Assembly (NCBI GenBank): GCA_037482015.1
Contig: JBBFKT010000001.1
Coordinates: 778,584-842,583, forward strand
Length of the DNA stretch: 64,000 nucleotides
Direction: 5' to 3'
DNA from: Thermodesulforhabdaceae bacterium
Lineage (GTDB): Bacteria; Desulfobacterota; Syntrophobacteria; Syntrophobacterales; Thermodesulforhabdaceae
The position numbers and the translations under genes are program-made. The notes below the pieces were generated by a model, which made no database searches, had not been told where the DNA came from, and worked only from the letters and a program-made list of their open reading frames with translations. Shown here one piece after another: positions 1 through 64,000 of the stretch (positions are counted from its first letter, which is position 1; each line of letters starts with the position of its first letter).

Positions 1-1013
1 CGCACATAAGATGGAGTCCAGTTAAAAGCCGAAATGCTTGAAACAAGTCTTTTTTCTTCCTTTAATTCTTTAACGAGAAGGCTGGAGTTACCTTCTCCTG
101 CTATGGTTGCAAGAACATCAAGAGCGTAAACATCGGGGTGAGATAAATTAACGGAAGGGAAACCAACCATTATCCGTTCCTGGTCCACAAAAGGAAGTTC
201 CTTTTCTGCTTGCTTTTTGGCCACCGGGAGCGGTTCTTCTGGTAGAACAGTTTCTTCGGGGGGAGTGTAGTCCCAGTCGGAAGTCTTTTCAGCAATGAGA
301 GAAATTACATCCTCAGGCCGGACAGGCCCCACCACGCAAACCACAATGTTGGCAGGAATGTATCGGTTTTCGTAGTATCGGATTAAATCTTCTCGAGTTT
401 GCCGAGCAAAAACGTCCATACGTCCAATCACCGGATAGCGCACAGGGTGTTTTTGATAGGCCGTTTCGAAGAAAAGGTTCCAGAGCTGCTTCCCTGGATC
501 GTTTTCTTGCATGCGAGCTTCTTCCATTATTACGCCCTTTTCACGTTCAACCTCGGTTGGATCGAAGGCACAGTCGTGGACGAAACTCAATAGAAGTTCT
601 ATGGCTTCACGGTAATGTTCTCTGGTGGTGTTTATGTAATACACTGTCCGGTTGTGAGACGTGAAGGCATTAGCTGCGCCCCCCATCTGTTCTATTTTCC
701 GGCGTATGTCGCTTTCTTTTAGAAATTTGGTAGATCCACCGGAGACCACGTGTTCCAGATAATGAGAAAGGCCGGAGAGTGTTGGTTCATAGATAGACCC
801 CGCCTTTACCAAAATATAGGTTGAGACTACGGGGGTTGAATCGTCTGACCTGATGAGCACAGTAAGACCATTCTTTAATCGCACGAATTTGTCATCGGAA
901 GATTTAGAAGGCAAAAGCTGGTCAACTAGGGGCGATAGTTCGCCGAATGAAAGATGTTGCCATAAGAAAATTGATAGAAAAAGGATACACAAAAATACGC
1001 ATTTTTTAGCCAT
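1..1013 (-). CDS. M16 family zinc peptidase, N-terminal part (runs off the window's left edge)
   Basis: This is a metallopeptidase of the M16 (pitrilysin / processing-peptidase-like) family. The frame is open from the ATG at 1013 to the window edge, so the C-terminal part is missing. The N-terminus is a hydrophobic signal segment (about residues 5-22), implying export. Around residues 84-88 the inverted zinc motif HYLEH (HxxEH) is visible, followed by GAANAFTSHNRTVYYI and, about 70 residues on, the EKGVIMEEA segment that normally carries the distal zinc-ligand Glu. All expected catalytic residues of an active M16 subunit therefore seem present. The ribosome site GAGAGG lies just before the ATG. 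It follows a 70-residue coiled-coil gene by 45 bp on the same strand and may be cotranscribed with it. Confidence 0.9.
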   Translation of the reverse strand, partial: MAKKCVFLCILFLSIFLWQHLSFGELSPLVDQLLPSKSSDDKFVRLKNGLTVLIRSDDSTPVVSTYILVKAGSIYEPTLSGLSHYLEHVVSGGSTKFLKESDIRRKIEQMGGAANAFTSHNRTVYYINTTREHYREAIELLLSFVHDCAFDPTEVEREKGVIMEEARMQENDPGKQLWNLFFETAYQKHPVRYPVIGRMDVFARQTREDLIRYYENRYIPANIVVCVVGPVRPEDVISLIAEKTSDWDYTPPEETVLPEEPLPVAKKQAEKELPFVDQERIMVGFPSVNLSHPDVYALDVLATIAGEGNSSLLVKELKEEKRLVSSISAFNWTPSYV

Positions 1014-1058
1014 TACTTATCCTCTCAAATAAAAGCGTAAGCGTTAATCAAGGAAAAA

Positions 1059-1271
1059 CTAGGGGGTATTTTTAAGTTCTTCCTGGAGCCAGCGGATTTT
1101 TTCTTCGTCCCTGATGTCTTCCGGTTTTTCTAATTCTATCCTTAGAAGATCTTCTAACTCAATGCGTCGCCGCTCCTTGAATGCTGATACATCCTTTCTG
1201 AACTGACGGAGAGCAAGTTGGCGAGATTTTTCATATTCCTCCTGAAGTTTTTTCTCAAGGTCGTCGTTCAT
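1059..1271 (-). CDS. Small charged coiled-coil protein, unknown function
   Basis: A 70-residue protein starting MNDDLEKKLQEEYEKSR. It is almost entirely Glu/Lys/Arg-rich and predicted alpha-helical (heptad-like spacing), with no membrane segment or cysteine. The ATG at 1271 is chosen because GGAGGGG sits 6-8 bases upstream. The frame stays open further upstream to 1520, but that extension runs through a palindromic repeat and has no ribosome site. It lies immediately upstream of the M16 peptidase gene on the same strand. I do not recognise a family; a regulatory or scaffolding role would be a guess. Confidence 0.6.
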   Translation of the reverse strand: MNDDLEKKLQEEYEKSRQLALRQFRKDVSAFKERRRIELEDLLRIELEKPEDIRDEEKIRWLQEELKNTP

Positions 1272-1741
1272 GGAACATTCCCCTCCTTCAAGATTATTAC
1301 AATAGACTGGATACATCTTTAGCCTAGCGATTGTTGGCTTTATGTCAATAGCGAAAGAGAACCGGGTGATGGATGAAATTAATGAGTCTATAGAATCATG
1401 GTTACCATTGTGGGTTAGATTCCATACCATGTTCCATGGGGGCATTCGATAGTGTTTTCCTGGCAGTAGGCTCACAAGTAGGGGCGACGCATGCGTCGCC
1501 CCTACACTCATGCGAATCACATATTTAGTAGTTGTTTTTTATCTGTCCAAGAAGGTCTTCTAGGTTAAATTTCATCCTTGCGTTTTATATGGATATGTCA
1601 CCTCTTGCCACCCCATAAGGGAAGTTTTGGAACATCCTACCTGTTTCATTGACAGATATGACTTATTTTGATTAGACAAGATGCAATCATGGGAGGAGCT
1701 TTTGTCAAACCAGTAATTCTATCGGGAAGGAGCGAACATAT
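1272..1741. other. Intergenic region between divergent genes
   Basis: A 470-base stretch separating the minus-strand small-protein gene from queD. It contains the perfect palindromic repeat at 1478-1505 followed by the 12-mer GAATCACATATT (1514-1525), which recurs next to the repeat island near 16.95 kb. A TTGACA hexamer occurs before queD, but no convincing -10 box is placed correctly. No further gene is visible, and I see no preQ1-type aptamer before queD. Confidence 0.6.
1478..1505. repeat. Perfect 28-bp palindromic REP-like element
   Basis: The half-site GTAGGGGCGACGCA is followed directly by its exact reverse complement, giving a 28-base perfect palindrome. Degenerate copies of the same GGGGCGACCCATGCG / GCCCCTAC theme occur at about 16.70-16.87 kb. 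Palindromes of this sequence type are known as dispersed intergenic repeats in many bacteria; that is family knowledge, while the palindrome itself is directly visible. Confidence 0.85.
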
Positions 1742-2134
1742 ATGGAAAAAAAAGAACTTTTTGAAGTAAAGATCATTTGCGATTTCGCGGCAGCTCATCT
1801 ATTAAGGAACTTTAGGGGAAAGTGCGAACACCTTCATGGTCACAACTGGAAGGTTGAAGTAGTGGTTCGAGGACATAGGCTTAACGAGAGTGAAATACTT
1901 CTTGATTTTGCCGAACTTAAAGATGCTACGAAAGAAATTGTTGGAGAACTGGATCACGCTTTTCTTAACGAGCTACCGGCTTTTAAAGAAAGAAACCCCT
2001 CCTCTGAAAATATTGCGCGCTACATTTTTCAAAGACTGTCGAAACGTTTTGAAGGATACAATTTCTGGGTTTATAGTGTGTCCGCATGGGAATCACCCAA
2101 TTCCTGTGCTACATATTATGGTTTTGTAAGCTAG
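1742..2134 (+). CDS. queD: 6-carboxy-5,6,7,8-tetrahydropterin synthase (QueD / PTPS family)
   Basis: Converts 7,8-dihydroneopterin triphosphate to 6-carboxytetrahydropterin in the queuosine / 7-deazaguanine pathway; cytoplasmic. The 130-residue length is typical. Zinc ligands are His19 (AAAHLL), His32 and His34 in CEHLHGH, and the catalytic Cys is Cys28 in the same CxxxHGH motif that marks QueD-type members. The LDHAFLNE segment supplies the Asp/His pair and WESPNSCATY the C-terminal Glu that anchors the pterin. The start ATG follows GGGAAGGAGCG. FolE2, which makes the substrate of QueD, is encoded at 18.6 kb in the same direction but in a different operon. It could equally act as a general PTPS-family enzyme, but the Cys motif favours QueD. 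Confidence 0.93.
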   Translation: MEKKELFEVKIICDFAAAHLLRNFRGKCEHLHGHNWKVEVVVRGHRLNESEILLDFAELKDATKEIVGELDHAFLNELPAFKERNPSSENIARYIFQRLSKRFEGYNFWVYSVSAWESPNSCATYYGFVS

Positions 2135-2171
2135 CTGATAACCGTATCCGAATGGGTGAAAGGAGTCGAAG

Positions 2172-3455
2172 ATGGAACAGGGAACCGATGGAAAGAAATA
2201 TTTAAAGAAGTTCGGACGGCCTGTGGCTATAGGGATTGTAGCAGCTGTTGTTTTGGTGGTTATAGTGTTTTTTGCCCAGAGCCGTATGGAATCGTTAAAA
2301 GGTAAGTTAAGTACAGCCCCGACTGCTCAGACTCAAGCCCCCAAGCCAGCCGAAATTCAAAAACCTGGAACTCCTGAAGCATCCGAGACTAAAGAACCGC
2401 AGATCGGTGAAATTCGAAAAGGTCCTTCATATCCTGCTCCGGTCTATACTCTACCAGGCTCCAAAACTCAAAAGAACCAAAGAGGGCCGGTTCAACAAAA
2501 AATAGAACCGTCGGTTCCCGGGGCTGTGGAAAAACCCTCTCCCGGGGAAGCCTTAAGAGGCGTGGAAGAAAAGAAAGAGATTGTTCCTGAAAAACCTGCG
2601 GTTCCGGGAGTTCCATCACCAAAAGAGATTTCTCCCCGTCTCCCTGCTGTTACAGCGCTACATGAAGGTAAACCAGGGGAACACGTTGGTTTACCGGAAA
2701 TTGATCCCATCCCGGGTGTTACCTTCGTGGAAGTAATGATTCGCCTTATGGAACATGAACTAAAGGGACGTTTTCTTGGATGGCGACCTAATGATTTGAT
2801 AATTGGTCGGTTTACTGACAATATTAATAACTACCAACTCGGGGTTCTGGAGGCTATACGCTTTACCACTCTTCGGCTTAAGGACAGCCTTACTCGAATG
2901 GGTGAAGCAGACGCCTATGATCGGGACCTTCAGGATGGTCTTAACCTTTTTATGAATAAGCCAACTCTGTTTTGGTTTCCATCAGCAGAGGCATCTTACG
3001 GGGAGGCGGTGGGGCATTTAAAACGATTCCTGGAAAAGCTTAAGCGAGGAGAAGCCAGGTTTTACTACCGGGTCGATAACCTGATATCTCTTATCGTCTC
3101 TTACAACGACCTGTTGGGCAATGTTAATAGAACTCTAATTATGGATCGGCATCCGGATGGACGTTCTGTGAGCTGGTTTGAAGTGGACGACTATTTTTAC
3201 TACGCTAAAGGTGTGGCTCACGTGATGTTTGAAATTCTCAAAGTTGTGAGAGTAGGCTTTAAAGAACAGCTTGCGATTATAAACGCCACTGAAATTATGG
3301 ACGAAATCCTTTATGAGCTTTCTCGTGCGGAAAAGATAGATCCGTGGATCATCTTGGATTCTGATCTTGATGGATTGTTTGCAAACCATCGAGCTAACCT
3401 TAATGCTCCGCTTAGCGAAGTGGCTCATTTGATGACGGTTATGAGCAGGTTCTAA
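2172..3455 (+). CDS. DUF2333 family single-pass membrane protein
   Basis: A 427-residue protein with a short basic N-terminus, one hydrophobic helix (about residues 17-36), a proline-rich low-complexity linker (about 45-165) and a conserved globular domain (about 175-427). The domain carries GWRPNDLIIG, DNINNYQLGVLEAIR, LFWFPSAEASYGEAV and SYNDLLGNVNR, which I recognise as DUF2333 signatures. The topology implies an inner-membrane anchor with the domain in the periplasm. The ATG at 2172 has AAAGGAG upstream. It lies 37 bp after queD on the same strand, so cotranscription is possible. The biochemical function of the family is unknown to me. Confidence 0.8.
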   Translation: MEQGTDGKKYLKKFGRPVAIGIVAAVVLVVIVFFAQSRMESLKGKLSTAPTAQTQAPKPAEIQKPGTPEASETKEPQIGEIRKGPSYPAPVYTLPGSKTQKNQRGPVQQKIEPSVPGAVEKPSPGEALRGVEEKKEIVPEKPAVPGVPSPKEISPRLPAVTALHEGKPGEHVGLPEIDPIPGVTFVEVMIRLMEHELKGRFLGWRPNDLIIGRFTDNINNYQLGVLEAIRFTTLRLKDSLTRMGEADAYDRDLQDGLNLFMNKPTLFWFPSAEASYGEAVGHLKRFLEKLKRGEARFYYRVDNLISLIVSYNDLLGNVNRTLIMDRHPDGRSVSWFEVDDYFYYAKGVAHVMFEILKVVRVGFKEQLAIINATEIMDEILYELSRAEKIDPWIILDSDLDGLFANHRANLNAPLSEVAHLMTVMSRF

Positions 3456-3712
3456 GATAAGTTGGTTAATGGACGAAGGGTAGGGGAGAGATGGATGTTA
3501 CCAGAGGCAAAGTAAGAATCCATCTGCTCCTCCCTAACACTGATGTGTCCCTATTCTCCTGATCCTTTATTCAGTTCAGGGGGCGATTTGGTAGATGATG
3601 AGGTTTTACTTCTTGTTAAGAATTTAAGATTTAGAGGGTGTTTCTAACTTAACAGTGTCTTGTCTTCTTTAAAACCTGAACAAAAAATCTATTTTGGACC
3701 TGAGGAGCTAAA

Positions 3713-5071
3713 ATGAAGATAGCAATTCTGAGCACCTGCGCACGGAGAACACCACCTCTTCACTATGGCCCATGGGAACAGTTTGTTTCTCTCCTTACAG
3801 AAGGGCTGGTGGAGAGAGGCTTTGATGTTACGCTCTTTGCTACAAAAAATTCGGTTACTAAGGCAAAACTTGAAGCTGTTATTGAAAGAGGTTACGAGGA
3901 AGATGAAGAAATAGACCCAAAGGTGGCAGAATATCTCCACATCTCTAATCTAATGGAAAAAGCAGATAATTTTGACATCATCCACAACAATTTCGATTTT
4001 CCCCCTCTTTGCTACTCTGACCTCATAAGCACCCCAATTGTAACTACTATTCACGGATTTTCTTCAAAGAAGATCCTTCCCGTCTATAAAAAATACAACG
4101 GGAAGACCTTTTACGTAGCAATAAGTGAAGCCGATAAAAATCCCGAACTGGACTACATTGCAACAATCTACCTTGGTATAGACCTTTCTGAATTTACATT
4201 CAGCGATAAAGCTGGTGAGTATTTGCTTTTCTTTGGAGGAATCCATCGTGAAAAGGGCACGGCAGAAGCTATAGAAATTGCAAAGAGAGTCGGCATGCCC
4301 TTGATAATTGCGGGAATTATCCAGGATGAGGAGTATTTTGAAAAAAGGGTTCTTCCTCACATAGACGGAGAAAAAGTAAGATATATCGGGAACGTAGGTT
4401 TTCCTGAAAAAGCAAAACTTCTTTCCTCTGCTTACGCTCTCCTTCATCCTGTAAATTTCGAAGAGCCCTTTGGGGTCAGCATCATTGAAAGCCTTGCTTC
4501 AGGCACTCCTGTGGTTGCCTTTAGAAGAGGAGCTATCCCGGAGATCATAATCCACGAAGAAACGGGCTTTATTGTTGAAAATGTGGATGAGGCAATGGAT
4601 GCGGTGAAAAGGATCCCCCAGATCAGAAGAACTCGCTGCAGGTCTCATGTGGAAGAAAAATTTACGAAAGACAGGATGGTTGAGAAATATATAGAAGTTT
4701 ATAAAAAGATTGCCGACGGAAGTTTGGGCAAAGGACAGCGAGGCTTTAGACCCTGGGGTAGATACATCGTTCTCAAGGAAGGGGAAGGATACAAAGTAAA
4801 GAGAATAGAAGTAAAAGAAGGATGCAGGCTTAGCTACCAGAGACACAAGAGAAGATCGGAACACTGGTATATTGTTGAAGGAAGGGCTGCTTGCACCCTT
4901 GATGGAAAGGAAATTCTTCTTTCCGTAGGCGAGTCAATAGACATTCCCCCCTTTGCTTTCCACAGAATAGAAGCGAGAGAGGGAAATGTTGTTTTCATTG
5001 AAATTCAGAGAGGAGATTACCTTGGAGAGGACGACATAGAGAGAGTGGAGGATGATTTCGGAAGAATTTAA
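3713..5071 (+). CDS. GT4 glycosyltransferase fused to a type II phosphomannose isomerase-like cupin
   Basis: 452 residues in two parts. Residues 1-335 are a GT-B-fold, GT4-type glycosyltransferase: N-terminal MKIAILSTCARRTPP, DIIHNNFDFP, YLLFFGGIHREKGT and the nucleotide-sugar loop EEPFGVSIIESLASGTPVV. Residues 342-452 are a cupin matching the isomerase module of ManC/AlgA-type enzymes: WGRYIVL, YKVKRIEVKEGCRLSYQ, EHWYIVEGRA, IPPFAFHRIEAR, IEIQRGDYLGEDDIERVEDD. The metal-binding His/Glu residues (QRH, EHW, FHR) are present. The ATG follows GAGGAG by 6 bases. The joint product might couple mannose-phosphate metabolism to mannosyl transfer, which is inference. No adjoining sugar gene exists, so it appears to be a free-standing unit. 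Confidence 0.88.
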   Translation: MKIAILSTCARRTPPLHYGPWEQFVSLLTEGLVERGFDVTLFATKNSVTKAKLEAVIERGYEEDEEIDPKVAEYLHISNLMEKADNFDIIHNNFDFPPLCYSDLISTPIVTTIHGFSSKKILPVYKKYNGKTFYVAISEADKNPELDYIATIYLGIDLSEFTFSDKAGEYLLFFGGIHREKGTAEAIEIAKRVGMPLIIAGIIQDEEYFEKRVLPHIDGEKVRYIGNVGFPEKAKLLSSAYALLHPVNFEEPFGVSIIESLASGTPVVAFRRGAIPEIIIHEETGFIVENVDEAMDAVKRIPQIRRTRCRSHVEEKFTKDRMVEKYIEVYKKIADGSLGKGQRGFRPWGRYIVLKEGEGYKVKRIEVKEGCRLSYQRHKRRSEHWYIVEGRAACTLDGKEILLSVGESIDIPPFAFHRIEAREGNVVFIEIQRGDYLGEDDIERVEDDFGRI

Positions 5072-5227
5072 GCTCGAGTTGAACTATCTACCAAGAAATT
5101 CCTTTATCGTTTATTTCCTTAGGTAACCAAAGTTTCTGTGCCCAGACTCTGTGTCTCTGTGTTGAGATTAATTTGTCTTATGAATATTGACCACTGTTTA
5201 CCCTCTTTGATATGAATTTCCCGTGAA

Positions 5228-5431
5228 CTACTCAGGTGCTCCATGAAGGAGCATAATAGGGAACCTCGTGAAAGTCGAGGGCGAGCCCATCGCTGTGATC
5301 GGGGACGAAGGTTGCAAGATAAGCCACTTTCCTATTAATCGGGAAGGGAAGGCGCAGCCGGAGGATGATCCGAGAGCCAGAAGACCTGCCTGAGTAGGCT
5401 GTAGCTAGGGCGGGGGGAGAAAAGCCCTAAC
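5228..5431 (+). promoter_or_regulatory. Cobalamin (AdoCbl) riboswitch
   Basis: The leader of cobN contains the conserved cobalamin aptamer elements in order: GGTGCTCC, AATAGGGAA, GTGAAAGTCGAGGGCGAGCC, CATCGCTGTGATCGGGGACG, AGCCACTTTCC, GGGAAGG, GATGATCCGAGAGCCAGAAG, ACCTGCCTG. The closing P1 helix is a perfect 9-bp pair, CTACTCAGG (5228-5236) with CCTGAGTAG (5389-5397). A further hairpin, TAGGGC/GCCCTA (5406-5429), follows with a G-rich loop that could serve as the kissing partner. The terminator at 5466 supplies the expression platform, so high B12 should switch cobN off. Confidence 0.96.
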
Positions 5432-5465
5432 TGCGATAAATAAAACCATCCGAGGATAAAAAGGG

Positions 5466-5505
5466 AAATCCCGGATCATGGGCATGATTCGGGATTTTTT
5501 GTTTT
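5466..5505 (+). terminator. Riboswitch-linked intrinsic terminator before cobN
   Basis: AAATCCCGGATCAT, a short loop, then ATGATTCGGGATTT running into TTTTTGTTTT. It is a strong stem with a U-tract located between the cobalamin aptamer and the cobN ribosome site. The position argues for transcription-level control by the riboswitch rather than ending an upstream gene. Confidence 0.9.
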
Positions 5506-5519
5506 AGAGGAGACAAATC

Positions 5520-8500
5520 ATGAGACCTTACAGACTTTGTTATTTTTCCGCAACCGCCACGGATATACCTTCCCTGAGCGAGGGAGTGAGACGGTTCAAA
5601 GCCTTCGGAGGAAAGATAGATGTTTATGCCAGAACTCAGGGACAACTCCTCACCCAGTCCGCAAGGGAAGCCTTCATTCGCAACGCTTTAGATGCCGATG
5701 CAGTTATAATAACTTTTCATGGAGGGACGGCTTCTTTCCCTGCCTTTCCTATTTTCGCCGAGGCCTTCTCCGAAGGTCGATCCTATGGTCAACGTCCTTA
5801 CCTTCATCTACAACCCGTAGGAGGAATGGACGAAGATGCCATGGAAGCTGCAAGAAAATTTTCCACAGACTTTGGAAACCCCACCTGGGATACCGTAAAT
5901 TTATACCTGAACTATGGCGGCGCCTTTAACATAGAAGAACTTCTAAAATTCCTTCACAATCGGCTTTTCGGAACAGATCTTCCATGCTCACCACCTGTTC
6001 GCCCGCCAGAAGAGGGCATTTATCACCCTGATTTTCCAGGTGTTACATCTCTCGAGGATTATCTTGATGTTGTCAGAGGGTGTTTCAGGTTCTCTCCCGA
6101 GTTTACCGTTGGACTGTGGTTTTATCAAAGTTACTGGCTTAATGGTAACCTTGAGTTTGTCGATGCTATCATCAGATCTGCCGAGGCTCACGGTGCTGTA
6201 GTGATACCCGTTTTTCACCTTCGGTATCGTGATAAAGAGCGTGGAAATCGTGGAGCCAAGGAAGTAGCAGAAATGTTTTTTATGGACGGCGACCGTCCGC
6301 GCATTGATGTGCTTATAAATCCTCTTCTTTTCTCCTTAACACTTGCGTCACCTGACCATCGCTCCATCCTCCCTCAGCTTAATGTTCCCTGCATCCAGGC
6401 AATTACTTCCATGGCACCTTTTTCCTTCTGGAAGGAGTCTCTTCAGGGACTTTCCATAATGGACGTTGCTTATTCTGTGGCTCAGCCTGAGTTTGATGGA
6501 ACTCTTATAACGGTTCCCGTAGCCACGAGAGAAGAAGAATCTATTGATCCCATCACAGGTGCAGCTATTGTTAAATTCAAGCCCATACCTGATCGGGTTG
6601 ATAAATTGGTGAGGCTAGCTCTTAATTGGGCTCGTCTTAAAAAGACTCCTGTAGAAGAACGTCGGGTCGCCATAGTATTTCACAACTATCCTCCCAGAAA
6701 CGATAGAATAGGGTGTGCTGCAGGACTCGATAGCTTTGCAAGCGTTAAAAAACTTCTCGATCGAATGAAGGAATCCGGCTACAGAATTGATCGCACCTAT
6801 TCTGATGGCGATGAACTGGCTCAGGAACTCCTTTCTCGTATGACATGCGACCAGCGATGGCTTCCTATAGAGGAGATGGCACGAAGAGCCGAAGCTTTTG
6901 GTAATTCGGAGGATATAAGCCGCTGGCACAGCGAGCTTCCCCTATCCGTTAAGGAAAAGATGCGTTCCGATTGGGGCAATCCTCCAGGTGATCTGTTTGT
7001 GCATGGGGGCAAGATGTATTTCTCTGGATTAATCAACGGAAATGTCTTTATTACAATTCAGCCACCTCGGGGCAGATTGGAAAACATTGAGAAAATATAC
7101 CATAGTCCGGATCTTTCTCCGCCGCACCACTACCTGGCTCACTACCGCTGGATACGGGATATCTTTGGAGCTCACGCTGTTGTGCATGTTGGAAAACATG
7201 GGTCTCTCGAGTGGCTACCTGGAAAGTCTGTTGGGCTTTCTGGAGAATGCTATCCTGATCTCGCCATAATGGAACTTCCCAATGTTTATCCATACATAAT
7301 TAACGATCCCGGCGAAGGAACTCAGGCGAAACGACGTTCTTACGCTTGCATAATTGACCATCTAACACCGTCTATGACCAACGCTGATCTTTACGACGAT
7401 CTTGCAAAAATTCAGGAACTCGTGGCGGACTATCAAATTGCCTCAACGGAAGATCCAGCTAAGCAGGAAGTCCTTCGTCCCATGATATGGGATGCTGTAG
7501 AGAAAGCCCATCTGGAAAAGGATCTCGCCATAACAAAAGAAGAAGCCTTCAGGGATTTTGACGGCTTCCTCGAAAAGCTTCACGCTTATCTCGGTGAACT
7601 GAGCGATACAATGATCAACGACGGGCTTCACGTGATGGGGGTTCCTCCTGAAGGAGATCGACTTGCAGAGTTTCTCGTTCAGCTTACTCGTCTTCCAAAC
7701 GGTGATGTACCATCTCTCAGGGAATCGATTATTTCTTTTTTTGGCTTTGATTACGACGATGTTTTAGAAAACCGAGGTAAACGTCTCGGGCGCTTTGGCG
7801 GAAAGACCGGGGCCGAGATTTTACGCATTGCTCATGAAAAAGCCCTTGAATTGGTTCGTCGGCTTCAAGTTGAGGATTTTTCTCTTGAAGCTGTTCCCAG
7901 GGTTACCACTCAGGTTCTTGGAAAGCGAGTTTCTCAAGTTGAAGCTGTGCTTTCTTACATAGCCGGGACTTTGGTTGATAATGTTCGAGCCTGCCGCGAG
8001 GAGATTAATTCATGTCTTAGTGCTTTTTCTGGAGGCTTTGTGCTTCCTGGACCTTCGGGAGCGCCAACTCGAGGTCAGGCAGACATACTTCCCACGGGAA
8101 GAAATTTTTATTCAGTTGATCCTAACAAGATCCCAACTCCGGCAGCCTGGGAAGTTGGTGTTAGACTGGGAAAAGCTCTGCTGGAACGCTGCCTTAAGGA
8201 AAAAGGAAACTACCCCGAAAGCGTGGGTATTCTGGTTTTTGCTACTTCTACGATGAGGACAAGAGGGGACGATATTGCGGAAATCTTTTATCTTATGGGC
8301 GTGAAACCGGTGTGGCAGAAGGGAAGCGGAAATGTGATAGGGCTTGAGGTAATACCTCTCGAGGAACTGGGGCGCCCGAGAATCGACGTGGTTCCAAGAA
8401 TAAGTGGGCTTTTCAGAGATACCTTTCCAAACCTTGTTGAACGAATAGATGAAGCTGTTCAGATGGTAGCAACTCTTAAGGAGACAGCGGAATCGAACTT

Positions 8501-9314
8501 TCTGTTGAGGCATGTTGAGCAAGATATGAGAGAATATCTCGCAAGGGGCATGAATCGTGATGAAGCCTTTCGTGAGGCCACGCTCAGAGTGTTCGGTTGT
8601 CCTCCCGGAACTTATGGAGCTGGAGTGGCGGAACTTATCGAGTCTAAGATGTGGAAAACTCAGGAAGATTTGGGAAATATCTACATCAGGTATTCTTCTC
8701 ATGCTTATGGTAGAGGTGTCTATGGCAAAGCCAGGCAGGAGACCTTCCGAAAAGTATTGTCTCGGGTTGATACAACGGTAAAGAATGAAGATTCTCGGGA
8801 ATACGATATGATGTCCTGTACTGATTATTACAACTATTATGGCGGACTTATAGCAGCGGTGAAGACTGTTAGAGGATTCCTGCCGTTTGCTACCATGGGA
8901 GATAGCGCTGATCCAAGGCGCATTAAGATTAGAACTACTCAGGAAGAAGCAAAACATGTGCTGAGATCCAGACTTGTTAATCCTAAATGGCTCGAAGGAA
9001 TGAAGCGGCATGGCTTCAAGGGGGCCGGCGACATTTCTCACGTGGTTGATATTGTTTTTGGGTGGGATGCTACTGCGGAAGTTATGGAAGACTGGATGTA
9101 TGAAGAAATTGCAAGAACCTATGCTTTGGATCCAGCTATGCGTGAGTGGATGAAGAGAGTAAGCCCTTTTGCGCTCCAGAATATCCTGGATAAATTACTT
9201 GAGGCTATTGCTAGAAATATGTGGAAGGCATCGCCGGAAATGGAAGAGAAGCTAAGGGAGATTTTGCTCGAGATGGAGGGCGAGATAGAAGAATGGAGTG
9301 ATCGTAGTGAATAA
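5520..9314 (+). CDS. cobN: Cobaltochelatase subunit CobN (magnesium-chelatase H family)
   Basis: 1264 residues, the full length of the large CobN/BchH-type subunit that binds the tetrapyrrole and, with an AAA+ I/D-type partner, inserts the metal. The region around residue 557 (GKHGSLEWLPGKSVGLS) is the characteristic CobN/ChlH motif; PSGAPTRGQADILPTGRNFY (near 850) and the C-terminal DYYNYYGGL segment (near 1100) also fit. The cobalamin riboswitch in its leader argues for cobalt rather than magnesium as substrate. The ATG follows GAGGAG. No ChlI/ChlD-type ATPase gene is next to it, so the partner must lie elsewhere. The following TPR gene is about 120 bp away and probably separate. Confidence 0.94.
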   Translation: MRPYRLCYFSATATDIPSLSEGVRRFKAFGGKIDVYARTQGQLLTQSAREAFIRNALDADAVIITFHGGTASFPAFPIFAEAFSEGRSYGQRPYLHLQPVGGMDEDAMEAARKFSTDFGNPTWDTVNLYLNYGGAFNIEELLKFLHNRLFGTDLPCSPPVRPPEEGIYHPDFPGVTSLEDYLDVVRGCFRFSPEFTVGLWFYQSYWLNGNLEFVDAIIRSAEAHGAVVIPVFHLRYRDKERGNRGAKEVAEMFFMDGDRPRIDVLINPLLFSLTLASPDHRSILPQLNVPCIQAITSMAPFSFWKESLQGLSIMDVAYSVAQPEFDGTLITVPVATREEESIDPITGAAIVKFKPIPDRVDKLVRLALNWARLKKTPVEERRVAIVFHNYPPRNDRIGCAAGLDSFASVKKLLDRMKESGYRIDRTYSDGDELAQELLSRMTCDQRWLPIEEMARRAEAFGNSEDISRWHSELPLSVKEKMRSDWGNPPGDLFVHGGKMYFSGLINGNVFITIQPPRGRLENIEKIYHSPDLSPPHHYLAHYRWIRDIFGAHAVVHVGKHGSLEWLPGKSVGLSGECYPDLAIMELPNVYPYIINDPGEGTQAKRRSYACIIDHLTPSMTNADLYDDLAKIQELVADYQIASTEDPAKQEVLRPMIWDAVEKAHLEKDLAITKEEAFRDFDGFLEKLHAYLGELSDTMINDGLHVMGVPPEGDRLAEFLVQLTRLPNGDVPSLRESIISFFGFDYDDVLENRGKRLGRFGGKTGAEILRIAHEKALELVRRLQVEDFSLEAVPRVTTQVLGKRVSQVEAVLSYIAGTLVDNVRACREEINSCLSAFSGGFVLPGPSGAPTRGQADILPTGRNFYSVDPNKIPTPAAWEVGVRLGKALLERCLKEKGNYPESVGILVFATSTMRTRGDDIAEIFYLMGVKPVWQKGSGNVIGLEVIPLEELGRPRIDVVPRISGLFRDTFPNLVERIDEAVQMVATLKETAESNFLLRHVEQDMREYLARGMNRDEAFREATLRVFGCPPGTYGAGVAELIESKMWKTQEDLGNIYIRYSSHAYGRGVYGKARQETFRKVLSRVDTTVKNEDSREYDMMSCTDYYNYYGGLIAAVKTVRGFLPFATMGDSADPRRIKIRTTQEEAKHVLRSRLVNPKWLEGMKRHGFKGAGDISHVVDIVFGWDATAEVMEDWMYEEIARTYALDPAMREWMKRVSPFALQNILDKLLEAIARNMWKASPEMEEKLREILLEMEGEIEEWSDRSE

Positions 9315-9434
9315 ATTTTTTGTCTATCTCTCGCACTTTTAAATTTGGGTCATTATTTTTTACTTGCCATACGATATAAAAGTATAGAAAAAAGCGTGTT
9401 CGTTAATTTTGGTGTGCGGGAGGTAGCGGTTCGA

Positions 9435-10166
9435 ATGAAGATTAGAAAGATGGTCTTAGGTGTTTTGACGGTTTTCGCGTTAATCCTTTGCCAGACACTT
9501 CAAGGATGGGGAGTATCGAAAGCCGAGGAACTTTATGAGAAAGCACAAGTAGAATCTTTTATGTTTAAAAAGCTCGCCATATACGATGAAGCCATTGCCA
9601 TGGACAAAAATATGCTGGAGGCTCGTAGAGATAGAGCCTTTATACTATACTACCAGGGCAAGTATCCAGAGGTTGTAGAGGACTTAACGGTGTGCATCGA
9701 AAATGGGCTGGACGGAAGTGAGATTCGTTCTATGCGAGCCAAGGCGCTTATAGCTATTAAGAAATATTATGAAGCTCTGGATGATCTTTCAATAGCGCTT
9801 GATCTGGATAATCAAAACAGAGAAGCTCGATTGAACAGGGCTATTGCTAGCGCACGTCTTGGGAAATACGACAATGCTATAAGTGATCTGAAAATGCTGC
9901 TTAGAGAAAATCATCATGACAGAATTTCCAGCCAGGCTTATAGGCTTATGGGCGAGATACTTCTGGCTAGAGGTGAAAACGAAGTAGCAAGAGAATATTT
10001 TGCCAAAGCTGGCAGATGGGACAGTGTTTTAGGTATTAGCTTTCCTGGGGGCATGTATAACGCGAAAATCCTTAGCCTGATGGGCATGATAGGCCTTGTG
10101 GTTTCCTTCGCCGCTCTCATTTTCAAGGTTGATCTGCCTGCTCCAAGGCGCCCTAGAAAACGTTAA
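9435..10166 (+). CDS. TPR-repeat protein with N-terminal signal and C-terminal membrane helix
   Basis: A 243-residue protein. The chosen ATG at 9435 has GGGAGG upstream and begins a signal-like sequence (MKIRKMVLGVLTVFALIL); the frame extends upstream to 9345 without a ribosome site. Residues 30-200 hold about four to five tetratricopeptide units (for example YEALDDLSIALDLDNQNREA and YDNAISDLKMLL). A hydrophobic helix near residues 215-235 (SLMGMIGLVVSFAALIF) and a basic tail suggest C-terminal anchoring. TPR arrays mediate protein-protein contacts; the partner is not evident. It stands alone between cobN and tRNA-Ser. Confidence 0.8.
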   Translation: MKIRKMVLGVLTVFALILCQTLQGWGVSKAEELYEKAQVESFMFKKLAIYDEAIAMDKNMLEARRDRAFILYYQGKYPEVVEDLTVCIENGLDGSEIRSMRAKALIAIKKYYEALDDLSIALDLDNQNREARLNRAIASARLGKYDNAISDLKMLLRENHHDRISSQAYRLMGEILLARGENEVAREYFAKAGRWDSVLGISFPGGMYNAKILSLMGMIGLVVSFAALIFKVDLPAPRRPRKR

Positions 10167-10284
10167 GCGGATTTAATTATTCGGGAGCGTGTTGTGCTGT
10201 GTATTACTGATTAAGAAGTCATGTGTGTTCTCAAAAAGCAGCACGTCACGCTTCTACTTTTTCGAACAGCCCTGGGCAAATAAC

Positions 10285-10314
10285 TTGACGAATTTCAAGA
10301 TTGTGTGGTAAGAG
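10285..10314 (+). promoter_or_regulatory. Candidate sigma-70 promoter of tRNA-Ser(GCU)
   Basis: TTGACG (10285-10290) and TAAGAG (10309-10314) separated by 18 bases, about 20 bases before the tRNA. The -35 is good and the -10 weak; stable-RNA context supports it. Confidence 0.4.
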
Positions 10315-10333
10315 CAACCTTACCTGGCAGTTA

Positions 10334-10427
10334 GGAGAGATGGCCGAGTAGGTCGAAGGCGCTCGCCTGCTAAGCGAGTGTCCCGCCCAAAGCGGGACCG
10401 TGGGTTCGAATCCCACTCTCTCCGCCA
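10334..10427 (+). tRNA. tRNA-Ser (anticodon GCU)
   Basis: The acceptor stem GGAGAGA pairs with TCTCTCC, discriminator G, encoded CCA. The D-arm begins TGGCCGAGTAGG. The anticodon loop CTGCTAA is closed by CTCGC/GCGAG. The long variable arm typical of class II serine tRNAs is formed by TCCCGC...GCGGGA, and the T-arm contains GGTTCGAATCC. Reads AGC/AGU codons. Confidence 0.97.
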
Positions 10428-10553
10428 TCTGATATTGAAACCATCCCCTAACCCCATAGATTTTAGAAAGGTTTCTTTAAGTATGGAGATGTTTTCAATC
10501 CTTATCCTTAAGTTTAAGTATTTCATGAGTTTAAAAAGCTTAAGGAGTCCAAT

Positions 10554-11375
10554 ATGTTTAGCCTATGTTATACTTGTGGAAGCTGTGATGCCGAATGCCC
10601 AATAAACAGGCGAAGTAAGCAGCTTTCTCCAAGAAAAATTGTTAGATTTCATCTGTTAGGATACGACGATGAAGCATCCATCCTTCCGGAACTTTGGTAT
10701 TGTGTTCGATGCGGTCGATGTGGAAGAGGATGTCCTATGGGGGTTAAGCCTTTTGAAGTTATTGAGAAGTTAAAATATCATCTAGCTGAGAAAAAATCTC
10801 ACAGGATCGGGCGACTATATCTTTCCATAAGAGATCTTAAGATAAGGTTACAAAAGGCAAGGTATTGGCTCATAGAAGGTGTGTTTCGAGAGGAAAAAAT
10901 TTCCCCTGTTGATGTATGGAATCAAGCTGAAAGTAAAACCAATCTGGTCAGTGAAGGGTTTATGGATGTTCAGGAATTTTATCCACCGAGATCTTCACTG
11001 GAGCGGTTGTTCCTGAAATATTTCGACTTTTCAACAAATCTAAGGCGCTGTTTTGCCTGTGGCTCTTGCACAAACGCCTGTCCTGTTTCGGCAAAAACCT
11101 GGATTTTAAGTCCTTTTAGAGTTTTTAGAATGGTCAGATGGGGGCTGATAAGGGAAGCGGCTTCAGAACCAGGTATATGGCTTTGCATAGATTGTGGACG
11201 ATGTGCGGATGTTTGTCCTCAAAAGGTAAATGGGTTTTGGATAATGAAACTTCTTAGAGAATATGCAGTAGCGGAGAAGATTGTGGATAATAATTCTGTT
11301 CGCCGATGGGAATTTCTGGACGGGGAACTCTACAGAATATATCATAAAAATATAGTTGAGCTTTTTAGTGAGTAG
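10554..11375 (+). CDS. HdrC-like protein with four Cys clusters (duplicated 4Fe-4S ferredoxin module)
   Basis: A 273-residue cytoplasmic iron-sulfur protein with four CxxCxxCxxxCP motifs: CYTCGSCDAECP (residue 5), CVRCGRCGRGCP (near 50), CFACGSCTNACP (near 167) and CIDCGRCADVCP (near 210). Each pair resembles one heterodisulfide reductase subunit C / GlpC-type ferredoxin, so the protein reads as two HdrC modules joined by a basic helical linker. Such proteins shuttle electrons between FAD enzymes and membrane or heterodisulfide-type partners; which partner applies here is not visible, since no HdrA, HdrB or dehydrogenase gene adjoins it. SD AAGGAG precedes the ATG. It is followed 51 bp later by a kinase-like gene. 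Confidence 0.88.
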   Translation: MFSLCYTCGSCDAECPINRRSKQLSPRKIVRFHLLGYDDEASILPELWYCVRCGRCGRGCPMGVKPFEVIEKLKYHLAEKKSHRIGRLYLSIRDLKIRLQKARYWLIEGVFREEKISPVDVWNQAESKTNLVSEGFMDVQEFYPPRSSLERLFLKYFDFSTNLRRCFACGSCTNACPVSAKTWILSPFRVFRMVRWGLIREAASEPGIWLCIDCGRCADVCPQKVNGFWIMKLLREYAVAEKIVDNNSVRRWEFLDGELYRIYHKNIVELFSE

Positions 11376-11426
11376 GCCAGATGTTGGGCAAGAACGAATG
11401 GTATAACAATTTTCAGGAGGGCTGTT

Positions 11427-12239
11427 ATGGCTATAATAACCATTTCCCGGGGATCCTACAGTCACGGAAAAGAAATTGCTGAGAAAGTGGGGCAGAAGCT
11501 TGGGTATGAGGTTATTTCTAGAGAAGTCCTAATTGAAGCTTCCAGACAGTTTAATGTTCCTGAGGTAAAACTTATTCATGCTATCAAAGATGCTCCATCT
11601 TGGCTTGATAGTATCACTTACGGGAGAGAGAAATACATAGCTTATATTCAAGCGGCGATCCTTAGACATTTTAAGAGGGACAATGTTGTTTATCATGGTT
11701 TTGCAGGTCACTTCTTTGTGAAAAATGTTCCTCACGTTCTCAAAGTAAGAATCATAGCTGACATGGAGGAGAGAATAAAACTGGTTATGGAAAGGGATGG
11801 AGTTTCCCGAGATGAAGCCATTAAACAGCTAACGAAGATTGATGAAGAAAGGAGAAAATGGAGCCAAAGACTTTATGGCATTGATACATTCGATCCACAC
11901 CTTTACGATCTTGTTATCAGAATAAAAAAGCTCAAAGTGGACGATGCTGTGGATATTATTTGCCATACTGTGTCTATGGACGCTTTTAAGACGACGCCAG
12001 AATCACAGATGATGATGGATAATCTGGTTATGGCAGCAGATATAAAGGCTGCTATTGTCCATCTTCGTCCCGACGCAGAAGTTAACTATGAAAGCGGAGT
12101 AGCTACGGTGCATACAACTTTGCCTCTGGAAGTAGATGAAACCGATCTGAAACGCCAACTTGAAGAAACTTGCCTTAAAATTCCTGGAGTGAGAGAAGTC
12201 AGGATTCGTATATCTCCAGCAACTATATTTAAGAGATAA
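11427..12239 (+). CDS. Cytidylate kinase-like family protein with a C-terminal BON-like domain
   Basis: 270 residues. The N-terminal ~190 residues fit the cytidylate-kinase-like family: MAIITISRGSYSHGKEIA forms a nucleotide-binding loop variant, then LGYEVISREVLIEASRQF, VYHGFAGHFF and RDEAIKQLTKIDEERRKW. Residues 200-270 form a small alpha/beta domain ending PGVREVRIRISPATIF, reminiscent of BON domains. The family is common in Desulfobacterota and its substrate is not established; true CMP kinase activity should not be assumed because the P-loop is atypical. SD CAGGAGGG precedes the ATG. Confidence 0.78.
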   Translation: MAIITISRGSYSHGKEIAEKVGQKLGYEVISREVLIEASRQFNVPEVKLIHAIKDAPSWLDSITYGREKYIAYIQAAILRHFKRDNVVYHGFAGHFFVKNVPHVLKVRIIADMEERIKLVMERDGVSRDEAIKQLTKIDEERRKWSQRLYGIDTFDPHLYDLVIRIKKLKVDDAVDIICHTVSMDAFKTTPESQMMMDNLVMAADIKAAIVHLRPDAEVNYESGVATVHTTLPLEVDETDLKRQLEETCLKIPGVREVRIRISPATIFKR

Positions 12240-12297
12240 CAACGTAATTAAAATAAGCCTTGAAAGTTTTCTGCTGGCGGCGGTTTAACGATAAAGA

Positions 12298-12389
12298 TGG
12301 CGGAGGGAGTAGGATTCGAACCCACGGTCCCGCTTCCACGGGACAACGGTTTTCAAGACCGCCGCCTTAAACCACTCGGCCATCCCTCC
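12298..12389 (-). tRNA. tRNA-Ser (anticodon UGA)
   Basis: Read on the minus strand: acceptor GGAGGGA / TCCCTCC with encoded CCA, D-arm TGGCCGAGTGG, anticodon loop CTTGAAA (anticodon TGA), long variable arm with GTCCCG/CGGGAC, and T-arm GGTTCGAATCC. Class II serine tRNA decoding UCN codons. Confidence 0.97.
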
Positions 12390-12440
12390 GGACTGAAAAC
12401 TCGTCGCTGTTCATGATTAACTTAGAACAGGACAGGTTGT

Positions 12441-12469
12441 TTAATAATTTAAAACTCACCGAAAGTCAA
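12441..12469 (-). promoter_or_regulatory. Sigma-70 promoter of tRNA-Ser(UGA)
   Basis: On the minus strand, TTGACT (12469-12464) and TATTAA (12446-12441) are separated by exactly 17 bases and lie about 50 bases upstream of the tRNA. Both hexamers are close to consensus. Confidence 0.7.
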
Positions 12470-12553
12470 TCCCATCCAAAAAGGGACTTTCTAAAGCTCT
12501 CTTTTCGATTCTTTTCAAGTATCATCCCATCCGGGTGGTTGTTCTTAGAAACC

Positions 12554-13456
12554 TTAAGGAGTTTCATCGAGTTTTCCCATTTTTCCGATTACGCCGTGGT
12601 AAAAACCTTTCAGAGTGTATTTAAGATTCTCAAGTCGTGGTTTCACAAATAATGGGAAGCCAAATAGATATCTAAAGGATCTCAAAAATATTGAACATCT
12701 AAATTGTAAGTCCAGATTATCATTCCTAAAGGAAAGAAAAACCGCATTTCTCGTTATATAGTAGGAACGGGTAGGAGATCTTTGATACACAAACCTCCAC
12801 ATGACTTTGGCGGCACTGTCTCCTAATCTGTGTTGGACCGTCACATCTGCGTTGCCGACGATTTTATATCCCTTTTTTATTGCTCTCCAGCACCATTCCA
12901 TATCTATCCAGTCTATGAATAACTTTTCCATCATCAACCCTACATCATTTAAACATGTTGCGTTTATAATAGTGCCAGAAGATATTAAGTGAAAAACTTC
13001 GTGTTTTCCGAAAGCAGGATATATTTTTTTGAAACCGAATTTACTTCTTATAACAAAACCCTCTAGTTTACCGGTGTGCATGTTTACAAATAATGGCCCA
13101 GCTGCGGCCACATTTTTTTCTTTAAAACATTCCATCATTTTTTCCACGAAATCAGATGGATAAACTGTATCTTGATCGGAAATCAGTATATAATCTATTT
13201 TTTCTTCTAACGCTTTTTTTATTCCAACGTTCTGAGCACAAGCTATTCCACGATTTGTTCCTAGATAAATTATTTCCAGATTTTCATGGTTATTGAAGAT
13301 TTTTGGTTTTAAGTAGCTATTTGGAGTATTATCGACTACATATAATTTCCGACATTGGTGTATTAAACTTTCGATGCAGTTTCTAAAAACTTCGAGATCT
13401 GGCTTATAGGTTACAATTATGGCTCCTACTTTTGGCGGTTTTTTTTCTTTTTCCAT
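12554..13456 (-). CDS. GT2 family glycosyltransferase (rhamnosyltransferase-like)
   Basis: A 300-residue GT-A-fold enzyme. KVGAIIVTYKPDLEVFRNC and KLYVVDNTPN mark the N-terminal nucleotide-binding half, NRGIACAQNVGIKKAL the sugar-nucleotide helix, and LISDQDTVYP the metal-binding DxD motif. FIDWIDMEWCWRAIKKGY is the acceptor-side motif usual in rhamnosyltransferases of the WbbL/RfbN kind. The C-terminus is basic and aromatic, likely membrane-associated. It stands alone on the minus strand between a tRNA and a gene-poor region and is AT-rich. Both features are consistent with an acquired O-antigen or polysaccharide gene. Donor and acceptor are unknown. Confidence 0.87.
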   Translation of the reverse strand: MEKEKKPPKVGAIIVTYKPDLEVFRNCIESLIHQCRKLYVVDNTPNSYLKPKIFNNHENLEIIYLGTNRGIACAQNVGIKKALEEKIDYILISDQDTVYPSDFVEKMMECFKEKNVAAAGPLFVNMHTGKLEGFVIRSKFGFKKIYPAFGKHEVFHLISSGTIINATCLNDVGLMMEKLFIDWIDMEWCWRAIKKGYKIVGNADVTVQHRLGDSAAKVMWRFVYQRSPTRSYYITRNAVFLSFRNDNLDLQFRCSIFLRSFRYLFGFPLFVKPRLENLKYTLKGFYHGVIGKMGKLDETP

Positions 13457-14034
13457 GTCTTACTTTATTTAAAACTTTGAGTGATTGATTATCAGGTTCT
13501 TCAAACATACCAAAAATACGATCTGGAACACAATCGGAAAATCATTTGTTGATGACAAAGAGCACCAATAGGTTCTACCGGATATCAGTCCTAAAAGGGA
13601 GACAGGTAGAGCACGTTACAACTTGGCCTTACATATAGTGGGAATTTGCTAACAACATTCTTATGAACTAAGGATGTTCAGAAGAGACCGCCATGATAAC
13701 CATGGCGGTTTCCCTATCTTAGGGGCATATCACAATGACATATCATGCTCCTACTCATGAGGCGCTACTTTGACGATCTTGTTCCGACGTTCTCAAAACG
13801 TGGGGGCAAAAAGATCCTAAATAAGGGTAATTTTTGAATAACCTCTTTTGAGCTTGCTGTTTTTATTCGTCTAAATTAAAATGTCAATCTCATAATTACA
13901 TTGATTAACTCATTTCCCTTGGCTAACTTTCTGTCTCGGTTGCTCTTATGCTCCAGCAAAATCCAAGAAGTGGTCATCTGGTTTTAGGTTAAAAAACTTT
14001 GGTAAGTGTTAAACACAGAAGAGGAGGATATCAA
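13457..14034. other. Gene-poor intergenic stretch with one strong hairpin
   Basis: 578 bases between divergent genes. The only clear structure is the inverted repeat ACCGCCATG / CATGGCGGT (13687-13709, 5-base loop) followed by a short TTTCCC on the plus strand. The rest is AT-rich without a coding frame. GAGGAGG at 14020-14026 belongs to the next gene. Confidence 0.5.
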
Positions 14035-14454
14035 ATGGGAAAAAGATTTTTATTTATTCTGGGCGTTTTTTCGCTTGTTTTTACTAGCTTTGTTTATGGG
14101 GCTGAAATGAACTTAAAAGAAGGGCTTTGGGAGATAACAGTCCAGGTCAGTTCCCCTGACATGCCAATGCAAATGCCAGCTCAAAAGTTTACTCAATGTA
14201 TCACGAAAGATAACTCCATTCCTGAAGCTGAAATGGAAAAAAATAAAGATTGTAAGATTGAACAAAAAAACATTTCGGGCGATACGGTAAGCTGGAAGTT
14301 GGTTTGTCAAGATGGTGAAGAAAAAATTGTAAGTGAAGGAAAGGTAACATATAAGGGCGATACCTTTGTCGGTGAGTCTGTAACAAAGACATCGGATGGA
14401 ATGGAAATGCGCCAAAAGATGACCGGAAAATGGATAGGAAAATGTTCAAATTAA
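14035..14454 (+). CDS. DUF3617-like exported protein
   Basis: A 139-residue secreted protein. The ATG at 14035 has GAGGAGG 8 bases upstream and opens a clear signal peptide (MGKRFLFILGVFSLVFTSFVYGAE). The mature part begins MNLKEGLWEITVQV, then MPMQMPAQKFTQCITKD, then a two-Cys core (DCKIEQ, WKLVCQDGE) and ends GKWIGKC. The EGLWE / QCIT / GxW pattern is that of DUF3617 periplasmic proteins of unknown role. The frame continues upstream to 13999 but that part precedes the ribosome site. It is translationally linked to the next gene, which starts inside its 3' end. Confidence 0.8.
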   Translation: MGKRFLFILGVFSLVFTSFVYGAEMNLKEGLWEITVQVSSPDMPMQMPAQKFTQCITKDNSIPEAEMEKNKDCKIEQKNISGDTVSWKLVCQDGEEKIVSEGKVTYKGDTFVGESVTKTSDGMEMRQKMTGKWIGKCSN

Positions 14455-14879
14455 AAATATTGTTTTTGGGAACCATATTTATTCTGGTATGCCTGCATCT
14501 CACGGTTAATCCTGGCTTTGCTCAGGAGGATGCTTACACCCCGCCCAAGGGAAGCCAGGAAAGAAAAGCCATTCTGGATGCTTTAAGGGATACCCTTAAA
14601 ACCTTTGATGTCGGAAAAGTCGTTTTCGTGGTCAGACATCTCAAAGTTAAGAATAGCTGGGCATGGGTTGAGACATACCCTCAGAGTCCTGACGGTGCTA
14701 GTAAATATGAACCTGTGGATGCTCTTCTGCATAAAGAAGGGAACAATTGGGTTGTTAAGGCTATGCGTCCATGCTGCGGAGAATGTGCCGATGACCCAGA
14801 ATGTGAAGACATAAAAAGATATTATCGAAAGCTCATGAGGGAGTTTCCATCTGTCCCTAAAGAGATATTTCCTTGGTAG
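14430..14879 (+). CDS. Small exported protein, unknown function, overlapping the DUF3617-like gene
   Basis: 149 residues beginning MDRKMFKLKILFLG, a signal peptide ending near FAQEDAY. The mature domain resembles small beta-rich periplasmic proteins: KVVFVVRHLKVKNSWAWVETYPQ, EPVDALLHKEGNNWVVKAM, then a Cys-rich segment CCGECADDPEC and the helix YYRKLMREFPSVP. The reading frame overlaps the preceding gene by 25 bases (by 13 if the second Met codon at 14442 is used); neither start has a strong ribosome site, which suggests translational coupling. Four clustered cysteines could form disulfides or bind metal. I do not recognise a named family. Confidence 0.7.
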   Translation: MDRKMFKLKILFLGTIFILVCLHLTVNPGFAQEDAYTPPKGSQERKAILDALRDTLKTFDVGKVVFVVRHLKVKNSWAWVETYPQSPDGASKYEPVDALLHKEGNNWVVKAMRPCCGECADDPECEDIKRYYRKLMREFPSVPKEIFPW

Positions 14880-15026
14880 AAAAAAGATGGACTGTCTCCA
14901 TTCCTTTGTATGTATATGTAAAGGAGGAGTTTAGCAAACGTCGATCAAAGAGAAGTTGGAGCGACTTAAGCCAACCCTGTTCAAAGATGATTTGGACCAT
15001 CTTTCCCATTACTTCTTCTTTAGAAC

Positions 15027-15226
15027 CTAGAGTCTAAATTGTTTATAGATGTCTTCAAAAACTTCTAAATCAGATTCTCGAATATCAAGGCCAAGATGAC
15101 AGAATTTGTCAGTATAAGCACTTGCTAGATTTCGCCAAACAAACATGGGAGGTAGATAGTTCGGTTGACGGGCAAGCTGACCCGGATTGTGATGGGCATC
15201 GAAATGGTTCAGTTCTTTTTTTATCG
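15027..15226 (-). pseudogene. Degenerate C-terminal gene fragment, possibly from a mobile element
   Basis: On the minus strand a stretch of about 65 codons is open but has no start codon in context and is closed upstream by a TAA. It contains ELNHFDAHHNPGQLAR, YLPPMFVWRNLASAY and DIYKQFRL and ends in TAG at 15027. The dense, protein-like composition and the absence of any start or ribosome site indicate the tail of a decayed gene. I suspect, without a search, a transposase or integrase-associated protein. It abuts the end of the agmatine-deiminase-like gene. The rest of the gap from 14880 to 15238 holds nothing recognisable. Confidence 0.4.
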
Positions 15227-15238
15227 TGTTTTATACTC

Positions 15239-16081
15239 TTATATCTGAGAGACGATACAATGCGGTGTTGCCGTGTAGTCTGCTAAAGTAATACAGATAT
15301 CTGAAGGGATCTGAATAATAGTATAGTCCCTGAACCTTTCTTTAAATAAGGAAAGAATTTCATTATCTTGAGGGATACCAAAGGAGGGTAAAAGAATTTT
15401 GCCTTCCATTAGGATAAAACCTAGGTAATCTCCAAAGGCATTATTGATATTTGGAGGTTCAGGCAGATCTATAGAAATAAAATCATCAGAATACACAGAG
15501 GGATCGATAAACGGATCAAAGATGGAATCGTATAAAAAAGTATTCTCCACAAATCGGAAAGATCCATCTATATGACCTGTGAAATCCCCTGGATAAGGCA
15601 TAATATGGAGAGAGATATCTGATATAATGCTGTCTAAGTAGTTCCTTATTCCTTCATAACCACATATACTATTGTGGACGAGAGCCTTAGAAGAGATTAA
15701 GCAGATTCTATCATTATAGGATACAGAACCTCCATCAAGATTAATACCAGGTCTATATTCCACAGATCCTCTGCTTCGGAGATAAGGAACTAAAACATCT
15801 CTCTGAAAAAGATCTATTTTCTTTCTCATACGGCGGGTTTCATAACTTTCTTTCATAGAGTTTACACAAAAGACAATGTTGTTATTAAGGTCGTGACATA
15901 AAAATGTATAGAACCAATCTCTAATCCAGGGAGTAGGTGATTGAAATGGAAGAGTTTGAAAGCTAATTCCATTTGCTTTTAAGAAGGATATAAAAGAGCC
16001 AATCGCTTTAGATACTTCTGGATAAAGAGAAGAATCTGCCAAAATCAAAGTCTTAGTCTTATGCTCAGGAATTAGTCTCAT
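15239..16081 (-). CDS. Agmatine deiminase / peptidylarginine deiminase-like protein
   Basis: 280 residues of the guanidino-group-modifying (PAD-like pentein) fold. TPWIRDWF corresponds to the WxRD substrate-guanidinium motif, NLDGGSVSYNDRICLIS to the (E/N)GG segment, GHIDGSFRFV to the catalytic His-Asp motif, and the C-terminal ATPHCIVSQI carries the nucleophilic Cys. The protein is shorter than agmatine deiminase (about 350) and the usual GGGN/GG before HC is replaced by TATP, so the substrate may differ. There are no polyamine genes (carbamoylase, antiporter) nearby. The gene sits alone in an accessory region flanked by two gene remnants. Confidence 0.75.
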   Translation of the reverse strand: MRLIPEHKTKTLILADSSLYPEVSKAIGSFISFLKANGISFQTLPFQSPTPWIRDWFYTFLCHDLNNNIVFCVNSMKESYETRRMRKKIDLFQRDVLVPYLRSRGSVEYRPGINLDGGSVSYNDRICLISSKALVHNSICGYEGIRNYLDSIISDISLHIMPYPGDFTGHIDGSFRFVENTFLYDSIFDPFIDPSVYSDDFISIDLPEPPNINNAFGDYLGFILMEGKILLPSFGIPQDNEILSLFKERFRDYTIIQIPSDICITLADYTATPHCIVSQI

Positions 16082-16189
16082 AAGTTACACATCCTAAAGT
16101 AGAGAGGAATTTGATGAATAACCAAGAACCAATCTCTTTCATTCCTTCCACCTTTTAGGGTCTCTTCAATTCAACTATCAACTTTAGTT

Positions 16190-16530
16190 CCGGCGAAATT
16201 ATCAAATCGGTTCAGAGAAAAAAGTAGTTCCTGAAGGCAGCAAGAGAATGTTCTTCGTCTTCTGAGAACATGCCGTCTTGAAGGGTTGATGAAAACAGCA
16301 ACCTACTAGGCTTTTGTCAACAGTTCCATCAGAGATTGGCCATTGATATAAGAATTAAAAGCGATGTTTTTAGCTGTCTCTTGCGGTGTTCGTAAATCAG
16401 ATTGAGTTATAGCGAACTTAGCCGCAGTCTAAATAATACGAGCCGAACCTTCTTCATAAGGTCGCTTGCACTCCTTGTGAGCACTGCGTAAATAGCTAGT
16501 ATCGTTACCGCAAAACTTACATTTTCCCAA
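16190..16530 (-). pseudogene. Decayed zinc-ribbon protein gene (in-frame stops and a frameshift)
   Basis: On the minus strand AGGAGGT (16542-16536) precedes a TTG start at 16530 and the frame encodes GKCKFCGNDTSYLRSAHKEC, a CxxC...HxxxC zinc-ribbon N-terminus. An amber TAG interrupts at 16429-16431. The same frame then resumes with a plausible helical protein (TAAKFAITQSDLRTPQETA, NIAFNSYINGQSLMELLTKA) to another stop at 16306. The coding sense continues in a shifted frame as STLQDGMFSEDEEHSLAAF, an acidic EE-rich helix typical of the rest of this protein type. Intact ribosome site plus multiple lesions indicate a recently inactivated gene. Confidence 0.65.
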
Positions 16531-16560
16531 GTTTTACCTCCTGCAGAGAACATTAAAGCT

Positions 16561-16964
16561 CTCGTGATCAAGGCGAAGCGGTGTAAATTCGAATGAATCG
16601 GTCGCCGAGGACGGTGACCATCCCAATATTTTAGGGCCGTCTTGGGAGGGACGGCGTCCTCGCCGTCCGTTTCTAGTGCGCCTGTGCCGGGCGCACCAAA
16701 TTAAATGGGCGACCCATGCGTTGCCCCTACATGAGCCTGAAAGGGTGACGGTGGTGAACCGGAGATAACGATAACCGTCCCGTAGGGGCAGGCCTTGTGC
16801 CTGTCCAATCCCAGGGCCTTGTGCCTGCCCGATTACGGGGCAACCACAAGAGGTCGCCCCTACACTTCTCGAACCGCCCAGTGCGGACCCGCATGCCGGG
16901 GGGTGTGGGAGGGAATCGGTCAAACTGACCGCCCCTTATCCCAATATCCGGTGAATCACATATT
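16561..16964. repeat. Repeat island of REP-like palindromes
   Basis: Contains several short repeats. CTCGTGATCAAGGCGAAGC (16561 onward, 30-base unit to 16590) recurs inverted at 57548-57577 with 26 of 30 bases matching. GGTCGCCGAGGACGGTGACC at 16600. The 24-base unit at 16645-16668 (GGAGGGACGGCGTCC...) recurs inverted at 57675-57698 with 22 of 24 matching. GGGGCGACC/GCCCCTAC motifs run from 16700 to 16865, with a tandem GGGCAGGCCTTGTGCCTGxC theme at 16788-16830. GAATCACATATT (16953) is shared with the locus near 1.5 kb. No intact gene lies in the 16082-17123 gap; open frames over the repeats are artefacts of GC-rich palindromes. Confidence 0.8.
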
Positions 16965-17123
16965 GAGTCGTTTATTAGCTGCCTATTTTTTGTTCAGACT
17001 TGATTGTTTCTTTCCAATGAATTTCTTTTGCTTTATAGTATTACCTTTAATAAAGACAGGTTAAGCGATTGCTGTAAAAATTTAACTTTTTAGCAGGTCA
17101 GATGAACAAAAGGAGGCAGCGAA

Positions 17124-17765
17124 GTGCCAAGAATAGATGACTACCGAGAGGCTTTAAGAATTGCTAAGGAAAACATCCTGAAACAAGATCTTTCAGAAAT
17201 TGCTGAAAAAGCCGGTGGTGAATTTGAAGAAAATGAAGAAGAAAAAATTATAAGGTTCAGTTTTTTCACGGATCCCTGTCTTTTAAGGGTTAAAGGTGGA
17301 GATGTAAGTATAGAACTGGGCATCGAGGGGAAGGAATTATCCCTTACAGATCAAGTTCTTGTTGCTCATTATTTGCTTGGAGCATCCGGAGAGAAAGAAA
17401 CGGGTGAGTGGATCACCTTTAGAGACATACCCGATGGACATTTTTACTACGACGCTTTCCTTAGAAGGGCTCGCGATCCCTTTTTGAAAACTTTTGGTGA
17501 AAAGCTCCAACTTTACGAACGAGTGGCGCCAATGATTGGAGGGGTGCCGGTTGAAGGAATTGGCGATGTGGCTTTCGATTTTCGGGTATTTCCTAGAATA
17601 ACTCTGAGAATTATACTCTGGAAGGGGGATGATGAATTTCCCCCGGAGGCTAGCATCCTCTTTGATAAGAACATTCAACTCTACTTGTCCGTAGAAGATA
17701 TTGCTTATCTTAGCGGGGGGGTAGTTTACCGAATGATGGGTATTGCAAGATCTTTTTCTCAATAA
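17124..17765 (+). CDS. DUF3786 domain protein
   Basis: 213 residues starting at GTG 17124, with AGGAGG 8 bases upstream. Recognisable DUF3786 features are the N-terminal helix PRIDDYREALRIAKENI, FSFFTDPCLLRVKGGDVSIE, LTDQVLVAHYLLGA, WITFRDIPDGHFYYDAF and the C-terminal LYLSVEDIAYLSGG. The family is restricted largely to anaerobes and is often encoded next to CooC/AcsF-type ATPases and corrinoid or CODH/ACS genes, as here (CooC gene 24 bp downstream). Its function is not established. No signal peptide or membrane helix. Confidence 0.8.
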   Translation: MPRIDDYREALRIAKENILKQDLSEIAEKAGGEFEENEEEKIIRFSFFTDPCLLRVKGGDVSIELGIEGKELSLTDQVLVAHYLLGASGEKETGEWITFRDIPDGHFYYDAFLRRARDPFLKTFGEKLQLYERVAPMIGGVPVEGIGDVAFDFRVFPRITLRIILWKGDDEFPPEASILFDKNIQLYLSVEDIAYLSGGVVYRMMGIARSFSQ

Positions 17766-17789
17766 TCTCCAGGAAGGAGGCACAGCAAG

Positions 17790-18572
17790 ATGAAAATCGC
17801 TGTAAGTGGCAAAGGCGGAGTAGGGAAGACTACTCTAGCTGCTTTTCTTGCAAAATGGCTTGGTCGAAATGGATTTGCAGTGCTTGCTATTGATGCCGAT
17901 CCAGATGCCAATCTTGCTAATGCTCTTGGTTGTCCCAACGCCGATTCTATTAGCCCAATTGCTGAGATGAAAGATCTTATCTATGAACGCACAGAAGCTA
18001 TGCCTGGAGGGTTTGGTGGCTTCTTCAAGATGAACCCGAAGGTGGATGATCTACCCGATAAGATTGCTGTGTCCTGCGGGGATAACGTAAGGCTTATGGT
18101 TATGGGAGGAGTTAAAAAAGGTGGTATGGGATGTGTTTGCCCTGAAAGCGTGCTTTTGAAAAATCTAGTCCATCACCTCGTCCTTCGTCACAATGAAGCT
18201 GTAATCATGGACATGGAAGCTGGTATAGAGCACCTGGGGCGAGGCACAGCAAGAGGCGTAACAGCTTTTATAGTTGTGGTTGAACCAGGTAAGCGTAGTA
18301 TCGAGACAGCTTACAGGATTCGAGAGCTGGCAAGCGATATTGGGCTTGAACGAATATTTATAGTTGGTAATAAGATAAGAAGTGAACGGGATAAGGAATT
18401 TCTCGTTAAAGGGCTCAGCGAGTTTTCTTTCTTGGGATTTATTCCCTATGATGATGCTCTCATTGAAGCTGACATGAAAGGAGCTTTTCCTGAAGATGTG
18501 TCGGCCTATACGAGAGCCGCTTTCGAAAGCATAGGGGAAAAGTTACTTAAATTTAACCAGGAGAAGGAATGA
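17790..18572 (+). CDS. cooC: CooC-type nickel-insertion ATPase (MinD/ParA-like)
   Basis: 260 residues, a deviant-Walker P-loop ATPase that assists nickel insertion into carbon monoxide dehydrogenase or ACS. The P-loop is GKGGVGKTT (residues 7-15, with the signature Lys of MinD/ParA dimers). AIDADPDANL is switch I / Walker A', the CxC metal site occurs as MGCVCPES near residue 113, and IMDMEAGIEHLGRG is switch II. Length and motifs are typical. AAGGAGG precedes the ATG. The upstream DUF3786 gene and the distant CooT-like gene (57.2 kb) support a CODH/ACS maturation role, but no CODH structural gene is in the window. Confidence 0.9.
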   Translation: MKIAVSGKGGVGKTTLAAFLAKWLGRNGFAVLAIDADPDANLANALGCPNADSISPIAEMKDLIYERTEAMPGGFGGFFKMNPKVDDLPDKIAVSCGDNVRLMVMGGVKKGGMGCVCPESVLLKNLVHHLVLRHNEAVIMDMEAGIEHLGRGTARGVTAFIVVVEPGKRSIETAYRIRELASDIGLERIFIVGNKIRSERDKEFLVKGLSEFSFLGFIPYDDALIEADMKGAFPEDVSAYTRAAFESIGEKLLKFNQEKE

Positions 18573-18578
18573 AAAAAG

Positions 18579-19394
18579 GTGAATTCAGTATGTTATCTTG
18601 AACCGTCCATAGTAGACGTTCAAAGCCGACCGGATACTAGAAACGTTGCAATTGATAAAGTAGGTGTTAAAAATGTTCGGTATCCGCTTACGGTGCTCGA
18701 TAAGCACAACGGCTTCCAGAATACTGTGGGGTCGATTAACATGTATGTTAACCTTCCCCGACGGTTTAAAGGCACCCACATGAGCAGGTTTATTGAAATT
18801 CTGAACGAATTCCATGGAAATTTTGATATTCGTAATCTTTCAAAAATTCTTGATACTATTAGAAAAAAACTTGATGCTGAATCAGCTCATGTGGAGATTG
18901 CCTTCCCTTACTTCATCAGAAAGCTGTCGCCTGTAACAAGGTCCCCTGGTCTAATGGAATATGGGTGCCGTGTTATTGGATCCATTGATCAGCATAACGG
19001 TTATGATTTGATTGTGGAAGTTATCGTTCCGATCACAACAGTCTGTCCCTGCTCAAAGGAGATTAGCGCCTACGGGGCTCACAACCAAAGAGGTTTGGTG
19101 AGGCTTGCCGTCAGATATGAGAAATTTATGTGGATTGAAGATCTTATCGCTATTGTTGAATCTTGCGCATCTTGCGATGTCTATTCGGTGCTTAAGCGAG
19201 TTGATGAAAAGTATGTTACGGAGAAAGCCTATGAAAATGCAAAATTCGTTGAAGATGTAGTAAGAGATATTGCTCTCCAGATGCAGAACAATCCAAACAT
19301 CACTTGGTTTGCCGTGGATGTGGAAAACTTTGAATCCATCCATAACCATAGTGCCTATGCCTACATAGAAAGAACTAAAAAACGGTGTGAATAG
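18579..19394 (+). CDS. folE2: GTP cyclohydrolase IB (FolE2 / MptA family)
   Basis: 271 residues. Converts GTP to 7,8-dihydroneopterin triphosphate, the entry step for folate-type pterins and queuosine. Family features are PDTRNVAIDKVGVKNVRYPL at the N-terminus, GTHMSRFIEIL, the Cys-containing VCPCSKEISAYGAHNQRG (metal-ligand Cys near residue 155) and the C-terminal VENFESIHNHSAYAYI. The start is GTG at 18579, 6 bases after the cooC stop, with GAGAAGGA within the cooC end as ribosome site. It is cotranscribed with cooC and the downstream fusion gene. Its product is the substrate for QueD encoded at 1.7 kb. Confidence 0.93.
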   Translation: MNSVCYLEPSIVDVQSRPDTRNVAIDKVGVKNVRYPLTVLDKHNGFQNTVGSINMYVNLPRRFKGTHMSRFIEILNEFHGNFDIRNLSKILDTIRKKLDAESAHVEIAFPYFIRKLSPVTRSPGLMEYGCRVIGSIDQHNGYDLIVEVIVPITTVCPCSKEISAYGAHNQRGLVRLAVRYEKFMWIEDLIAIVESCASCDVYSVLKRVDEKYVTEKAYENAKFVEDVVRDIALQMQNNPNITWFAVDVENFESIHNHSAYAYIERTKKRCE

Positions 19395-19395
19395 T

Positions 19396-21630
19396 ATGAC
19401 TCAGAATAAGTCCCAATGGGAAACCCTGGATGAAATTGATAAGGCTTTCTCAGATCCTTCTTTTTATCCCCACGAAATAAAAAAAATCGACCGTAAGGAG
19501 ACCCATATCTCCCTTGTGTTTTTAACCGGTAGGTGGGTTTATAAAATAAAAAAGCCCGTGGATTTTGGTTTCCTTAATTACACGACACTGGATTTGAGAA
19601 AGCACTACTGCCATCGAGAAGTGGAGCTTAATAAAAGACTTTCTGATGATGTTTACGACACCGTAGTGGAGATCTGTCGGGATCCTGAAACGGGGAAACT
19701 CACCTTAGAACGCCAATGTAATAGCCCGGTCGAATACGCCGTTAGAATGCGAGAACTTCCCGATAATGCCTGTTTTAGGCGGCTCATTGAACGGGGGGAG
19801 GTTACTTCAAACCACATTCAGTCCATAGCAAGAAGACTGGCGGATTTCTACTCTTCAGGGTTTGTCCTTCCTGATAAGCTGGCTTTGTATGGCGGAATTG
19901 AATATGTTCGCTTCAATACCTACGAAAATTTCAAACAACTGGAGCCCTTTGCTCAGGAAATAGGCGGGAAGAGCTTTCTCCAGTGGATGAAAAATCTAAC
20001 TTACAGGTTTACTGTCCTGTCCAGGAATCTTTTCGATGAGCGACTGAGGAAGGGTTTTGTAAAAGATGGGCATGGCGATCTGAGAGCTGATCATATTTAT
20101 TTCTACCGAGGCGTTCATATTATAGACTGCATTGAGTTCAATAATAGATTTAGATACGGTGACGTAGCCGCCGATCTCGCCTTTCTTTTCATGGATCTTC
20201 TGAGACTTGGCTATCCCGATTATGCCTATCGAATTATCGACGAGTATGTCAGGGTGAGTGGAGACTTTCAGTTGTGGTTTCTTTTCGATTTCTACACAGC
20301 ATATCGAGCTGTAGTGAGGGCCAAGGTAGCTTGCCTTGAAACTCTTAGCCATCCGAGCGATGCAGAACAAAATTGCCGCTGTTTTGACGGGGCTCGACGA
20401 TTCATGAACCTGGGAGCAATCCATACGGTAGCTTATGGGATTCCCACAGCTTGGGTTTTTATGGGACCTCCGGCATCCGGAAAGTCCAGACTAGGCAAAA
20501 GGGTGGCTCAACTTGGGCATATGCTTTACATCTCGTCAGATCAGCTTCGCCGCCAGATTTTTCCTGATGCAAATCGCTCTCCCTTCGGGCAGGGAGCATA
20601 CGCTAAAGAGGCTAGAGATGTAGTTTACGAAAGAATTTTCGAAGATGCTTCTAAGGCTGTAAAGAGTGGGCGATCAGTGGTTATAGATGCTACGTTCTCA
20701 TCGTCCAAGTGGAGAAAAGCGCTTCTTGGGGCGTTGCTCGACTATCCCGTTCATGTGGTGTTTGTGGAAACTACGGCAGATAAGGCCACCTTGGCGGAAA
20801 GGCTTAGAAGTCGAGAATATTCTTCGGATACAGGTGAAAGCGATGCAAGAATTGAACATCTTGAGCGGTTTCTTGAAACCTACGAACCTCCTCATGAGCT
20901 AAGAGCCGATATGCATGTGCTGGTCAACACAACCGTGGACGACGAAAACCAATCTCTTCTGAAACTACTTTCGGAAGCTATTAAAAAAAGAATACTTCAG
21001 GCCAGAAGCATTAAACCTTACGGAGGCGAAGATGAAAGACCAACTAGAAGTATCTGGAGAATTGTACCAAAAGAGCGAGAGAATATTGACTATAGAATTA
21101 GGTGGCGTAAGGGTATTTTGCCTGTTCTTATAATCGCCCCTCACGGAGGATTTATAGAACCTGGAACATCCATCATAGCTGAAGCTATCGCGGGAGAAAA
21201 ATATTGGTTTTACGCCTTTGAAGGTATTAAACCCTCGGGAAACATGAGCCTTCATGTGTCGAGTAATTTGTTCGACGAGGATAGATTCCTCGATATTTCT
21301 TCTCAAGTAGTTTGGACTTTGTCAGTTCACGGCTATGCGTCCCCTGAAGAAACCATATTTGTCGGTGGGCGCGATGCTGTAGGGTGTGAAGAAATAAGCG
21401 AGATTTTAAGAGAATCCGGGTTTGATGCTGTTGCAACCTGTCCTAAAGGTATTCGAGGCACAAACCCAAGGAATATTGTTAACAGAAACTTATCGAGCAC
21501 AGGTGTGCAACTAGAAATTAGTAGGGGAATGCGGAACCATGTTATAGACGGGAATGAAAAAGGACAGCGGTTTTTGGAAGCTTTAAGAACGGCTGTGGAA
21601 CTTACCACTCGAAGGTTTCTTAGCAAGTAA
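19396..21630 (+). CDS. Three-domain fusion: COG2187-type kinase - AAA_33/zeta-like kinase - poly-gamma-glutamate hydrolase-like domain
   Basis: About 744 residues with the ATG at 19396, 1 base after the folE2 stop. Residues 1-330 resemble the aminoglycoside-phosphotransferase-like COG2187 family: WVYKIKKPVDFGFLNYTTLD (ATP Lys), DGHGDLRADHIYF (catalytic HGDLxxxH loop) and IIDCIEFNNRFRYGDVAADL (metal-binding Asp). Residues 350-520 are a P-loop kinase: FMGPPASGKSRLGKRVA (Walker A), ISSDQLRRQIF and VVIDATFSS. Residues 560-744 match the poly-gamma-glutamate hydrolase / DUF867 family: LIIAPHGGFIEPGTS, SVHGYASPEETIFVGGRD and VQLEISRGMR, with the metal ligands (HGG, E, H) retained. The first two domains are often fused in bacteria; the third is unexpected. 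Substrates are unknown. Confidence 0.85.
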   Translation: MTQNKSQWETLDEIDKAFSDPSFYPHEIKKIDRKETHISLVFLTGRWVYKIKKPVDFGFLNYTTLDLRKHYCHREVELNKRLSDDVYDTVVEICRDPETGKLTLERQCNSPVEYAVRMRELPDNACFRRLIERGEVTSNHIQSIARRLADFYSSGFVLPDKLALYGGIEYVRFNTYENFKQLEPFAQEIGGKSFLQWMKNLTYRFTVLSRNLFDERLRKGFVKDGHGDLRADHIYFYRGVHIIDCIEFNNRFRYGDVAADLAFLFMDLLRLGYPDYAYRIIDEYVRVSGDFQLWFLFDFYTAYRAVVRAKVACLETLSHPSDAEQNCRCFDGARRFMNLGAIHTVAYGIPTAWVFMGPPASGKSRLGKRVAQLGHMLYISSDQLRRQIFPDANRSPFGQGAYAKEARDVVYERIFEDASKAVKSGRSVVIDATFSSSKWRKALLGALLDYPVHVVFVETTADKATLAERLRSREYSSDTGESDARIEHLERFLETYEPPHELRADMHVLVNTTVDDENQSLLKLLSEAIKKRILQARSIKPYGGEDERPTRSIWRIVPKERENIDYRIRWRKGILPVLIIAPHGGFIEPGTSIIAEAIAGEKYWFYAFEGIKPSGNMSLHVSSNLFDEDRFLDISSQVVWTLSVHGYASPEETIFVGGRDAVGCEEISEILRESGFDAVATCPKGIRGTNPRNIVNRNLSSTGVQLEISRGMRNHVIDGNEKGQRFLEALRTAVELTTRRFLSK

Positions 21631-21657
21631 TCTTACTTGGAAGAAAGGGCAAACACT

Positions 21658-22449
21658 TTGAAAAATAAGACATTTAGCCTAACACTTTTATTGATTATAG
21701 TTTTTTGTGAAGCTATAGCCTGGGCTCAACAAAATCCACCTGCAGAAGAGACTCAGCCCAGCAAAGCTGTCCAACAGGATCTAGTGGTGGAGAATAACCT
21801 TTTTTCGCCGACAAGAACTCCACCATCTACCAGTAAACAGCATGATAATGCTACTACTCAGATTTCACCGAGTGATCTTCAGCTCGATGGAGTAATACTT
21901 ACGAAGGATAAGAAACGAGCCATTTTCAAAGTAAATCCAAATATCCTGGGAGATGAAAAAGCCAAGAAAAATCCTTATGTTACGGTTCCTGAAGGGGGGC
22001 AGATCGGCTCTTATAAGATTATATCTGTTCAAAAAAATCAGGTTATAGCTGACCAGAATGGACAGCAAGTAGTAATACCCCTAATAAAGACCGGTAAGGC
22101 TCCTTCGCCTATTACCGTGCATCTTCCTACAGTTTCGTTATCGCCTGCAACTCCAACACAATCAGCTAAACAACCTCCCGCACCACAGCCTCCAGCGGGA
22201 GCTGGTCATCCATCTCCAAAAGGAACAACTCCAGCAGAACCAGCACCAGGAGAGCAGATTCAGCCCCAATCGCAACCTTTGCCATCTCCTTTCCAAGGTG
22301 GTCAAGCCGAGGTAGAAGAAGTTTCGACTCAACCTCCATTGCCTGCCCCTGAGGATTTTGAAAAGCTGAGCCCTGAGCAAAAAGAAGAAGTGATTAAAAA
22401 AATGCAAAGCACCATGGAGCGTAAAATCAAGAGCAATATTCAAAAGTAA
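21658..22449 (+). CDS. Exported proline-rich protein with a GspC/PilP-like core
   Basis: About 263 residues using TTG at 21658, which has AAAGGG 8 bases upstream and opens a good signal peptide (KNKTFSLTLLLIIVFCEAIAWA). Residues 45-150 hold a small beta domain, VENNLFSPTRTPP, LQLDGVILTKDKKRAIF, VTVPEGGQIGSYKIISV and VIADQNGQQVVIPL, with the order and the LxGVI / GxxIGxYKI pattern of the GspC homology region or PilP. Residues 150-225 are Pro/Gln-rich, and the tail is a charged helix. An alternative TTG at 21637 lies 6 bases after the preceding stop. No other secretion genes adjoin, so a type II secretion role is only suggested. Confidence 0.65.
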   Translation: MKNKTFSLTLLLIIVFCEAIAWAQQNPPAEETQPSKAVQQDLVVENNLFSPTRTPPSTSKQHDNATTQISPSDLQLDGVILTKDKKRAIFKVNPNILGDEKAKKNPYVTVPEGGQIGSYKIISVQKNQVIADQNGQQVVIPLIKTGKAPSPITVHLPTVSLSPATPTQSAKQPPAPQPPAGAGHPSPKGTTPAEPAPGEQIQPQSQPLPSPFQGGQAEVEEVSTQPPLPAPEDFEKLSPEQKEEVIKKMQSTMERKIKSNIQK

Positions 22450-22477
22450 CATTTCTAGAGTGGTATAGGGTAACGGA

Positions 22478-22780
22478 ATGATCCAGGTTAGATATCCCTT
22501 CATTACATTGACTCATAACGGTTTTTTCCTTGATGTGTTAATTCAACCTAGATCTTCTCGAGACGAATTAGCCGGGATTCACGATAACTGTCTCAAAATT
22601 CGCCTTACTGCCCCTCCCGTGGATGGGGCTGCAAATAAAGCCTGTATTGAATTCATAGCAAAAATTTTGGGTGTAAGTCGATCCAGGATCACTATTGTTA
22701 GCGGTCACAGTAGCCGCAAAAAGAGATTGTTTGTTGAGGTGGCAGAACCCGGCAAATTGATTGAAACTCTTCCATTGTGA
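22478..22780 (+). CDS. YggU / DUF167 family protein
   Basis: A 100-residue protein with the DUF167 (UPF0235) hallmarks: LDVLIQPRSSRDELAG, LKIRLTAPPVDGAANKAC, FIAKILGVSRSRITIVSG and SRKKRLFVE. It is a small alpha/beta cytoplasmic protein found across bacteria and archaea without a settled function. It ends the co-directional group that begins with DUF3786 and lies 28 bp after the GspC-like gene. The ribosome site is weak (GGTAACGGA). Confidence 0.88.
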   Translation: MIQVRYPFITLTHNGFFLDVLIQPRSSRDELAGIHDNCLKIRLTAPPVDGAANKACIEFIAKILGVSRSRITIVSGHSSRKKRLFVEVAEPGKLIETLPL

Positions 22781-22981
22781 TTTTATTAAGTATATCAATT
22801 TGATTGGTTTTTACTTGTAGAACTAGGAAAGACCAGGTTTCTAACAAGTCTCGGGGAGGGGATGTTTTTAGCCATCTATCGTAAAGTCTTTTCGAATTTT
22901 ATTTGATCAATCGAAATAGATTTGTTAAAGGCATTCTTACGGGTTAGGGTTTCATATTAAAAGCATCTAAGGGAGGCGGTT

Positions 22982-24157
22982 ATGAGAGAAGCTGTTATTG
23001 TTAGCGCAGTTCGCACGCCCATAGGGAATTTTAACGGCACACTTTCTTCGATTGGAGCTACTCAGCTTGGAGCTATTGTTATTGAGGAAGCTATAAAGCG
23101 AGCTGGGATTCCCAAAGAAGAAGTTAATGAAGTGATTATGGGACAGGTTCTTCCATGCGGATATGGACAGAACCCGGCAAAACAGGCAGCGGTTAAAGCT
23201 AACATGCCCTGGGAAGTGGAATGCCTGACCATCAATAAGGTGTGTGGTTCGGGACTTAAAGCCGTGATGCTTGCTGCTCAGGCTATACAGGTTGGGGACG
23301 CTGATGTGGTGGTGGCTGGCGGAATGGAAAACATGAGCATGGCTCCATATTATCTTGAAAAAGCCCGTTTTGGCTACCGTATGGGTGATGCCAAGCTGAT
23401 TGATCATATGATTCACGACGGATTGTGGGATATCGTTAATGACTTCCACATGGGTATATCAAACGAACTTTGTTCTGAAAAATACGGCGTATCCAGAGAA
23501 GATCAGGATCGCTATGCGGCTGAATCTTACCGTCGATCTCTCGAAGCCATTAAAGCCGGCAAATTCAAGGACGAAATAGTGCCGGTAGTAATACCCCAGA
23601 AGAAGGGAGATCCCATAGTTTTCGATACGGACGAGTGCCCTCGAGAAACCCCCTATGAAGTGCTAGCAAAAATGAAACCTGCTTTTAAGGAAGGAGGAGT
23701 TACCACAGCCGGCAATGCGTCTATCATAAGCGACGGAGCTGCAGCCGTTGTGGTGATGGCTCGAGAAAAAGCAGAAAAACTTGGATGTAAAATCATGGCT
23801 ACTATTGGCGCTCAGGCTTCCGCCGGTATAGACATGAAGTATGTGCTCGTTGCCCCTATATGGGCTATACCCAAGTGCTTGAAAAAGGAAGGAATTGGTC
23901 TTGGCGACGTGGATCTTTATGAAGTCAACGAAGCCTTTAGTGGATCTACCGTAGCAGTGTTGAAGGAACTTGGATTGGATCACAATAAGGTTAACGTTAA
24001 TGGTGGAAGTGTGGCTTTAGGTCATCCGATCGGGGCTAGCGGAGCCAGAGTGCTTGTAACCCTACTTTACGAAATGATCCGCCAGGACAAAAAGTTTGGA
24101 CTTGCTTCTCTTTGTCTTGGAGGGGGAGAAGCTGTCGCTATGGTCGTAAAACGTTAG
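22982..24157 (+). CDS. Acetyl-CoA acetyltransferase (thiolase)
   Basis: 391 residues. Reversible condensation or thiolysis of acetoacetyl-CoA / 3-ketoacyl-CoA. The nucleophilic Cys is Cys88 in [24 protein letters not shown] provides the catalytic His, and the second Cys is Cys378 in [10 protein letters not shown]. The N-terminus [16 protein letters not shown] is canonical. AGGGAGG precedes the ATG. It is the first gene of a three-gene set with 3-hydroxyacyl-CoA dehydrogenase and acyl-CoA dehydrogenase, the steps of butyryl-CoA oxidation or synthesis. No enoyl-CoA hydratase or ETF gene is included. Confidence 0.95.
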
Positions 24158-24190
24158 TAGAGGATTTTTTTAACCGAGGGAGGGAACACG

Positions 24191-25051
24191 ATGAAATCTG
24201 ATGATGTTAAGCTCTTCGCTGTCATTGGTGCTGGTCAGATGGGACATGGCATCGCTCTCGTTGCCGCTGTAAGCGGGTTAAACGTCATTTTGAACGACAT
24301 TAAGATGGAATTTGCTGAACGCGGTTTCCAAAGTATCAGCCAGATTCTTTCCAAAAACGTTGACAAAGGTAAAATGACCAAAGAAGAAAAGGACGCAGCT
24401 CTCGATAGAATCAAGCTTAGCGCTAACCTTCGGGATCTTCATTCCGTTGACTTTGTGGTTGAGGCGGCTACAGAAAACCAGGAAATAAAGTTTCAAATCT
24501 TTCGAGACTTAGATGAAATTTGCCCGTCTCATGCCATTCTTGCTACCAATACCTCCTCAATTCCTATAGGCCGCATTGCTGCCCAAACAAAGCGGCCTGA
24601 TAAAGTTATCGGTATGCACTTTATGAATCCCGTCCCGGTTATGAAACTGGTTGAAGTCATTCGAGCTCTTACCACGTCAGATGAGACCTTTCAGGTGACC
24701 TGGGATTTGTCTATAAAGTTCGGCAAGACCCCGGCCGAAGCTAATGATTACCCTGGATTTATTGCTAACCGCATTCTTATGCCTATGATCAATGAAGCAG
24801 TTTACTGTCTTTACGAGGGTGTTGGAACTAGAGAGTCTATCGATACCGTTATGAAACTGGGCATGAACCATCCTATGGGACCTCTTGCACTTGCAGACCT
24901 TATCGGATTAGACACCTGCCTTGCTATTATGGAAACTCTTTACGAAGGTTTCAAAGATTCGAAATATCGCCCCTGTCCACTTCTCCGCAAATATGTTGAG
25001 GCTGGATGGCTTGGAAGAAAGACCGGAAAGGGCTTTTACGAATACAAATAG
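24191..25051 (+). CDS. 3-hydroxybutyryl-CoA dehydrogenase
   Basis: 286 residues; NAD(P)-dependent oxidation of 3-hydroxyacyl-CoA to 3-ketoacyl-CoA. The Rossmann loop is AVIGAGQMGHGIA (residues 11-23), the catalytic His-Glu region is GMHFMNPVPVMKLVEVI, NDYPGFIANRILMPMINEA is the conserved Asn segment, and the C-terminal KTGKGFYEYK is typical. The single-domain length matches the short-chain HBD type rather than a FadB fusion. SD GGGAGGG. It lies 33 bp from the thiolase and 16 bp before the acyl-CoA dehydrogenase. Confidence 0.95.
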   Translation: MKSDDVKLFAVIGAGQMGHGIALVAAVSGLNVILNDIKMEFAERGFQSISQILSKNVDKGKMTKEEKDAALDRIKLSANLRDLHSVDFVVEAATENQEIKFQIFRDLDEICPSHAILATNTSSIPIGRIAAQTKRPDKVIGMHFMNPVPVMKLVEVIRALTTSDETFQVTWDLSIKFGKTPAEANDYPGFIANRILMPMINEAVYCLYEGVGTRESIDTVMKLGMNHPMGPLALADLIGLDTCLAIMETLYEGFKDSKYRPCPLLRKYVEAGWLGRKTGKGFYEYK

Positions 25052-25067
25052 GGAGGGGTGGTAAAAA

Positions 25068-26234
25068 ATGAACTTTGATTTGACTGAAGAGCAAAAAATC
25101 ATTCAAGAAACTGCTGCTCGCTTTGCCAAGCAAGAACTGGAACCTGTGGCAGCAAAGCTTGATGCCACCAAAGATCGAGAAATCTTAAGGGCGAATCTAA
25201 AAAAGCTTGCTGAACTGGGTTTTAATGGACTTGCAGTAGATCCTCAATATGGTGGAACTGGAGCCGGGGCTGTGGCTTTCTCTCTAGTGATGACGGAACT
25301 TGGAAAAGCCTGTGCTGCTACGGCTGTAACCACATCGGTTACCAACATGGTTGCTGAAGTGATACAGGCTGTGGGCACAGAAGATCAGAAAACAAAGTAT
25401 ATTCCGCCCCTTTGTGATGGCACCTTTTATGCCGGAAGCTTTGGATTGACTGAACCTAACGCAGGTTCCGATCCCGCCGCTATGAGAACCACCGCAGTAT
25501 TAGATGGGGATCACTGGGTGTTAAATGGCAGAAAGATCTTCATAAGCAGTGCCGAATATGCGGGTTTGTTTGTTGTATGGGCGGTTACAGATAAGTCTGC
25601 ACCAAAAGGGAAGGGGATTAGTGCCTTTTTGGTAGAGCCTGATTTCCCCGGGTTTTCTGTGGGCAAAGACGAACTAAAAATGGGGCAAGTTGGATCGTCC
25701 ACTAATGAACTCATTCTGGAAGATTGTCGAGTGCCGAAAGAGAATCTGCTTGGGGGATTGAATCAGGGCTTCCGAATAGCTGTTACCGAGCTTGGTGGAG
25801 GACGTATAGGTATAGGCTCCATGGCTCTGGGAATAGGTTTAGCTGCTATGGATTTTGCTACTCAGTATGCGAAAGAACGTATCCAGTTCGATGTGCCCAT
25901 TATCCAACATCAAGCCATTCAGTGGATGATTGCTGATAATTACACAAGACTTGAAGCCGCTCGACTTCTCTTGCTCCAGGCTGCTTACCTTAAAGATCAA
26001 AAGCGTCCCTTTATGAAAGAGGCTTCCATGGCAAAGCTTTTCGCTACCGAAGCTGCCAACAAAGCCTGTTACGATGCTATGCAAATCTTGGGTGGATACG
26101 GCTATACCAAGGATTTCCCCATTGAGCGATTCTATCGCGATGTGCGAGTTACGACGATTTATGAAGGAACAAGCGAAATCCAGCGAATGATTATTGCTCG
26201 CCACTATATGGGTGGAAAACCAGAGAAGAAGTAG
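25068..26234 (+). CDS. Acyl-CoA dehydrogenase (short-chain / butyryl-CoA type)
   Basis: 388 residues. FAD-dependent alpha-beta desaturation of acyl-CoA. FGLTEPNAGSDPAAMRTTA is the FAD/substrate signature, the catalytic base is Glu366 in TTIYEGTSEIQRM, and QILGGYGYTKDFPIERFYRD is the C-terminal signature. The position of the Glu on the final helix is that of short-chain and butyryl-CoA enzymes. SD GGGAGGGG. Last gene of the three-gene beta-oxidation set; a strong terminator follows 27 bases after the stop. The electron acceptor (ETF) must be encoded elsewhere. Confidence 0.95.
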   Translation: MNFDLTEEQKIIQETAARFAKQELEPVAAKLDATKDREILRANLKKLAELGFNGLAVDPQYGGTGAGAVAFSLVMTELGKACAATAVTTSVTNMVAEVIQAVGTEDQKTKYIPPLCDGTFYAGSFGLTEPNAGSDPAAMRTTAVLDGDHWVLNGRKIFISSAEYAGLFVVWAVTDKSAPKGKGISAFLVEPDFPGFSVGKDELKMGQVGSSTNELILEDCRVPKENLLGGLNQGFRIAVTELGGGRIGIGSMALGIGLAAMDFATQYAKERIQFDVPIIQHQAIQWMIADNYTRLEAARLLLLQAAYLKDQKRPFMKEASMAKLFATEAANKACYDAMQILGGYGYTKDFPIERFYRDVRVTTIYEGTSEIQRMIIARHYMGGKPEKK

Positions 26235-26260
26235 AGAGATCACTCTAAAGCTATAAAATT

Positions 26261-26294
26261 ACAGGGGCGAAGTTACTTTTCGCCCCTGTTTTTT
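26261..26294 (+). terminator. Intrinsic terminator after the beta-oxidation genes
   Basis: ACAGGGGCGAA, 7-base loop, TTCGCCCCTGT, then TTTTTT. An 11-bp GC-rich stem with a U-tract; it ends the plus-strand operon. Because it lies directly before the end of the convergent nitroreductase gene, it may also help terminate that gene. Confidence 0.93.
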
Positions 26295-26302
26295 ACTCTG
26301 AT

Positions 26303-26842
26303 TTAGAACTTTTCGTAGTGAGTAAACTCAGAAATTTCCTTTCTCTTGGGAGCCGATGGCACCTTCGCCGGGTAACCTACCGGGATCATTGCTACTACTT
26401 CGTATCCATCAGGAACACCTAAAATTTCATTGGCTTTGTTGTGGTCAAAAAGCCCCACTATAACGCCTCCTAAACCAAGGTCATGGGCTCTGAGGCACAG
26501 ATTTTGAGCTGCAATCCCGAGGTCGAACATGAACCAATCACCAAATTTGGTCGTAACCTGTCCTTTGTAGTATCCGGCTGCCTGAAGCTTACCACAAAGA
26601 ACGAATACCACAGGAGCTTCTACCATGGCTTTTGTGGCGGGATTTCCTTTTGCAAGAGTTTCCTGGAGTTTTACCTTCATTTCGGGATTTCGCACCACAA
26701 TAACTTCCCAGCACTGAGTATTTGCCCACGACTGAGCCCACTGAACGGCTTCCAGAATCTGGTTAATTTGCTCGTCTGTGACATCCTTTGGTTCGAAGTT
26801 CCTGATGCTTCTTCTGGTCTTAATGGCTTCCATCAATTCCAT
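26303..26842 (-). CDS. Nitroreductase family flavoprotein
   Basis: 179 residues, FMN-dependent NAD(P)H oxidoreductase fold. [26 protein letters not shown] is the FMN-phosphate-binding N-terminus, [19 protein letters not shown] the conserved Asn/Trp segment, [23 protein letters not shown] the FMN-binding helix, and [13 protein letters not shown] the C-terminal FMN contact. A single-copy gene convergent with the acyl-CoA dehydrogenase. The substrate cannot be deduced; the family covers nitroaromatic, quinone, flavin and enoate reduction. Confidence 0.92.
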
Positions 26843-26982
26843 GGCATCCCCTCACTTTTTGCGTCCTTCATCTGATTGTTCCTATTCCTTTCCGCTTGCC
26901 TTTTCCGATGGCATCATTTTTAACCTCTGTCAACAGAGATATGATTTAGATGGTTAACAATCTTTGTGTTCGAGTAGAGCTT

Positions 26983-27747
26983 TCACGCTCTTTCGTTAAC
27001 AATCGCCCGATTCTCCATTAAAGAATGTTGAACGGCATTGTTGAAATGCCCGAAAAGAACCTGCATAAGATGAGGGTTTTGTAAAAGCTCGGCGCCAGAT
27101 CCTTCCAGTGAAAGATGTCCATCTTCAATGAGAAATCCCTTATCAGCGGCTTTTAATAGACGCCTTACGTGTTGACCGGCTATCAGAAGAGTTTTACCTT
27201 CCTGACGAAGTGCCTGAAAAACTTCGCATAGTCTATTAGTAATAAGAGGACTTAAGCCAAGAAAAGGATCGTCCAGCAAAAGAACACTTGCTCCCGCAAC
27301 GAGACCTCTTCCTATGGTAACCATTCTTTGTTCTCCTCCACTAAGCATTGCCGCTGGAACTTTCCTCTTTTTCTCAAGCTCTGGCAGAATGCGAAAAACC
27401 ATCTCAATTTTCTCTTTGAGGTGTTCTCTCCTTAAGTATCCTCCAACTTCCAGATTTTCTTCAACCGACATTTCCGGGAAAACACTCATTCCCTCTGGCA
27501 CATAAACTACACCTAGCTTTACAAGATCTTCGACTGTCAGCCCTGAAGTCGGAACACCGTTGATAAAAATCTCGCCCTTAACTGGACGAATGATGCCGGC
27601 TATTGCTTTGAGTATGGTAGTCTTTCCAGCCCCGTTAGGTCCCACAAGAGCCGTAATCTGCCCTTCGTTTGCGCGAAAAGATACCTCATGGACAATAGGT
27701 CTTCTGGCATAACAAACGCTTAGTTTTCTTACTTCAACCTTTGCCAT
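26983..27747 (-). CDS. livF: Branched-chain-type ABC transporter ATPase LivF
   Basis: 254 residues. ATP-binding subunit of a HAAT-family (LivFGHM) importer. Walker A is GPNGAGKTTIL, Q-loop region VYVPEGMSVFPEMSVEENLEVG (LivF-type), signature MLSGGEQRM, and Walker B VLLLDDPFLGLSP. The residue after the Walker B Asp is Asp instead of the usual catalytic Glu (DDP for DEP), a conservative but unusual change. The C-terminus is extended by about 20 residues. It is the last gene of the minus-strand operon, 16 bp after livG. Confidence 0.93.
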   Translation of the reverse strand: MAKVEVRKLSVCYARRPIVHEVSFRANEGQITALVGPNGAGKTTILKAIAGIIRPVKGEIFINGVPTSGLTVEDLVKLGVVYVPEGMSVFPEMSVEENLEVGGYLRREHLKEKIEMVFRILPELEKKRKVPAAMLSGGEQRMVTIGRGLVAGASVLLLDDPFLGLSPLITNRLCEVFQALRQEGKTLLIAGQHVRRLLKAADKGFLIEDGHLSLEGSGAELLQNPHLMQVLFGHFNNAVQHSLMENRAIVNERA

Positions 27748-27763
27748 CCTATTGTTCCTTTGC

Positions 27764-28525
27764 CTATTCTATTGTTAGAGTTCCACCCAGATATGCTGTA
27801 GCTACAGCTTTGCTCGTTAAAACTTCGGAAGGTCTTCCCGATGCAATAACTTCTCCTCCATCTAAAGCTATGATTCTGTCAGATATACGAGCCGTTACGT
27901 TCAAAAAATGGTCTATGATGAGCAGCGTAAGTCCCTCTTCCCTGAGTTTCTCAATCACCCTAAGTGCGTCGTCTATGGCTTTGGGGCTCAACCCTGCTGC
28001 AAATTCGTCCAGCAAAAGAAGTTCCGGATCAGTAGCTATCGCTCTCGCCACCTCAAGCCGCCTCTGTTCCGAAAGAGTGAGGCAACGCGAGAGCGTATTG
28101 CTTTTATGTCCTAATCCAACAAGCTCTAAAAATTCTCTGGCCTTATCGTGAATAACTTGAGATGTCATGTTCTTAGCCCTTAGATTACCAAACATTATGG
28201 CTACTACAACGTTTTCTAAGGCCGTCATTGAGCCAAAGGGGCGGGATATTTGAAACGTTCTGGCAATGCCCATCCGACATATTCTGTAAGGATTCCAACC
28301 AGTAATATCGATTCCCCTGAAGATTATACGACCCGAGAGTGGCTTAACAAATCCCGTGATAACGTCAAAGACTGTGCTCTTCCCAGCTCCATTTGGACCG
28401 ATAATGCTTACTATCTCCTGACGTTCCAGAGAAAAAGAGATTCCCCTAAGCACTTCACGGTTATTTCTTTCAACCGTTACACTCTCCAGAAACAGATAGG
28501 GTGATTTTACAGCTTTTTTGTCCAT
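27764..28525 (-). CDS. livG: Branched-chain-type ABC transporter ATPase LivG
   Basis: 253 residues. Walker A GPNGAGKSTVFDVITGF, with the LivG-type motif GIARTFQISRPFGSMTALENV, signature region LTLSEQRRLEVARAI (LSEQ in place of LSGGQ, as common in LivG-like subunits), Walker B LLLLDEFAAGLSP with catalytic Glu retained, and the H-loop LLIIDHF. It starts inside the end of livM (19-base overlap), indicating coupled translation. It forms the ATPase heterodimer with LivF. Confidence 0.94.
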   Translation of the reverse strand: MDKKAVKSPYLFLESVTVERNNREVLRGISFSLERQEIVSIIGPNGAGKSTVFDVITGFVKPLSGRIIFRGIDITGWNPYRICRMGIARTFQISRPFGSMTALENVVVAIMFGNLRAKNMTSQVIHDKAREFLELVGLGHKSNTLSRCLTLSEQRRLEVARAIATDPELLLLDEFAAGLSPKAIDDALRVIEKLREEGLTLLIIDHFLNVTARISDRIIALDGGEVIASGRPSEVLTSKAVATAYLGGTLTIE

Positions 28526-29430
28526 TCTAAAATTCCCTTTGGAAAAAACCAGATGGTCACGAAGATAGCAATTCCGTAGAGAGCTCTGTGAGCTTCGGGA
28601 AAAATCGGGACCATTAAGAGTTGGTCTAAACTATATAGAACCAATCCACCAACAAGCGGTCCATAAAGATGTTCTCTTCCGCCGAAAAGGCTCAGGACAA
28701 GGGGCATAGCCGAAAAATGAAGGCTGAAAACGAGAGATGGTTCCACAAAACCTATTAGAGCGGCATAGAAGGCACCACACAACCCCGTGAAAGAACTACT
28801 CACGAGCAGCGTAAAACATCTCAATAGTTCTACCGGAATTCCCACAGCAAGAGCTGTCTGTTCATCATCTCGAATAGCTCTTAACCCCCATCCCCACTTT
28901 GAAAAAAGCATCTGGCGATGGATTACTAAAAGAGTGACAGCAAGGATTCCCATAACTACATACCATCCCCGAAGGCCTGATGGGAATAAAGACGGTAAAT
29001 TCAAAGTACCCAGGTTAATAATAGCTAACGAGCCATGAATGATGGTGTCCTTGTTTTCTACAATAACTCTAGGAATTTCTACGGAAACCAAAGTGGCGAG
29101 CACGAAGCTACCATGTCTTAAGCGATTGATAGTGATCATCCATAGAAAAGAGTAAGCTATGGCACACAGGGCACCTGTAATGAAAGCTATCCACGGAGAG
29201 ATTGTAAATTTGGAAACCGTAAAAGCAAAACCATAGGCACCTAGTCCAAAAAAAGCGGCGTGCCCGAGTGATATGGCTCCGCTCAGTGAATAAATGTTCC
29301 AGGCTGTTGCCATTGATCCGTAAAGAAAGGCCGTTGTCAGCACAGATAAAAGGCTTTCGGGTATCGAAGCAATCCATCCAAGGCTCAAAATAATTATCCA
29401 GATGAGGATCTGAATGAGAAAGTTCATCAT
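28507..29430 (-). CDS. livM: Branched-chain-type ABC transporter permease LivM
   Basis: 307 residues, about eight to nine hydrophobic helices. YSLSGAISLGHAAFFGLGAYGFA is the conserved LivM membrane motif and GWGLRAIRDDEQTALAVGI the cytoplasmic coupling helix (EAA-like) that contacts the ATPases. The ATG overlaps the livH stop (ATGA). Part of the seven-gene minus-strand unit. Confidence 0.94.
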   Translation of the reverse strand: MMNFLIQILIWIIILSLGWIASIPESLLSVLTTAFLYGSMATAWNIYSLSGAISLGHAAFFGLGAYGFAFTVSKFTISPWIAFITGALCAIAYSFLWMITINRLRHGSFVLATLVSVEIPRVIVENKDTIIHGSLAIINLGTLNLPSLFPSGLRGWYVVMGILAVTLLVIHRQMLFSKWGWGLRAIRDDEQTALAVGIPVELLRCFTLLVSSSFTGLCGAFYAALIGFVEPSLVFSLHFSAMPLVLSLFGGREHLYGPLVGGLVLYSLDQLLMVPIFPEAHRALYGIAIFVTIWFFPKGILEWTKKL

Positions 29431-30293
29431 TTCTCCCTAGAATTTTCGAAAATTTCTTCTCCTCGCTTCAACAAAACCGCTATGATAAATAGACTGCTTA
29501 AAAGGTCTCGCCATTTCGCTCCCCACCAGTAAGACACAATAGTTTCTATTAGTGCAAAGCTCCATGCGCAAATGAGGATTCTCCTAATTCTTCCCCTTCC
29601 AGCAAAAAGAGTTATAAGAAGTGCTATAAGGGTTACTTCCATGTCGCCAGCAGGGTAAATATAGTTGATTCGCACATAAAGTGCACCTGCCAGCCCAGCG
29701 GCGAGACATCCCAAGCCTACAGCCAGGATTCTCATTTGTCTTATGGGAATTCCAACGAGAAGTGCTGCTTCGTTATTTTGAATTGTGGCTCTGAGGGCTT
29801 TTCCTATCATTGTTTTTCTGAAAAGCAGGAATAGGAGGGCGATTGCACTTAGGGAGATCGAGATAAGGATGAGTTGATTTGAACTAATTATGACCCTAAG
29901 TGCTGGAATTTCGTAAAAGGATGGAGTTTCGTAAAGTATGCGATAGTCTGCCGAAAAGGCGGCCATGTAGCAGCTTTGAAGCACAAGGGAGAGTCCAAAG
30001 GTGAGGATGAGCGAAATGGTTTCTCTAGGGTGTGGGCTTCTGGAACTTATAAAAACAATAACCGGCAGGAAAATAAGGGGTGCTAGTATGCTCAACCAGG
30101 AAGCTAAAATGAACCCTACATTATAATATTTACCTAGAATGTAAGCGACGTAGCCTGAAAAAATAACAAAGCTTCCATGTGCAAGGTTTAAAACTCTGGT
30201 TGCTCCAAAGACTAGAGAAAATCCAATTGCAAGGAGTGTATAAAGACTTCCTAAACTAAGCGCTTGAATAAGAATCTGACCCACAAAAAACAT
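29427..30293 (-). CDS. livH: Branched-chain-type ABC transporter permease LivH
   Basis: 288 residues with eight or so membrane helices. LYTLLAIGFSLVFGATRVLNLAHGSFVIFSGY (residues about 18-49) is the LivH motif, and MIGKALRATIQNNEAALLVGI the cytoplasmic coupling helix. It pairs with LivM to form the channel. It lies 40 bp after the substrate-binding-protein gene and overlaps livM by 4 bases. Confidence 0.94.
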   Translation of the reverse strand: MFFVGQILIQALSLGSLYTLLAIGFSLVFGATRVLNLAHGSFVIFSGYVAYILGKYYNVGFILASWLSILAPLIFLPVIVFISSRSPHPRETISLILTFGLSLVLQSCYMAAFSADYRILYETPSFYEIPALRVIISSNQLILISISLSAIALLFLLFRKTMIGKALRATIQNNEAALLVGIPIRQMRILAVGLGCLAAGLAGALYVRINYIYPAGDMEVTLIALLITLFAGRGRIRRILICAWSFALIETIVSYWWGAKWRDLLSSLFIIAVLLKRGEEIFENSREK

Positions 30294-30333
30294 CTTGCTG
30301 CTGAATTCCCCTTTCCCCTTTAGCTTTGCTCCC

Positions 30334-31503
30334 TCACTGCATAATGACTTTCCCGGTGGATCGTTCAGCGGGATACACTACCACAAAAGATCCTTTCTGG
30401 ATTTGAACAACCATTTGGATATAATGTTTTGGATTGCCGTGATCATCAAATGAAATTCTACCAATAGGCGACATCATATCAGTTTTTCTAATAGCTTCGG
30501 CTAGATTCTGAGGGTTAACAGGTTGGTTAGCTTTTACGAGTCTTTGCGTCGCATCGATTGCGACCTTTGCGGAAACATACCCATGCATAGCTGTGCTTGT
30601 AGGATCGGTTCCAAAACGGTCTTTATAAGCTTGAATGAACCTTTTCGACGTTTCTTCAGTTTCAGGATAGGAAATCCCGGAAGCCCAGGCAAGCATTCCG
30701 AACAGTCCTTCAGCCCGTTCACCCATTTCTTTTACAAAGCCTGGATAAGCTATTCCCCAAGGACCGAGGTATCCTTTGGTGGAAACCTTAAGTTCCTTCA
30801 TCTGCCTTACAAGTATAAGATGATCCGGGAGGAAAAGAGCAGAAATTATGAAATCTACTCGTTGAGAACGGCATTTAAGCAAAAAAGGTGAAAAATCAGG
30901 AGTTCCTGACTTTAGCTTTTCTTCTAGCACCAGAGAAATGCCAGTTCCTGAGAGTTCCTGGCGGATTTTATCCGCAAGTTCCATTGCTCCCGGTGTGGAA
31001 GCATAAGCGAGAGCTATCCTGCGAGGTTTTGCTATGTCTTTGATAAAGCCTACTATAGGTTTTGCCACACCGTCTATATGGGAAATTCTGAAAAAAAAGG
31101 GGTTAATTTTGGTTGTTAGTCTGCTTTCAAGGCTTGCCGATGCAACATAGGGAACTCTATGCTTTTCCGCCACAGTAGCAATAGGCCCCACGAGAGTATC
31201 CACATAACCTCCCACCAGAGCCATTACTTTGTCGTGAATAATCAATTGTTCTGCCTGGTTCATTGCATCTTCGGGAAGGCTTTTGTCATCTCTACGAATA
31301 AGCTTAAACCGAATCTCTTTCGCTTCAGAATTAGCCTCATCTACAGCGATCTGAATGCCCTGATCTACTTCAATCCCGTGTTGAGCAAGCTTTCCGGTTA
31401 GAGGATTAATAGATCCTATAGATATAACCTGTTCGGAAATTCCAACTCTTGCCGTTAAAGCGACAAAGAAAAATATCCCTATCGAAGATAGGAATCTTCC
31501 CAT
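30334..31503 (-). CDS. Branched-chain-type ABC transporter substrate-binding protein
   Basis: 389 residues. Signal peptide MGRFLSSIGIFFFVALTARVG, no lipobox Cys at the cleavage point, so probably free in the periplasm. The mature protein has the type I periplasmic-binding fold of LivJ/LivK-like proteins (Peripla_BP_6): ISIGSINPLTGKLAQHGIEVDQ, VMALVGGYVDTLVGPIA, HRVPYVASASLES, HGYVSAKVAIDATQRL. GGGAGG precedes the ATG. Because the operon begins with an aryl/acyl-CoA ligase, the ligand is more likely an organic acid than a branched amino acid, which is inference. Confidence 0.92.
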   Translation of the reverse strand: MGRFLSSIGIFFFVALTARVGISEQVISIGSINPLTGKLAQHGIEVDQGIQIAVDEANSEAKEIRFKLIRRDDKSLPEDAMNQAEQLIIHDKVMALVGGYVDTLVGPIATVAEKHRVPYVASASLESRLTTKINPFFFRISHIDGVAKPIVGFIKDIAKPRRIALAYASTPGAMELADKIRQELSGTGISLVLEEKLKSGTPDFSPFLLKCRSQRVDFIISALFLPDHLILVRQMKELKVSTKGYLGPWGIAYPGFVKEMGERAEGLFGMLAWASGISYPETEETSKRFIQAYKDRFGTDPTSTAMHGYVSAKVAIDATQRLVKANQPVNPQNLAEAIRKTDMMSPIGRISFDDHGNPKHYIQMVVQIQKGSFVVVYPAERSTGKVIMQ

Positions 31504-31536
31504 TGGAGAACCTCCCGAATCTACTTGTTGAATCTT

Positions 31537-32382
31537 CTATACTATGATCTGAAATCCTACTGGTGCAAACTGAAATTTCTGCCCGAATTCTTTGGCCATA
31601 ACAACTGCCGCTTTTTGTCCCGTGCAGTGGCTCACTGCTATTGTTTCGATGTCGAAGCTACGAAGCGCATCGATCGTTTTTTCTAGCTGATCAGACGATG
31701 AGAAGTCGAGATGAGTTCCTCCGACGAGAGCGTGGATATGACGTTTACCGAGATTATCAGCGATGTAATTCAGGATGTTGATAGTGCCGGCGTGAGCACA
31801 CCCCAGCACCACGATAAGTCCTTTGGGTGTGTCTATTATCATGGAGTAGTCATCAAGGAAAGGATCGGGACCGAAGCCGTTTTCAGTTCTTACGAGAAAT
31901 TTAGGATCTCCTGTTTCAAATTCGGTTTTTCTCGGCACAACGCCCGTAATATATACTCCAGGTGTAATCTCGCTCCATTCTGTTACCCATTGAAAACGAG
32001 CTCCACGGCTTACAAGATAAGCTTCATGCCATGGCATACCTATAGAAACAGGTTTTTCTTCCATCCCTGGAGCAGGGCTCATAAGTCTGAATCGTTCTTT
32101 TAAGACATCCGGATGAGCAACCACGGGACATGGACCTCGAACACCCAAAAAGGCAAGCAGTCCTCCCGTGTGGTCATAATGACCGTGGCTTAGAACTACT
32201 TTTTCTACTTTTGTGACATCCTTTAGAAATCGAAGAAGGTTGTGAATGAGAGAAAAACCCTGTCCTGTGTCAAAAAGTATAGTGCTCTTGTCTGTTTCAA
32301 GAAGCGCTGCAAAACCGTGTTCTCCAATAAAGCCTGGGCGCACTACGGTATTTTCGCAAACCACTGTTAATCGGCAAAACAT
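31537..32382 (-). CDS. Metallo-beta-lactamase-fold hydrolase (COG1237 type)
   Basis: 281 residues. Metal-binding motif HGHYDHTGG near residue 65 (HxHxDH), LFDTGQGFSLIHN upstream, and VLGCAHAGTINIL (third His site) near residue 195; HCTGQKAA near 265 is the final His. The pattern CENTVVRPGFIGEHGFAALLE at the N-terminus is that of the family annotated as 7,8-dihydropterin-6-methyl-4-(beta-D-ribofuranosyl)aminobenzene-5'-phosphate synthase. Its actual substrate is uncertain. It sits between the ligase and transporter genes, so a thioesterase- or lactonase-like step in the same pathway is conceivable. Confidence 0.87.
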   Translation of the reverse strand: MFCRLTVVCENTVVRPGFIGEHGFAALLETDKSTILFDTGQGFSLIHNLLRFLKDVTKVEKVVLSHGHYDHTGGLLAFLGVRGPCPVVAHPDVLKERFRLMSPAPGMEEKPVSIGMPWHEAYLVSRGARFQWVTEWSEITPGVYITGVVPRKTEFETGDPKFLVRTENGFGPDPFLDDYSMIIDTPKGLIVVLGCAHAGTINILNYIADNLGKRHIHALVGGTHLDFSSSDQLEKTIDALRSFDIETIAVSHCTGQKAAVVMAKEFGQKFQFAPVGFQIIV

Positions 32383-32454
32383 TTTAGCTTCCTCCCTGGG
32401 AAATTAAGAAGCTCCCGAAGGTTATTTTTTAGACCTCCGGGAGCAAATAGATGG

Positions 32455-34092
32455 TTATTTAAGCTTTCTCCTCAGGAGTTTACCGGTTGGTGTTCTTGGG
32501 AGAGAATCCATGAACTCAATGATACGTGGGAGTTTGTAAATTGCTATATGTTCACGGCAGAAGTTCAGTATTTTTTCTTTCATCTCATCAGATGGTTCAT
32601 AACCTTCTTTGAGAACGATGCAAGCTTTTGTAATTTGACCTTTTTCTGGATCGGGCACGCCAACCACACCAACATCGGCAATAGGTTCAAACTTGGCTAT
32701 AACTTCCTCGATTTCAGCAGGGCTGATTCGATAGCCAGAGCTCTTAATCATATCGTCTTCGCGAGCAACAAAGAACAGATAACCATTTTCGTCGGCATAT
32801 ACTGCATCGCCAAGGAGGTTGAAACCGTCTTTTACTCCTTTTTGCTGAGATTTAAGGAGGCGGTTATCATCAGCATAGGGTTTCCAGTAAACCGTTCCGG
32901 TGGGTCCCTTTACACAGAAGCTACCAACTTCGCCAGGCTTTGCCTCATTTCCTTCTGGAGTTATCAACTTAATTTCAAAGCCGGGAAGTGGCCTTCCAAT
33001 AGACCCTGGAACTGGTTTTTCCCCCATGGTATTAGATGTTACGAGATGAAGCATCTCAGTGCCACCCAGACCTTCCCAGATTGGCTTTCCTGTAAGTTCG
33101 AGCCATGCGTTGAAGGTTTCTACTCCTAGAGCATCACCGCCGGATGTGAACATTCTTACCTTGCTGAGATCGTATTTCTTGAAGTCCGGGAATTTCATCA
33201 GAGCTCTGTAAGCTGTGGGAAGACCCGTTGCCACCGTGATGCCGTGTTTTTCAAAAAGTTCTAGCATGTCTTGCGGTGTAAATTTGGGAAGGAGGCTAAT
33301 TGCTGAGCCTTTAGCAAATGGAATAAGCCCGAAGGTTCCAAAACCTGCAGCAAACGAAACTGGTGCAGATCCACCCAGGACGTCAGATGGGGTAAGTTTC
33401 CATACGTAATCTCCAACAATGTGGGATTCTATGTAAATTTCCCGCACAAAATGGACACAACCCTTTGGAGGTCCCGTTGTGCCCGATGTGTAAAGAATAA
33501 CACCGATGTCGTCTTTGTGGACCATTTCTGGGTCGCATGAATCCGATTCATTTTCAATCATTTTCTCGTAGGACTTAAAACCTTTTGCTTCGACATCGGC
33601 TGGATTACCTCCCACCACTATAATAGTTGTGGGTTTTTCAAAGGAAGGTATAGCCTTTTCAACTTCTCCTATTAGAGGATCATTTACAATAAAAGCCTTC
33701 ATTTCAGCGTTGTTGACAACGAATGCAACCTCTTCTTTTGACCACAGAGGAGATGTGGGGACGGGAATGGCCCCTATTTTGAAAATTCCATAAATTGCAA
33801 CAATGGCTGGAGGAGAGTTAACCACGCGAAGTCCTACTCGATCCTGAGGCTCAACACCCATCTTTCTTAAAGCATTGGCAAAGCGATTGACCATTTTCTG
33901 AAGAGCCCCGTAAGTAATCATCTTGTCCATGAAATAGACCGCATGATTATTGGCTCGCCCCTCTGCAACATGACGATCGATAAATTCCTGGCAGATATTC
34001 AGCTTTTCAGGCATGTTTTTAAAGGCTTCCGGTGTTGTAAAGTCAGGCCAAAGGTCTCTTGGCGGAAGGTAATTTTCTGGAATCTTTCCCAT
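32455..34092 (-). CDS. AMP-forming CoA ligase (benzoate/2-aminobenzoate-CoA-ligase-like)
   Basis: 545 residues of the ANL superfamily. The P-loop is ILYTSGTTGPPKGCVH (A3), A5 region EGLGGTEMLH, A7 region LLGDAVYADENGYLFFVARE, hinge and A8 DDMIKSSGYRISPAEIEE, and the C-terminal catalytic Lys in PRTPTGKLLRRKLK. NICQEFIDRHVAEGRA and IPVPTSPLWSKEEVAFVVNN are typical of the aromatic acid-CoA ligase group. It activates a carboxylic acid to its CoA thioester using ATP. First gene of the minus-strand operon that ends with livF, so it probably activates the imported substrate. The exact acid cannot be read from sequence. Confidence 0.9.
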   Translation of the reverse strand: MGKIPENYLPPRDLWPDFTTPEAFKNMPEKLNICQEFIDRHVAEGRANNHAVYFMDKMITYGALQKMVNRFANALRKMGVEPQDRVGLRVVNSPPAIVAIYGIFKIGAIPVPTSPLWSKEEVAFVVNNAEMKAFIVNDPLIGEVEKAIPSFEKPTTIIVVGGNPADVEAKGFKSYEKMIENESDSCDPEMVHKDDIGVILYTSGTTGPPKGCVHFVREIYIESHIVGDYVWKLTPSDVLGGSAPVSFAAGFGTFGLIPFAKGSAISLLPKFTPQDMLELFEKHGITVATGLPTAYRALMKFPDFKKYDLSKVRMFTSGGDALGVETFNAWLELTGKPIWEGLGGTEMLHLVTSNTMGEKPVPGSIGRPLPGFEIKLITPEGNEAKPGEVGSFCVKGPTGTVYWKPYADDNRLLKSQQKGVKDGFNLLGDAVYADENGYLFFVAREDDMIKSSGYRISPAEIEEVIAKFEPIADVGVVGVPDPEKGQITKACIVLKEGYEPSDEMKEKILNFCREHIAIYKLPRIIEFMDSLPRTPTGKLLRRKLK

Positions 34093-34158
34093 AATTCTGT
34101 TCCCTCCTCTTCTGTTAATTAAAAGTTCTCAATGAAGCCCATAAGACCAAGTTATTAT

Positions 34159-34245
34159 CCACTGGAAAGCTCCTGGGCTTTCAGTGGAGAAAAATCTCTC
34201 TTCGTGAGTCTAAATCAGTAATGCCTAAAACCTTTCTCACGAAGA
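34159..34245 (-). promoter_or_regulatory. Two inverted repeats in the leader of the CoA-ligase/liv operon
   Basis: TCTTCGTGAG (34199-34208) is mirrored by CTCACGAAGA (34236-34245), and CCACTGGAAAGC (34159-34170) by GCTTTCAGTGG (34177-34187). They lie between the end of the CBS gene and the start of the ligase gene. In minus-strand RNA the first stem is followed by GAGATTTTTC. One may terminate the CBS transcript, or the pair may regulate the operon; the sequence does not decide. Confidence 0.45.
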
Positions 34246-34332
34246 AAGAATTTTTCCTCTGGTTTTCAAAAAAGCCCGATAAAAACGGTTTGCTCTTGGT
34301 TTTCCGCAGGAAAGGGTTCAAACCTTCAGATT

Positions 34333-35028
34333 TTATTCAATTACATCCCGAACTGTCCGAGAGGAGGGAGAACAAGAATATTTAACGGCAGGTTTCACAG
34401 GATGAGGCTGATGTGAAAAGAGCACTGTAACTCCCTGTGCCTTGAGTGTTTCCACAACCTGTGAAAAGTTTTTCCCTTTGATGTGCAAAGAATAGAGATT
34501 ACCAGACGATGAATCAGATCCAGTATCACCCCAAAAGGTGCATACGCTTAGGATCGCCGCGCCAGATTCTTGGATAATTTCAATAACTCTGGCTAAATCA
34601 TAGTCGTCGTCTGATCTACAAACCACGTCAATACGGCCAGTGCTATCAAAGCCTCCCATCATCTCCATAAAGGCTTTTAATACGTCAATTACAGTAATGA
34701 CACCCACAATTCGGTCGCCTTCCAGAACAGGCAAGCCCCCGATCTTCTTCGTAATCATCACAAATGCTACATCTTCCAGGTGATCATCAGGCGACGCAAC
34801 ATAAGGCTCCCGAATCATTACATCCGCTACCGTGAGCTGCTCGATCATGGACGCTATCAGCACGCTTCTAACATCAGAGTCTGTAATCCATCCCACAAAG
34901 GTGCCGTCGCCTTCCTTAACCGGCAGATGTCTGATGCCGTAGTGCTTCATCATTTTGAGCGCATCCTGGATGGTTGCTTCCGGACGAATCCACACAACAT
35001 CTTTTGACATCCAGTCTTTAACGAGCAT
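34333..35028 (-). CDS. CBS-domain protein with C-terminal ACT-like domain
   Basis: 231 residues. Two CBS units: residues 1-60 (VKDWMSKDVVWIRPEATIQ, HLPVKEGDGTFVGWITDSD) and 65-125 (VADVMIREPYVASPDDHLED, GGLPVLEGDRIVGVITVID). A C-terminal domain of about 75 residues (RIDVVCRSDDDYDLARVIEI, KNFSQVVETLKAQGVTVLF) has the beta-alpha-beta layout of an ACT domain. Such proteins sense adenylate nucleotides or similar ligands and regulate partners; cytosolic, partner unknown. Related proteins are often encoded near acetoin-utilisation or acyl-CoA ligase genes, and here it lies upstream of a ligase operon. Confidence 0.88.
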   Translation of the reverse strand: MLVKDWMSKDVVWIRPEATIQDALKMMKHYGIRHLPVKEGDGTFVGWITDSDVRSVLIASMIEQLTVADVMIREPYVASPDDHLEDVAFVMITKKIGGLPVLEGDRIVGVITVIDVLKAFMEMMGGFDSTGRIDVVCRSDDDYDLARVIEIIQESGAAILSVCTFWGDTGSDSSSGNLYSLHIKGKNFSQVVETLKAQGVTVLFSHQPHPVKPAVKYSCSPSSRTVRDVIE

Positions 35029-35226
35029 CTTTGTATCCTCTAAGGGTGGAATCTAAGACGACTTTTGCTCTAACCTTCACATCTTCACAAAGAACATCAA
35101 CCTGAAAGCTACAATCCGGCATGCAGGAAATTGCTAACTGAAGGTAACATCCTGAGAAAATCAACACAAGTCACATTTAGAGCATTTTCAGAAAATTATC
35201 AAGAGGAAAATTGCTGATTTCCTTTT

Positions 35227-35640
35227 CTACTTCTTTATCACGGCAAGAACCTTCTCCTGCACCTCTTTCATTGCACCTTCCTTGTAAGGTTTTCCTGCCC
35301 ATACCTTTAGCCCATCTCCTTCAAATCGCGGAATCACATGAATGTGGAAGTGATGGATCAACTGGCCAGCGGCTTCGAAATTGTTTTGAAGGATATTGAT
35401 GCCGTCACAGGATAGAGCCTCTTTTAAAGCTCTGGCTACAAGTTTAGTAACCGCTGCTGTCTTCTTTAAATCCTCATCATCTACATCCAGTATTGTCGGG
35501 TAATGTTTCTTAGGAATAACTAAGGCATGACCGGGATTGATAGGGTTGATGTCTAAAAAACTCAAAACGAAATCGTCTTCATAGAGTTTCGCTGATGGAA
35601 TTGTTCCCTTTACAATTTGGCAGAAGATGCAGGATTCCAT
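35227..35640 (-). CDS. HIT family nucleotide hydrolase / transferase
   Basis: 137 residues. CIFCQIVKGTIPSAKLYEDD at the N-terminus (Cys pair that may bind zinc), LDINPINPGHALVIPKKHY in the middle, and the histidine triad HFHIHVIPRF near residue 100. This is the Hint-branch layout of HIT hydrolases acting on AMP-linked phosphoramidates. A small cytosolic protein encoded divergently from the flavin reductase gene, with about 80 bases between them. Confidence 0.94.
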   Translation of the reverse strand: MESCIFCQIVKGTIPSAKLYEDDFVLSFLDINPINPGHALVIPKKHYPTILDVDDEDLKKTAAVTKLVARALKEALSCDGINILQNNFEAAGQLIHHFHIHVIPRFEGDGLKVWAGKPYKEGAMKEVQEKVLAVIKK

Positions 35641-35721
35641 TTACTCTATCCTCCCTTTTTGTGATAGTTCCTTAAATCTCAGGTTGGTGTCACTAACCAC
35701 TGTAAAAAAGGAGTATACGCT

Positions 35722-36303
35722 ATGATTCAACTTTTGGCAATCTATGGTTCGCCCAGACCCAGGGGAAATTCCGATACTATGATGGACTTTTTCATAAAAG
35801 GAGCTCTTGAAGCAGGAGCGGTCGTTGAACCTATTTACGTCAGAAAGCTTTCTTTTAAGGGATGTGTTGCCTGTGGGCACTGTGATGAAAAAGGCGTTTG
35901 CGCTCAGAAGGATCATATGGAATCAATATATCCGCTTCTCTCAGGAAGCGATATTGTAGCCGTAGCGAGCCCAAATTACTTTTACCACCTTCCAGGGCAG
36001 CTTAAATCCTTTATCGATAGAGCTCAGGCACTATTTATGGCTCAGAAACTCGGCGTTTTTACTCCTGGTATTAACAAAAGAAAAGGATTCTTTTTAGGAG
36101 TGGGAGCTACAAAAGGAAAAAAGCTCTTTGACTGCAGCATACTGACCATGCGATATTTTTTTGAAGCTATCGGGGTATCTTACGGAGGCGAACTTTGCTT
36201 CAGAGAAATTGATGAAAAAGGAGCAATTCTTTCCCACCCGGGCTATCTTGATGCCTGCTTCCGGGCGGGAAAAGAAATTGTGGAAGGACTTAAAGTAATT
36301 TGA
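35722..36303 (+). CDS. Flavodoxin-fold NAD(P)H:FMN oxidoreductase
   Basis: 193 residues. IQLLAIYGSPRPRGNSDTMMDFF is the FMN-phosphate loop (GSPRxxGNS), CVACGHCDEKGVCAQKDHME is the Cys-rich segment common in anaerobe members, and VAVASPNYFYHLPGQLKSFIDRA is the second FMN loop. Fits the iron-sulfur flavoprotein / NADPH-dependent FMN reductase family. The three to four cysteines at residues 49-62 could ligate an Fe-S cluster. SD AAGGAG. Its last 14 bases overlap the convergent MetE-like gene. Confidence 0.88.
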   Translation: MIQLLAIYGSPRPRGNSDTMMDFFIKGALEAGAVVEPIYVRKLSFKGCVACGHCDEKGVCAQKDHMESIYPLLSGSDIVAVASPNYFYHLPGQLKSFIDRAQALFMAQKLGVFTPGINKRKGFFLGVGATKGKKLFDCSILTMRYFFEAIGVSYGGELCFREIDEKGAILSHPGYLDACFRAGKEIVEGLKVI

Positions 36304-37324
36304 AGTGTTCCCTGAGGCGCCTGGAAAGTTCTTTTACAGTTGCGAAAGCTTTTTCGACCGTTATTGTTCCGTCTGGATTTACAAGACAGCAAGTGGCAGG
36401 AGAAATAAGACTTCTTGACACGAGAAATTCCAGGTCGATCTTTGGTGCCAGAGCCTTAGTTACGCGATGGAATAGAGCCAGGAAGCGCTGAGTAAGAGAT
36501 TCCAAGTTTTCTTGTTCGAATGGTTCAAAGTTCGTTGGCACAATACCCCACGAAAGAACTCCACCACGGTCGAGAAATCTAGCTATCGAAGATCCATAGG
36601 AAGAAAAAATTTCCCCGTTGGTGTAAACATCCAGAGACAGAATGTCCAGATCGAGTCCCAAAAGAAAATCCCAGTCTGGGTTTCCGCATAGGTGAACCCC
36701 TCTGGGTCGGTCAATAAGAGAAAAGAAATAATCCATGTCGGTTTTAGCTTTAATACCGTCGTAGCCGCTCATGGCGCTGAAGATAAACTGGAGTCCCGGT
36801 TCATCTACGAACATGAATGCGTTAGGATTTTTTTCTTTGAGACGTCTGAGCTGGACATTGATTCTTCGAGCCATAAATTCCAGGAGGAATCCCCTTACTT
36901 CGTCGTTAAACAGAATAGGGCGCCCGTTTTCGTCCTGCACGTTAAACCCGAAACTGATGGGTCCTTCGATTTGTCCTCTTATAGCTGGTCTGTCTGAAAG
37001 ATCCATAGCCAGGAATTTGTGATATACAACAGAGTAGGTCGGGCTTACGTCGAAAATTTCAGGGTCATCAAAGCGTTCCAACACGGCGGGTAGTTCGTCG
37101 ATGAATTTGGATGATGAGAATTTCAGAGTTCGATGTTCCAGATCGAGTAAAATTCCAGGGAAATGTTCCGAAGCTTGAACATACATGTCTTCGTAGTAAC
37201 TGAATAAAGGCAGTTGTGGCCAGAAGGGTATATCCAGTGAAAGTGCAAGTTCGAGAGCCCTGTCCGGGTCTCGATGGGGCATAACAGCCATCGCCGTGGT
37301 GAGAAGGTTTCCTGGTATAGGCAT
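36290..37324 (-). CDS. Cobalamin-independent methionine synthase-like protein (UROD/MetE-like barrel)
   Basis: About 344 residues; the ATG at 37324 is preferred (GAGGAA 7 bases upstream), with a TTG at 37330 as alternative. The fold is the single C-terminal-type barrel of MetE. GVHLCGNPDW carries the His-Cys zinc ligands, MFVDEPGLQF the conserved Asp-Glu, and SPATCCLV the distal Cys. The N-terminal half of full MetE is absent, as in the short methyltransferases of anaerobes that use a corrinoid protein or methyl-THMPT-type donor. Substrate undetermined. The gene ends inside the 3' end of the convergent flavin reductase gene. Confidence 0.8.
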   Translation of the reverse strand: MPIPGNLLTTAMAVMPHRDPDRALELALSLDIPFWPQLPLFSYYEDMYVQASEHFPGILLDLEHRTLKFSSSKFIDELPAVLERFDDPEIFDVSPTYSVVYHKFLAMDLSDRPAIRGQIEGPISFGFNVQDENGRPILFNDEVRGFLLEFMARRINVQLRRLKEKNPNAFMFVDEPGLQFIFSAMSGYDGIKAKTDMDYFFSLIDRPRGVHLCGNPDWDFLLGLDLDILSLDVYTNGEIFSSYGSSIARFLDRGGVLSWGIVPTNFEPFEQENLESLTQRFLALFHRVTKALAPKIDLEFLVSRSLISPATCCLVNPDGTITVEKAFATVKELSRRLREHFKLL

Positions 37325-37535
37325 AAGCAATTCCTCTGGTTAGGTTGATAGAAGATGTTGTTCCACTTTTTACCATACGGTTGGATTTCAAGAATGCCAT
37401 GGGAAGACCGGCATATGCAAGATGTTCTATTATGGTGTCAAAAATTTTGTAAGGTGTTCAGATAGATGACGTTTGTGGGTTTTGAGTTTTTGAAGGCCTT
37501 GTGAGATTAGGCGAGTTGTTATTGTTAAATGGAAT

Positions 37536-37551
37536 TGGCATGAATATTGAT
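37536..37551 (+). promoter_or_regulatory. Weak sigma-54-like promoter before the tandem GT2 gene
   Basis: TGGCATGAATATTGAT has the -24 GG element intact but GA instead of GC at -12, with correct spacing. It is about 60 bases upstream of the start codon. It is listed because a much better match precedes the fusion gene in the same cluster. Confidence 0.25.
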
Positions 37552-37609
37552 CGAATGATTTGAAAGGGTTAGTTTTATTAGGGACGAAAATTAAAAGAGG
37601 TGTCATAGG

Positions 37610-39541
37610 ATGGGTTCTGAGAGTTCAAAGAAAAGGGCACGTTGTTCTATAATCATTCCAGTGTTTAATAAGGTTGATTTAACAAAACAGTGTGTAGATG
37701 CATTACTAAAGCACATTTCAGAATCTTTTCTGGAGTTGATAATTGTTGACGATCATTCCAGTGATGGCACAGCAAACTATTTGAAATACCTTTCTAAGCG
37801 TTATCCGTTTATAAAAACTCTTAGAAATGAAAGAAATCGTGGTTTTAGCTACACCTGCAATCGAGGAGCAAGTATAGCAAAAGGAGACTATTTAGTTTTT
37901 CTAAATAATGACACTATACCGCTTCCAGGATGGCTTGAAGCGTTGGTTGAAGTAGCTGAAAAGGACGAAAAAATTGCAGTAGTGGGGGCTAAACTGCTTT
38001 ACCCCAATGGAACAATTCAGCATGCAGGGGTTACGTTTCAAAATCTAGTCTTTCCGGTGACACCGATGCATATTTACCATGGAAGCCATTGTAACTTTCC
38101 ATATGCAAACGTTGAACGAGATTACGACGCTGTAACTGGAGCTTGTATACTTGTTAGAAAAAAGGTTTTTGAAGAAATAGGGAGATTTGATGAAAGTTTT
38201 GTAACTGGTTATGAAGATATGGATTTTTGCTTGAAAGTTAGAGAAGCTGGCTACCGTGTGGTTTATACTCCGAAGAGTGTTCTTTATCATTTTGTAAGTT
38301 CTTCTCCGGGGCGTTTTGATCACGAGATTTCTAATGTTCGTATTTTTAACAGTCGATGGATAGGAAAGGTCAATTACGCTATTAAAAGAGAACCCAGAGT
38401 TTCTATTATTATTGTAAATTACAACGGTTGGAATGATACTTTAGAGGCTCTTTCTTCTTTGTTTATAAAAGAGCGATATGAGCGTTTTAACGTCATAATT
38501 GTTGATAATGCTTCAAAAATGGATCGTTCTGAAGAAATAAAGCTATTGTGTAATAAGTTCAGATCTTCCTTCTTTCTAGCCGATGAAGATGTTTCTACGA
38601 GAATAGACTTCAACAGGGAAGTCTTTGTTAAGAAGCTTGATACTAATAAAGGCTTTGGCGGTGGCTGTAACGAAGGAATAAAGATGGCACTTTCTTGGGG
38701 TGCGGATTATGTATGGCTTCTCAATAATGATACATTAATAGGAGACCTTGCTTTATATTATCTTATTTCTGCCGCTGAACAATCACTTAGTGTTGCGATA
38801 GTTGGGTCTAAATTGCATTGTTATCCTGAAATAGAAAAAGTTCAGTTTGATGGTATATCTGTGTCTTATCGTGGCATAAAATCGGATAGCAAAAACCGGG
38901 AGCAATTAATGAATGTCGATGCAGTTTGTGGTGCCAGCATGTTAATAAGAGCGGATTTTCTAAGGGTTCATGGTCTTCTTAGAGAAGATTATTTTTTATA
39001 TTTTGAGGATAACGAGATTTGCCGTCGAGCGCTTTTAAAAGGTCTTTATGTTATGTATAATCCTTTGTCTGTTGTTTATCATAAAGGTGGTGGTTCAATC
39101 GGAGAATTTATGGAATCTCCTAACAGCATTTATTATGGAATTAGAAATGCTCTGTTTTTCCACGAGGAGTTTATGAATAACAAAATATCAGAAGTTTTGA
39201 ATCTGCTAGAAAGTTCTATGTTTCCAAAGCTTTTATCAGAAGGTAATAAGGATGGATTTTATGCTGCCACGCAGGCTATATATGACTTTCTAATGGATAA
39301 AAGAGGTGCTAGATGTGAAGAAACTGGTGTAAACGATAAAATCCAGGAATTTTCTGAGACTGGCTTTTCGGATTACAACAGACTGTGCGATTATTTGTTA
39401 AGACTTAGAGATTCTATTCTGAACAGTCCGGGACATGCTTTTATTATTAGGGTTTATTTTGACACGTTAAAAACGCTTGTTTTTATGAGGCAAAGTAGAA
39501 AACTGGAAGTGACTTTATTATCACGGACAAGATATGTTTAG
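37610..39541 (+). CDS. Tandem GT2 glycosyltransferase (two catalytic domains)
   Basis: 643 residues with two GT-A domains. Domain 1 (residues 8-250): CSIIIPVFNKVDLTKQCVDA, IIVDDHSSDGT, FLNNDTIP as the metal-binding motif and TGYEDMDFCLKVREAGY. Domain 2 (residues 262-530): VSIIIVNYNGWNDTLEAL, NKGFGGGCNEGIKMAL, LLNNDTLIGD and LYFEDNEICRRALLKGL. Both keep the ND/DxD and ED motifs, so both may be active, adding two sugars in turn. The C-terminal 110 residues are helical without known motifs. First gene of the glycosylation block; it differs from the next two genes in architecture. Confidence 0.9.
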   Translation: MGSESSKKRARCSIIIPVFNKVDLTKQCVDALLKHISESFLELIIVDDHSSDGTANYLKYLSKRYPFIKTLRNERNRGFSYTCNRGASIAKGDYLVFLNNDTIPLPGWLEALVEVAEKDEKIAVVGAKLLYPNGTIQHAGVTFQNLVFPVTPMHIYHGSHCNFPYANVERDYDAVTGACILVRKKVFEEIGRFDESFVTGYEDMDFCLKVREAGYRVVYTPKSVLYHFVSSSPGRFDHEISNVRIFNSRWIGKVNYAIKREPRVSIIIVNYNGWNDTLEALSSLFIKERYERFNVIIVDNASKMDRSEEIKLLCNKFRSSFFLADEDVSTRIDFNREVFVKKLDTNKGFGGGCNEGIKMALSWGADYVWLLNNDTLIGDLALYYLISAAEQSLSVAIVGSKLHCYPEIEKVQFDGISVSYRGIKSDSKNREQLMNVDAVCGASMLIRADFLRVHGLLREDYFLYFEDNEICRRALLKGLYVMYNPLSVVYHKGGGSIGEFMESPNSIYYGIRNALFFHEEFMNNKISEVLNLLESSMFPKLLSEGNKDGFYAATQAIYDFLMDKRGARCEETGVNDKIQEFSETGFSDYNRLCDYLLRLRDSILNSPGHAFIIRVYFDTLKTLVFMRQSRKLEVTLLSRTRYV

Positions 39542-39592
39542 ATTGGAAATTATATATTGCTGCTAACGAATTGCCTATGAGGTATGTTATTT

Positions 39593-41311
39593 ATGGCTGA
39601 CCTGTCGCAAAAAAATAAAGGCTCTGTTCGTGATTTGTTATACCAAGATAGTCTTTTTCAACACATTTGGTCTTATCTGACTAGTTTACCTCCTGATGTT
39701 AGAAATATTCTTTTAGCATCTTCAACAGGTAGAAAATATCTCTTAGAGGTATATAACAATCTAATGTCTTATGCCGCTTCAAATCGAAATATAATGAAAA
39801 TAGCCAACGACTTTTTATTAACAGCCTGGGAGACAGATCCTGTAGATCCAGAAATTGGGATTAAGATTTTACGTAGTGAGGATTCAGAATTTAACGTTTC
39901 TAATCACCTGAAACAACTTATAAAAGCAGTGATTTTATACTGGGATAAGCCGATTTTTGATGTGTCAGACTTTGAAACACTATTAGCTGATTATCCAGAT
40001 CTGGTTAAGTATATCTCTTCATTCTTCCCTCCCTTGTCTCTTGCCTGGTGGAAATATCTTAAAATTTATGCGCCATTTTATGGTGCATTCGATTGGTTTG
40101 AAAAATTAGTAAGATTCATCCCGTGGCAATATTCTCTCCATATTGTTCAAAAACGTATTCTTTTAGACATTGCGATAATTAAAGGAGATTACAGTTTAGC
40201 ACATCAAATTCTTTCCTCAGAAATACTTTTATCAAAAGCTACTAAACTGGCTTATCTTGGTAAGCTAGCTTTTCTTCAGGGTTATCAGGAAAAAACTATC
40301 AATATGTGGCTGAAGTCAATTGTGGTTAGACCCTGGAATATAAATCTTATTTTGCGAACATATGACGTCTTAAAAGGAATACGCGAAGAAAAAATTTATC
40401 CTGCAGGTAAGATTGTCATTTGTTTTTACTCATACAATAAATGTAATGAATTAAACAAGGCAATAGGCGCTCTTGTAGAAAGCGATATAAGGGATTCTAA
40501 AATCATTGTGCTAATTAATGGCAGCACTGATGGATCTTTTGAAATGGTTTGCGCATGGCAGGAAAGACTGGGAAAAGATAAAATGGAAGTCATATTCACT
40601 CCTGTAAATATTGGTGCTCCCGCGGCTCGAAACTGGCTTATGCACCATCCGATAGTTAAATCCTCTGACTGGATCGTTTATTTAGATGATGATGCTATTG
40701 TTCCAAAGGATTGGCTATACAGATTTGGCACGGCTATTTCTCTGTATCCTGATGCAGGAGTATATGGATGTAAGATAGTGGATGCTGTGTCGCCATATGT
40801 GATTCAGTGTGTGGATAATCATCTTCAAAAACCCCCAGAATTCAAACATTCGTCAGGAAGCGAATTCTACTGCCAGATTGTTGGGCATTACGGAGAACTT
40901 GACATGGGAGATTTTGACTACATTAGACCCTGTGCTCAAGTTTCAGGTTGTTGCCATATCTTCAATGTAAAGACTCTGTTTGAATGTGGTGATTTTGATT
41001 TGCGCTTTTCCCCTTCCCAGCATGATGATCTTGATCACAATTTTAGATCAATTCTTATGAAAAAACTTCCCGTTTATACAGGACATCTGGTCGTTAAACA
41101 CATGAACATTACCGGAAAAGAGCAAAATAAAGCCCAGCGTGGCAGCGAACGAGGTAATAGAGTAAAACTTTATTTTAAGCATATGGGTAAGCCTTTTAGA
41201 GATATGTTTCATCTGGAAATGAAAATCCTATGGGAGGATTTGATAAAAAAGATAAAATTCATTTCTGATTATTTAAGTCAACACAATCATTTAATAGAAA
41301 GAGGAAATTAA
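39593..41311 (+). CDS. GT2 glycosyltransferase with N-terminal TPR-like region (SPSQxDD family, copy 1)
   Basis: About 572 residues. The ATG at 39593 is preferred since GAGG ends 10 bases before it; the ATG at 39584 abuts the ribosome site. Residues 1-270 are helical with TPR-like repeats (AFLQGYQEKTINMWLKSI). Residues 280-500 are a GT-A domain: VICFYSYNKCNELNKAI, LINGSTDGSFEM, PVNIGAPAARNWL (near 340), YLDDDAIVP (DxD near 366), CCHIFN, and RFSPSQHDDLDH (near 472), then VKHMNITGKEQ. The next gene and the C-terminus of the 1043-residue protein are paralogues with the same motif order. It probably glycosylates a cell-surface component; acceptor unknown. Confidence 0.87.
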   Translation: MADLSQKNKGSVRDLLYQDSLFQHIWSYLTSLPPDVRNILLASSTGRKYLLEVYNNLMSYAASNRNIMKIANDFLLTAWETDPVDPEIGIKILRSEDSEFNVSNHLKQLIKAVILYWDKPIFDVSDFETLLADYPDLVKYISSFFPPLSLAWWKYLKIYAPFYGAFDWFEKLVRFIPWQYSLHIVQKRILLDIAIIKGDYSLAHQILSSEILLSKATKLAYLGKLAFLQGYQEKTINMWLKSIVVRPWNINLILRTYDVLKGIREEKIYPAGKIVICFYSYNKCNELNKAIGALVESDIRDSKIIVLINGSTDGSFEMVCAWQERLGKDKMEVIFTPVNIGAPAARNWLMHHPIVKSSDWIVYLDDDAIVPKDWLYRFGTAISLYPDAGVYGCKIVDAVSPYVIQCVDNHLQKPPEFKHSSGSEFYCQIVGHYGELDMGDFDYIRPCAQVSGCCHIFNVKTLFECGDFDLRFSPSQHDDLDHNFRSILMKKLPVYTGHLVVKHMNITGKEQNKAQRGSERGNRVKLYFKHMGKPFRDMFHLEMKILWEDLIKKIKFISDYLSQHNHLIERGN

Positions 41312-41312
41312 T

Positions 41313-42986
41313 ATGAAAGTTTCTGGTGAGCTACAGGTATCAGATTCAATGAATTGGTTGAAGCGACTGTATAGAAGACAGGGAATTTTAAACCGTGCTC
41401 TGGCTCTCAAGGTAATCCCGTTTCTTTTAGAATTGCTCCAGATGTGTAAAGACTCCAGGGAAGCGAAAGAGATATTATCATTAGCATTAAGCATAGCTAA
41501 GCAAACTTTGGCGTTCAATCCTTTTGATTATGAACTTTTTAAATTGATTTTAAGAATTGATTCCCTTTATTCCACTTCCTCTTTCCAAATCCCCTGGTTG
41601 GTCAAGCTACAGAGTTACTATAGATTTTTTGATAAGTCTTTACTAACATCAGATGAAAAATCTATTGACTGGGTTTATGACAACAAGTTTAAGTTGGAGG
41701 AGTTAAATCCTCTTTTAGTGTTAAAGAAAGTTATGATACTTTGGGAACACGGTGATTGGCAAACAATTTCGTCTGTGGAAAAAAAACTTTTCAGTGTTTC
41801 CTATCGATCTTTGCTGTCGCCCTATATTGCCTGGATATGTTTTCGTGCCGGCGATTATGAAGCCGCTGAGAGATGGTTATCCTATGAAAAAGCAGATTCC
41901 TTTCTGACCTTCAACTTAAAAGCTGAGCTCTCTCTGCAGCGAGGAGATTTAGAAAAAGCCATTGGCTACTGGATAAGATCCCTCGAAGAGGATCCATATC
42001 AACTGTGGATTCTTTACAGGTTGTATGAGTTAGACCAACCTGAACCCAGCCGAAATATTTTGAGCAATAAGAAGATCCATATTTTGCTGTACACCTATAA
42101 TAAACTCGATTCCCTTGTCAGCACTTTTAAATCTCTTATAAACTCCTGCATAAACGATGCACGCATTATCATACTAAATAATGGATCAACTTCCTTTTCT
42201 CCGAAACAATTGGAAGAAACTATTCGTAACGTCGCCAGTGGAAGAATTGTTTCGTTTGTCCATTTGCCGGTAAATATTGGAGTTCCAGCCGCCAGGAACT
42301 GGTTATGGCATCTTCCCGAGGTTCAGGAATCTGACTATGTAGCTTTTCTTGATGATCATGTTTTAGTTCCTGAAGACTGGTTGATAAATTTTGTACACGA
42401 TTTGGAATCTTTTCCTGATACAGTTGTGGTTGGTCCTATGGTTGTTAATCCAGATCCTTTGTTTACTCCACAGTGGGCTTATCTTTATTTATCTCAAGTC
42501 GATGGTGATAAAATTAAATTTACCCCTATCGTGCCTCTACCCTTTGACGTGGGTCAGTACTCGGTGAGAAGACCCTGTCTATGTATCATGGGATGTTGTC
42601 ATCTATTTCATAGAGAGCGCTGGAAACGGCTAAACCTTCCAGACTTTGATATACGTTTCTCACCATCTCAGGTAGATGATATAGAACATAGTATCCAGAC
42701 CTGGAAATGCGGTGGAGAAGTTCTTTTCGATGGTAGAGTTAAAGTAACTCATTTACAGGTTTCGGGACGTAAGTTTATAAAGTCAAAGGCTGATGAAGGT
42801 CAATTGGTTGGAAATCATATAAAAATGGAAGCAAAGTTCAGCGATCAAGATCTAGTGATGATTGACGATAGAGTAGCCAAAGCTGATGATAGATTTTGGA
42901 AAACTGTTTTAGACAGAGCGATTGAGTTTATTCCTAACAATGTTTTTAAAATGCTGCCGGGCCACTTTAACGGAGAGAAGATATAA
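41313..42986 (+). CDS. GT2 glycosyltransferase with TPR-like region (SPSQxDD family, copy 2)
   Basis: 557 residues, starting 1 base after the previous stop, with GAGGAAA upstream. The architecture mirrors copy 1: a helical TPR-like N-terminus (AELSLQRGDLEKAIGYWIRS) and a GT-A domain with ILLYTYNKLDSLVSTF, ILNNGSTSFSPK, PVNIGVPAARNWLW (near 321), FLDDHVLVP (near 347), GCCHLFHRERW and RFSPSQVDDIEH (near 450), VTHLQVSGRK. The metal motif reads DDH rather than DDD, which may alter activity or metal preference. Tandem duplication followed by divergence is the simplest origin. A hairpin with a U-run follows the stop. Confidence 0.87.
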   Translation: MKVSGELQVSDSMNWLKRLYRRQGILNRALALKVIPFLLELLQMCKDSREAKEILSLALSIAKQTLAFNPFDYELFKLILRIDSLYSTSSFQIPWLVKLQSYYRFFDKSLLTSDEKSIDWVYDNKFKLEELNPLLVLKKVMILWEHGDWQTISSVEKKLFSVSYRSLLSPYIAWICFRAGDYEAAERWLSYEKADSFLTFNLKAELSLQRGDLEKAIGYWIRSLEEDPYQLWILYRLYELDQPEPSRNILSNKKIHILLYTYNKLDSLVSTFKSLINSCINDARIIILNNGSTSFSPKQLEETIRNVASGRIVSFVHLPVNIGVPAARNWLWHLPEVQESDYVAFLDDHVLVPEDWLINFVHDLESFPDTVVVGPMVVNPDPLFTPQWAYLYLSQVDGDKIKFTPIVPLPFDVGQYSVRRPCLCIMGCCHLFHRERWKRLNLPDFDIRFSPSQVDDIEHSIQTWKCGGEVLFDGRVKVTHLQVSGRKFIKSKADEGQLVGNHIKMEAKFSDQDLVMIDDRVAKADDRFWKTVLDRAIEFIPNNVFKMLPGHFNGEKI

Positions 42987-42996
42987 AATAATCAAG

Positions 42997-43019
42997 CTAG
43001 TTTTTCAAAAACTAGTTTT
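42997..43019 (+). terminator. Possible terminator between GT2 copy 2 and the sulfotransferase
   Basis: CTAGTTTTTC followed by AAAAACTAG and TTTT: an AT-rich stem ending in a short U-run, 11 bases after the stop codon. Its low GC content makes it a weak or partial terminator. Confidence 0.45.
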
Positions 43020-43034
43020 GAAGGAGATAATGTA

Positions 43035-44084
43035 ATGTTCCAATCTGAGATTAATTGGAGTATTTGTAGAAGTGTCTATGCTTTTGGTTCACCTTGCGAT
43101 AAGATTTTTGGTCATATGGTACTATTACCTGATGGCAACATATTCGGGTATTCGCACGAAAACGAAAGAAAATGGGCACTTTATAAAGATAATCTGGTCA
43201 TGATAGGTGAAAATGGAAATGTAACGTCAACTTATAAGAGAGATGACCTTGGCAATTGGTTTGGTACAGTAAAAGATAAAAAATATCCATTGTTTTTAGT
43301 CAAAGTCTTGGATCTGGGACAGCCTGTTAAGAACCACCCTAAGCATTCCTTTTATATAAATACAATTCCTAAATCTGGAACATATTTCTTGGAAAAAATA
43401 TTTAGCGTTATTGGTTTCAAACCTACAAGGATCCATATAGCTAGACGCGACATAGTTGATGATTATAGATACTTAAGTGATGAAGAAATTCATATATCTC
43501 CGGAATCAGTTAGGTTAATTTTCCCAGTTGAACTAATATTTCCTCTGCTTAGAGGAGAGATTGTTGTAGGACATAGCGAGTACGAACATGTTATTAGAAC
43601 AGCTAGGATCTTTGATGTCTTGACCCTCAATATCGTAAGAAACTTGAGGGATGTTCTTATGTCTTTATATGTTTTTAAATTGCATAAGGTTAGATCTTCG
43701 GATTATGTTGATGATTTCTGGAAAAAGCTGCCTTTAAATAAGCAGTTCGAGTCCTTTCTTGTATATTATGCTCTCAAAGATATAGATCATATAAGAGAAG
43801 TTGCACAAAATATATTAAAGCTGAGAAAAGAAATTCCGATTGTAAAATATGAAGATGTAGTAAGTAAAAAGCTTAACGAAGAGTTTTGTGTGTATTTAGA
43901 AAGTTTTGGTCCAGGTCTTAGAAAAATGTTCATGGAAGCTATTGACAGAACTCTATACACAAAGACACCTACTTATCTAGGGAAAAGATTGAGATGGCAA
44001 GATTTTTGGAATCCACATATTGAAGATTTTTTCCGCTCTTCTGGACTTTATGATACCAACAAAAAATTAGGCTATGAGAGTTAG
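43035..44084 (+). CDS. Sulfotransferase-domain protein
   Basis: 349 residues. Residues 1-95 form a beta-rich N-terminal region with VLLPDGNIFGYSHENERKW, not seen in ordinary sulfotransferases. Residues 108-330 carry the PAPS-binding motifs: NTIPKSGTYFLEKIFS (5'-phosphosulfate loop, PKSGTxxL) and VRNLRDVLMSLYVFK (3'-phosphate motif, RxxRDxxxS). IPIVKYEDVV is the following conserved segment. This fits transfer of sulfate from PAPS to a carbohydrate or protein hydroxyl. GAAGGAGA precedes the ATG. In a glycosyltransferase cluster it is likely to sulfate the glycan made by its neighbours. Confidence 0.82.
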   Translation: MFQSEINWSICRSVYAFGSPCDKIFGHMVLLPDGNIFGYSHENERKWALYKDNLVMIGENGNVTSTYKRDDLGNWFGTVKDKKYPLFLVKVLDLGQPVKNHPKHSFYINTIPKSGTYFLEKIFSVIGFKPTRIHIARRDIVDDYRYLSDEEIHISPESVRLIFPVELIFPLLRGEIVVGHSEYEHVIRTARIFDVLTLNIVRNLRDVLMSLYVFKLHKVRSSDYVDDFWKKLPLNKQFESFLVYYALKDIDHIREVAQNILKLRKEIPIVKYEDVVSKKLNEEFCVYLESFGPGLRKMFMEAIDRTLYTKTPTYLGKRLRWQDFWNPHIEDFFRSSGLYDTNKKLGYES

Positions 44085-44581
44085 GTGAAGCATGCAAAAC
44101 ATGATTTCTATGAGATTCCATATTATCAGCGAGGTATGCGTGGCGTTTAGTATAGATAGTTCTGCAACATAAATATTAGGATAATTTTAATACAATTTTT
44201 TTCCAAGATCTTTGAAATCAAAGTGATTACTTGCGAGATCAAGACTGTTGTTATTATTCTTAGATCCCACATATGACCAGAATTTCATTTGTTTGGCTAA
44301 AGAGATTTTCAATTTTCGGCGTTTTGGGAAGGTTGAACCAAGCAAATCGGGTTTTTATTAAAGTTTTCTATTTATCGGTAACTATAGAGAATTGATTTTT
44401 GTCTTGGTGCGAGTAAAGAGCAAAAAATGTTTTTTTCGGGTACAGTTGATCATGATGATCCTTTTATCCAACAAATATTAAAAAATTTGGCATAAAGGTT
44501 GCTTAAAAAGAATTAATTCTGCCCAGTGATTAATTTTAGATAAAAACATAGAAACATATCTGATCAAGTAAGGAGAACACC
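44085..44581. other. AT-rich intergenic region
   Basis: 497 bases with no coding frame. Apart from the sigma-54-type promoter at 44488-44503 I see no repeat, tRNA or clear terminator. Its length and the promoter indicate that the fusion gene downstream is transcribed separately from the four upstream glycosylation genes. Confidence 0.5.
44488..44503 (+). promoter_or_regulatory. Sigma-54 promoter
   Basis: TGGCATAAAGGTTGCT matches the consensus TGGCAYRNNNNTTGCW, with the invariant GG and GC dinucleotides at the required 10-base separation. It lies 79 bases before the start of the 1043-residue fusion gene and is preceded by an AT-rich tract suited to an enhancer-binding activator. Confidence 0.72.
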
Positions 44582-47500
44582 ATGAAGCTCAGTGAAAATC
44601 CAACGACTTCTTTTGATGAATTTATTAACCTGTCTCGTATCTCTGATATAACTGACCGTTATGTGATTTTACAGACCATTAGAGAGGCTATAAGCCAACA
44701 TGTGTTTTTATTAAGTGGTATCCTTTTGGACATCGGTTGTGGTATGATGCCGTATAAAGATTTTATACTAAAAAATAACCCCAATATTAAGGAATACATT
44801 GGCTTAGAATTCGAGGAAGGAAAGTATAAGGCATCGAAAGGGGCGAACTTAGTCTGGGATGGTGATACTATCCCTCTTGCAGACTCAAGCGTAGATTGTG
44901 TTACGGCTGTCGAAATAATAGAACGTTGCAAGAATCCATTAAGAATTCTCAAAGAAATACGGCGAGTGCTTACGCCAGGAGGTGTTTTTCTGTTTACAAC
45001 GTCTTTTTTGTGGTCTTATCACGGCATTCCCAATGATTATTACAAGTACACTCCTTTCTCTATTAAGAAATTACTTTTGGAAGCAAAGTTTGAAGACTTT
45101 CAAATCAAACCTCTTGGAGGATGGCACGCTGCTTTTGCTCAGATGATGGGATTGTGGATTAAGCGAGCCCCTTTATCCGAAGAAACCAGACAGCAATTTT
45201 TTAAGGAACTTTATCCCCTTTACTTAAAGCTTTTAGAGGAAGCACGGAAGGAACATGTTAAACCGGAATCTGAACATGCGTTGACACCAGGATGGATAGC
45301 CGTAGCTTACGCTTCATACAATGAAAAAGGTATAGACAGAGTTACAATTCCACCAATTCTGAATACACCCATCAAAATATGCTTTTTCAGTGATGTGCAT
45401 CACGATTATTTTCAAATGCTTACGGAGGATTACTTTTTTTATCTGGATCCAGATATTAAAGTCATTCGTGGTGGGACACTTCCCATGTTTGACCAAGATA
45501 AAAAATGCGTTTTAAATCCAAGCTTTTTTGATGCCATAAAGGGACTTCCTCCTGACAAAGTTCTCTCTATTTACACCAAATTTTTGGCTGATTACCTAAG
45601 GAGAGAACAATTTGATGTGGTTTTTGCGGAATTTGGTGTAGTAGGAGCTAATGTTTATAAAGCTTGCGAGGAAGCTTCTATCCCTTACGTGGTTCACTTT
45701 CATGGTAGCGATATATACAACTACGATATTATAAAACAATATGAAAAATCCTATTTGGAAATATTTAAAGGGGCTTCTTATTTAGTTACGGCATCGAAGA
45801 GCGTTAGGGAAAAACTTGTATCTCTTGGAGCGCCTTCAGAAAAAATTATTTTGAATCCCTACGGAACCCTTGTGAAAACTCATGAAATGGCAAATCCTGA
45901 AACGGCTCCACCTATATTTTTGGCCATAGGAAAGTTCGTTGAAGAGAACGATCTGCATACTACAATTAAGGCCTTTCAAAAGGTAATCTCAGCCGTGCCA
46001 GAAGCTCGATTGATAATAGTGGGAGATGGTCCCTTTTTGGAAAATTGCAAGAAACTTGCTGGAGATTTGGGAATAGGGGACAACGTCATATTTACCGGAG
46101 CTTGCAACAGAAAGTCTGTAGCAAAATTTATGATGAATAGCCGTGCTCTCGTGCAATGCTCTATGTCTAATTCTGATATAAGTAGCGAAGAGCTTTTTAT
46201 GACCATTTTAGAAGCTGGGTCTAAAGGGCTTCCAATTATTGGCGCAAGGCACACAGATATAACAGACGTAGTAGTTGACGGAGAACATGGATTTCTTGTT
46301 GATAAAGATAATTGGCAGGAATTGGCAGAAGCTATGATTCTTCTGGCAGGAAATCCTAGGTTAGCAAGGATAATGGGAAATAAGTTCAAACGAAGGGTAA
46401 GAGCAAATCATTCAGTAGGGAGATATGTAATTGCGCTTAAAAAGACCTTAATGAAAGCGGCAGGAAAGGATAAAATTATTGCTGTTTATTCTAGTGAATT
46501 TATGTCTCAATCTCAAAAACAATTGGGAGAAAAAACTACATTTCCAGTCACTTCAAAAACAGGAAAATATAGAATTTTGGAAAGACAGTTATTTGAACTA
46601 ACCCTGAAAAAAGACTTTAAAACAATTGTTAATGTTGCTAAAGGCGAGCAATATAGGACGCCTTTAGTAGACTACTTTTTGGGAAATGCCTATTTACAGT
46701 TGGAATTTCCTGAAGAAGCGTTAAGTTGTTGGGAAAGAGTGATCAGGCATGGGGATTTATCTTTCCAATTTGTCCGACGAAGGTTTGAGCAGTTGAAAAA
46801 TTACCCGGATATGGTAATAGGGAAAAATCTCCTCTACGGAGACGAGCCGAAGGTTCATATTTTACTATTGACCATGAACCGTAAGCCCCTTTTAGAGAAA
46901 ACTTTTGAATGTCTCGGGAAAACAGACTATAGGAACTACAAGGTCTTTCTATTGGATAATTGCAGTAACGATGGAACGAAGGAAATACTTCCTGGTTTGA
47001 GGAATTTTCTGCCTAAATGGATAGATTTTACTTTTGAATCTTTACCCACTAATATTGGGTGTCCTGGTGGGCACAACTGGATGTTAACTTATTGGGATCA
47101 TTCCGAAGCGGACTTCATAGTTTTTATAGAAGACGATGTGCTTGATTTTAAACCTAGTTGGTTGAGACTCTTTGTTAATACCTTTACTTTAAGTAATAAT
47201 ATAAAAATGGTTGGATCAAAAACCTTGCAAATGAACGGTGCTATTCAGGATGCTTTCGCGATTGTACGGGGTGTTCGCAACTCCGCAACAGTTGAAATAT
47301 TTACTCACAGAGACGAGCCCGATTTTGGTCAGTATGATCTTATTACTAATATTCCGGATTATGTAATAGAATGTTTTACAATGTTTAGAAAAGATATTTT
47401 CGATAAGGTGGGACTATTTGATATTAGTTTATCGCCGTCCCAATTGGATGATGTTGATTTTGGAATTCGCGCTAGAAAAGCTGGTTACGATATCGTATAT

Positions 47501-47713
47501 AATGGTAATATATCTGTTGTGCATGCTCAATTAACCCATGAAGAAAGAAAAAAAAGCCGTGCTGCTATTGCAAGTCTTTTTGGAAATTCCCTAAAACTTG
47601 CCAATAAATTTAGCAAGGCAGATTTCGATGAGCTAATCGTTAAAAGAATTGCAAGAGAAAAAGCCTTCTGGGAAAGTGATGTTGATCCTATTGCTTATAT
47701 CACTGGAAAGTAA
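44582..47713 (+). CDS. Methyltransferase - GT4 - TPR - GT2 multidomain glycan enzyme
   Basis: 1043 residues. Residues 30-190: class I SAM methyltransferase (ILLDIGCGMMPYKDFI near 48, RVLTPGGVFLFTTSF). Residues 260-640: GT4 glycosyltransferase (YVVHFHGSDIYNYD, LAIGKFVEENDLHTTIKAFQ, EARLIIVGDGPFLENCKKLA, FMTILEAGSKGLPIIGARH). Residues 680-745: a TPR-like hairpin (YLQLEFPEEALSCWERVI). Residues 757-1000: GT2 domain of the SPSQxDD family (VHILLLTMNRKPLLEKTF, NIGCPGGHNWM near 823, FIEDDVLDF near 850, SPSQLDDVDFGIRARKAGY near 950). AAGGAGA precedes the ATG. The combination suggests building and O-methylating a surface or flagellin glycan. It is controlled by its own sigma-54-type promoter. Confidence 0.88.
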   Translation: MKLSENPTTSFDEFINLSRISDITDRYVILQTIREAISQHVFLLSGILLDIGCGMMPYKDFILKNNPNIKEYIGLEFEEGKYKASKGANLVWDGDTIPLADSSVDCVTAVEIIERCKNPLRILKEIRRVLTPGGVFLFTTSFLWSYHGIPNDYYKYTPFSIKKLLLEAKFEDFQIKPLGGWHAAFAQMMGLWIKRAPLSEETRQQFFKELYPLYLKLLEEARKEHVKPESEHALTPGWIAVAYASYNEKGIDRVTIPPILNTPIKICFFSDVHHDYFQMLTEDYFFYLDPDIKVIRGGTLPMFDQDKKCVLNPSFFDAIKGLPPDKVLSIYTKFLADYLRREQFDVVFAEFGVVGANVYKACEEASIPYVVHFHGSDIYNYDIIKQYEKSYLEIFKGASYLVTASKSVREKLVSLGAPSEKIILNPYGTLVKTHEMANPETAPPIFLAIGKFVEENDLHTTIKAFQKVISAVPEARLIIVGDGPFLENCKKLAGDLGIGDNVIFTGACNRKSVAKFMMNSRALVQCSMSNSDISSEELFMTILEAGSKGLPIIGARHTDITDVVVDGEHGFLVDKDNWQELAEAMILLAGNPRLARIMGNKFKRRVRANHSVGRYVIALKKTLMKAAGKDKIIAVYSSEFMSQSQKQLGEKTTFPVTSKTGKYRILERQLFELTLKKDFKTIVNVAKGEQYRTPLVDYFLGNAYLQLEFPEEALSCWERVIRHGDLSFQFVRRRFEQLKNYPDMVIGKNLLYGDEPKVHILLLTMNRKPLLEKTFECLGKTDYRNYKVFLLDNCSNDGTKEILPGLRNFLPKWIDFTFESLPTNIGCPGGHNWMLTYWDHSEADFIVFIEDDVLDFKPSWLRLFVNTFTLSNNIKMVGSKTLQMNGAIQDAFAIVRGVRNSATVEIFTHRDEPDFGQYDLITNIPDYVIECFTMFRKDIFDKVGLFDISLSPSQLDDVDFGIRARKAGYDIVYNGNISVVHAQLTHEERKKSRAAIASLFGNSLKLANKFSKADFDELIVKRIAREKAFWESDVDPIAYITGK

Positions 47714-48016
47714 GGTTTGATCGGAAAGTTGTGTTTGGTAAAGTTCTATCTTTTAAGGTGGTTACAGAACATTGTAATTCGAAAAAGTGGCTGTGATGAA
47801 AATACTTGAAGGTTGTTGAAAAATTTTACTTTGCGTTTACGAGTAAAGACACAGCGGTAGTGTTCCATTGACATCAATTAAAGATTCATGAAAGTGCTGA
47901 GGCTAGAAAATTAGATTATCATGGCGACCAGTATTCATAAATATGCTTAACTTTTTGAAGCTTTGATAAGAGGGGATTCACTACGGTAACTAGAAACCTT
48001 TTCTTAAGATACGAAA

Positions 48017-48096
48017 GGTCAAGATTGTATATCCGGTGATGTATACGTGAAGTATTGTTTCTCCAATCTTATTCCACTTCCTTCTCCCCCTTGACC
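48017..48096 (+). promoter_or_regulatory. Structured leader RNA of the TonB-receptor operon, class unknown
   Basis: GGTCAAG (48017-48023) can pair with CTTGACC (48090-48096). Inside, AAGATTG (48021-48027) pairs with CAATCTT (48064-48070) and GTATA (48027-48031) with TATAC (48042-48046). The first two helices share AAG and so compete, as in switching RNAs. The terminator at 48153 follows. I see none of the conserved cobalamin, MoCo, FMN or TPP aptamer motifs. The rest of 47714-48240 has no gene. Confidence 0.45.
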
Positions 48097-48152
48097 AATC
48101 CCTTTGTTTCCTATAAAAAATCCTCCGAATCGTAACAGAACACGAAGCCAAG

Positions 48153-48200
48153 AAGGCGTCAAAAGAAGGGGAAGAAGTCTCCTTCCTTTGGCGCCTTTTT
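48153..48200 (+). terminator. Attenuator-like terminator before the TonB receptor gene
   Basis: AAGGCGTCAAAAGAAGG (48153-48169) pairs with CCTTCCTTTGGCGCCTT (48181-48197) with one internal mismatch, followed by TTTTTATTTT. It lies 440 bases after the previous gene but only about 25 bases before the ribosome site of the next, so it is better explained as leader attenuation than as the end of the upstream transcript. Confidence 0.75.
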
Positions 48201-48240
48201 ATTTTGGTGAAACTAAAATACAAAAAGGAGGATGGCGGAT

Positions 48241-50481
48241 ATGAGATGGGTTGGTTTCTTCACGGTCTTTCTTTGTCTTAGTTTGGTAAGCTGTCCGTCG
48301 ATGGCTTATGAAAATGAACAGATGCTTGAAGAAATCGTTGTTACGGCTACACGAACCGAAAAAACAATTGAGTCTTCCCCAGCTTCCACCGCTGTTGTTA
48401 CAAAAAAAGAAATTGAAATCCGAGATGTTAGAACCATTGATCAGGTCGTAAATGATATATCGGGCGTAACGGTGCGAAGAGGTAAAGGGCTCATGGACAC
48501 TTTGTCATCCATTACTTTGCGCGGTATCCCGGGAGCCGAGAGAACTTTGATACTCATGGACGGTATGCCTTTGAATAACCCATATACCGGCGGTGTTAAA
48601 TTCGGTGGATTTTATCCTGAAGACCTGGAGCGAGTAGAAGTGGTTAAAGGACCCTTTTCCAGCCTATACGGTGGCTATGCAATGGGTGGTGTGGTAAACT
48701 TCATTACAAAAATGCCAGAAAAGCGTGAAGTGACACTCAAAACCGGTTATGGCTCCGGTTTCGATCGAGGCAATGCTATGGATGATCTAACAAGACTCTA
48801 CTTCTCCTATGGCGACAAAATAGGAGACAGCCTCAGTTTTCTCGTAAGTTACGGTCGTCAACACACCGAAGGTTACCCATCCGATTTCAACGTCGTAAGT
48901 AAAACTCCACCTTCAGAGATCACCGGCTGGAAAGAAACCAAAGATCGTTACGGTAGAACGGCATACCTTGTCGGCGATAAGGGGGATAATACCTGGTGGG
49001 ATGATGGGATTACTGTGAAAGCTCAGTATAGCTTTTCGCAAGACACAAAACTTGGTTTCACCTTTATGAGAAATCGTTATGAATACGACTATGAAGAACC
49101 TCACACTTACCTGAGGGATGCTTCCGGAAAACCCGTCTATTCCTATTCTGGCTTGTCGGAATACTCTTTTTTGCCTGGTGGAGGCGGACGCACCCAAAAT
49201 ACCTATGGACTTAGTTTTGAAACTACACTTCTCCAAAATCTCGCCACAAAGATTAATCTCGCATACCTTGACACTGAAAAAGACTGGTATGTTCAGACTC
49301 AAACTGGAGCTACCTGGTCTAAGGGCGGACCTGGATATATAAGTTCAACACCACAGGAGGCTTTCAACGGGGATATACAATTTAGCCTTCCTGTTGGTCA
49401 GATCCTGGGCGATATGCCACCTTTCGTGAGCGGTCAAATACTCACCTTCGGTGGGTCTTTCAGGTGGGGAAGTTCAGACACTAAAGAGAAGAACCTGAGT
49501 GACTGGCGAGATGAAGATTCTACGACAAACCTTCGATACAATTCCAAAGGTAAAACCAAGCTTTGGGCGATTTTTGCTCAAGACGAAATACCCATAATGA
49601 AGAACCTTACAGCCTACGTAGGACTTAGATATGACTGGTGGGAAAGTTACGATGGCTATGTCTTAGATATCGACACCAAAACATGGCAACCAAAGCCAGG
49701 ATATCCAAAAGAATATGATTCCCGCTCTGATTCCTACTTAAGCCCCAAATTCGCTCTGGTCTATAAACCCTTCGAATCGACAACTCTTAGAAGCTCCGTA
49801 GGTGAAGCCTTCAGAGCTCCAACGCCCTACGAGCTTTACCGCACATGGACTTCGTCATCGGGCATAACCTACGCAGGAAATCCCAATCTTAAGCCGGAAA
49901 CAACTCTTTCCTGGGATATCGGACTAGAACAAAAGCTCTGGGAAGGTGCTAAAGTTTCCATTACTTATTTTGAAAACTACATGGAAGATTTAATTTCCCG
50001 CAAAACAGTGAGCTCAACTTATCAGGAGTATACAAACGTTGGTAAAGCCGAATCTCGCGGCGTGGAGTTTGAAGCAGAACAATGGCTGAATAAGTGGCTT
50101 AAGGTTTACGGTAATTTTACCTATACCGATTCTGAAGTTACGAAAAACCCGGCAAAACCGGAGACAGAAGGAAAGCGACTTATCGGCGTCCCGCTCTGGA
50201 AGGGAAACATAGGAGCACAGTTCGAAAAGGCTCCCTTTAGAGCGTCCATCGTGGGCAGATACATGGGGAAATGGTATAACGATGACACCAATGCTGACAA
50301 GCACAGCGGAGTTTACGGGTCTTACGATCCTTACTGGGTGGTGGATTTGAAAATTTCCTACGACATTACCAGGTGGTCCACAGTTTCTTTCGTTATCGAC
50401 AACCTGTTTGATGAAGATTACTACGTCTATTACAAAGCTCCCGGAAGATCCTACTTTGCCGAAGTGTCAATAAAATTTTAG
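48241..50481 (+). CDS. TonB-dependent outer-membrane receptor
   Basis: 746 residues. The ATG at 48241 is chosen because AAAGGAGG ends 9 bases before it; the ATG at 48232 overlaps that site. Signal peptide MRWVGFFTVFLCLSLVSCPSMA, TonB box EEIVVTATRTEKT, plug domain with VNDISGVTVRRG, LRGIPGAERTLILMDGMPL, YPEDLERVEVVKGPFSSLYG and AMGGVVNFITK, then the 22-strand barrel ending in SYFAEVSIKF with terminal Phe. GEAFRAPTPYELY and NPNLKPETTLSWDIGLEQ are standard barrel motifs. It imports a metal chelate or corrinoid; the following FepB-type binding protein is probably its periplasmic partner. Confidence 0.94.
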   Translation: MRWVGFFTVFLCLSLVSCPSMAYENEQMLEEIVVTATRTEKTIESSPASTAVVTKKEIEIRDVRTIDQVVNDISGVTVRRGKGLMDTLSSITLRGIPGAERTLILMDGMPLNNPYTGGVKFGGFYPEDLERVEVVKGPFSSLYGGYAMGGVVNFITKMPEKREVTLKTGYGSGFDRGNAMDDLTRLYFSYGDKIGDSLSFLVSYGRQHTEGYPSDFNVVSKTPPSEITGWKETKDRYGRTAYLVGDKGDNTWWDDGITVKAQYSFSQDTKLGFTFMRNRYEYDYEEPHTYLRDASGKPVYSYSGLSEYSFLPGGGGRTQNTYGLSFETTLLQNLATKINLAYLDTEKDWYVQTQTGATWSKGGPGYISSTPQEAFNGDIQFSLPVGQILGDMPPFVSGQILTFGGSFRWGSSDTKEKNLSDWRDEDSTTNLRYNSKGKTKLWAIFAQDEIPIMKNLTAYVGLRYDWWESYDGYVLDIDTKTWQPKPGYPKEYDSRSDSYLSPKFALVYKPFESTTLRSSVGEAFRAPTPYELYRTWTSSSGITYAGNPNLKPETTLSWDIGLEQKLWEGAKVSITYFENYMEDLISRKTVSSTYQEYTNVGKAESRGVEFEAEQWLNKWLKVYGNFTYTDSEVTKNPAKPETEGKRLIGVPLWKGNIGAQFEKAPFRASIVGRYMGKWYNDDTNADKHSGVYGSYDPYWVVDLKISYDITRWSTVSFVIDNLFDEDYYVYYKAPGRSYFAEVSIKF

Positions 50482-50510
50482 TGAGAAGTTAAAGAAGGGG
50501 GATGTTCTCC

Positions 50511-51500
50511 ATGAAGCGATTTGTCGTTGCCATACTGCTGAGCCTTTCTTTTGTGGTTTTCTCCTGTTTGATGTGTCCTCTTTGGGGAACATCCTCCTTA
50601 ACCCTTACTGATAAGCTCGGTAGAACCGTAACGATCGATATTCCCGTTAAGCGAGCTGTGGTAGTGATCACCTACGAACTGGTGCCCGCTCTTGGAATAT
50701 GGGATCAGATAGTTGGAGTATCTCGCTGGGCAGAAGAGGAATGTGACCTTTACAGAACTTTTGTTAAAACGAAACCAGAACTCAAAAAGCCTCATATAGG
50801 ACTTGGAACTGATGTGAATGTTGAAGCAGTTCTGGGACTAAAACCCGATCTGGTTATAACCTGGGCTTACAATCCCAAGACAGTTAAATTCCTTGAAGAA
50901 AAGGGCTTGAAAGTTATCTCTGTTTATCCCGATAGTCTTTCGGAACTCTATGATGTGATAAGACTTCACGGAAAGCTGTTTGGCAAGCAGGATCGAGCAG
51001 AGGAAGTAATCGCCGAAATGGAAAAGATTTTTGATCTGATAAGAAAGCGAGTGGATGTGATTCCGCCAGAAAAAAGGCAGCGAGTGATACACCTCGGTGG
51101 CAAGCCTACAACGGTTTCAGGCGCTGTTGGTGTTACGAACGATCTCATAAACATGATTGGTGGCGTTAACTTAGGGAGAGAAATAAAGGACCGTAACGCA
51201 GATGTTTCCGTAGAAAAGATTGTTCAGTGGAATCCTGATGTAATCTTCATCTGGGCTAATGCCGGCTACACGCCCCAATGGATTACGGAAAATTCCCAGT
51301 GGAAACACATTAAGGCTGTTCGGGATGGGCGAGTTTACAAGCTACCCAAGTGGTCAACCTGGTCGCCTCGATCGGCACCGATAGCTTTATGGATGGCAAT
51401 GAAGGTTTGCCCGCAAGAGTTTAGCGATATATCCTTCGATCAGATAGCCGACGAATTTTACTTTAAGGTCTTTGGAATTTCCTTCAAAGACGTTCAGTAA
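50511..51500 (+). CDS. FepB/BtuF-type ABC transporter substrate-binding protein
   Basis: About 329 residues. AAGGGGG ends 9 bases before ATG 50511, preferred over the abutting ATG at 50502. The hydrophobic N-terminus (KRFVVAILLSLSFVVFSC) ends in a Cys that could be a lipoprotein site. The mature part has the cluster A-2 helix-linked fold: LTLTDKLGRTVTIDIPVKR, LVPALGIWDQIVGVSRWA, VEAVLGLKPDLVITW, VEKIVQWNPDVIFIWANAG and WSTWSPRSAPIALWMAMKV. It binds Fe(III)-siderophore, haem, cobalamin or another metal chelate. No permease or ATPase gene follows, so the rest of the importer is elsewhere. It lies 29 bp after the TonB receptor gene. Confidence 0.9.
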   Translation: MKRFVVAILLSLSFVVFSCLMCPLWGTSSLTLTDKLGRTVTIDIPVKRAVVVITYELVPALGIWDQIVGVSRWAEEECDLYRTFVKTKPELKKPHIGLGTDVNVEAVLGLKPDLVITWAYNPKTVKFLEEKGLKVISVYPDSLSELYDVIRLHGKLFGKQDRAEEVIAEMEKIFDLIRKRVDVIPPEKRQRVIHLGGKPTTVSGAVGVTNDLINMIGGVNLGREIKDRNADVSVEKIVQWNPDVIFIWANAGYTPQWITENSQWKHIKAVRDGRVYKLPKWSTWSPRSAPIALWMAMKVCPQEFSDISFDQIADEFYFKVFGISFKDVQ

Positions 51501-51634
51501 AGTAAGGACAACAGGCTGTCGTTTTTGCTCCTTCCTGTTTTTTTCCAAAAAACCTTGTCATTTCCTGCATTCTACCTTACATCTCAAAGCGGCGATTAAG
51601 ACCTTCAACAAATACTCTACGGGAGGAAGCCATT

Positions 51635-52456
51635 ATGAAGCAAAAAACCCTTTGGTCGTGGCAGTCTTTTTTTCTCTGTGCGTTCTTCAATGGATTACTG
51701 GGAGCTGCTATCTTTGTCCCGTTCAGTAAAGGGCTTTCTGTTGTTAACCAGTATCTAACACCGCTCACTTCTCAGGTTAAATCGATGGAATCTCTCCCAC
51801 CGGAATTAGGTCAGGTGTTAACACAGATCAAGGACCTTGTTGCTATTGCTGACCAATACGGCACTATAATCATCTGGGGCTCTGTAGCGGTTCTGACTCT
51901 TGCTCTCTGGCTTTCTCTGCTCCTTACGGGACGACGCCGTATAGAAAAGGCTTCCGAAGAAGCAAAGAAAAGCGTTGCCGCCACACCTGCCGTTACTACC
52001 AGAAAGGAAGTTGTTACACCGGAACCACAGAAAAAAAGTAAGGAAGAAACCCTTACTGCCGCCTTTCAAATTCTGTCCATCTTTCAGCGGCAGGGGCGCT
52101 TCATAGACTTTCTCAAAGAGGATCTCTCCCTGTATGATGACGCTCAGGTTGGTGCTGCAGTGAGAAATCTCCAGGAAAGCTGGAAGAAAGCTTTTCAGGA
52201 GTATTTCACTGTGGAACCCATTTTTAAGGAACCCGAAGGCTCTCAGGTAACTATTTCAGCCGGTTTTGATGCCAGCAAAATCAAGCTTACAGGAGAAGTC
52301 ATTGGCGAACCACCCTTTGAAGGTGTGGTGGTGCATCGAGGCTGGAAGCTTGTAAAAGTTGATCTTCCTGTCTTTACCGGTTCTAAGCAGGCAGAAGAAT
52401 GGGTCATTGCTCCAGCGGAAGTAGAAATTCAGAAGAGAGATTCCACCGACGCTTAG
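51635..52456 (+). CDS. DUF2760 membrane protein of the Hsp70-like cassette
   Basis: 273 residues. Two membrane helices (about 12-34 and 75-97: IIIWGSVAVLTLALWLSLLL), a charged linker, and a soluble C-terminal DUF2760 domain (AAFQILSIFQRQGRFIDFLK, LYDDAQVGAAVRNLQESWKK, PFEGVVVHRGWKLVKVDLP). The family is characteristically encoded next to Hsp70-like genes of the kind found immediately downstream (28 bp), implying it anchors or partners them at the membrane. SD GGGAGGA. Function undetermined. Confidence 0.87.
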   Translation: MKQKTLWSWQSFFLCAFFNGLLGAAIFVPFSKGLSVVNQYLTPLTSQVKSMESLPPELGQVLTQIKDLVAIADQYGTIIIWGSVAVLTLALWLSLLLTGRRRIEKASEEAKKSVAATPAVTTRKEVVTPEPQKKSKEETLTAAFQILSIFQRQGRFIDFLKEDLSLYDDAQVGAAVRNLQESWKKAFQEYFTVEPIFKEPEGSQVTISAGFDASKIKLTGEVIGEPPFEGVVVHRGWKLVKVDLPVFTGSKQAEEWVIAPAEVEIQKRDSTDA

Positions 52457-52484
52457 AACATAATTTATGGAGGTGTTTTCTACG

Positions 52485-54344
52485 ATGACCGAAGCACGCT
52501 ACGTGGTTGGAATTGATCTTGGAACCACCCATTGCGTGGTGGGATATGCTCCAATAACTAAAGATCTGAAGCCAGACATACAAATCTTCCACATCCCTCA
52601 AATTATAGCTCCTCACGAAATAAAGCCTCTTCCACTTCTTCCGTCATTCCTTTTTATGCCGGGACCCCACGATGTTCCTCCGGGTAGTTTGCGTATGCCA
52701 TGGGATGATCCCAGCATTGAACCTGAATGCGTTGTGGGAGAATTTGCAAGACAGCGAGGAGCAGAACTGCCTCACCGGCTTGTATCTTCTGCCAAGTCCT
52801 GGCTTTGTCATTCCGGCGTTGACCGCACTCAACCCATTCTCCCCTGGGGAAGTCCAAAAGATGTAAGGAAAATCTCGCCCGTGGAAGCTTTATCGCGTCT
52901 TCTTATCCACATCCGTAACGCCTGGAATTACGAGATTGCAAAGGGCGACCCAGAACTTTCCCTTGAACATCAGGACATGCTCATAACAGTGCCGGCTTCC
53001 TTCGATGCCGTAGCCCGCGAATTGACCGTCCAGGCTGCTCGAATGGCAGGTCTGGAACACTTTACTCTCCTTGAAGAACCTCAAGCCGCCTTTTACGGCT
53101 GGATTTACGACCATGAAGAAGTCTGGCGTGATCTCGTAAAGGTAGGGGATCTTATCCTCGTTTGTGATGTGGGGGGAGGCACAACAGATTTCAGCCTTAT
53201 AGAAGTTTCCGAAGACGACGGGACTCTTTCTCTAAAGCGTATAGCCGTAGGGGAACATCTTCTTCTTGGTGGGGACAACATGGATCTGGCTCTAGCTTAT
53301 CTTCTTCGCCAGCGGTTGCCTTCTCGTCTCGATGAGTGGCAGTTCCGAATGTTATGGTATCAGTGCCGTATTGCCAAGGAAAAGCTTCTGGCTCGCAAAG
53401 AAGTTCAATCCGAACCTGTGGTCATCCTGGGAAGAGGAACTTCTCTTATAGGGGGCACATTGAGAACTGAGCTTAACCTTAAGGATATTAACGAGGTCAT
53501 CCTTGAAGGATTTTTCCCTTTCTGTTCTCTCGATGACGTTCCCAAGAAAAAGCCCAGGATAGGTGTTCGAGAAATGGGCCTTCCCTATGAAGATGATCCA
53601 GCTATTACCGTCCACATGGCATATTTCGTTAGACGCCAGATCAAGGGTGGTGATATCTTCCCAACGGCGATTCTTTTTAACGGCGGAGTTATGAAAGCCG
53701 AGCCCTTCAGGCGAAGAATCGTTGAAGTGATTGAATCCTGGGGTAGAGCAGGTGAGGTTAGAGATCTAACGGCTGGAAGGGCTTATTCCGGCAGCTCGGA
53801 AGAGATTTCCAGAGCTACAGAACTAGATCTTGCGGTTGCTAAAGGTGCCGCCTATTACGGTTTTGTGCGTCGCGGTAGGGGCGTGAGAATTCGTGCTGGT
53901 GCTTCCAGAACCTACTACATCGGTATAGAAAGTTCCATGCCATCGGTTCCGGGCATACCCACCCCGGTTAAGGCTCTGTGCGTTGTGCCTTTTGGAATGG
54001 AGGAAGGCACATCGGTTGAACTCAAAGAGCAAGAGTTTGGGCTGGTTGTGGGACAGCCTGCAGTGTTTACTCTTATGGCATCAACGGTGCGGCAAGATGA
54101 CGAAGCTGGCGCTGTCGTAGAAGACTGGGAGGAAGTCATTCAACCTGTAGCAACAATGGAAACTATGCTTACGCCAGCCGAAGATACTCAATCACAGGAT
54201 GATACTGAAGGAACAATCGTTCCCGTATGGCTACAAAGCAGTATGACTGAGGTGGGAACTCTTGAACTCCACTGCGTAGATGCGATAAACCCTCAGCGTA
54301 AGTGGAAATTAACCTTTAACCTCAAGGAGAGAGAATCAAGCTAA
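52485..54344 (+). CDS. Hsp70-like ATPase protein (cassette copy 1)
   Basis: About 619 residues using ATG 52485 (GGAGGTG 9 bases upstream). The N-terminal actin-like ATPase domain is complete: VVGIDLGTTHCVVGY (phosphate 1), LTVQAARMAGLEHFTLLEEP, LVCDVGGGTTDFSLIEV (phosphate 2), LLGGDNMDLALA (adenosine), and LFNGGVMKAEPFRRRIVEV. The C-terminal ~170 residues do not show the canonical DnaK substrate-binding domain, hinge or lid, and there is no EEVD-like tail. It is therefore an Hsp70 relative rather than DnaK. It lies 3 bases before a longer paralogue, with which it may form a heteromeric complex along with DUF2760. Confidence 0.92.
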   Translation: MTEARYVVGIDLGTTHCVVGYAPITKDLKPDIQIFHIPQIIAPHEIKPLPLLPSFLFMPGPHDVPPGSLRMPWDDPSIEPECVVGEFARQRGAELPHRLVSSAKSWLCHSGVDRTQPILPWGSPKDVRKISPVEALSRLLIHIRNAWNYEIAKGDPELSLEHQDMLITVPASFDAVARELTVQAARMAGLEHFTLLEEPQAAFYGWIYDHEEVWRDLVKVGDLILVCDVGGGTTDFSLIEVSEDDGTLSLKRIAVGEHLLLGGDNMDLALAYLLRQRLPSRLDEWQFRMLWYQCRIAKEKLLARKEVQSEPVVILGRGTSLIGGTLRTELNLKDINEVILEGFFPFCSLDDVPKKKPRIGVREMGLPYEDDPAITVHMAYFVRRQIKGGDIFPTAILFNGGVMKAEPFRRRIVEVIESWGRAGEVRDLTAGRAYSGSSEEISRATELDLAVAKGAAYYGFVRRGRGVRIRAGASRTYYIGIESSMPSVPGIPTPVKALCVVPFGMEEGTSVELKEQEFGLVVGQPAVFTLMASTVRQDDEAGAVVEDWEEVIQPVATMETMLTPAEDTQSQDDTEGTIVPVWLQSSMTEVGTLELHCVDAINPQRKWKLTFNLKERESS

Positions 54345-54347
54345 CTC

Positions 54348-57230
54348 ATGAGCACATTCAGAAACACTATCCATGACTATCGCTACATAATTGGGATCGA
54401 CCTGGGAACAACAAATTCAGCCGTAGCTTATGTGGATTTAGCAGAGGATGTAAAATCTCCCGATTCGGCAATTCGTATCTTTGAAATTCCCCAGTATGTG
54501 GCTCTGGGAGAGATATCAAACCGCCCTGTATTGCCATCCTTTCTTTATCTGCCGGGGAAATATGATCTTCCCAGAGAGCAGCTTTTTAGACTTCCTTGGG
54601 AAAGCGATCAGGATGAAGTCACTGGTATAGTGGGAGAATTTGCTCGCCAGCAGGGATCTACTGTCCCTCACAGGCTTGTATCCTCCGCCAAATCGTGGTT
54701 GTGTCATGCCAGAGTGGACCGCAAGGCAAGGATTCTTCCCTGGGGAACAAAGGAAGCCGAAGATCTTCGGAAGGTCTCACCGGTGGAGGCAAGCTCGCGG
54801 TATATTGAACACATCCGTAACGCCTGGAACTTTGTTATGGCTCGAAACTCCGCCAGCTCGGCTTTTGAGGAACAGCTTATTGTTCTTACCGTGCCGGCTT
54901 CCTTTGATGAAGTTGCCAGAGAACTTACGGTTGAAGCCGCCCGCATGGCTGGTATCCCCAGGCTGGTTCTTATCGAAGAACCTCTTGCAGCCTTCTATGG
55001 CTGGCTTTCAAAGTATTCTCACAACTGGCAGGATATTATACGTCCCGGGCAGATTGTGCTTATCTGTGATGTTGGAGGTGGAACTACTGATTTAACCATT
55101 GTAGCTCTTAGAGAGTCCGCCACTGGAGAAAGGAACCTGCAGTTCGACCGTCTTGCCGTGGGTGATCATCTTCTTCTCGGTGGAGACAATATGGACATTG
55201 CTATCGCTCGCCAGGCTGAAGAAAAACTCACTGGAAAGATTGGTTCCCTTGACACCAGAAGATGGCATCAGCTCTGTTATCAGGCTCGCAAGGTAAAGGA
55301 AGAAATACTCAGCGATCCATCCATATCCGAAACAAAATTTACCGTTCTCGGGCACGGTTCCCGCCTTATCGGGGACACGCTCTCCACCACAGTTGAAGCC
55401 GACCATTTACGAAAGCTTATTCTTGATGGCTTTTTCCCCTTTGTGCCAATCGATAGAAAACCGATTTCTACTCAGCGAAGCGGCATTGTGGAATGGGGAC
55501 TTCCCTATGAGCAGGATCCTGCCATCACAAGCCATATTGCCTGGTTCTGGAAGCGCTTTGAAAGCTTTACGGCAAGAGAAACCGGCCGGGAACGTCCTTA
55601 CCCCGACTTTGTGCTCTTCAATGGAGGAGCTCTGACCCCGGCTCAGATTAGATCAAGAATTCTCGATGTTGTCGAAAGCTGGTTTGGCGAGAAACCCCAA
55701 GAACTCGTCGGTCCCAGGCTTGATCTCGCCGTGGCGGTAGGAGCTGCATACTACGGTCTGGTGCGATTGGGAGCAGGAGTAAGAGTTGGAGCCGGTAGTC
55801 CTCGATCTTACTACATCGTTGTGGGGAAGAAAGATAAGGATCTGGAAGAAAGAGAAGTCCAGCGAGAATATGATGCATTGTGCATTGTGCCCAGGGGGAC
55901 GGAGGAAGGCTTTGAGTATAAAATCGAAGGAGAGGGTTTTGAAGTAATATCCAATCAGCCGGTCTCATTCCAGCTCCTTGCTTCTACAACAAGAGTAGAG
56001 GACAGACTTGGAGAGATCGTAACACTTTCAGAAGATGATGCTGTGTTGCTTCCCCCGATTTATACTGTTTTGAAATTTGGCAAGGGCGAAGAAAGACGAA
56101 CGATTCCGGTAGGTCTTGGAGTCCGCCTCACAGAGGTGGGGACTCTGGAGATGTGGTGTCAGTCCATCAAAACACCCCATAAGTGGCAACTTCAGTTTGA
56201 TGTGAGAGAAACATCAGAGACCGAGCGAGAGGAAGCGGTTCGAGAAGGTCGTGTGGTAGAAGAAACGGTTGACTATGAGCGCATTGAACAGGCGGTGGGG
56301 CTCGTGTGCGATGTGTTTGAGCATAAGAAAATGGAGCCGTCGGAGCTTGTTAAAGCTTTGGTTGAAGCCCTGGCAATGCCAAGAGAAAAATGGCCCATTG
56401 GGGTTGTCAGAAAAATTGCCGATGTGCTCCTTGATCATGAGCAGGGCCGAACCTTTTCTTTCCATCACGAAGCGAGATGGTTCAATCTGCTTGGCTTTTG
56501 CCTTCGCCCCGGGTTTGGTGATGTGCTGGATGAGTGGCGAATGAAACGGGTCTGGAAGCTGTTTCCGCGGGATCTTGTTTTTCCGCGCCAGGTTCAGTGC
56601 AGGCTTGAGTGGTGGATATTCTGGAGAAGAGTTTCTGGAGGGCTTACATCGGGTCAGCAGTGGCATATCTATCAGCTGGTTTCGTCTTTAGTGCATAATG
56701 AAGGGCAGGGCAGCAAGAAAAAGAAGGTTAAGACTCTTTCGCCTCAGGAAGCCATAGAATTGTGGATGACTCTCGCAAGCTTCGAACATCTTCCCGTTGA
56801 CGTGAAGGTCAAGCTCGGTAGAATTTTTCTTGAGAAGCTTCTTAAAAGTGGTCGTCCATCTCCAAAGGATCTGTGGGTAATTGGAAGAATTGGAGCAAGA
56901 GCTCTTCTCTATGGATCCGCCGATAAGGTTGTTCCTCCGGAAGAAGTTATAGGCTGGTTGGATAAGCTCCTCAAAAAAGGCTTTCCTGTGGATGAAGCTT
57001 TTGGATATACTTTGCTTAGTCTCGTGCGGGAGACTGGAGATCGGGCAAGGGATGTGCCCGAAGATGTGCGAGAACGCACTTATAAGGTAGTTCTGAAGGT
57101 ATTGTCAGAACAAAAGATTAGATCCTTTACCGAAAAGGTGGGATCCTCCTGGGGAAGACAGGCTCAAGAATGGGCTTTTGGAGAAACGTTGCCGCCGGGA
57201 ATTGTTATCAAGGATGCAGGTGATGAGTGA
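54348..57230 (+). CDS. Hsp70-like protein with C-terminal DUF3731 extension (cassette copy 2)
   Basis: 960 residues. Residues 1-620 parallel copy 1: IIGIDLGTTNSAVAYVD, AARMAGIPRLVLIEEPLAAF, LICDVGGGTTDLTIVAL, LLGGDNMDIAIA, FVLFNGGALTPAQIRSRIL. Residues 630-960 are a mostly helical DUF3731 region with many Trp (HHEARWFNLLGFCLRPGFGD, RLEWWIFWRRVSGG, LWVIGRIGARALLYG, SWGRQAQEWAFGE). No J-domain or GrpE partner is present nearby. Starts 3 bases after copy 1, indicating coupled expression. The family is known from diverse proteobacteria without an assigned client. Confidence 0.92.
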   Translation: MSTFRNTIHDYRYIIGIDLGTTNSAVAYVDLAEDVKSPDSAIRIFEIPQYVALGEISNRPVLPSFLYLPGKYDLPREQLFRLPWESDQDEVTGIVGEFARQQGSTVPHRLVSSAKSWLCHARVDRKARILPWGTKEAEDLRKVSPVEASSRYIEHIRNAWNFVMARNSASSAFEEQLIVLTVPASFDEVARELTVEAARMAGIPRLVLIEEPLAAFYGWLSKYSHNWQDIIRPGQIVLICDVGGGTTDLTIVALRESATGERNLQFDRLAVGDHLLLGGDNMDIAIARQAEEKLTGKIGSLDTRRWHQLCYQARKVKEEILSDPSISETKFTVLGHGSRLIGDTLSTTVEADHLRKLILDGFFPFVPIDRKPISTQRSGIVEWGLPYEQDPAITSHIAWFWKRFESFTARETGRERPYPDFVLFNGGALTPAQIRSRILDVVESWFGEKPQELVGPRLDLAVAVGAAYYGLVRLGAGVRVGAGSPRSYYIVVGKKDKDLEEREVQREYDALCIVPRGTEEGFEYKIEGEGFEVISNQPVSFQLLASTTRVEDRLGEIVTLSEDDAVLLPPIYTVLKFGKGEERRTIPVGLGVRLTEVGTLEMWCQSIKTPHKWQLQFDVRETSETEREEAVREGRVVEETVDYERIEQAVGLVCDVFEHKKMEPSELVKALVEALAMPREKWPIGVVRKIADVLLDHEQGRTFSFHHEARWFNLLGFCLRPGFGDVLDEWRMKRVWKLFPRDLVFPRQVQCRLEWWIFWRRVSGGLTSGQQWHIYQLVSSLVHNEGQGSKKKKVKTLSPQEAIELWMTLASFEHLPVDVKVKLGRIFLEKLLKSGRPSPKDLWVIGRIGARALLYGSADKVVPPEEVIGWLDKLLKKGFPVDEAFGYTLLSLVRETGDRARDVPEDVRERTYKVVLKVLSEQKIRSFTEKVGSSWGRQAQEWAFGETLPPGIVIKDAGDE

Positions 57231-57248
57231 AAGAGGGAGGCTCGTAAA

Positions 57249-57443
57249 ATGTGCGAAGCAAATGCTTACTTTTTGAGAGGCGATAAGGAAGAACTCATTA
57301 TGGAAGCCGTTGACACTATTGAGAACGAAAACGGTGTGCTTAAGATGAAAAGCATATTTGGTGATCAGAAGACAATTCGAGGTGTCATACGGCGTATGGC
57401 TCTTGTTGATCACAAGATTATTATTGAGGAATTGCCTTCCTAA
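57249..57443 (+). CDS. CooT-family small nickel-binding protein
   Basis: 64 residues starting MCEANAYFLRG. The N-terminal Met-Cys, VDTIENENGVLKMKSIFGDQ and ALVDHKIIIEE are hallmarks of the CooT family, dimeric proteins that bind one nickel through the Cys2 residues and aid CODH maturation in anaerobes. Only 18 bp separate it from the Hsp70-like gene, with AAAGAGGGAGG upstream, so it is probably cotranscribed with it, an unexpected neighbour. CooC is encoded 39 kb away in this window. Confidence 0.85.
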   Translation: MCEANAYFLRGDKEELIMEAVDTIENENGVLKMKSIFGDQKTIRGVIRRMALVDHKIIIEELPS

Positions 57444-58374
57444 GCACGGATAGTGGGGGCGAAAGCTTATCGCCCCCTGGAAAGAGAGGATGTTTTAAAG
57501 AGTGTATAAGCGACCGGCCGGTTGTCCCTGCCAGTTGCACAACCGCTGAATTTACACTGCTTCGCCCTGATCGTGAGATATTAGCGAATTCTTGCTCGCT
57601 CACCCTGCTCCGCACCCCCTCCCCGTTGAGGGGGAGGATTTGGGAGGGGTCCGGTTCCTGTCCATAGGCTTGCAGGACGGCGAGGATGCCGCCCCTCCTA
57701 GGATGATGTTAGAATACTAAGAGGATCGCCGTCCTCGGCGATCGATACACAGGGGATCAACTCCCGTCCTCGGCGATCAAAATAGGGGCGAAAAATTTTT
57801 AACCTCTACTGACGTCTTTTTGGGACAACCTCAGTTTCTCATTGACTCCGGCCCCATCTTCGCCATATAGCTTCTTAGAGAAAGCGAATTTTTATCACCT
57901 GGAAGAAAAGGACGAGATGAAGGACAGCAGAAACAGCGTAATAAGACACTATTCCATGCAGTGGGATATAGAAATTGCGTAAGCTGTTCTGGATGCGCTG
58001 AGGGAGTGAATCCTATTGCTGGATCGGGGCTACTGCTCATCACCGCAGACTGTTAGTTCTGTGATCTATTTCGAATCTCTGTGGAACAGGTTCGTGGGCA
58101 ACGCTTTGCTGAGCTGGACAACAGTCAATGGTTGATCTGCTCAGCCGGCTTTCTCAAATACTTGACCAGGGTGGTCAGTTTGAAAATTTCGAGGTCTGTC
58201 GGGATTTCACGGTCGCCGGGTTTCGGATCCTGCGATTAAGGATGTGATCCTCTGGGGTATCACCCGGTATTTTGGCTGGCAACCCGACCCTGATTCCCAA
58301 ATAGGAGATGGAACGGCTGGAAGGTATGTTCAGCAACCAGGGGGCGTTGTAATGGATATTTTTTGGAGAAAGAG
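57444..58374. repeat. Second repeat island and non-coding stretch
   Basis: Starts with the inverted repeat GGGGGCGA / TCGCCCCC (57455-57477), lacking a U-run. It then holds repeats shared in inverted orientation with the 16.56-16.96 kb island: 57548-57577 (26 of 30 bases) and 57675-57698 (22 of 24). GATCGCCGTCCTCGGCGATC (57722-57741) is an own palindrome, partly repeated near 57765. CCCCTCCCCGTTGAGGGGGAGG (57610 region) is a further hairpin. From 57790 to 58374 I see no convincing gene; composition becomes GC-richer toward the histidine kinase gene. Confidence 0.65.
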
Positions 58375-61266
58375 ATGCTAAAGGAGTTGATAGAAAACGC
58401 AGCATTTCTGTTCGCTCTTTCCGCCGTGTACAGCCTATTTGCTCGGTCGCGTGACCGGCTGGGGATCTGGATTAAGCTGGCCACCGGCATCTCGTTCGGC
58501 GTGATCGCCGTCGCTGGCATGGTGTTTCCGGTCCACTATGCGCCGGGCATCATTTACGATGGTCGATCCATCATCATGACCCTGGCGGGGCTGTTCGGGG
58601 GCGGCGTTACCACGGCCGTGGCCGCTACCATTGCCATCGCTTGGCGCGTCTTTCTGGGAGGCCCCGGGGTCTGGGCCGGCGTGGCATCTATTGTTGCCTC
58701 CGGCCTGGTGGGGTTGATTTTCCGCAGAGCCTGTGACAACCGACCCGAGAAAGTTGGGATTCTTAGGCTTTTCTTGATCGGGGTCGTCTCCCATCTAGCC
58801 ATGCTGTCCTGTCAGTTGTTGATAATACCCTGGCCGACGGGGGTTTCGGTCATTGGTCGAATCTGGCTACCGGTGATGCTGGTTTTTCCCGTGGCAACGG
58901 TTTTGGCTGGACTGCTTATCGGCAGTGCTGAACGAAATGTTCAAAACGAACAGCAACTTCGGCAAAGCCAATCGCTTCTCCAGCGGTCCCAGGCCGTGGG
59001 CCGGGTGGGAAGCTGGGAATTCGACCACAACCAGAACCGGCTGACATGGTCGGACGAGGTGTATCGCATATTTGGGGTCGATCCCCAGGTATTCATTCCC
59101 TCCCCTGAGAAGTTCTTGGACTGTGTTCACCCCGAGGACCGGGAAAAGGTCGATGCGGCCTGGACCCGTTCACTTGCGGAAAAAGCAGACGGGTATGAGG
59201 TGGAATATCGTATTGTCAGGCCCTCTGACAAAGCCGTACGGGTAATTCTGGAAAAGTGCGAACATGAAAAAGATGATACCGGCAGAGTCATCCGTTCAGT
59301 CGGTATCGCCCAAGACATCACCGAACGCAAGGAGGCCGAACATCAACTGCAGCGAGCCAAGGAATTTGCCGAAAAATTGATCCGGACCGCCAATGTTATC
59401 TTTGTCCAGCTGGACAACCAGGGGAATATTGTGATGATCAACGAAGCGGCTGAGCGAATTACCGGTTACACGCTGGCAGAGGTGCAGGGAAAAAGCTGGT
59501 TTGAAATCCTGGTGCCCAAAAAGCGGTATCCCCATGTCTGGGAGGTTTTTGAGCGCATTGCGCAAAACGGCGACGTCCTGAAATCGTTTGAAAACCCCAT
59601 TATCACCAAGAACGGCGAGGAACGTTATATAGTGTGGCAAAACAGTGCACTAAAAGAAGGGGAAACTTTTTTGGGGATGATCTCCTTCGGTATTGACATC
59701 ACCGAGCTCAAGCGGGCGGAGTTGGAGCGTGAGCGGCTTATATACGCCATCGAACAGACCAATGAAGTCGTCATGATCACAGACGCCGATGGAATTATCC
59801 AATATGTCAATACCGCTTTCGAGAAGGTGACCGGTTTTACTCGCGCCGAGATCATCGGCAAAACACCCGAGATTTTAAGAAGCAGCCAGCATGATGAAGC
59901 CTTTTACCGCAATATTTGGGAGACCATCAGAACCGGTAGGACCTGGACCGGACGGATAGTCAGGAAGCGAAAGGACGGCTCCCTTTTTACCGTGGAATCG
60001 ACCATCTCACCGGTAAAGAATGAAACAGGCCAGATAGTAAATTTTGTGTTCGTTGACAGAGACATAACGGAACAATTGCGCCTCGAGCAAGAAAGGGCTT
60101 CATTAGAGGAACAATTGCAGCAGGCCCAGAAGCTGGAATCAGTGGGTCGACTGGCTGGAGGTGTGGCTCATGATTTCAACAACATGCTGAATGTGATTAT
60201 CGGTTATGGAGAGATGGTTTTACATAAACTCCATAATGAAGATCCCCTGCGGGATTATGTGAATAAAATCATGGAGGCTGCGAACCGTTCGGCGGAGCTC
60301 ATCCGCCAGCTTCTGGCCTTTAGCCGCAGGCAGCCCCTTCATCCAGAGGTGTTGAATCTCAATGCCATAATTCAGAATCTTGAAAAAATGCTGCGCAGGT
60401 TGATCGGTGAGGATATCATCCTGGAACTGGCACTGGCAGATGATCTTGGAATGGTAATGGCGGATCCGGTTCAGATGGAGCAGGTGATTATAAACCTTGC
60501 GGTCAATGCCCGAGACGCCATGCCCAAAGGCGGCAAACTGCTCATTGAGACCGCCAACGTGCAACTGGATGAAACCTATGTGCGAAAACATGTGGGTGTT
60601 CAACCGGGCAACTACGTGATGCTGGCTGTGACCGACACTGGTTGTGGCATGGATAAGGAAACCCTTTCAAGAATATTCGAGCCGTTTTTTACCACCAAGG
60701 AAAAGGGAAAAGGCACCGGATTGGGGCTTTCCACGGTGTATGGCATCGTCAAGCAGTCCGGCGGCCATATCTGGGTCTATTCAGAACCCGGGCGCGGGAC
60801 GACATTCAAGATCTATCTCCCGCAAACTGAGGCAAAACAAGAACCGAGAACCGTTGTGGTTACAGGCGAAACAGAAACTGCAAGAGGCGGCGGTGAACAT
60901 ATCCTGGTAGTGGAAGACGAAGGCAGCCTGCGAAAACTGATAGAGGTAGGCCTTTCAAGCCTGGGCTACAAGGTAACTGTTGCGGCCAGCGGCGGAGAAG
61001 CACTGCTGCTCGTGGAAGAAAAAGGACTAAAGCCCGACTTAGTGATCACAGATGTGGTGATGCCCTATATAAGTGGTAAAGAAATGATAAATCGTCTTCA
61101 GAGAAATCAACCCGATCTGAAGGTGCTGTACATGTCCGGCTACACGGACAACGCCATCGTCCACCATGGGATCCTTGATCCGGACATTGTCTTCATACAG
61201 AAACCCTTCACTCTCCGTGACCTTGTTAAAAAAGTCCAGGAAATATTGCAAAGTGGACACAAATGA
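58375..61266 (+). CDS. Hybrid sensor histidine kinase (5TMR-LYT, PAS x3, HisKA, HATPase, receiver)
   Basis: About 963 residues from ATG 58375 (GGAG 6 bases upstream; a TTG at 58363 is possible). Residues 5-185: five to six membrane helices of the 5TMR-LYT type (GGGVTTAVAATIAIAWRVF, ASGLVGLIFRRACDNRP). Then three PAS domains (about 205-320, 330-445, 455-575). HisKA has GRLAGGVAHDFNNMLNVIIG with the phospho-acceptor His near residue 599. HATPase has NLAVNARDAMPKGG (N box), DTGCGMDKETL (G1) and GTGLGLSTVYGIVK (G2). The C-terminal receiver has Asp near 892 (LVITDVVMP). All catalytic residues are present. The gene is visibly GC-richer than its neighbours, suggesting acquisition from outside. Confidence 0.95.
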   Translation: MLKELIENAAFLFALSAVYSLFARSRDRLGIWIKLATGISFGVIAVAGMVFPVHYAPGIIYDGRSIIMTLAGLFGGGVTTAVAATIAIAWRVFLGGPGVWAGVASIVASGLVGLIFRRACDNRPEKVGILRLFLIGVVSHLAMLSCQLLIIPWPTGVSVIGRIWLPVMLVFPVATVLAGLLIGSAERNVQNEQQLRQSQSLLQRSQAVGRVGSWEFDHNQNRLTWSDEVYRIFGVDPQVFIPSPEKFLDCVHPEDREKVDAAWTRSLAEKADGYEVEYRIVRPSDKAVRVILEKCEHEKDDTGRVIRSVGIAQDITERKEAEHQLQRAKEFAEKLIRTANVIFVQLDNQGNIVMINEAAERITGYTLAEVQGKSWFEILVPKKRYPHVWEVFERIAQNGDVLKSFENPIITKNGEERYIVWQNSALKEGETFLGMISFGIDITELKRAELERERLIYAIEQTNEVVMITDADGIIQYVNTAFEKVTGFTRAEIIGKTPEILRSSQHDEAFYRNIWETIRTGRTWTGRIVRKRKDGSLFTVESTISPVKNETGQIVNFVFVDRDITEQLRLEQERASLEEQLQQAQKLESVGRLAGGVAHDFNNMLNVIIGYGEMVLHKLHNEDPLRDYVNKIMEAANRSAELIRQLLAFSRRQPLHPEVLNLNAIIQNLEKMLRRLIGEDIILELALADDLGMVMADPVQMEQVIINLAVNARDAMPKGGKLLIETANVQLDETYVRKHVGVQPGNYVMLAVTDTGCGMDKETLSRIFEPFFTTKEKGKGTGLGLSTVYGIVKQSGGHIWVYSEPGRGTTFKIYLPQTEAKQEPRTVVVTGETETARGGGEHILVVEDEGSLRKLIEVGLSSLGYKVTVAASGGEALLLVEEKGLKPDLVITDVVMPYISGKEMINRLQRNQPDLKVLYMSGYTDNAIVHHGILDPDIVFIQKPFTLRDLVKKVQEILQSGHK

Positions 61267-61362
61267 AAGCTCAATAACCAAAAACAGGAATTTTGGCAAT
61301 CAGGCGAATTACGCCATAGTGTTTAGTCAAATGTGTCTGTAAGGTGTTTTGAAAAATCCAGG

Positions 61363-62436
61363 CTAGAAAGTTGAGAGAATCATCACTTTGTGAGATTCTC
61401 CCATGCCTTGAGGAAGTATAAGGGTTTTGAATTGAGCCATCGAAGCTGGGTTCTCTGAGTAAAGCTTTTCAAGCAGCTGTTCATCGGCTAGAGATAAAAG
61501 GTATCGATGTTGAGTTGTGTATTCTTCGACGGAAAAGCCGGCTTCTTTTGCCCATTCTTCTATGGCGGTAAAGTTTACATGAGCCGTGATGTCCTGCTCG
61601 CCTATGTTAATGTAGGGACAATCATTAACCTGATGCTTGAAGTAACAAAGAAGAGTTCCTCGGTTTCGTGATGGGTCGTAGTATTCTTCGGACGTGTGGC
61701 CATAGTCTATAATTAGAATTTTTCCTGAATCTAGGATTTTCTTCAGGTTTTTAAGCCATGTTCTGGCGCTAAGGTTTGCTTCCGAACGGTAATCATCAAA
61801 GTGCTTCACCCATGGGGCAAAAAATTCTAAGTAGTTTATGAGATCTTCCTCTGCGGGGCGAAGGATTTCTAAAAAGTTACCTTCGGGGTTTAGGCTTACG
61901 TAGATTTCCATGATTCTACCTTGTTTTACTTCAAAAAGCCGAACTGGGAAGGCATCGATAATCTCGTTGCAGATGCAAACTCCACAAAGAGACGGCATTG
62001 CGGAGATGTCGCTCCACCAGAAGATTCGAGGATGTAGAGTAGAAAGTCTTGCTTTTTGGATTGAAGCAAAATGTGGGTTCATTTCTACTAGATGATACGA
62101 AAGACTTTGAAAGATGGTGGAATGGGAAGCAAGGGCGGTAAGGACATCATAAGCCAGATAGCCCATGCCGGGACCAATTTCAATTATGTGAAAGTCGTTG
62201 GGTTCACCCATTTCCTGCCAGATCTTTATTATATGGCGACTTAGAAGCAGACCAAAAATGTTCCCTGCGTGGGATGCGGTAAAAAAGTCGCCCTTTTGAC
62301 CAATAACAGGGACATTTCTCATGTAGTATCCCAGGTTAGGCGTATAGAGAGCCATTTCCATGAATCGCTCGAAGGATATAGCACCACCGTTTGACTCAAT
62401 TTCGTGAATGATCAACTCTCGGAGAAACTTTTTCAT
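61363..62436 (-). CDS. SAM-dependent methyltransferase, MidA/NDUFAF7 family
   Basis: 357 residues from ATG 62436 (AGGCAGG upstream); the frame runs on to 62679 without a ribosome site. The DUF185 features are KKFLRELIIHEIESNGGAISF, MEMALYTPNLGYYMRN, QKGDFFTASHAGNIFGLLLS, the SAM site IIEIGPGMGYLAYDVL, CICNEIIDAFPVRLFEV, LIIDYGHTSEEYYDPSRNRG and TAHVNFTAIEEWAKEAGF. Eukaryotic homologues methylate an Arg of a complex I subunit; the bacterial substrate is undefined. It is divergent from the GT2 gene with about 120 bases between. Confidence 0.92.
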   Translation of the reverse strand: MKKFLRELIIHEIESNGGAISFERFMEMALYTPNLGYYMRNVPVIGQKGDFFTASHAGNIFGLLLSRHIIKIWQEMGEPNDFHIIEIGPGMGYLAYDVLTALASHSTIFQSLSYHLVEMNPHFASIQKARLSTLHPRIFWWSDISAMPSLCGVCICNEIIDAFPVRLFEVKQGRIMEIYVSLNPEGNFLEILRPAEEDLINYLEFFAPWVKHFDDYRSEANLSARTWLKNLKKILDSGKILIIDYGHTSEEYYDPSRNRGTLLCYFKHQVNDCPYINIGEQDITAHVNFTAIEEWAKEAGFSVEEYTTQHRYLLSLADEQLLEKLYSENPASMAQFKTLILPQGMGESHKVMILSTF

Positions 62437-62554
62437 GGTAATGACCTGCCTTTTTGTGAGATTAACTAATCGAGGTTGGTTTTTAGCACAGTTTATTGCT
62501 TTTGCAAAAGCGAACGAGGCGAGAGCGCAAGAGCATTGAAAAATAATCTGCAAT

Positions 62555-63472
62555 ATGGGGAAAGAGATGCAGGTGAGGGAAAAAATTCTGAAAATTATCC
62601 TTGGAAACAAAAAACTTCCTCGGGGAGATTTAAATGTCTGGCAGGAAGAAAATAGATACAAAATCAGTGCAGTTTTCATCTTTTACCAGCGTATAGCTCT
62701 AATGGAACAGGCTCTTGAGTGGCTCAGGTGGCAGAATTTTCCTGGGAAGGATCTTGAAATCGTGCTCGTTGAAGACAGAGGTGGAAGCAGGGAAGGCAGA
62801 GAGCTTTCTGCCAAATTCCCGGAGCTTTCTATAAAGTATAGTGCGCCACAGGATCCAAATGTGTGGGGTATAACCGGTTCACTTCGTAATTATGGACTGT
62901 CTTTAGCTTCTGGGGAAATTGTTCTTTTCTTGGACGACGATACTTTGGTTATGGATAATGATTTTCTCTCTAAGCTGTATGGCTTTTTTGAAAATGATCT
63001 GGATCTTATGGCGGTGATTCCCAGAGGTGTCGCTTCATTTTGTCTGATAAAGCCAAGGTATCAGTATCATGATCCTCATTTCTTCACGAGTCGCTGCACT
63101 GCCTACAGGCGGCTTGAATGCCTTATACGGCTTGGAGGATTTCGATCTGATTTTGTAGGGCAAGAAGATGTGGAATTTGCTATGAGGTTCCTTGCTATGG
63201 GTTTTAAGTATATTACCACCGAGGAGTTAGTCTATTACCATCCGCCTTTACTTGTTCCCAATCTGCGTAAGCCTCAATCTGTGGGATATTCCTTTGCTAA
63301 AGCTCCCTATCCCTTTCCCGTTCGCCTTTGTTTTGCTCTTAACGGTAGCAGATGGCTTTACAGGTGGCTTTGCCCTACTTTTAAGAATCGGCAAATGGGG
63401 CGTTTCGCTCTCGGTTTTCTGCTTGGCTTTGTCAGAGGAGTTCTAGGACTTAAAAGCACGGCATATATTTGA
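62555..63472 (+). CDS. GT2 family glycosyltransferase
   Basis: 305 residues. SAVFIFYQRIALMEQALEWL and LEIVLVEDRGGS open the GT-A fold; GSLRNYGLSLASGEIVLFLDDDTLV includes the DxD motif near residue 127; RLGGFRSDFVGQEDVEFAMRFLAMGF is the acceptor-site ED motif of galactosyl/N-acetylgalactosaminyltransferase-like enzymes. The C-terminal part is basic and aromatic. The exact start is ambiguous (ATG 62555, ATG 62567 or GTG 62573; GGGGAAAGAG favours 62567). It stands alone, so donor and acceptor are unknown. Confidence 0.85.
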   Translation: MGKEMQVREKILKIILGNKKLPRGDLNVWQEENRYKISAVFIFYQRIALMEQALEWLRWQNFPGKDLEIVLVEDRGGSREGRELSAKFPELSIKYSAPQDPNVWGITGSLRNYGLSLASGEIVLFLDDDTLVMDNDFLSKLYGFFENDLDLMAVIPRGVASFCLIKPRYQYHDPHFFTSRCTAYRRLECLIRLGGFRSDFVGQEDVEFAMRFLAMGFKYITTEELVYYHPPLLVPNLRKPQSVGYSFAKAPYPFPVRLCFALNGSRWLYRWLCPTFKNRQMGRFALGFLLGFVRGVLGLKSTAYI

Positions 63473-63550
63473 AAGTAATGCGAAAGTAAAAATCTACTCA
63501 TGTATCAATCCAACAGGGGAGTAGCACTAAGTTGGGATAGAAGACAACTA

Positions 63551-63580
63551 AAGGGCGCAGGTAAACATATCTGCGCCCTT
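63551..63580. terminator. Bidirectional hairpin between GT2 and rpsT
   Basis: AAGGGCGCAG, 10-base loop, CTGCGCCCTT. A GC-rich perfect 10-bp stem between two convergent genes; T-runs are short on both sides, so it may act with moderate efficiency for both. Confidence 0.75.
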
Positions 63581-63607
63581 AAAGTCAAAGCACCTGAATC
63601 GGTGACC

Positions 63608-63895
63608 TTATGCTACTTGTTGATTCAAAGATGCCAAGAATTTGTTTACTTTTTGATGTAGCTTAGAGATTTCTCTTGCAGCCTTATTTTTGTGAATTGT
63701 GCCCTTCGATGCCGTCTTATCAATGATGGACATGGCTTCTTTAAACTTTTCCATAACGAGATCAGGGTTCTTTGCGAGTATAGCCATTTCGACAGTTTTG
63801 ATGGCTGTCTTCATGCGAGTCTTTCGTGCTCGATTGCGCAAACGCCTCTTTTCGCTCTGTCTGGCTCGCTTTATGGCAGATTTGTGTCTTAACAA
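63608..63895 (-). CDS. rpsT: 30S ribosomal protein S20
   Basis: 95 residues, entirely helical and basic. RHKSAIKRARQSEKRRLRNRARKT is the S20 N-terminal rRNA-binding helix and DKTASKGTIHKNKAAREISKL the conserved second motif. The start is TTG at 63895 with GGAGG a few bases upstream, giving MLRHKSA instead of the usual MANHKSA; a rare start codon is also known for rpsT in other bacteria and is linked to autoregulation of translation. It binds 16S rRNA in the 30S body. Confidence 0.97.
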   Translation of the reverse strand: MLRHKSAIKRARQSEKRRLRNRARKTRMKTAIKTVEMAILAKNPDLVMEKFKEAMSIIDKTASKGTIHKNKAAREISKLHQKVNKFLASLNQQVA

Positions 63896-63959
63896 GAGCT
63901 AATCCTCCCTTATTTTAGAATTTGATGTTTTTCGCCAAAACAAAAACGCACCGCTCCGC

Positions 63960-63989
63960 CTTTTACCGAGATCAATGTGTCGTTGTCAA
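63960..63989 (-). promoter_or_regulatory. Sigma-70 promoter of rpsT
   Basis: On the minus strand, perfect TTGACA (63989-63984), an 18-base spacer and TAAAAG (63965-63960), about 65 bases upstream of the rpsT start. The -35 is ideal, the -10 is weak. Confidence 0.5.
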
Positions 63990-64000
63990 GATGATTCCGA

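Follow-up and report, generated by a model that had tools for sequence, protein, structure and literature searches.

A kinase and a gamma-glutamyl hydrolase in one reading frame in a Thermodesulforhabdaceae genome: two known families in a very recent or only apparent fusion

Proteins annotated as 'bifunctional aminoglycoside phosphotransferase/ATP-binding protein' (COG2187-COG0645) consist of an APH-fold domain followed by a P-loop kinase. An example is Rv2004c of M. tuberculosis, which has been linked to COG2187 and shows weak similarity to gluconate kinase (PMC1950094). Our literature search gave no characterised substrate for these COG2187-COG0645 kinases. The zinc gamma-glutamyl hydrolases of PF05908 (MEROPS M86) include PghP and PghL/YndL, in which the zinc ligands, catalytic residues and substrate-recognition residues have been assigned (PMC6506827); in PghL the zinc ligands are His41, Glu46 and His102, and a Thr79 to Ala change in PghP nearly abolishes activity (PMC6506827). 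Joining of such a hydrolase to an unrelated enzyme domain also occurs in three Desulfobacteraceae MAGs (L097, L098 and L100), where the hydrolase is N-terminal and its acetyltransferase-like partner was assigned to GNAT by eye. Finally, neighbouring operon genes are known to fuse through loss of a stop/start overlap: the genes are co-directional, the overlap is short, and an indel brings both into one frame.

Here, we describe a 744-aa open reading frame in the window, that is, the whole 64,000-nucleotide stretch that was analysed. It runs from an ATG at 19396 to a stop ending at 21630 without an internal stop, with a GTG at 19387 as an alternative start. The encoded domains are, in order, an APH-fold kinase, a gluconate-kinase-like P-loop kinase and a PF05908 gamma-glutamyl hydrolase, with catalytic residues intact. 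The motifs quoted in the sequence-only reading are HGDLRADH at residue 226, GPPASGKS at 357, APHGG at 581, SVHGY at 643 and QLEISRGMR at 705. Unlike other COG2187-COG0645 kinases, this protein continues in the same frame into a PF05908 domain and, unlike in PghP and PghL, its hydrolase is fused behind a kinase. The features of the locus are as follows.

17124..17765, + strand: DUF3786 protein, first gene of the kinase operon (PF12654, E 3e-50); kept upstream of CooC-folE2-kinase in 5/5 family genomes
17790..18572, + strand: CooC-like/MinD-type P-loop ATPase (PF01656, E 3e-21); upstream of folE2 across the order
18579..19394, + strand: folE2, GTP cyclohydrolase IB (PF02649, E 3e-96; NF010200 over cut-off)
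19396..21000, + strand: bifunctional kinase part, a COG2187-like APH fold (residues ~1-345) and an AAA_33/gluconate-kinase-like P-loop kinase (~350-535), from AAA_33, phylum homologues and fold matches
21001..21050, + strand: junction/linker; pLDDT under 50 over residues 543-575 of the AlphaFold model
21022..21034, + strand: putative vestigial ribosome-binding site and start, GGAGG-CGAAG-ATG (GGAGG-N5-ATG), frame +1 relative to the fused frame
21045..21047, + strand: TAG, candidate former kinase stop, in the kinase frame if one base is added after the ATG
21046..21630, + strand: PF05908 zinc gamma-glutamyl hydrolase part
21637..22449, + strand: GspC-like protein, the putative ancestral downstream partner of the hydrolase (TIGR01713, E 4e-7, below cut-off); after the hydrolase in 5/5 family genomes
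22478..22780, + strand: YggU/DUF167 protein (PF02594, E 5e-26), downstream in the window's genus only

Elsewhere in the window, 3713-5071 encodes a glycosyltransferase fused to a mannose-6-phosphate isomerase type II cupin domain (PF00534 and PF01050), and 5520-9314 a CobN/magnesium-chelatase large subunit of 1264 aa with two homologues on one contig (C29) of the sister genome (76% and 36% identity).

The kinase part is of a widespread kind, as a search of 395 phylum genomes returned homologues of the query in 274, and most of these align with the two-part kinase. AAA_33 matches residues 353-499 (E 2e-25), and a Pfam search of the N-terminal 345 residues gave no match. In the AlphaFold model of the fused protein, which was built on 19 sequences and has a mean pLDDT of 81 (about 90 over the kinase), the N-terminal part is similar in size and fold to APH(2'')-IVa, choline kinase and N-acetylhexosamine kinase, and the middle domain has gluconate kinase as its fold match. 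The protein thus has an APH-type fold and then a P-loop kinase with Walker A, the order that marks COG2187-COG0645, and we take its kinase part to be of this type.

The hydrolase part is just as readily placed. PF05908 matches residues 559-718 with an E value of 8e-50 (169 bits against a cut-off of 22; profile positions 10-170 of 191), PHROGs returns poly-gamma-glutamate hydrolase, phmmer matches the solved gamma-PGA hydrolases YndL/PghL 5onl (E 1e-28) and PghP 3a9l, and this part of the AlphaFold model matches the YndL/PghP fold. All three domain identities proposed in the sequence-only reading were borne out, since AAA_33 and PF05908 both matched and the N-terminal APH fold was recovered through the model. 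The zinc ligands of PghL/PghP are found as H583, E588 and H645 and the catalytic Glu as E707; PghL His77, Glu165 and Arg171 correspond to H620, E707 and R713. Within the substrate-recognition set of His77, Thr79, Ser80 and Arg171, the His, Ser80 and Arg are kept, and Thr79 is replaced by Ser. In the alignment, the window's genus has Ser at this gamma-PGA-binding position, and three other genera of the family have Pro. As the Thr79 position is changed, and its change to Ala is so damaging in PghP (PMC6506827), the substrate of the family's hydrolase may differ from gamma-PGA.

The relatives of this hydrolase include proteins in 215 phage records, and its solved homologues degrade gamma-PGA (PMC6506827). 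The hydrolase part could accordingly be a domesticated phage gamma-PGA depolymerase that acts on a capsule, but we consider this unlikely. No phage relative reaches 60% identity, and nearly all come from Bacillus and Staphylococcus phages, whereas the hydrolase tree groups the window's protein with chromosomal genes of its own family. Moreover, no secretion signal is apparent in the sequence of the hydrolase part, and a PgsB search of the window genome gave no match, in agreement with the report that pgsB is missing in most non-Bacillales carriers of the hydrolase (PMC4497714). The best reading of this part is a predicted cytoplasmic zinc hydrolase of gamma-glutamyl bonds.

A conserved three-domain family would show the same fusion in more than one genome. 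PF05908 is present in 30 of the 395 phylum genomes, and none of the other 29 has the kinase-hydrolase fusion; in those 29 genomes the open frames are ~120-330 aa, the length of a lone hydrolase. PF05908 likewise lies in short lone frames among the matches listed in a survey of 39 genomes of the order. When relatives were gathered from a large species-genome collection by a scan with the hydrolase alignment, none of the closest 80 of 438 (named loci) had the fusion, and the hydrolase lay beside the kinase only in the same-genus record; that relative has two ORFs. Scanning the same collection with the single fused protein gave no match, probably for want of conservation in the peptides sampled from it. 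Long kinase open frames elsewhere (706-893 aa) were considered as further fusions; the case examined, L017, is an open upstream frame with no domain-like sequence. The kinase-kinase-hydrolase architecture is not an established family, and the combination is uncatalogued, as the sequence-only reading had proposed: it occurs in none of the other genomes examined. Neither outcome that this reading had named as fatal to it, a missing PF05908 match or an architecture already catalogued with a function, came about. Confined as it is to one genome among those examined, the fusion looks like a single event and not an evolved enzyme family.

The same-genus closest relative is Syntrophobacterales bacterium SKW214 (G073; JAOACS010000018.1), which has the same gene order as the window from DUF3786 to acyl-CoA dehydrogenase. 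In this species the kinase and hydrolase are adjacent ORFs in different frames, and the kinase TGA and hydrolase GTG overlap by 4 bases as GTGA. We compared the genes of the two genomes by raw pN/pS, because saturation of the synonymous sites precluded a valid dS. The values (0.22/0.76 for the kinase, 0.15/0.80 for the hydrolase) show both halves to be under purifying selection, a signal that comes mostly from their time as separate genes.

The linker of the fused frame contains an out-of-frame start. Its GGAGG-N5-ATG could be there by chance; when comparable, overlapping stretches were taken from the other genes of the window, 44 of 10,454 (0.4%) contained a strict GGAGG-N4-8-ATG out of frame. 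One base added between the ATG at 21032 and 21045 places the hydrolase in frame with this ATG and ends the kinase at TAG 21045-21047, with a tail about as long as in unfused relatives. From 20983 to 21117 there is no in-frame ATG, GTG, TTG or CTG, so the hydrolase, in the sequence as given, is made only as part of the fusion. A frameshift of a single base probably produced the fused frame; it would be either a recent mutation or an error in the genome sequence.

It is possible, and has to be taken seriously, that the organism has no fusion at all: one base would be missing from the assembly between 21032 and 21045, and the true locus would be two overlapping genes. This would explain why a single added base restores both the kinase stop and a hydrolase ATG with a well-spaced GGAGG; exactly this two-gene arrangement, with its 4-base overlap, is found in the congener, and the hydrolase has no other in-frame start. 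However, no long homopolymer lies at the site, the contigs of the assembly are large (937 kb), and ~26 other genes of the window genome (roughly 28 kb) show no frameshift against relatives, which mildly favours a real event over a high error rate. We think it reasonably likely that the fusion exists in the living organism.

The two halves of the protein have different neighbours in the rest of the family. In three other genera (G037, G211 and G395), the kinase lies behind DUF3786-CooC-folE2, and the hydrolase is on another contig, followed by a GspC-like gene. Two of them (G037 and G211) share the order rpsB-tsf-pyrH-frr-uppS-cdsA-dxr-rseP-tsaB-x-hydrolase-GspC-nagZ, in which nagZ was assigned by PF00933 and the other genes mostly by eye from their sequences. 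In the window genome and its congener, gene x is the last of the rpsB...tsaB operon, the hydrolase is missing there, and nagZ is found at another site, behind chemotaxis genes. The hydrolase tree supports the window and congener proteins as a pair (100/98) and the five family members as a group (100/99). As it is congruent with the family, it points to a resident gene that moved and not to a newly acquired one. The direction of the move, as we infer it, rests on the two genera with the full tsaB-x-hydrolase-GspC-nagZ order, with the third consistent.

Two further features of these loci are worth recording. A CooC-like ATPase, folE2 and the COG2187-COG0645 kinase form an order-wide cluster (window 17124-21000; L003-L018, L026 and L032), which DUF3786 heads in five family genomes. 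At the tsaB locus of two genera, the operon is followed by a tight group of hydrolase, GspC-like gene and nagZ (L039 8704-10971; L041 370-2523). From this packing, PF05908 proteins might be linked to the recycling of peptidoglycan. We do not draw such a link through nagZ; in other families of the order the hydrolase has RNase H-like, glycosyltransferase and other neighbours.

Where the flanking sequence of a locus is long enough, all order-level relatives keep the order CooC-folE2-kinase. By these comparisons, the link between the kinase and folE2 is old and order-wide; that between the hydrolase and folE2 appears to be a recent accident of position. The sequence-only reading was right that the fused ORF follows folE2 at one base's distance (folE2 ends at 19394 and the ORF begins at 19396). 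It had also raised the possibility of a functional tie between the hydrolase and folE2, which our comparisons do not support, as the adjacency is found only in the window's genus and the hydrolase lies in other operons elsewhere. Its suggestion that the protein trims a pterin/folate polyglutamate drew solely on the same adjacency, which is recent, and is likewise not supported.

A protein physically fused and set one base behind folE2, with a kinase-folE2 link that spans the order, might be taken for an evolved trifunctional enzyme, whose kinase and hydrolase would work one after the other on a single gamma-glutamylated pterin/folate-like substrate, its pterin coming from folE2. We give this hardly any credence. 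Every other genus of the family has the hydrolase in a different operon, its neighbours elsewhere in the order are unrelated ones, the kinase-folE2 unit exists without it, no conserved fusion was seen among the genomes and loci examined, and the linker is predicted to be disordered. The fused chain most likely consists of two independent enzymes, which have unrelated jobs and are joined through a flexible linker.

Collectively, we think it very probable that the fused frame arose by an operon junction and a loss of frame, in the organism or in the assembly, giving two independent modules. In the ancestor of the genus, two unrelated operons would have been joined end to end, when the hydrolase-GspC-like pair moved out from between the tsaB operon and nagZ to a position immediately after the old DUF3786-CooC-folE2-kinase operon. 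Kinase and hydrolase would at first have overlapped as two separate genes, an arrangement that the sister species retains. The mutation that we infer, a one-base frameshift between the former ATG of the hydrolase and the former stop of the kinase, would then have made one frame and a 744-residue protein. This resembles known fusions of neighbouring operon genes, but differs in that the two genes would have become adjacent only recently, with no functional history to the pairing. If the sequence is right, a folE2-associated two-part kinase and a predicted cytoplasmic zinc gamma-glutamyl hydrolase would be tethered by a linker of ~35 residues, predicted to be disordered or flexible; no substrate channelling between them would be implied. 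That the fusion is real, fixed in the species, and has by this tethering become a new bifunctional enzyme for a gamma-glutamylated metabolite seems to us very improbable.

In sum, two known families meet here in a very recent or only apparent fusion, which gives no evidence of a new system and is a curiosity. It illustrates that a striking domain combination can arise from one operon move and one base, and that fusions need checking against the nearest relative before substrates are inferred from them. A lead of more lasting value is the CooC-folE2-kinase cluster found across the order. It connects a very widespread, uncharacterised family of kinases with pterin metabolism or metal-cofactor assembly, and is a better pointer to the kinase's substrate than the fusion.

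Follow-up and report, generated by a model that had tools for sequence, protein, structure and literature searches.

The window analysed here, a 64,000-nucleotide stretch of a Thermodesulforhabdaceae genome (G000), holds a gene for a TonB-dependent receptor followed by one for a FepB/BtuF-type periplasmic binding protein, both preceded by a structured leader whose parts are collected in the table. NCBIfam models for haem and B12 receptors matched the receptor protein below cut-off only. Elsewhere in the window, two adjacent genes for large Hsp70-like proteins (the first of which was scanned) lie at 52467-57230, with a small gene before them.

Table. Parts of the receptor leader and the genes that follow it, in window coordinates
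Feature	Position	Strand	Basis
Helices of the original prediction; not conserved, overlapping the putative promoter	48017..48100	+	fold and similarity search
Putative sigma-70 promoter	48091..48119	+	geometry of sister copies only (comparative position)
Promoter elements: -35 TTGACC; -10 TAAAAA; spacer 17 nt; alternative -10 TATAAA	48091-48096; 48114-48119; alternative 48112-48117	+	
Predicted transcription start	~48126	+	
Degenerate first-hairpin (P1) region	48130..48147	+	fold
P2, competing (antiterminator) hairpin GCC-AAGAA-GGC	48147..48157	+	-2.5 kcal/mol alone
Intrinsic terminator	48151..48205	+	fold, -31.1 kcal/mol; R2 match 48129-48204
Post-terminator GAA-loop hairpin (UAUUUUGGU-GAA-ACUAAAAUA)	48200..48220	+	fold
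Shine-Dalgarno GGAGG of the TonB receptor	48227..48231	+	sequence
TonB-dependent receptor (P0001), 746 aa, start ATG 48241	48241..50481	+	PF07715 5.8e-24, PF00593 6.8e-59
FepB/BtuF-type periplasmic binding protein (P0002), 332 aa	50502..51500	+	PF01497 3e-33

The original prediction described a strong intrinsic terminator directly before the ribosome site of the receptor gene, and both its strength and its placement are borne out. The terminator stem (48151-48163/48187-48199) encloses an inner stem (48165-48172/48178-48185) and ends in a U-run at 48196-48205; the folding energy of segment 48124-48240 is -41.6 kcal/mol, where shuffled sequences give -24.5 +/- 3.3 (z -5.1). Known aptamer cores, said to be lacking, are indeed absent from the leader: it scores below the gathering threshold of every Rfam family, and relaxed thresholds return chance-level matches only. 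The nested helices placed further upstream fared less well. They do fold (-17.5 kcal/mol, z -2.8, equalled by 2 of 200 shuffles), but they are not conserved, and a DNA similarity comparison of the leader (47715-48240) with 39 relatives gave nothing better than E 0.08, which is chance level. Moreover, the 3' arm of the outer helix (48090-48096, CTTGACC) includes the putative -35 box, and because this TTGAC box at 48091 lies inside the helix, the geometry of the sister copies suggests that the outer helix is upstream of the transcript. In most of 46 other copies of the element, a TTGAC-type -35 plus a -10 stands shortly 5' of the first hairpin; a consensus promoter scan of the window did not include this promoter among its calls. 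An inverted repeat, GTATATCCGGTGATGTATAC, lies at 48027-48046, upstream of the putative promoter, and is a possible operator.

Between promoter and terminator, pairing in the P1 region consists of UCGU...ACGA (48130-48133/48142-48145). A C[ACGAA]G loop motif at 48141-48147 overlaps this pairing and lacks a stem beyond its closing pair; P1 is clear in many sister copies and is not so in the window copy. P2 is of more consequence, in that its loop and 3' arm make up the 5' arm of the terminator. A pair of competing pairings had been anticipated in the original prediction and a conserved competitor of the terminator does exist, but it is P2, which had not been singled out.

The family to which this leader belongs emerged from a collection of receptor orthologues whose leaders were read for shared structure. 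Leaders of the same kind (L003, L004 and L005 from the same family, and L074, L075, L080 and L081 from Thermodesulfovibrio/Nitrospirae and uncultured records) show a TTGAC-like box and then small hairpins; the final one places its 3' arm inside the 5' arm of the terminator. Over eight leaders the invariant core is C-A-N-G-A-A-G-G-C. A covariance model built from six orthologue leaders, the window excluded (R1), was searched against 395 genomes of the window's phylum, Desulfobacterota (matches in 41), against 295 of Nitrospirota, the phylum to which the Thermodesulfovibrio record belongs (matches in 26), and in 7 chosen genomes. From the two phylum searches 88 of 89 matches could be read, with an antisense duplicate match (G419:C7:132444-132509) left out. 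A GAA-loop hairpin with a stem of at least 4 bp is present in 45 of the 88; reassigning by hand one match with a 3-bp stem (G507) gives 46 with the motif and 42 without, instead of 45 and 43. The matches with the motif come from 9 of the 395 and 18 of the 295 genomes. The same architecture thus turns up 46 times in genomes of Desulfobacterota and Nitrospirota: small hairpins whose loop is C[ANGAA]G or C[NGAA]G, of which one shares an arm with a covarying terminator. The family has no match in Rfam.

Covarying pairs in orthologues were a proposed check of the original prediction, and the terminator stem supplies them strongly. Over the A7 structure, 97% of cells are paired and 87 cells changed on both sides, against 22.5 in shuffles (0 of 500 as high), a figure that takes in the fitted helix 1. 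The fitted P1 columns of the methyltransferase class in A7 proved not to be a real P1, making helix 1 unusable as evidence. The P2 loop and its closing C-G are the most conserved part of the family; nearly all A7 rows read GGUC-AUGAA-GGCC or close to it, and no compensatory change in P2 occurs over A7. Since P2 is invariant there, its support comes from sequence conservation and from variants outside A7, such as AAGCTC-AGAA-GAGCTT in the nickel-transporter class, where the terminator takes up P1 instead. On paper, antiterminator and terminator are mutually exclusive, one arm of P2 being an arm of the terminator, and both are conserved.

Repetition of the hairpin is the second mark of the family. 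Another GAA-loop hairpin lies upstream in 29 of the 46 leaders (200 shuffles: mean 0.19, maximum 3) and in 0 of the 42 look-alikes. The upstream count includes up to 7 leaders in which the hairpin scored was P2 itself, the motif assigned to P2 there being a later one, within the terminator or beyond it. The upstream stems vary around a constant loop (ACCC/GGGT, AGCC/GGCT, AGTC/GACT, GGTC/GACC, GATC/GATC and others). After the terminator, a GAA-loop hairpin occurs in 19 of 46 copies (shuffled mean 0.33) and again in 0 of 42 look-alikes; the post-terminator hairpin of the window would correspond to these.

The window copy is a weak member, with three pairs in P2 and no proper stem in P1. A second model trained on 34 sequences without the window (R2) nevertheless has its top match in the window at this leader (26.4 bits, E 0.0024; next match 14.6 bits) and also finds the same-genus copy L003. 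R1 gave the window copy E 0.11 only, in 124 kb, and the whole-genome model searches, whose first pass scores only some candidates, did not list it among their matches; a broad pattern search of its own genome returned chance-level matches only. Two stronger copies exist in that genome, one (C4:67716-67782) before a TonB receptor gene and a gene for a DUF4198 protein, the other (C2:68582-68649) before a FecCD-ATPase-CobN operon. Group II intron fragments lie upstream of the latter copy (L123 1375-1647). A further R2 match in the genome (C2:205350) was rejected as a family copy, being a look-alike terminator before DAHP synthase. At E <= 1, R2 matches 7 of 33 receptor loci, the window's own and L003 counted in. 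The remaining receptor loci have other leaders, two of them with a cobalamin riboswitch (L076 5677-5899 by Rfam; L063 by eye).

A different structured leader stands before receptor orthologues at L007, L008, L009, L010, L011, L059, L061, L062, L066, L067, L082, L083 and others, at most a few hundred nucleotides ahead of the receptor start. It consists of a long G+C-rich hairpin with an apical ...GGCCAAGGAA-like loop, often followed by a stretch able to pair with GGAGGTG; the leaders of this type that were tested have no Rfam match, and at L229 one stands after the GAA-loop element.

It could be argued that the terminator is an ordinary one, constitutive or belonging to the upstream gene, with regulation exerted elsewhere, for example by a repressor at the palindrome at 48027-48046. 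The terminator is strong by itself and the inverted repeat is there; yet the upstream gene ends at 47713, some 440 nt earlier, the sister copies show a promoter-like box 5' of the terminator despite unrelated upstream genes, and the conserved loop motifs are nothing that a plain terminator needs. For the repressor variant, a NikR-like box is absent near the leader. We consider this account improbable. The description as a previously unrecognised regulatory leader without a known aptamer was right.

What the element precedes gives the family its likely purpose. The 46 copies, most of which come from related genomes and so are not independent events, stand before genes sorted by hand into 25 TonB receptors, 8 NikMQO/CbiMQO-type Ni/Co ECF transporters, 9 lone methyltransferases, 2 FecCD-ATPase-CobN operons and 2 ExbBD-TonB operons. 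The 42 look-alikes without the hairpin precede genes of aromatic, leucine and tryptophan biosynthesis (DAHP synthase, LeuA, TrpE) and unrelated genes. A Plug domain is encoded downstream of 24 of the 46 copies and of 0 of the 33 look-alikes that were scanned, those of the 42 with a first ORF within 600 nt (Fisher p 1e-7); on the look-alike side this covers the 25 commonest of 40 families, among which neither a receptor nor a Ni/Co transporter appears. Within the regulon, both of the tested ECF operons of the eight carry NikL above its curated cut-off. Seven element-led receptor operons also encode an ATPase; one of these ATPases was tested, and it matches CooC, the accessory protein of CO dehydrogenase, over its length (E 3.4e-18). 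By its position, the DUF4198 protein may be the NikK described in PMC545781.

The stand-alone methyltransferases are SAM methyltransferases, found after the element at L168, L169, L170, L171, L203, L206, L209, L211 and L215; a further methyltransferase gene is the first of an ExbBD-TonB operon in G126. Terminators that look much the same occur at L125, L127, L131, L138, L139, L256 and elsewhere, in several cases ahead of DAHP synthase, LeuA or TrpE; those before these biosynthetic genes are probably amino-acid attenuators.

Taken together, these observations lead us to propose, with moderate confidence, that the leader attenuates transcription in a regulon for nickel (possibly cobalt) uptake, with termination as its default state and read-through when a factor stabilises the GAA-loop hairpins. 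Transcription would start at the position predicted in the table, and the first RNA to emerge would fold into P1 and P2, small C-G-closed hairpins with ANGAA or NGAA loops, until the P2 loop and 3' arm are drawn into the far more stable terminator. With P2 at -2.5 and the terminator at -31.1 kcal/mol, the RNA should terminate without help, so that the default outcome would be termination ahead of the receptor gene. Uptake genes ought to be active under metal scarcity, and a helper is therefore expected to act at low metal: a putative factor would then hold the GAA-loop hairpins in place, the terminator could not form, and receptor and binding protein would be made. That the mini-hairpins are repeated and identical points to a protein as the reader of the loops, and such a near-identical series is no less characteristic of protein-read attenuation than of a riboswitch. 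The factor would accordingly seem to be an RNA-binding protein acting in trans, not the metal. Of this proposal, the most solid part is a new family of attenuators in a Ni/Co uptake regulon; least solid are what triggers the switch and how strong the copy in the window is.

A leader peptide could in principle be the helper, since an AUG lies in the loop of many copies and would be the start codon within P2, and the reading frame continues into the gene at several of the methyltransferase copies. Elsewhere the loop reads ACGAA or AAGAA (AAGAA in the window, either in sister copies), so that the start codon is gone, and a conserved reading frame was not seen; we give peptide-based attenuation scarcely any credence.

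Direct metal sensing deserves more weight, although we still think it rather unlikely. Here the tandem GAA-loop hairpins would dock on each other, bind Ni2+ (or Co2+) and shift the balance of the terminator without any protein. The same regulon and architecture data fit, conservation is highest in the loops and the pairs that close them, hairpins stand both before and after the terminator, and in one operon the element stands in tandem with a cobalamin riboswitch, as a pair of ligand sensors would. However, the conserved core is tiny and repeated two to five times per leader, which is unusual for an aptamer, and metal-stabilised P1 and P2 would switch the uptake genes on when metal is abundant, the opposite of what import calls for. 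Should metal sensing apply all the same, tandem mini-hairpins would form a new class of metal-sensing RNA that switches nickel import and replaces NikR in Nitrospirota and some Desulfobacterota, a prospect we rate just as cautiously. Of the suggestion that a novel riboswitch or attenuator controls the receptor and binding-protein operon, a regulated leader without a known aptamer stands, with much firmer support than the window by itself could give, its element being present at 46 places and most of these before metal-uptake genes; the word riboswitch, in the sense of direct ligand binding, would fit the less likely mechanism.

For the protein-read attenuator that we prefer, nickel appears to be the signal. 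None of the 21 element-bearing genomes tested yielded NikR; in the window's genome, which is 95% complete, PF08753 (nikR) was not found. NikR is present in both Thermodesulfobacterium-type genomes with an element-less receptor orthologue, a comparison that comprises only these two hand-chosen positive control genomes. Between 47700 and 48240, neither form of the NikR operator (GTGTTAC-N13/14-GTAACAC or GTATGAT-N13-ATCATAC) has a match with up to three mismatches. Cobalt or corrinoids may also serve, because cobalamin riboswitches precede two receptor orthologues and one FecCD operon.

A shared element defines a regulon, and its members can therefore be proposed as nickel/cobalt genes: the receptors, the ECF transporters, the CooC-like ATPase, the CobN-like chelatase and the methyltransferase. 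Control of nickel uptake in NikR-less anaerobes thereby becomes directly testable. If the hairpins are read by a protein, that protein would represent a new family of RNA-binding metal regulator; if the metal itself reads them, the element would be a new riboswitch class.

Several known systems invite comparison. The guanidine-II (mini-ykkC) riboswitch has two small hairpins with identical conserved ACGR loops. The likeness to the present element is in the paired small hairpins and their identical loops; unlike here, the loop is ACGR, and guanidine-II was rejected as the identity of the element, the loops being different and an Rfam match lacking. Cobalamin riboswitches (RF00174) meet the family at two points, controlling the receptor orthologue L076 and standing in tandem with the element in G001, the nearest relative of the window's genome in the set, where a cobalamin riboswitch (L124 5247-5453, minus strand, 76 bits) lies about 140 nt upstream of the GAA-loop element, before FecCD-ATPase-CobN. 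The textbook cobalamin riboswitch noted elsewhere in the window was recovered at 5217-5407 (117 bits), the only RF00174 match in the window and thus none in the receptor leader; it precedes a CobN cobaltochelatase gene (5520-9314).

ANTAR sites, as bound by EutV and NasR, come closest in layout: according to PMC3369931 they comprise a pair of hairpins, of which the second overlaps an intrinsic terminator, with hexanucleotide loops that have A1 and G4. Were a dimeric ANTAR protein to act on the present leaders, the two mini-hairpins, P2 over the terminator and termination by default would all be in keeping with that description; the two-hairpin layout is seen across the family, and in the window P2 alone is convincing. 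Unlike the loops described there, those here are ANGAA or NGAA, the regulon is one of metal uptake, and the ANTAR domain (PF03861) was found in 4 of the 27 genomes searched, not in the other 23, and is absent from the window's genome, which makes an ANTAR site very improbable.

NikR, according to PMC545781, controls nikMNQO/nikKMLQO in delta-proteobacteria; the kind of target operon is alike (NikK, NikL, NikMQO), and the difference is that NikR acts as a repressor at the level of DNA. The czcD (NiCo) riboswitch is likewise an RNA element tied to nickel/cobalt. It has no Rfam match in the window at gathering scores, in the leader at relaxed thresholds or in the sister loci searched, and the literature searched, with most subscription papers and preprints outside its scope, yielded no published RNA element for nickel uptake. 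The known NiCo members precede efflux genes, according to PMC9294342, so that nickel-linked RNA elements have been known, within these sources, before exporters; the element described here stands before importers, in genomes where NikR was not found.
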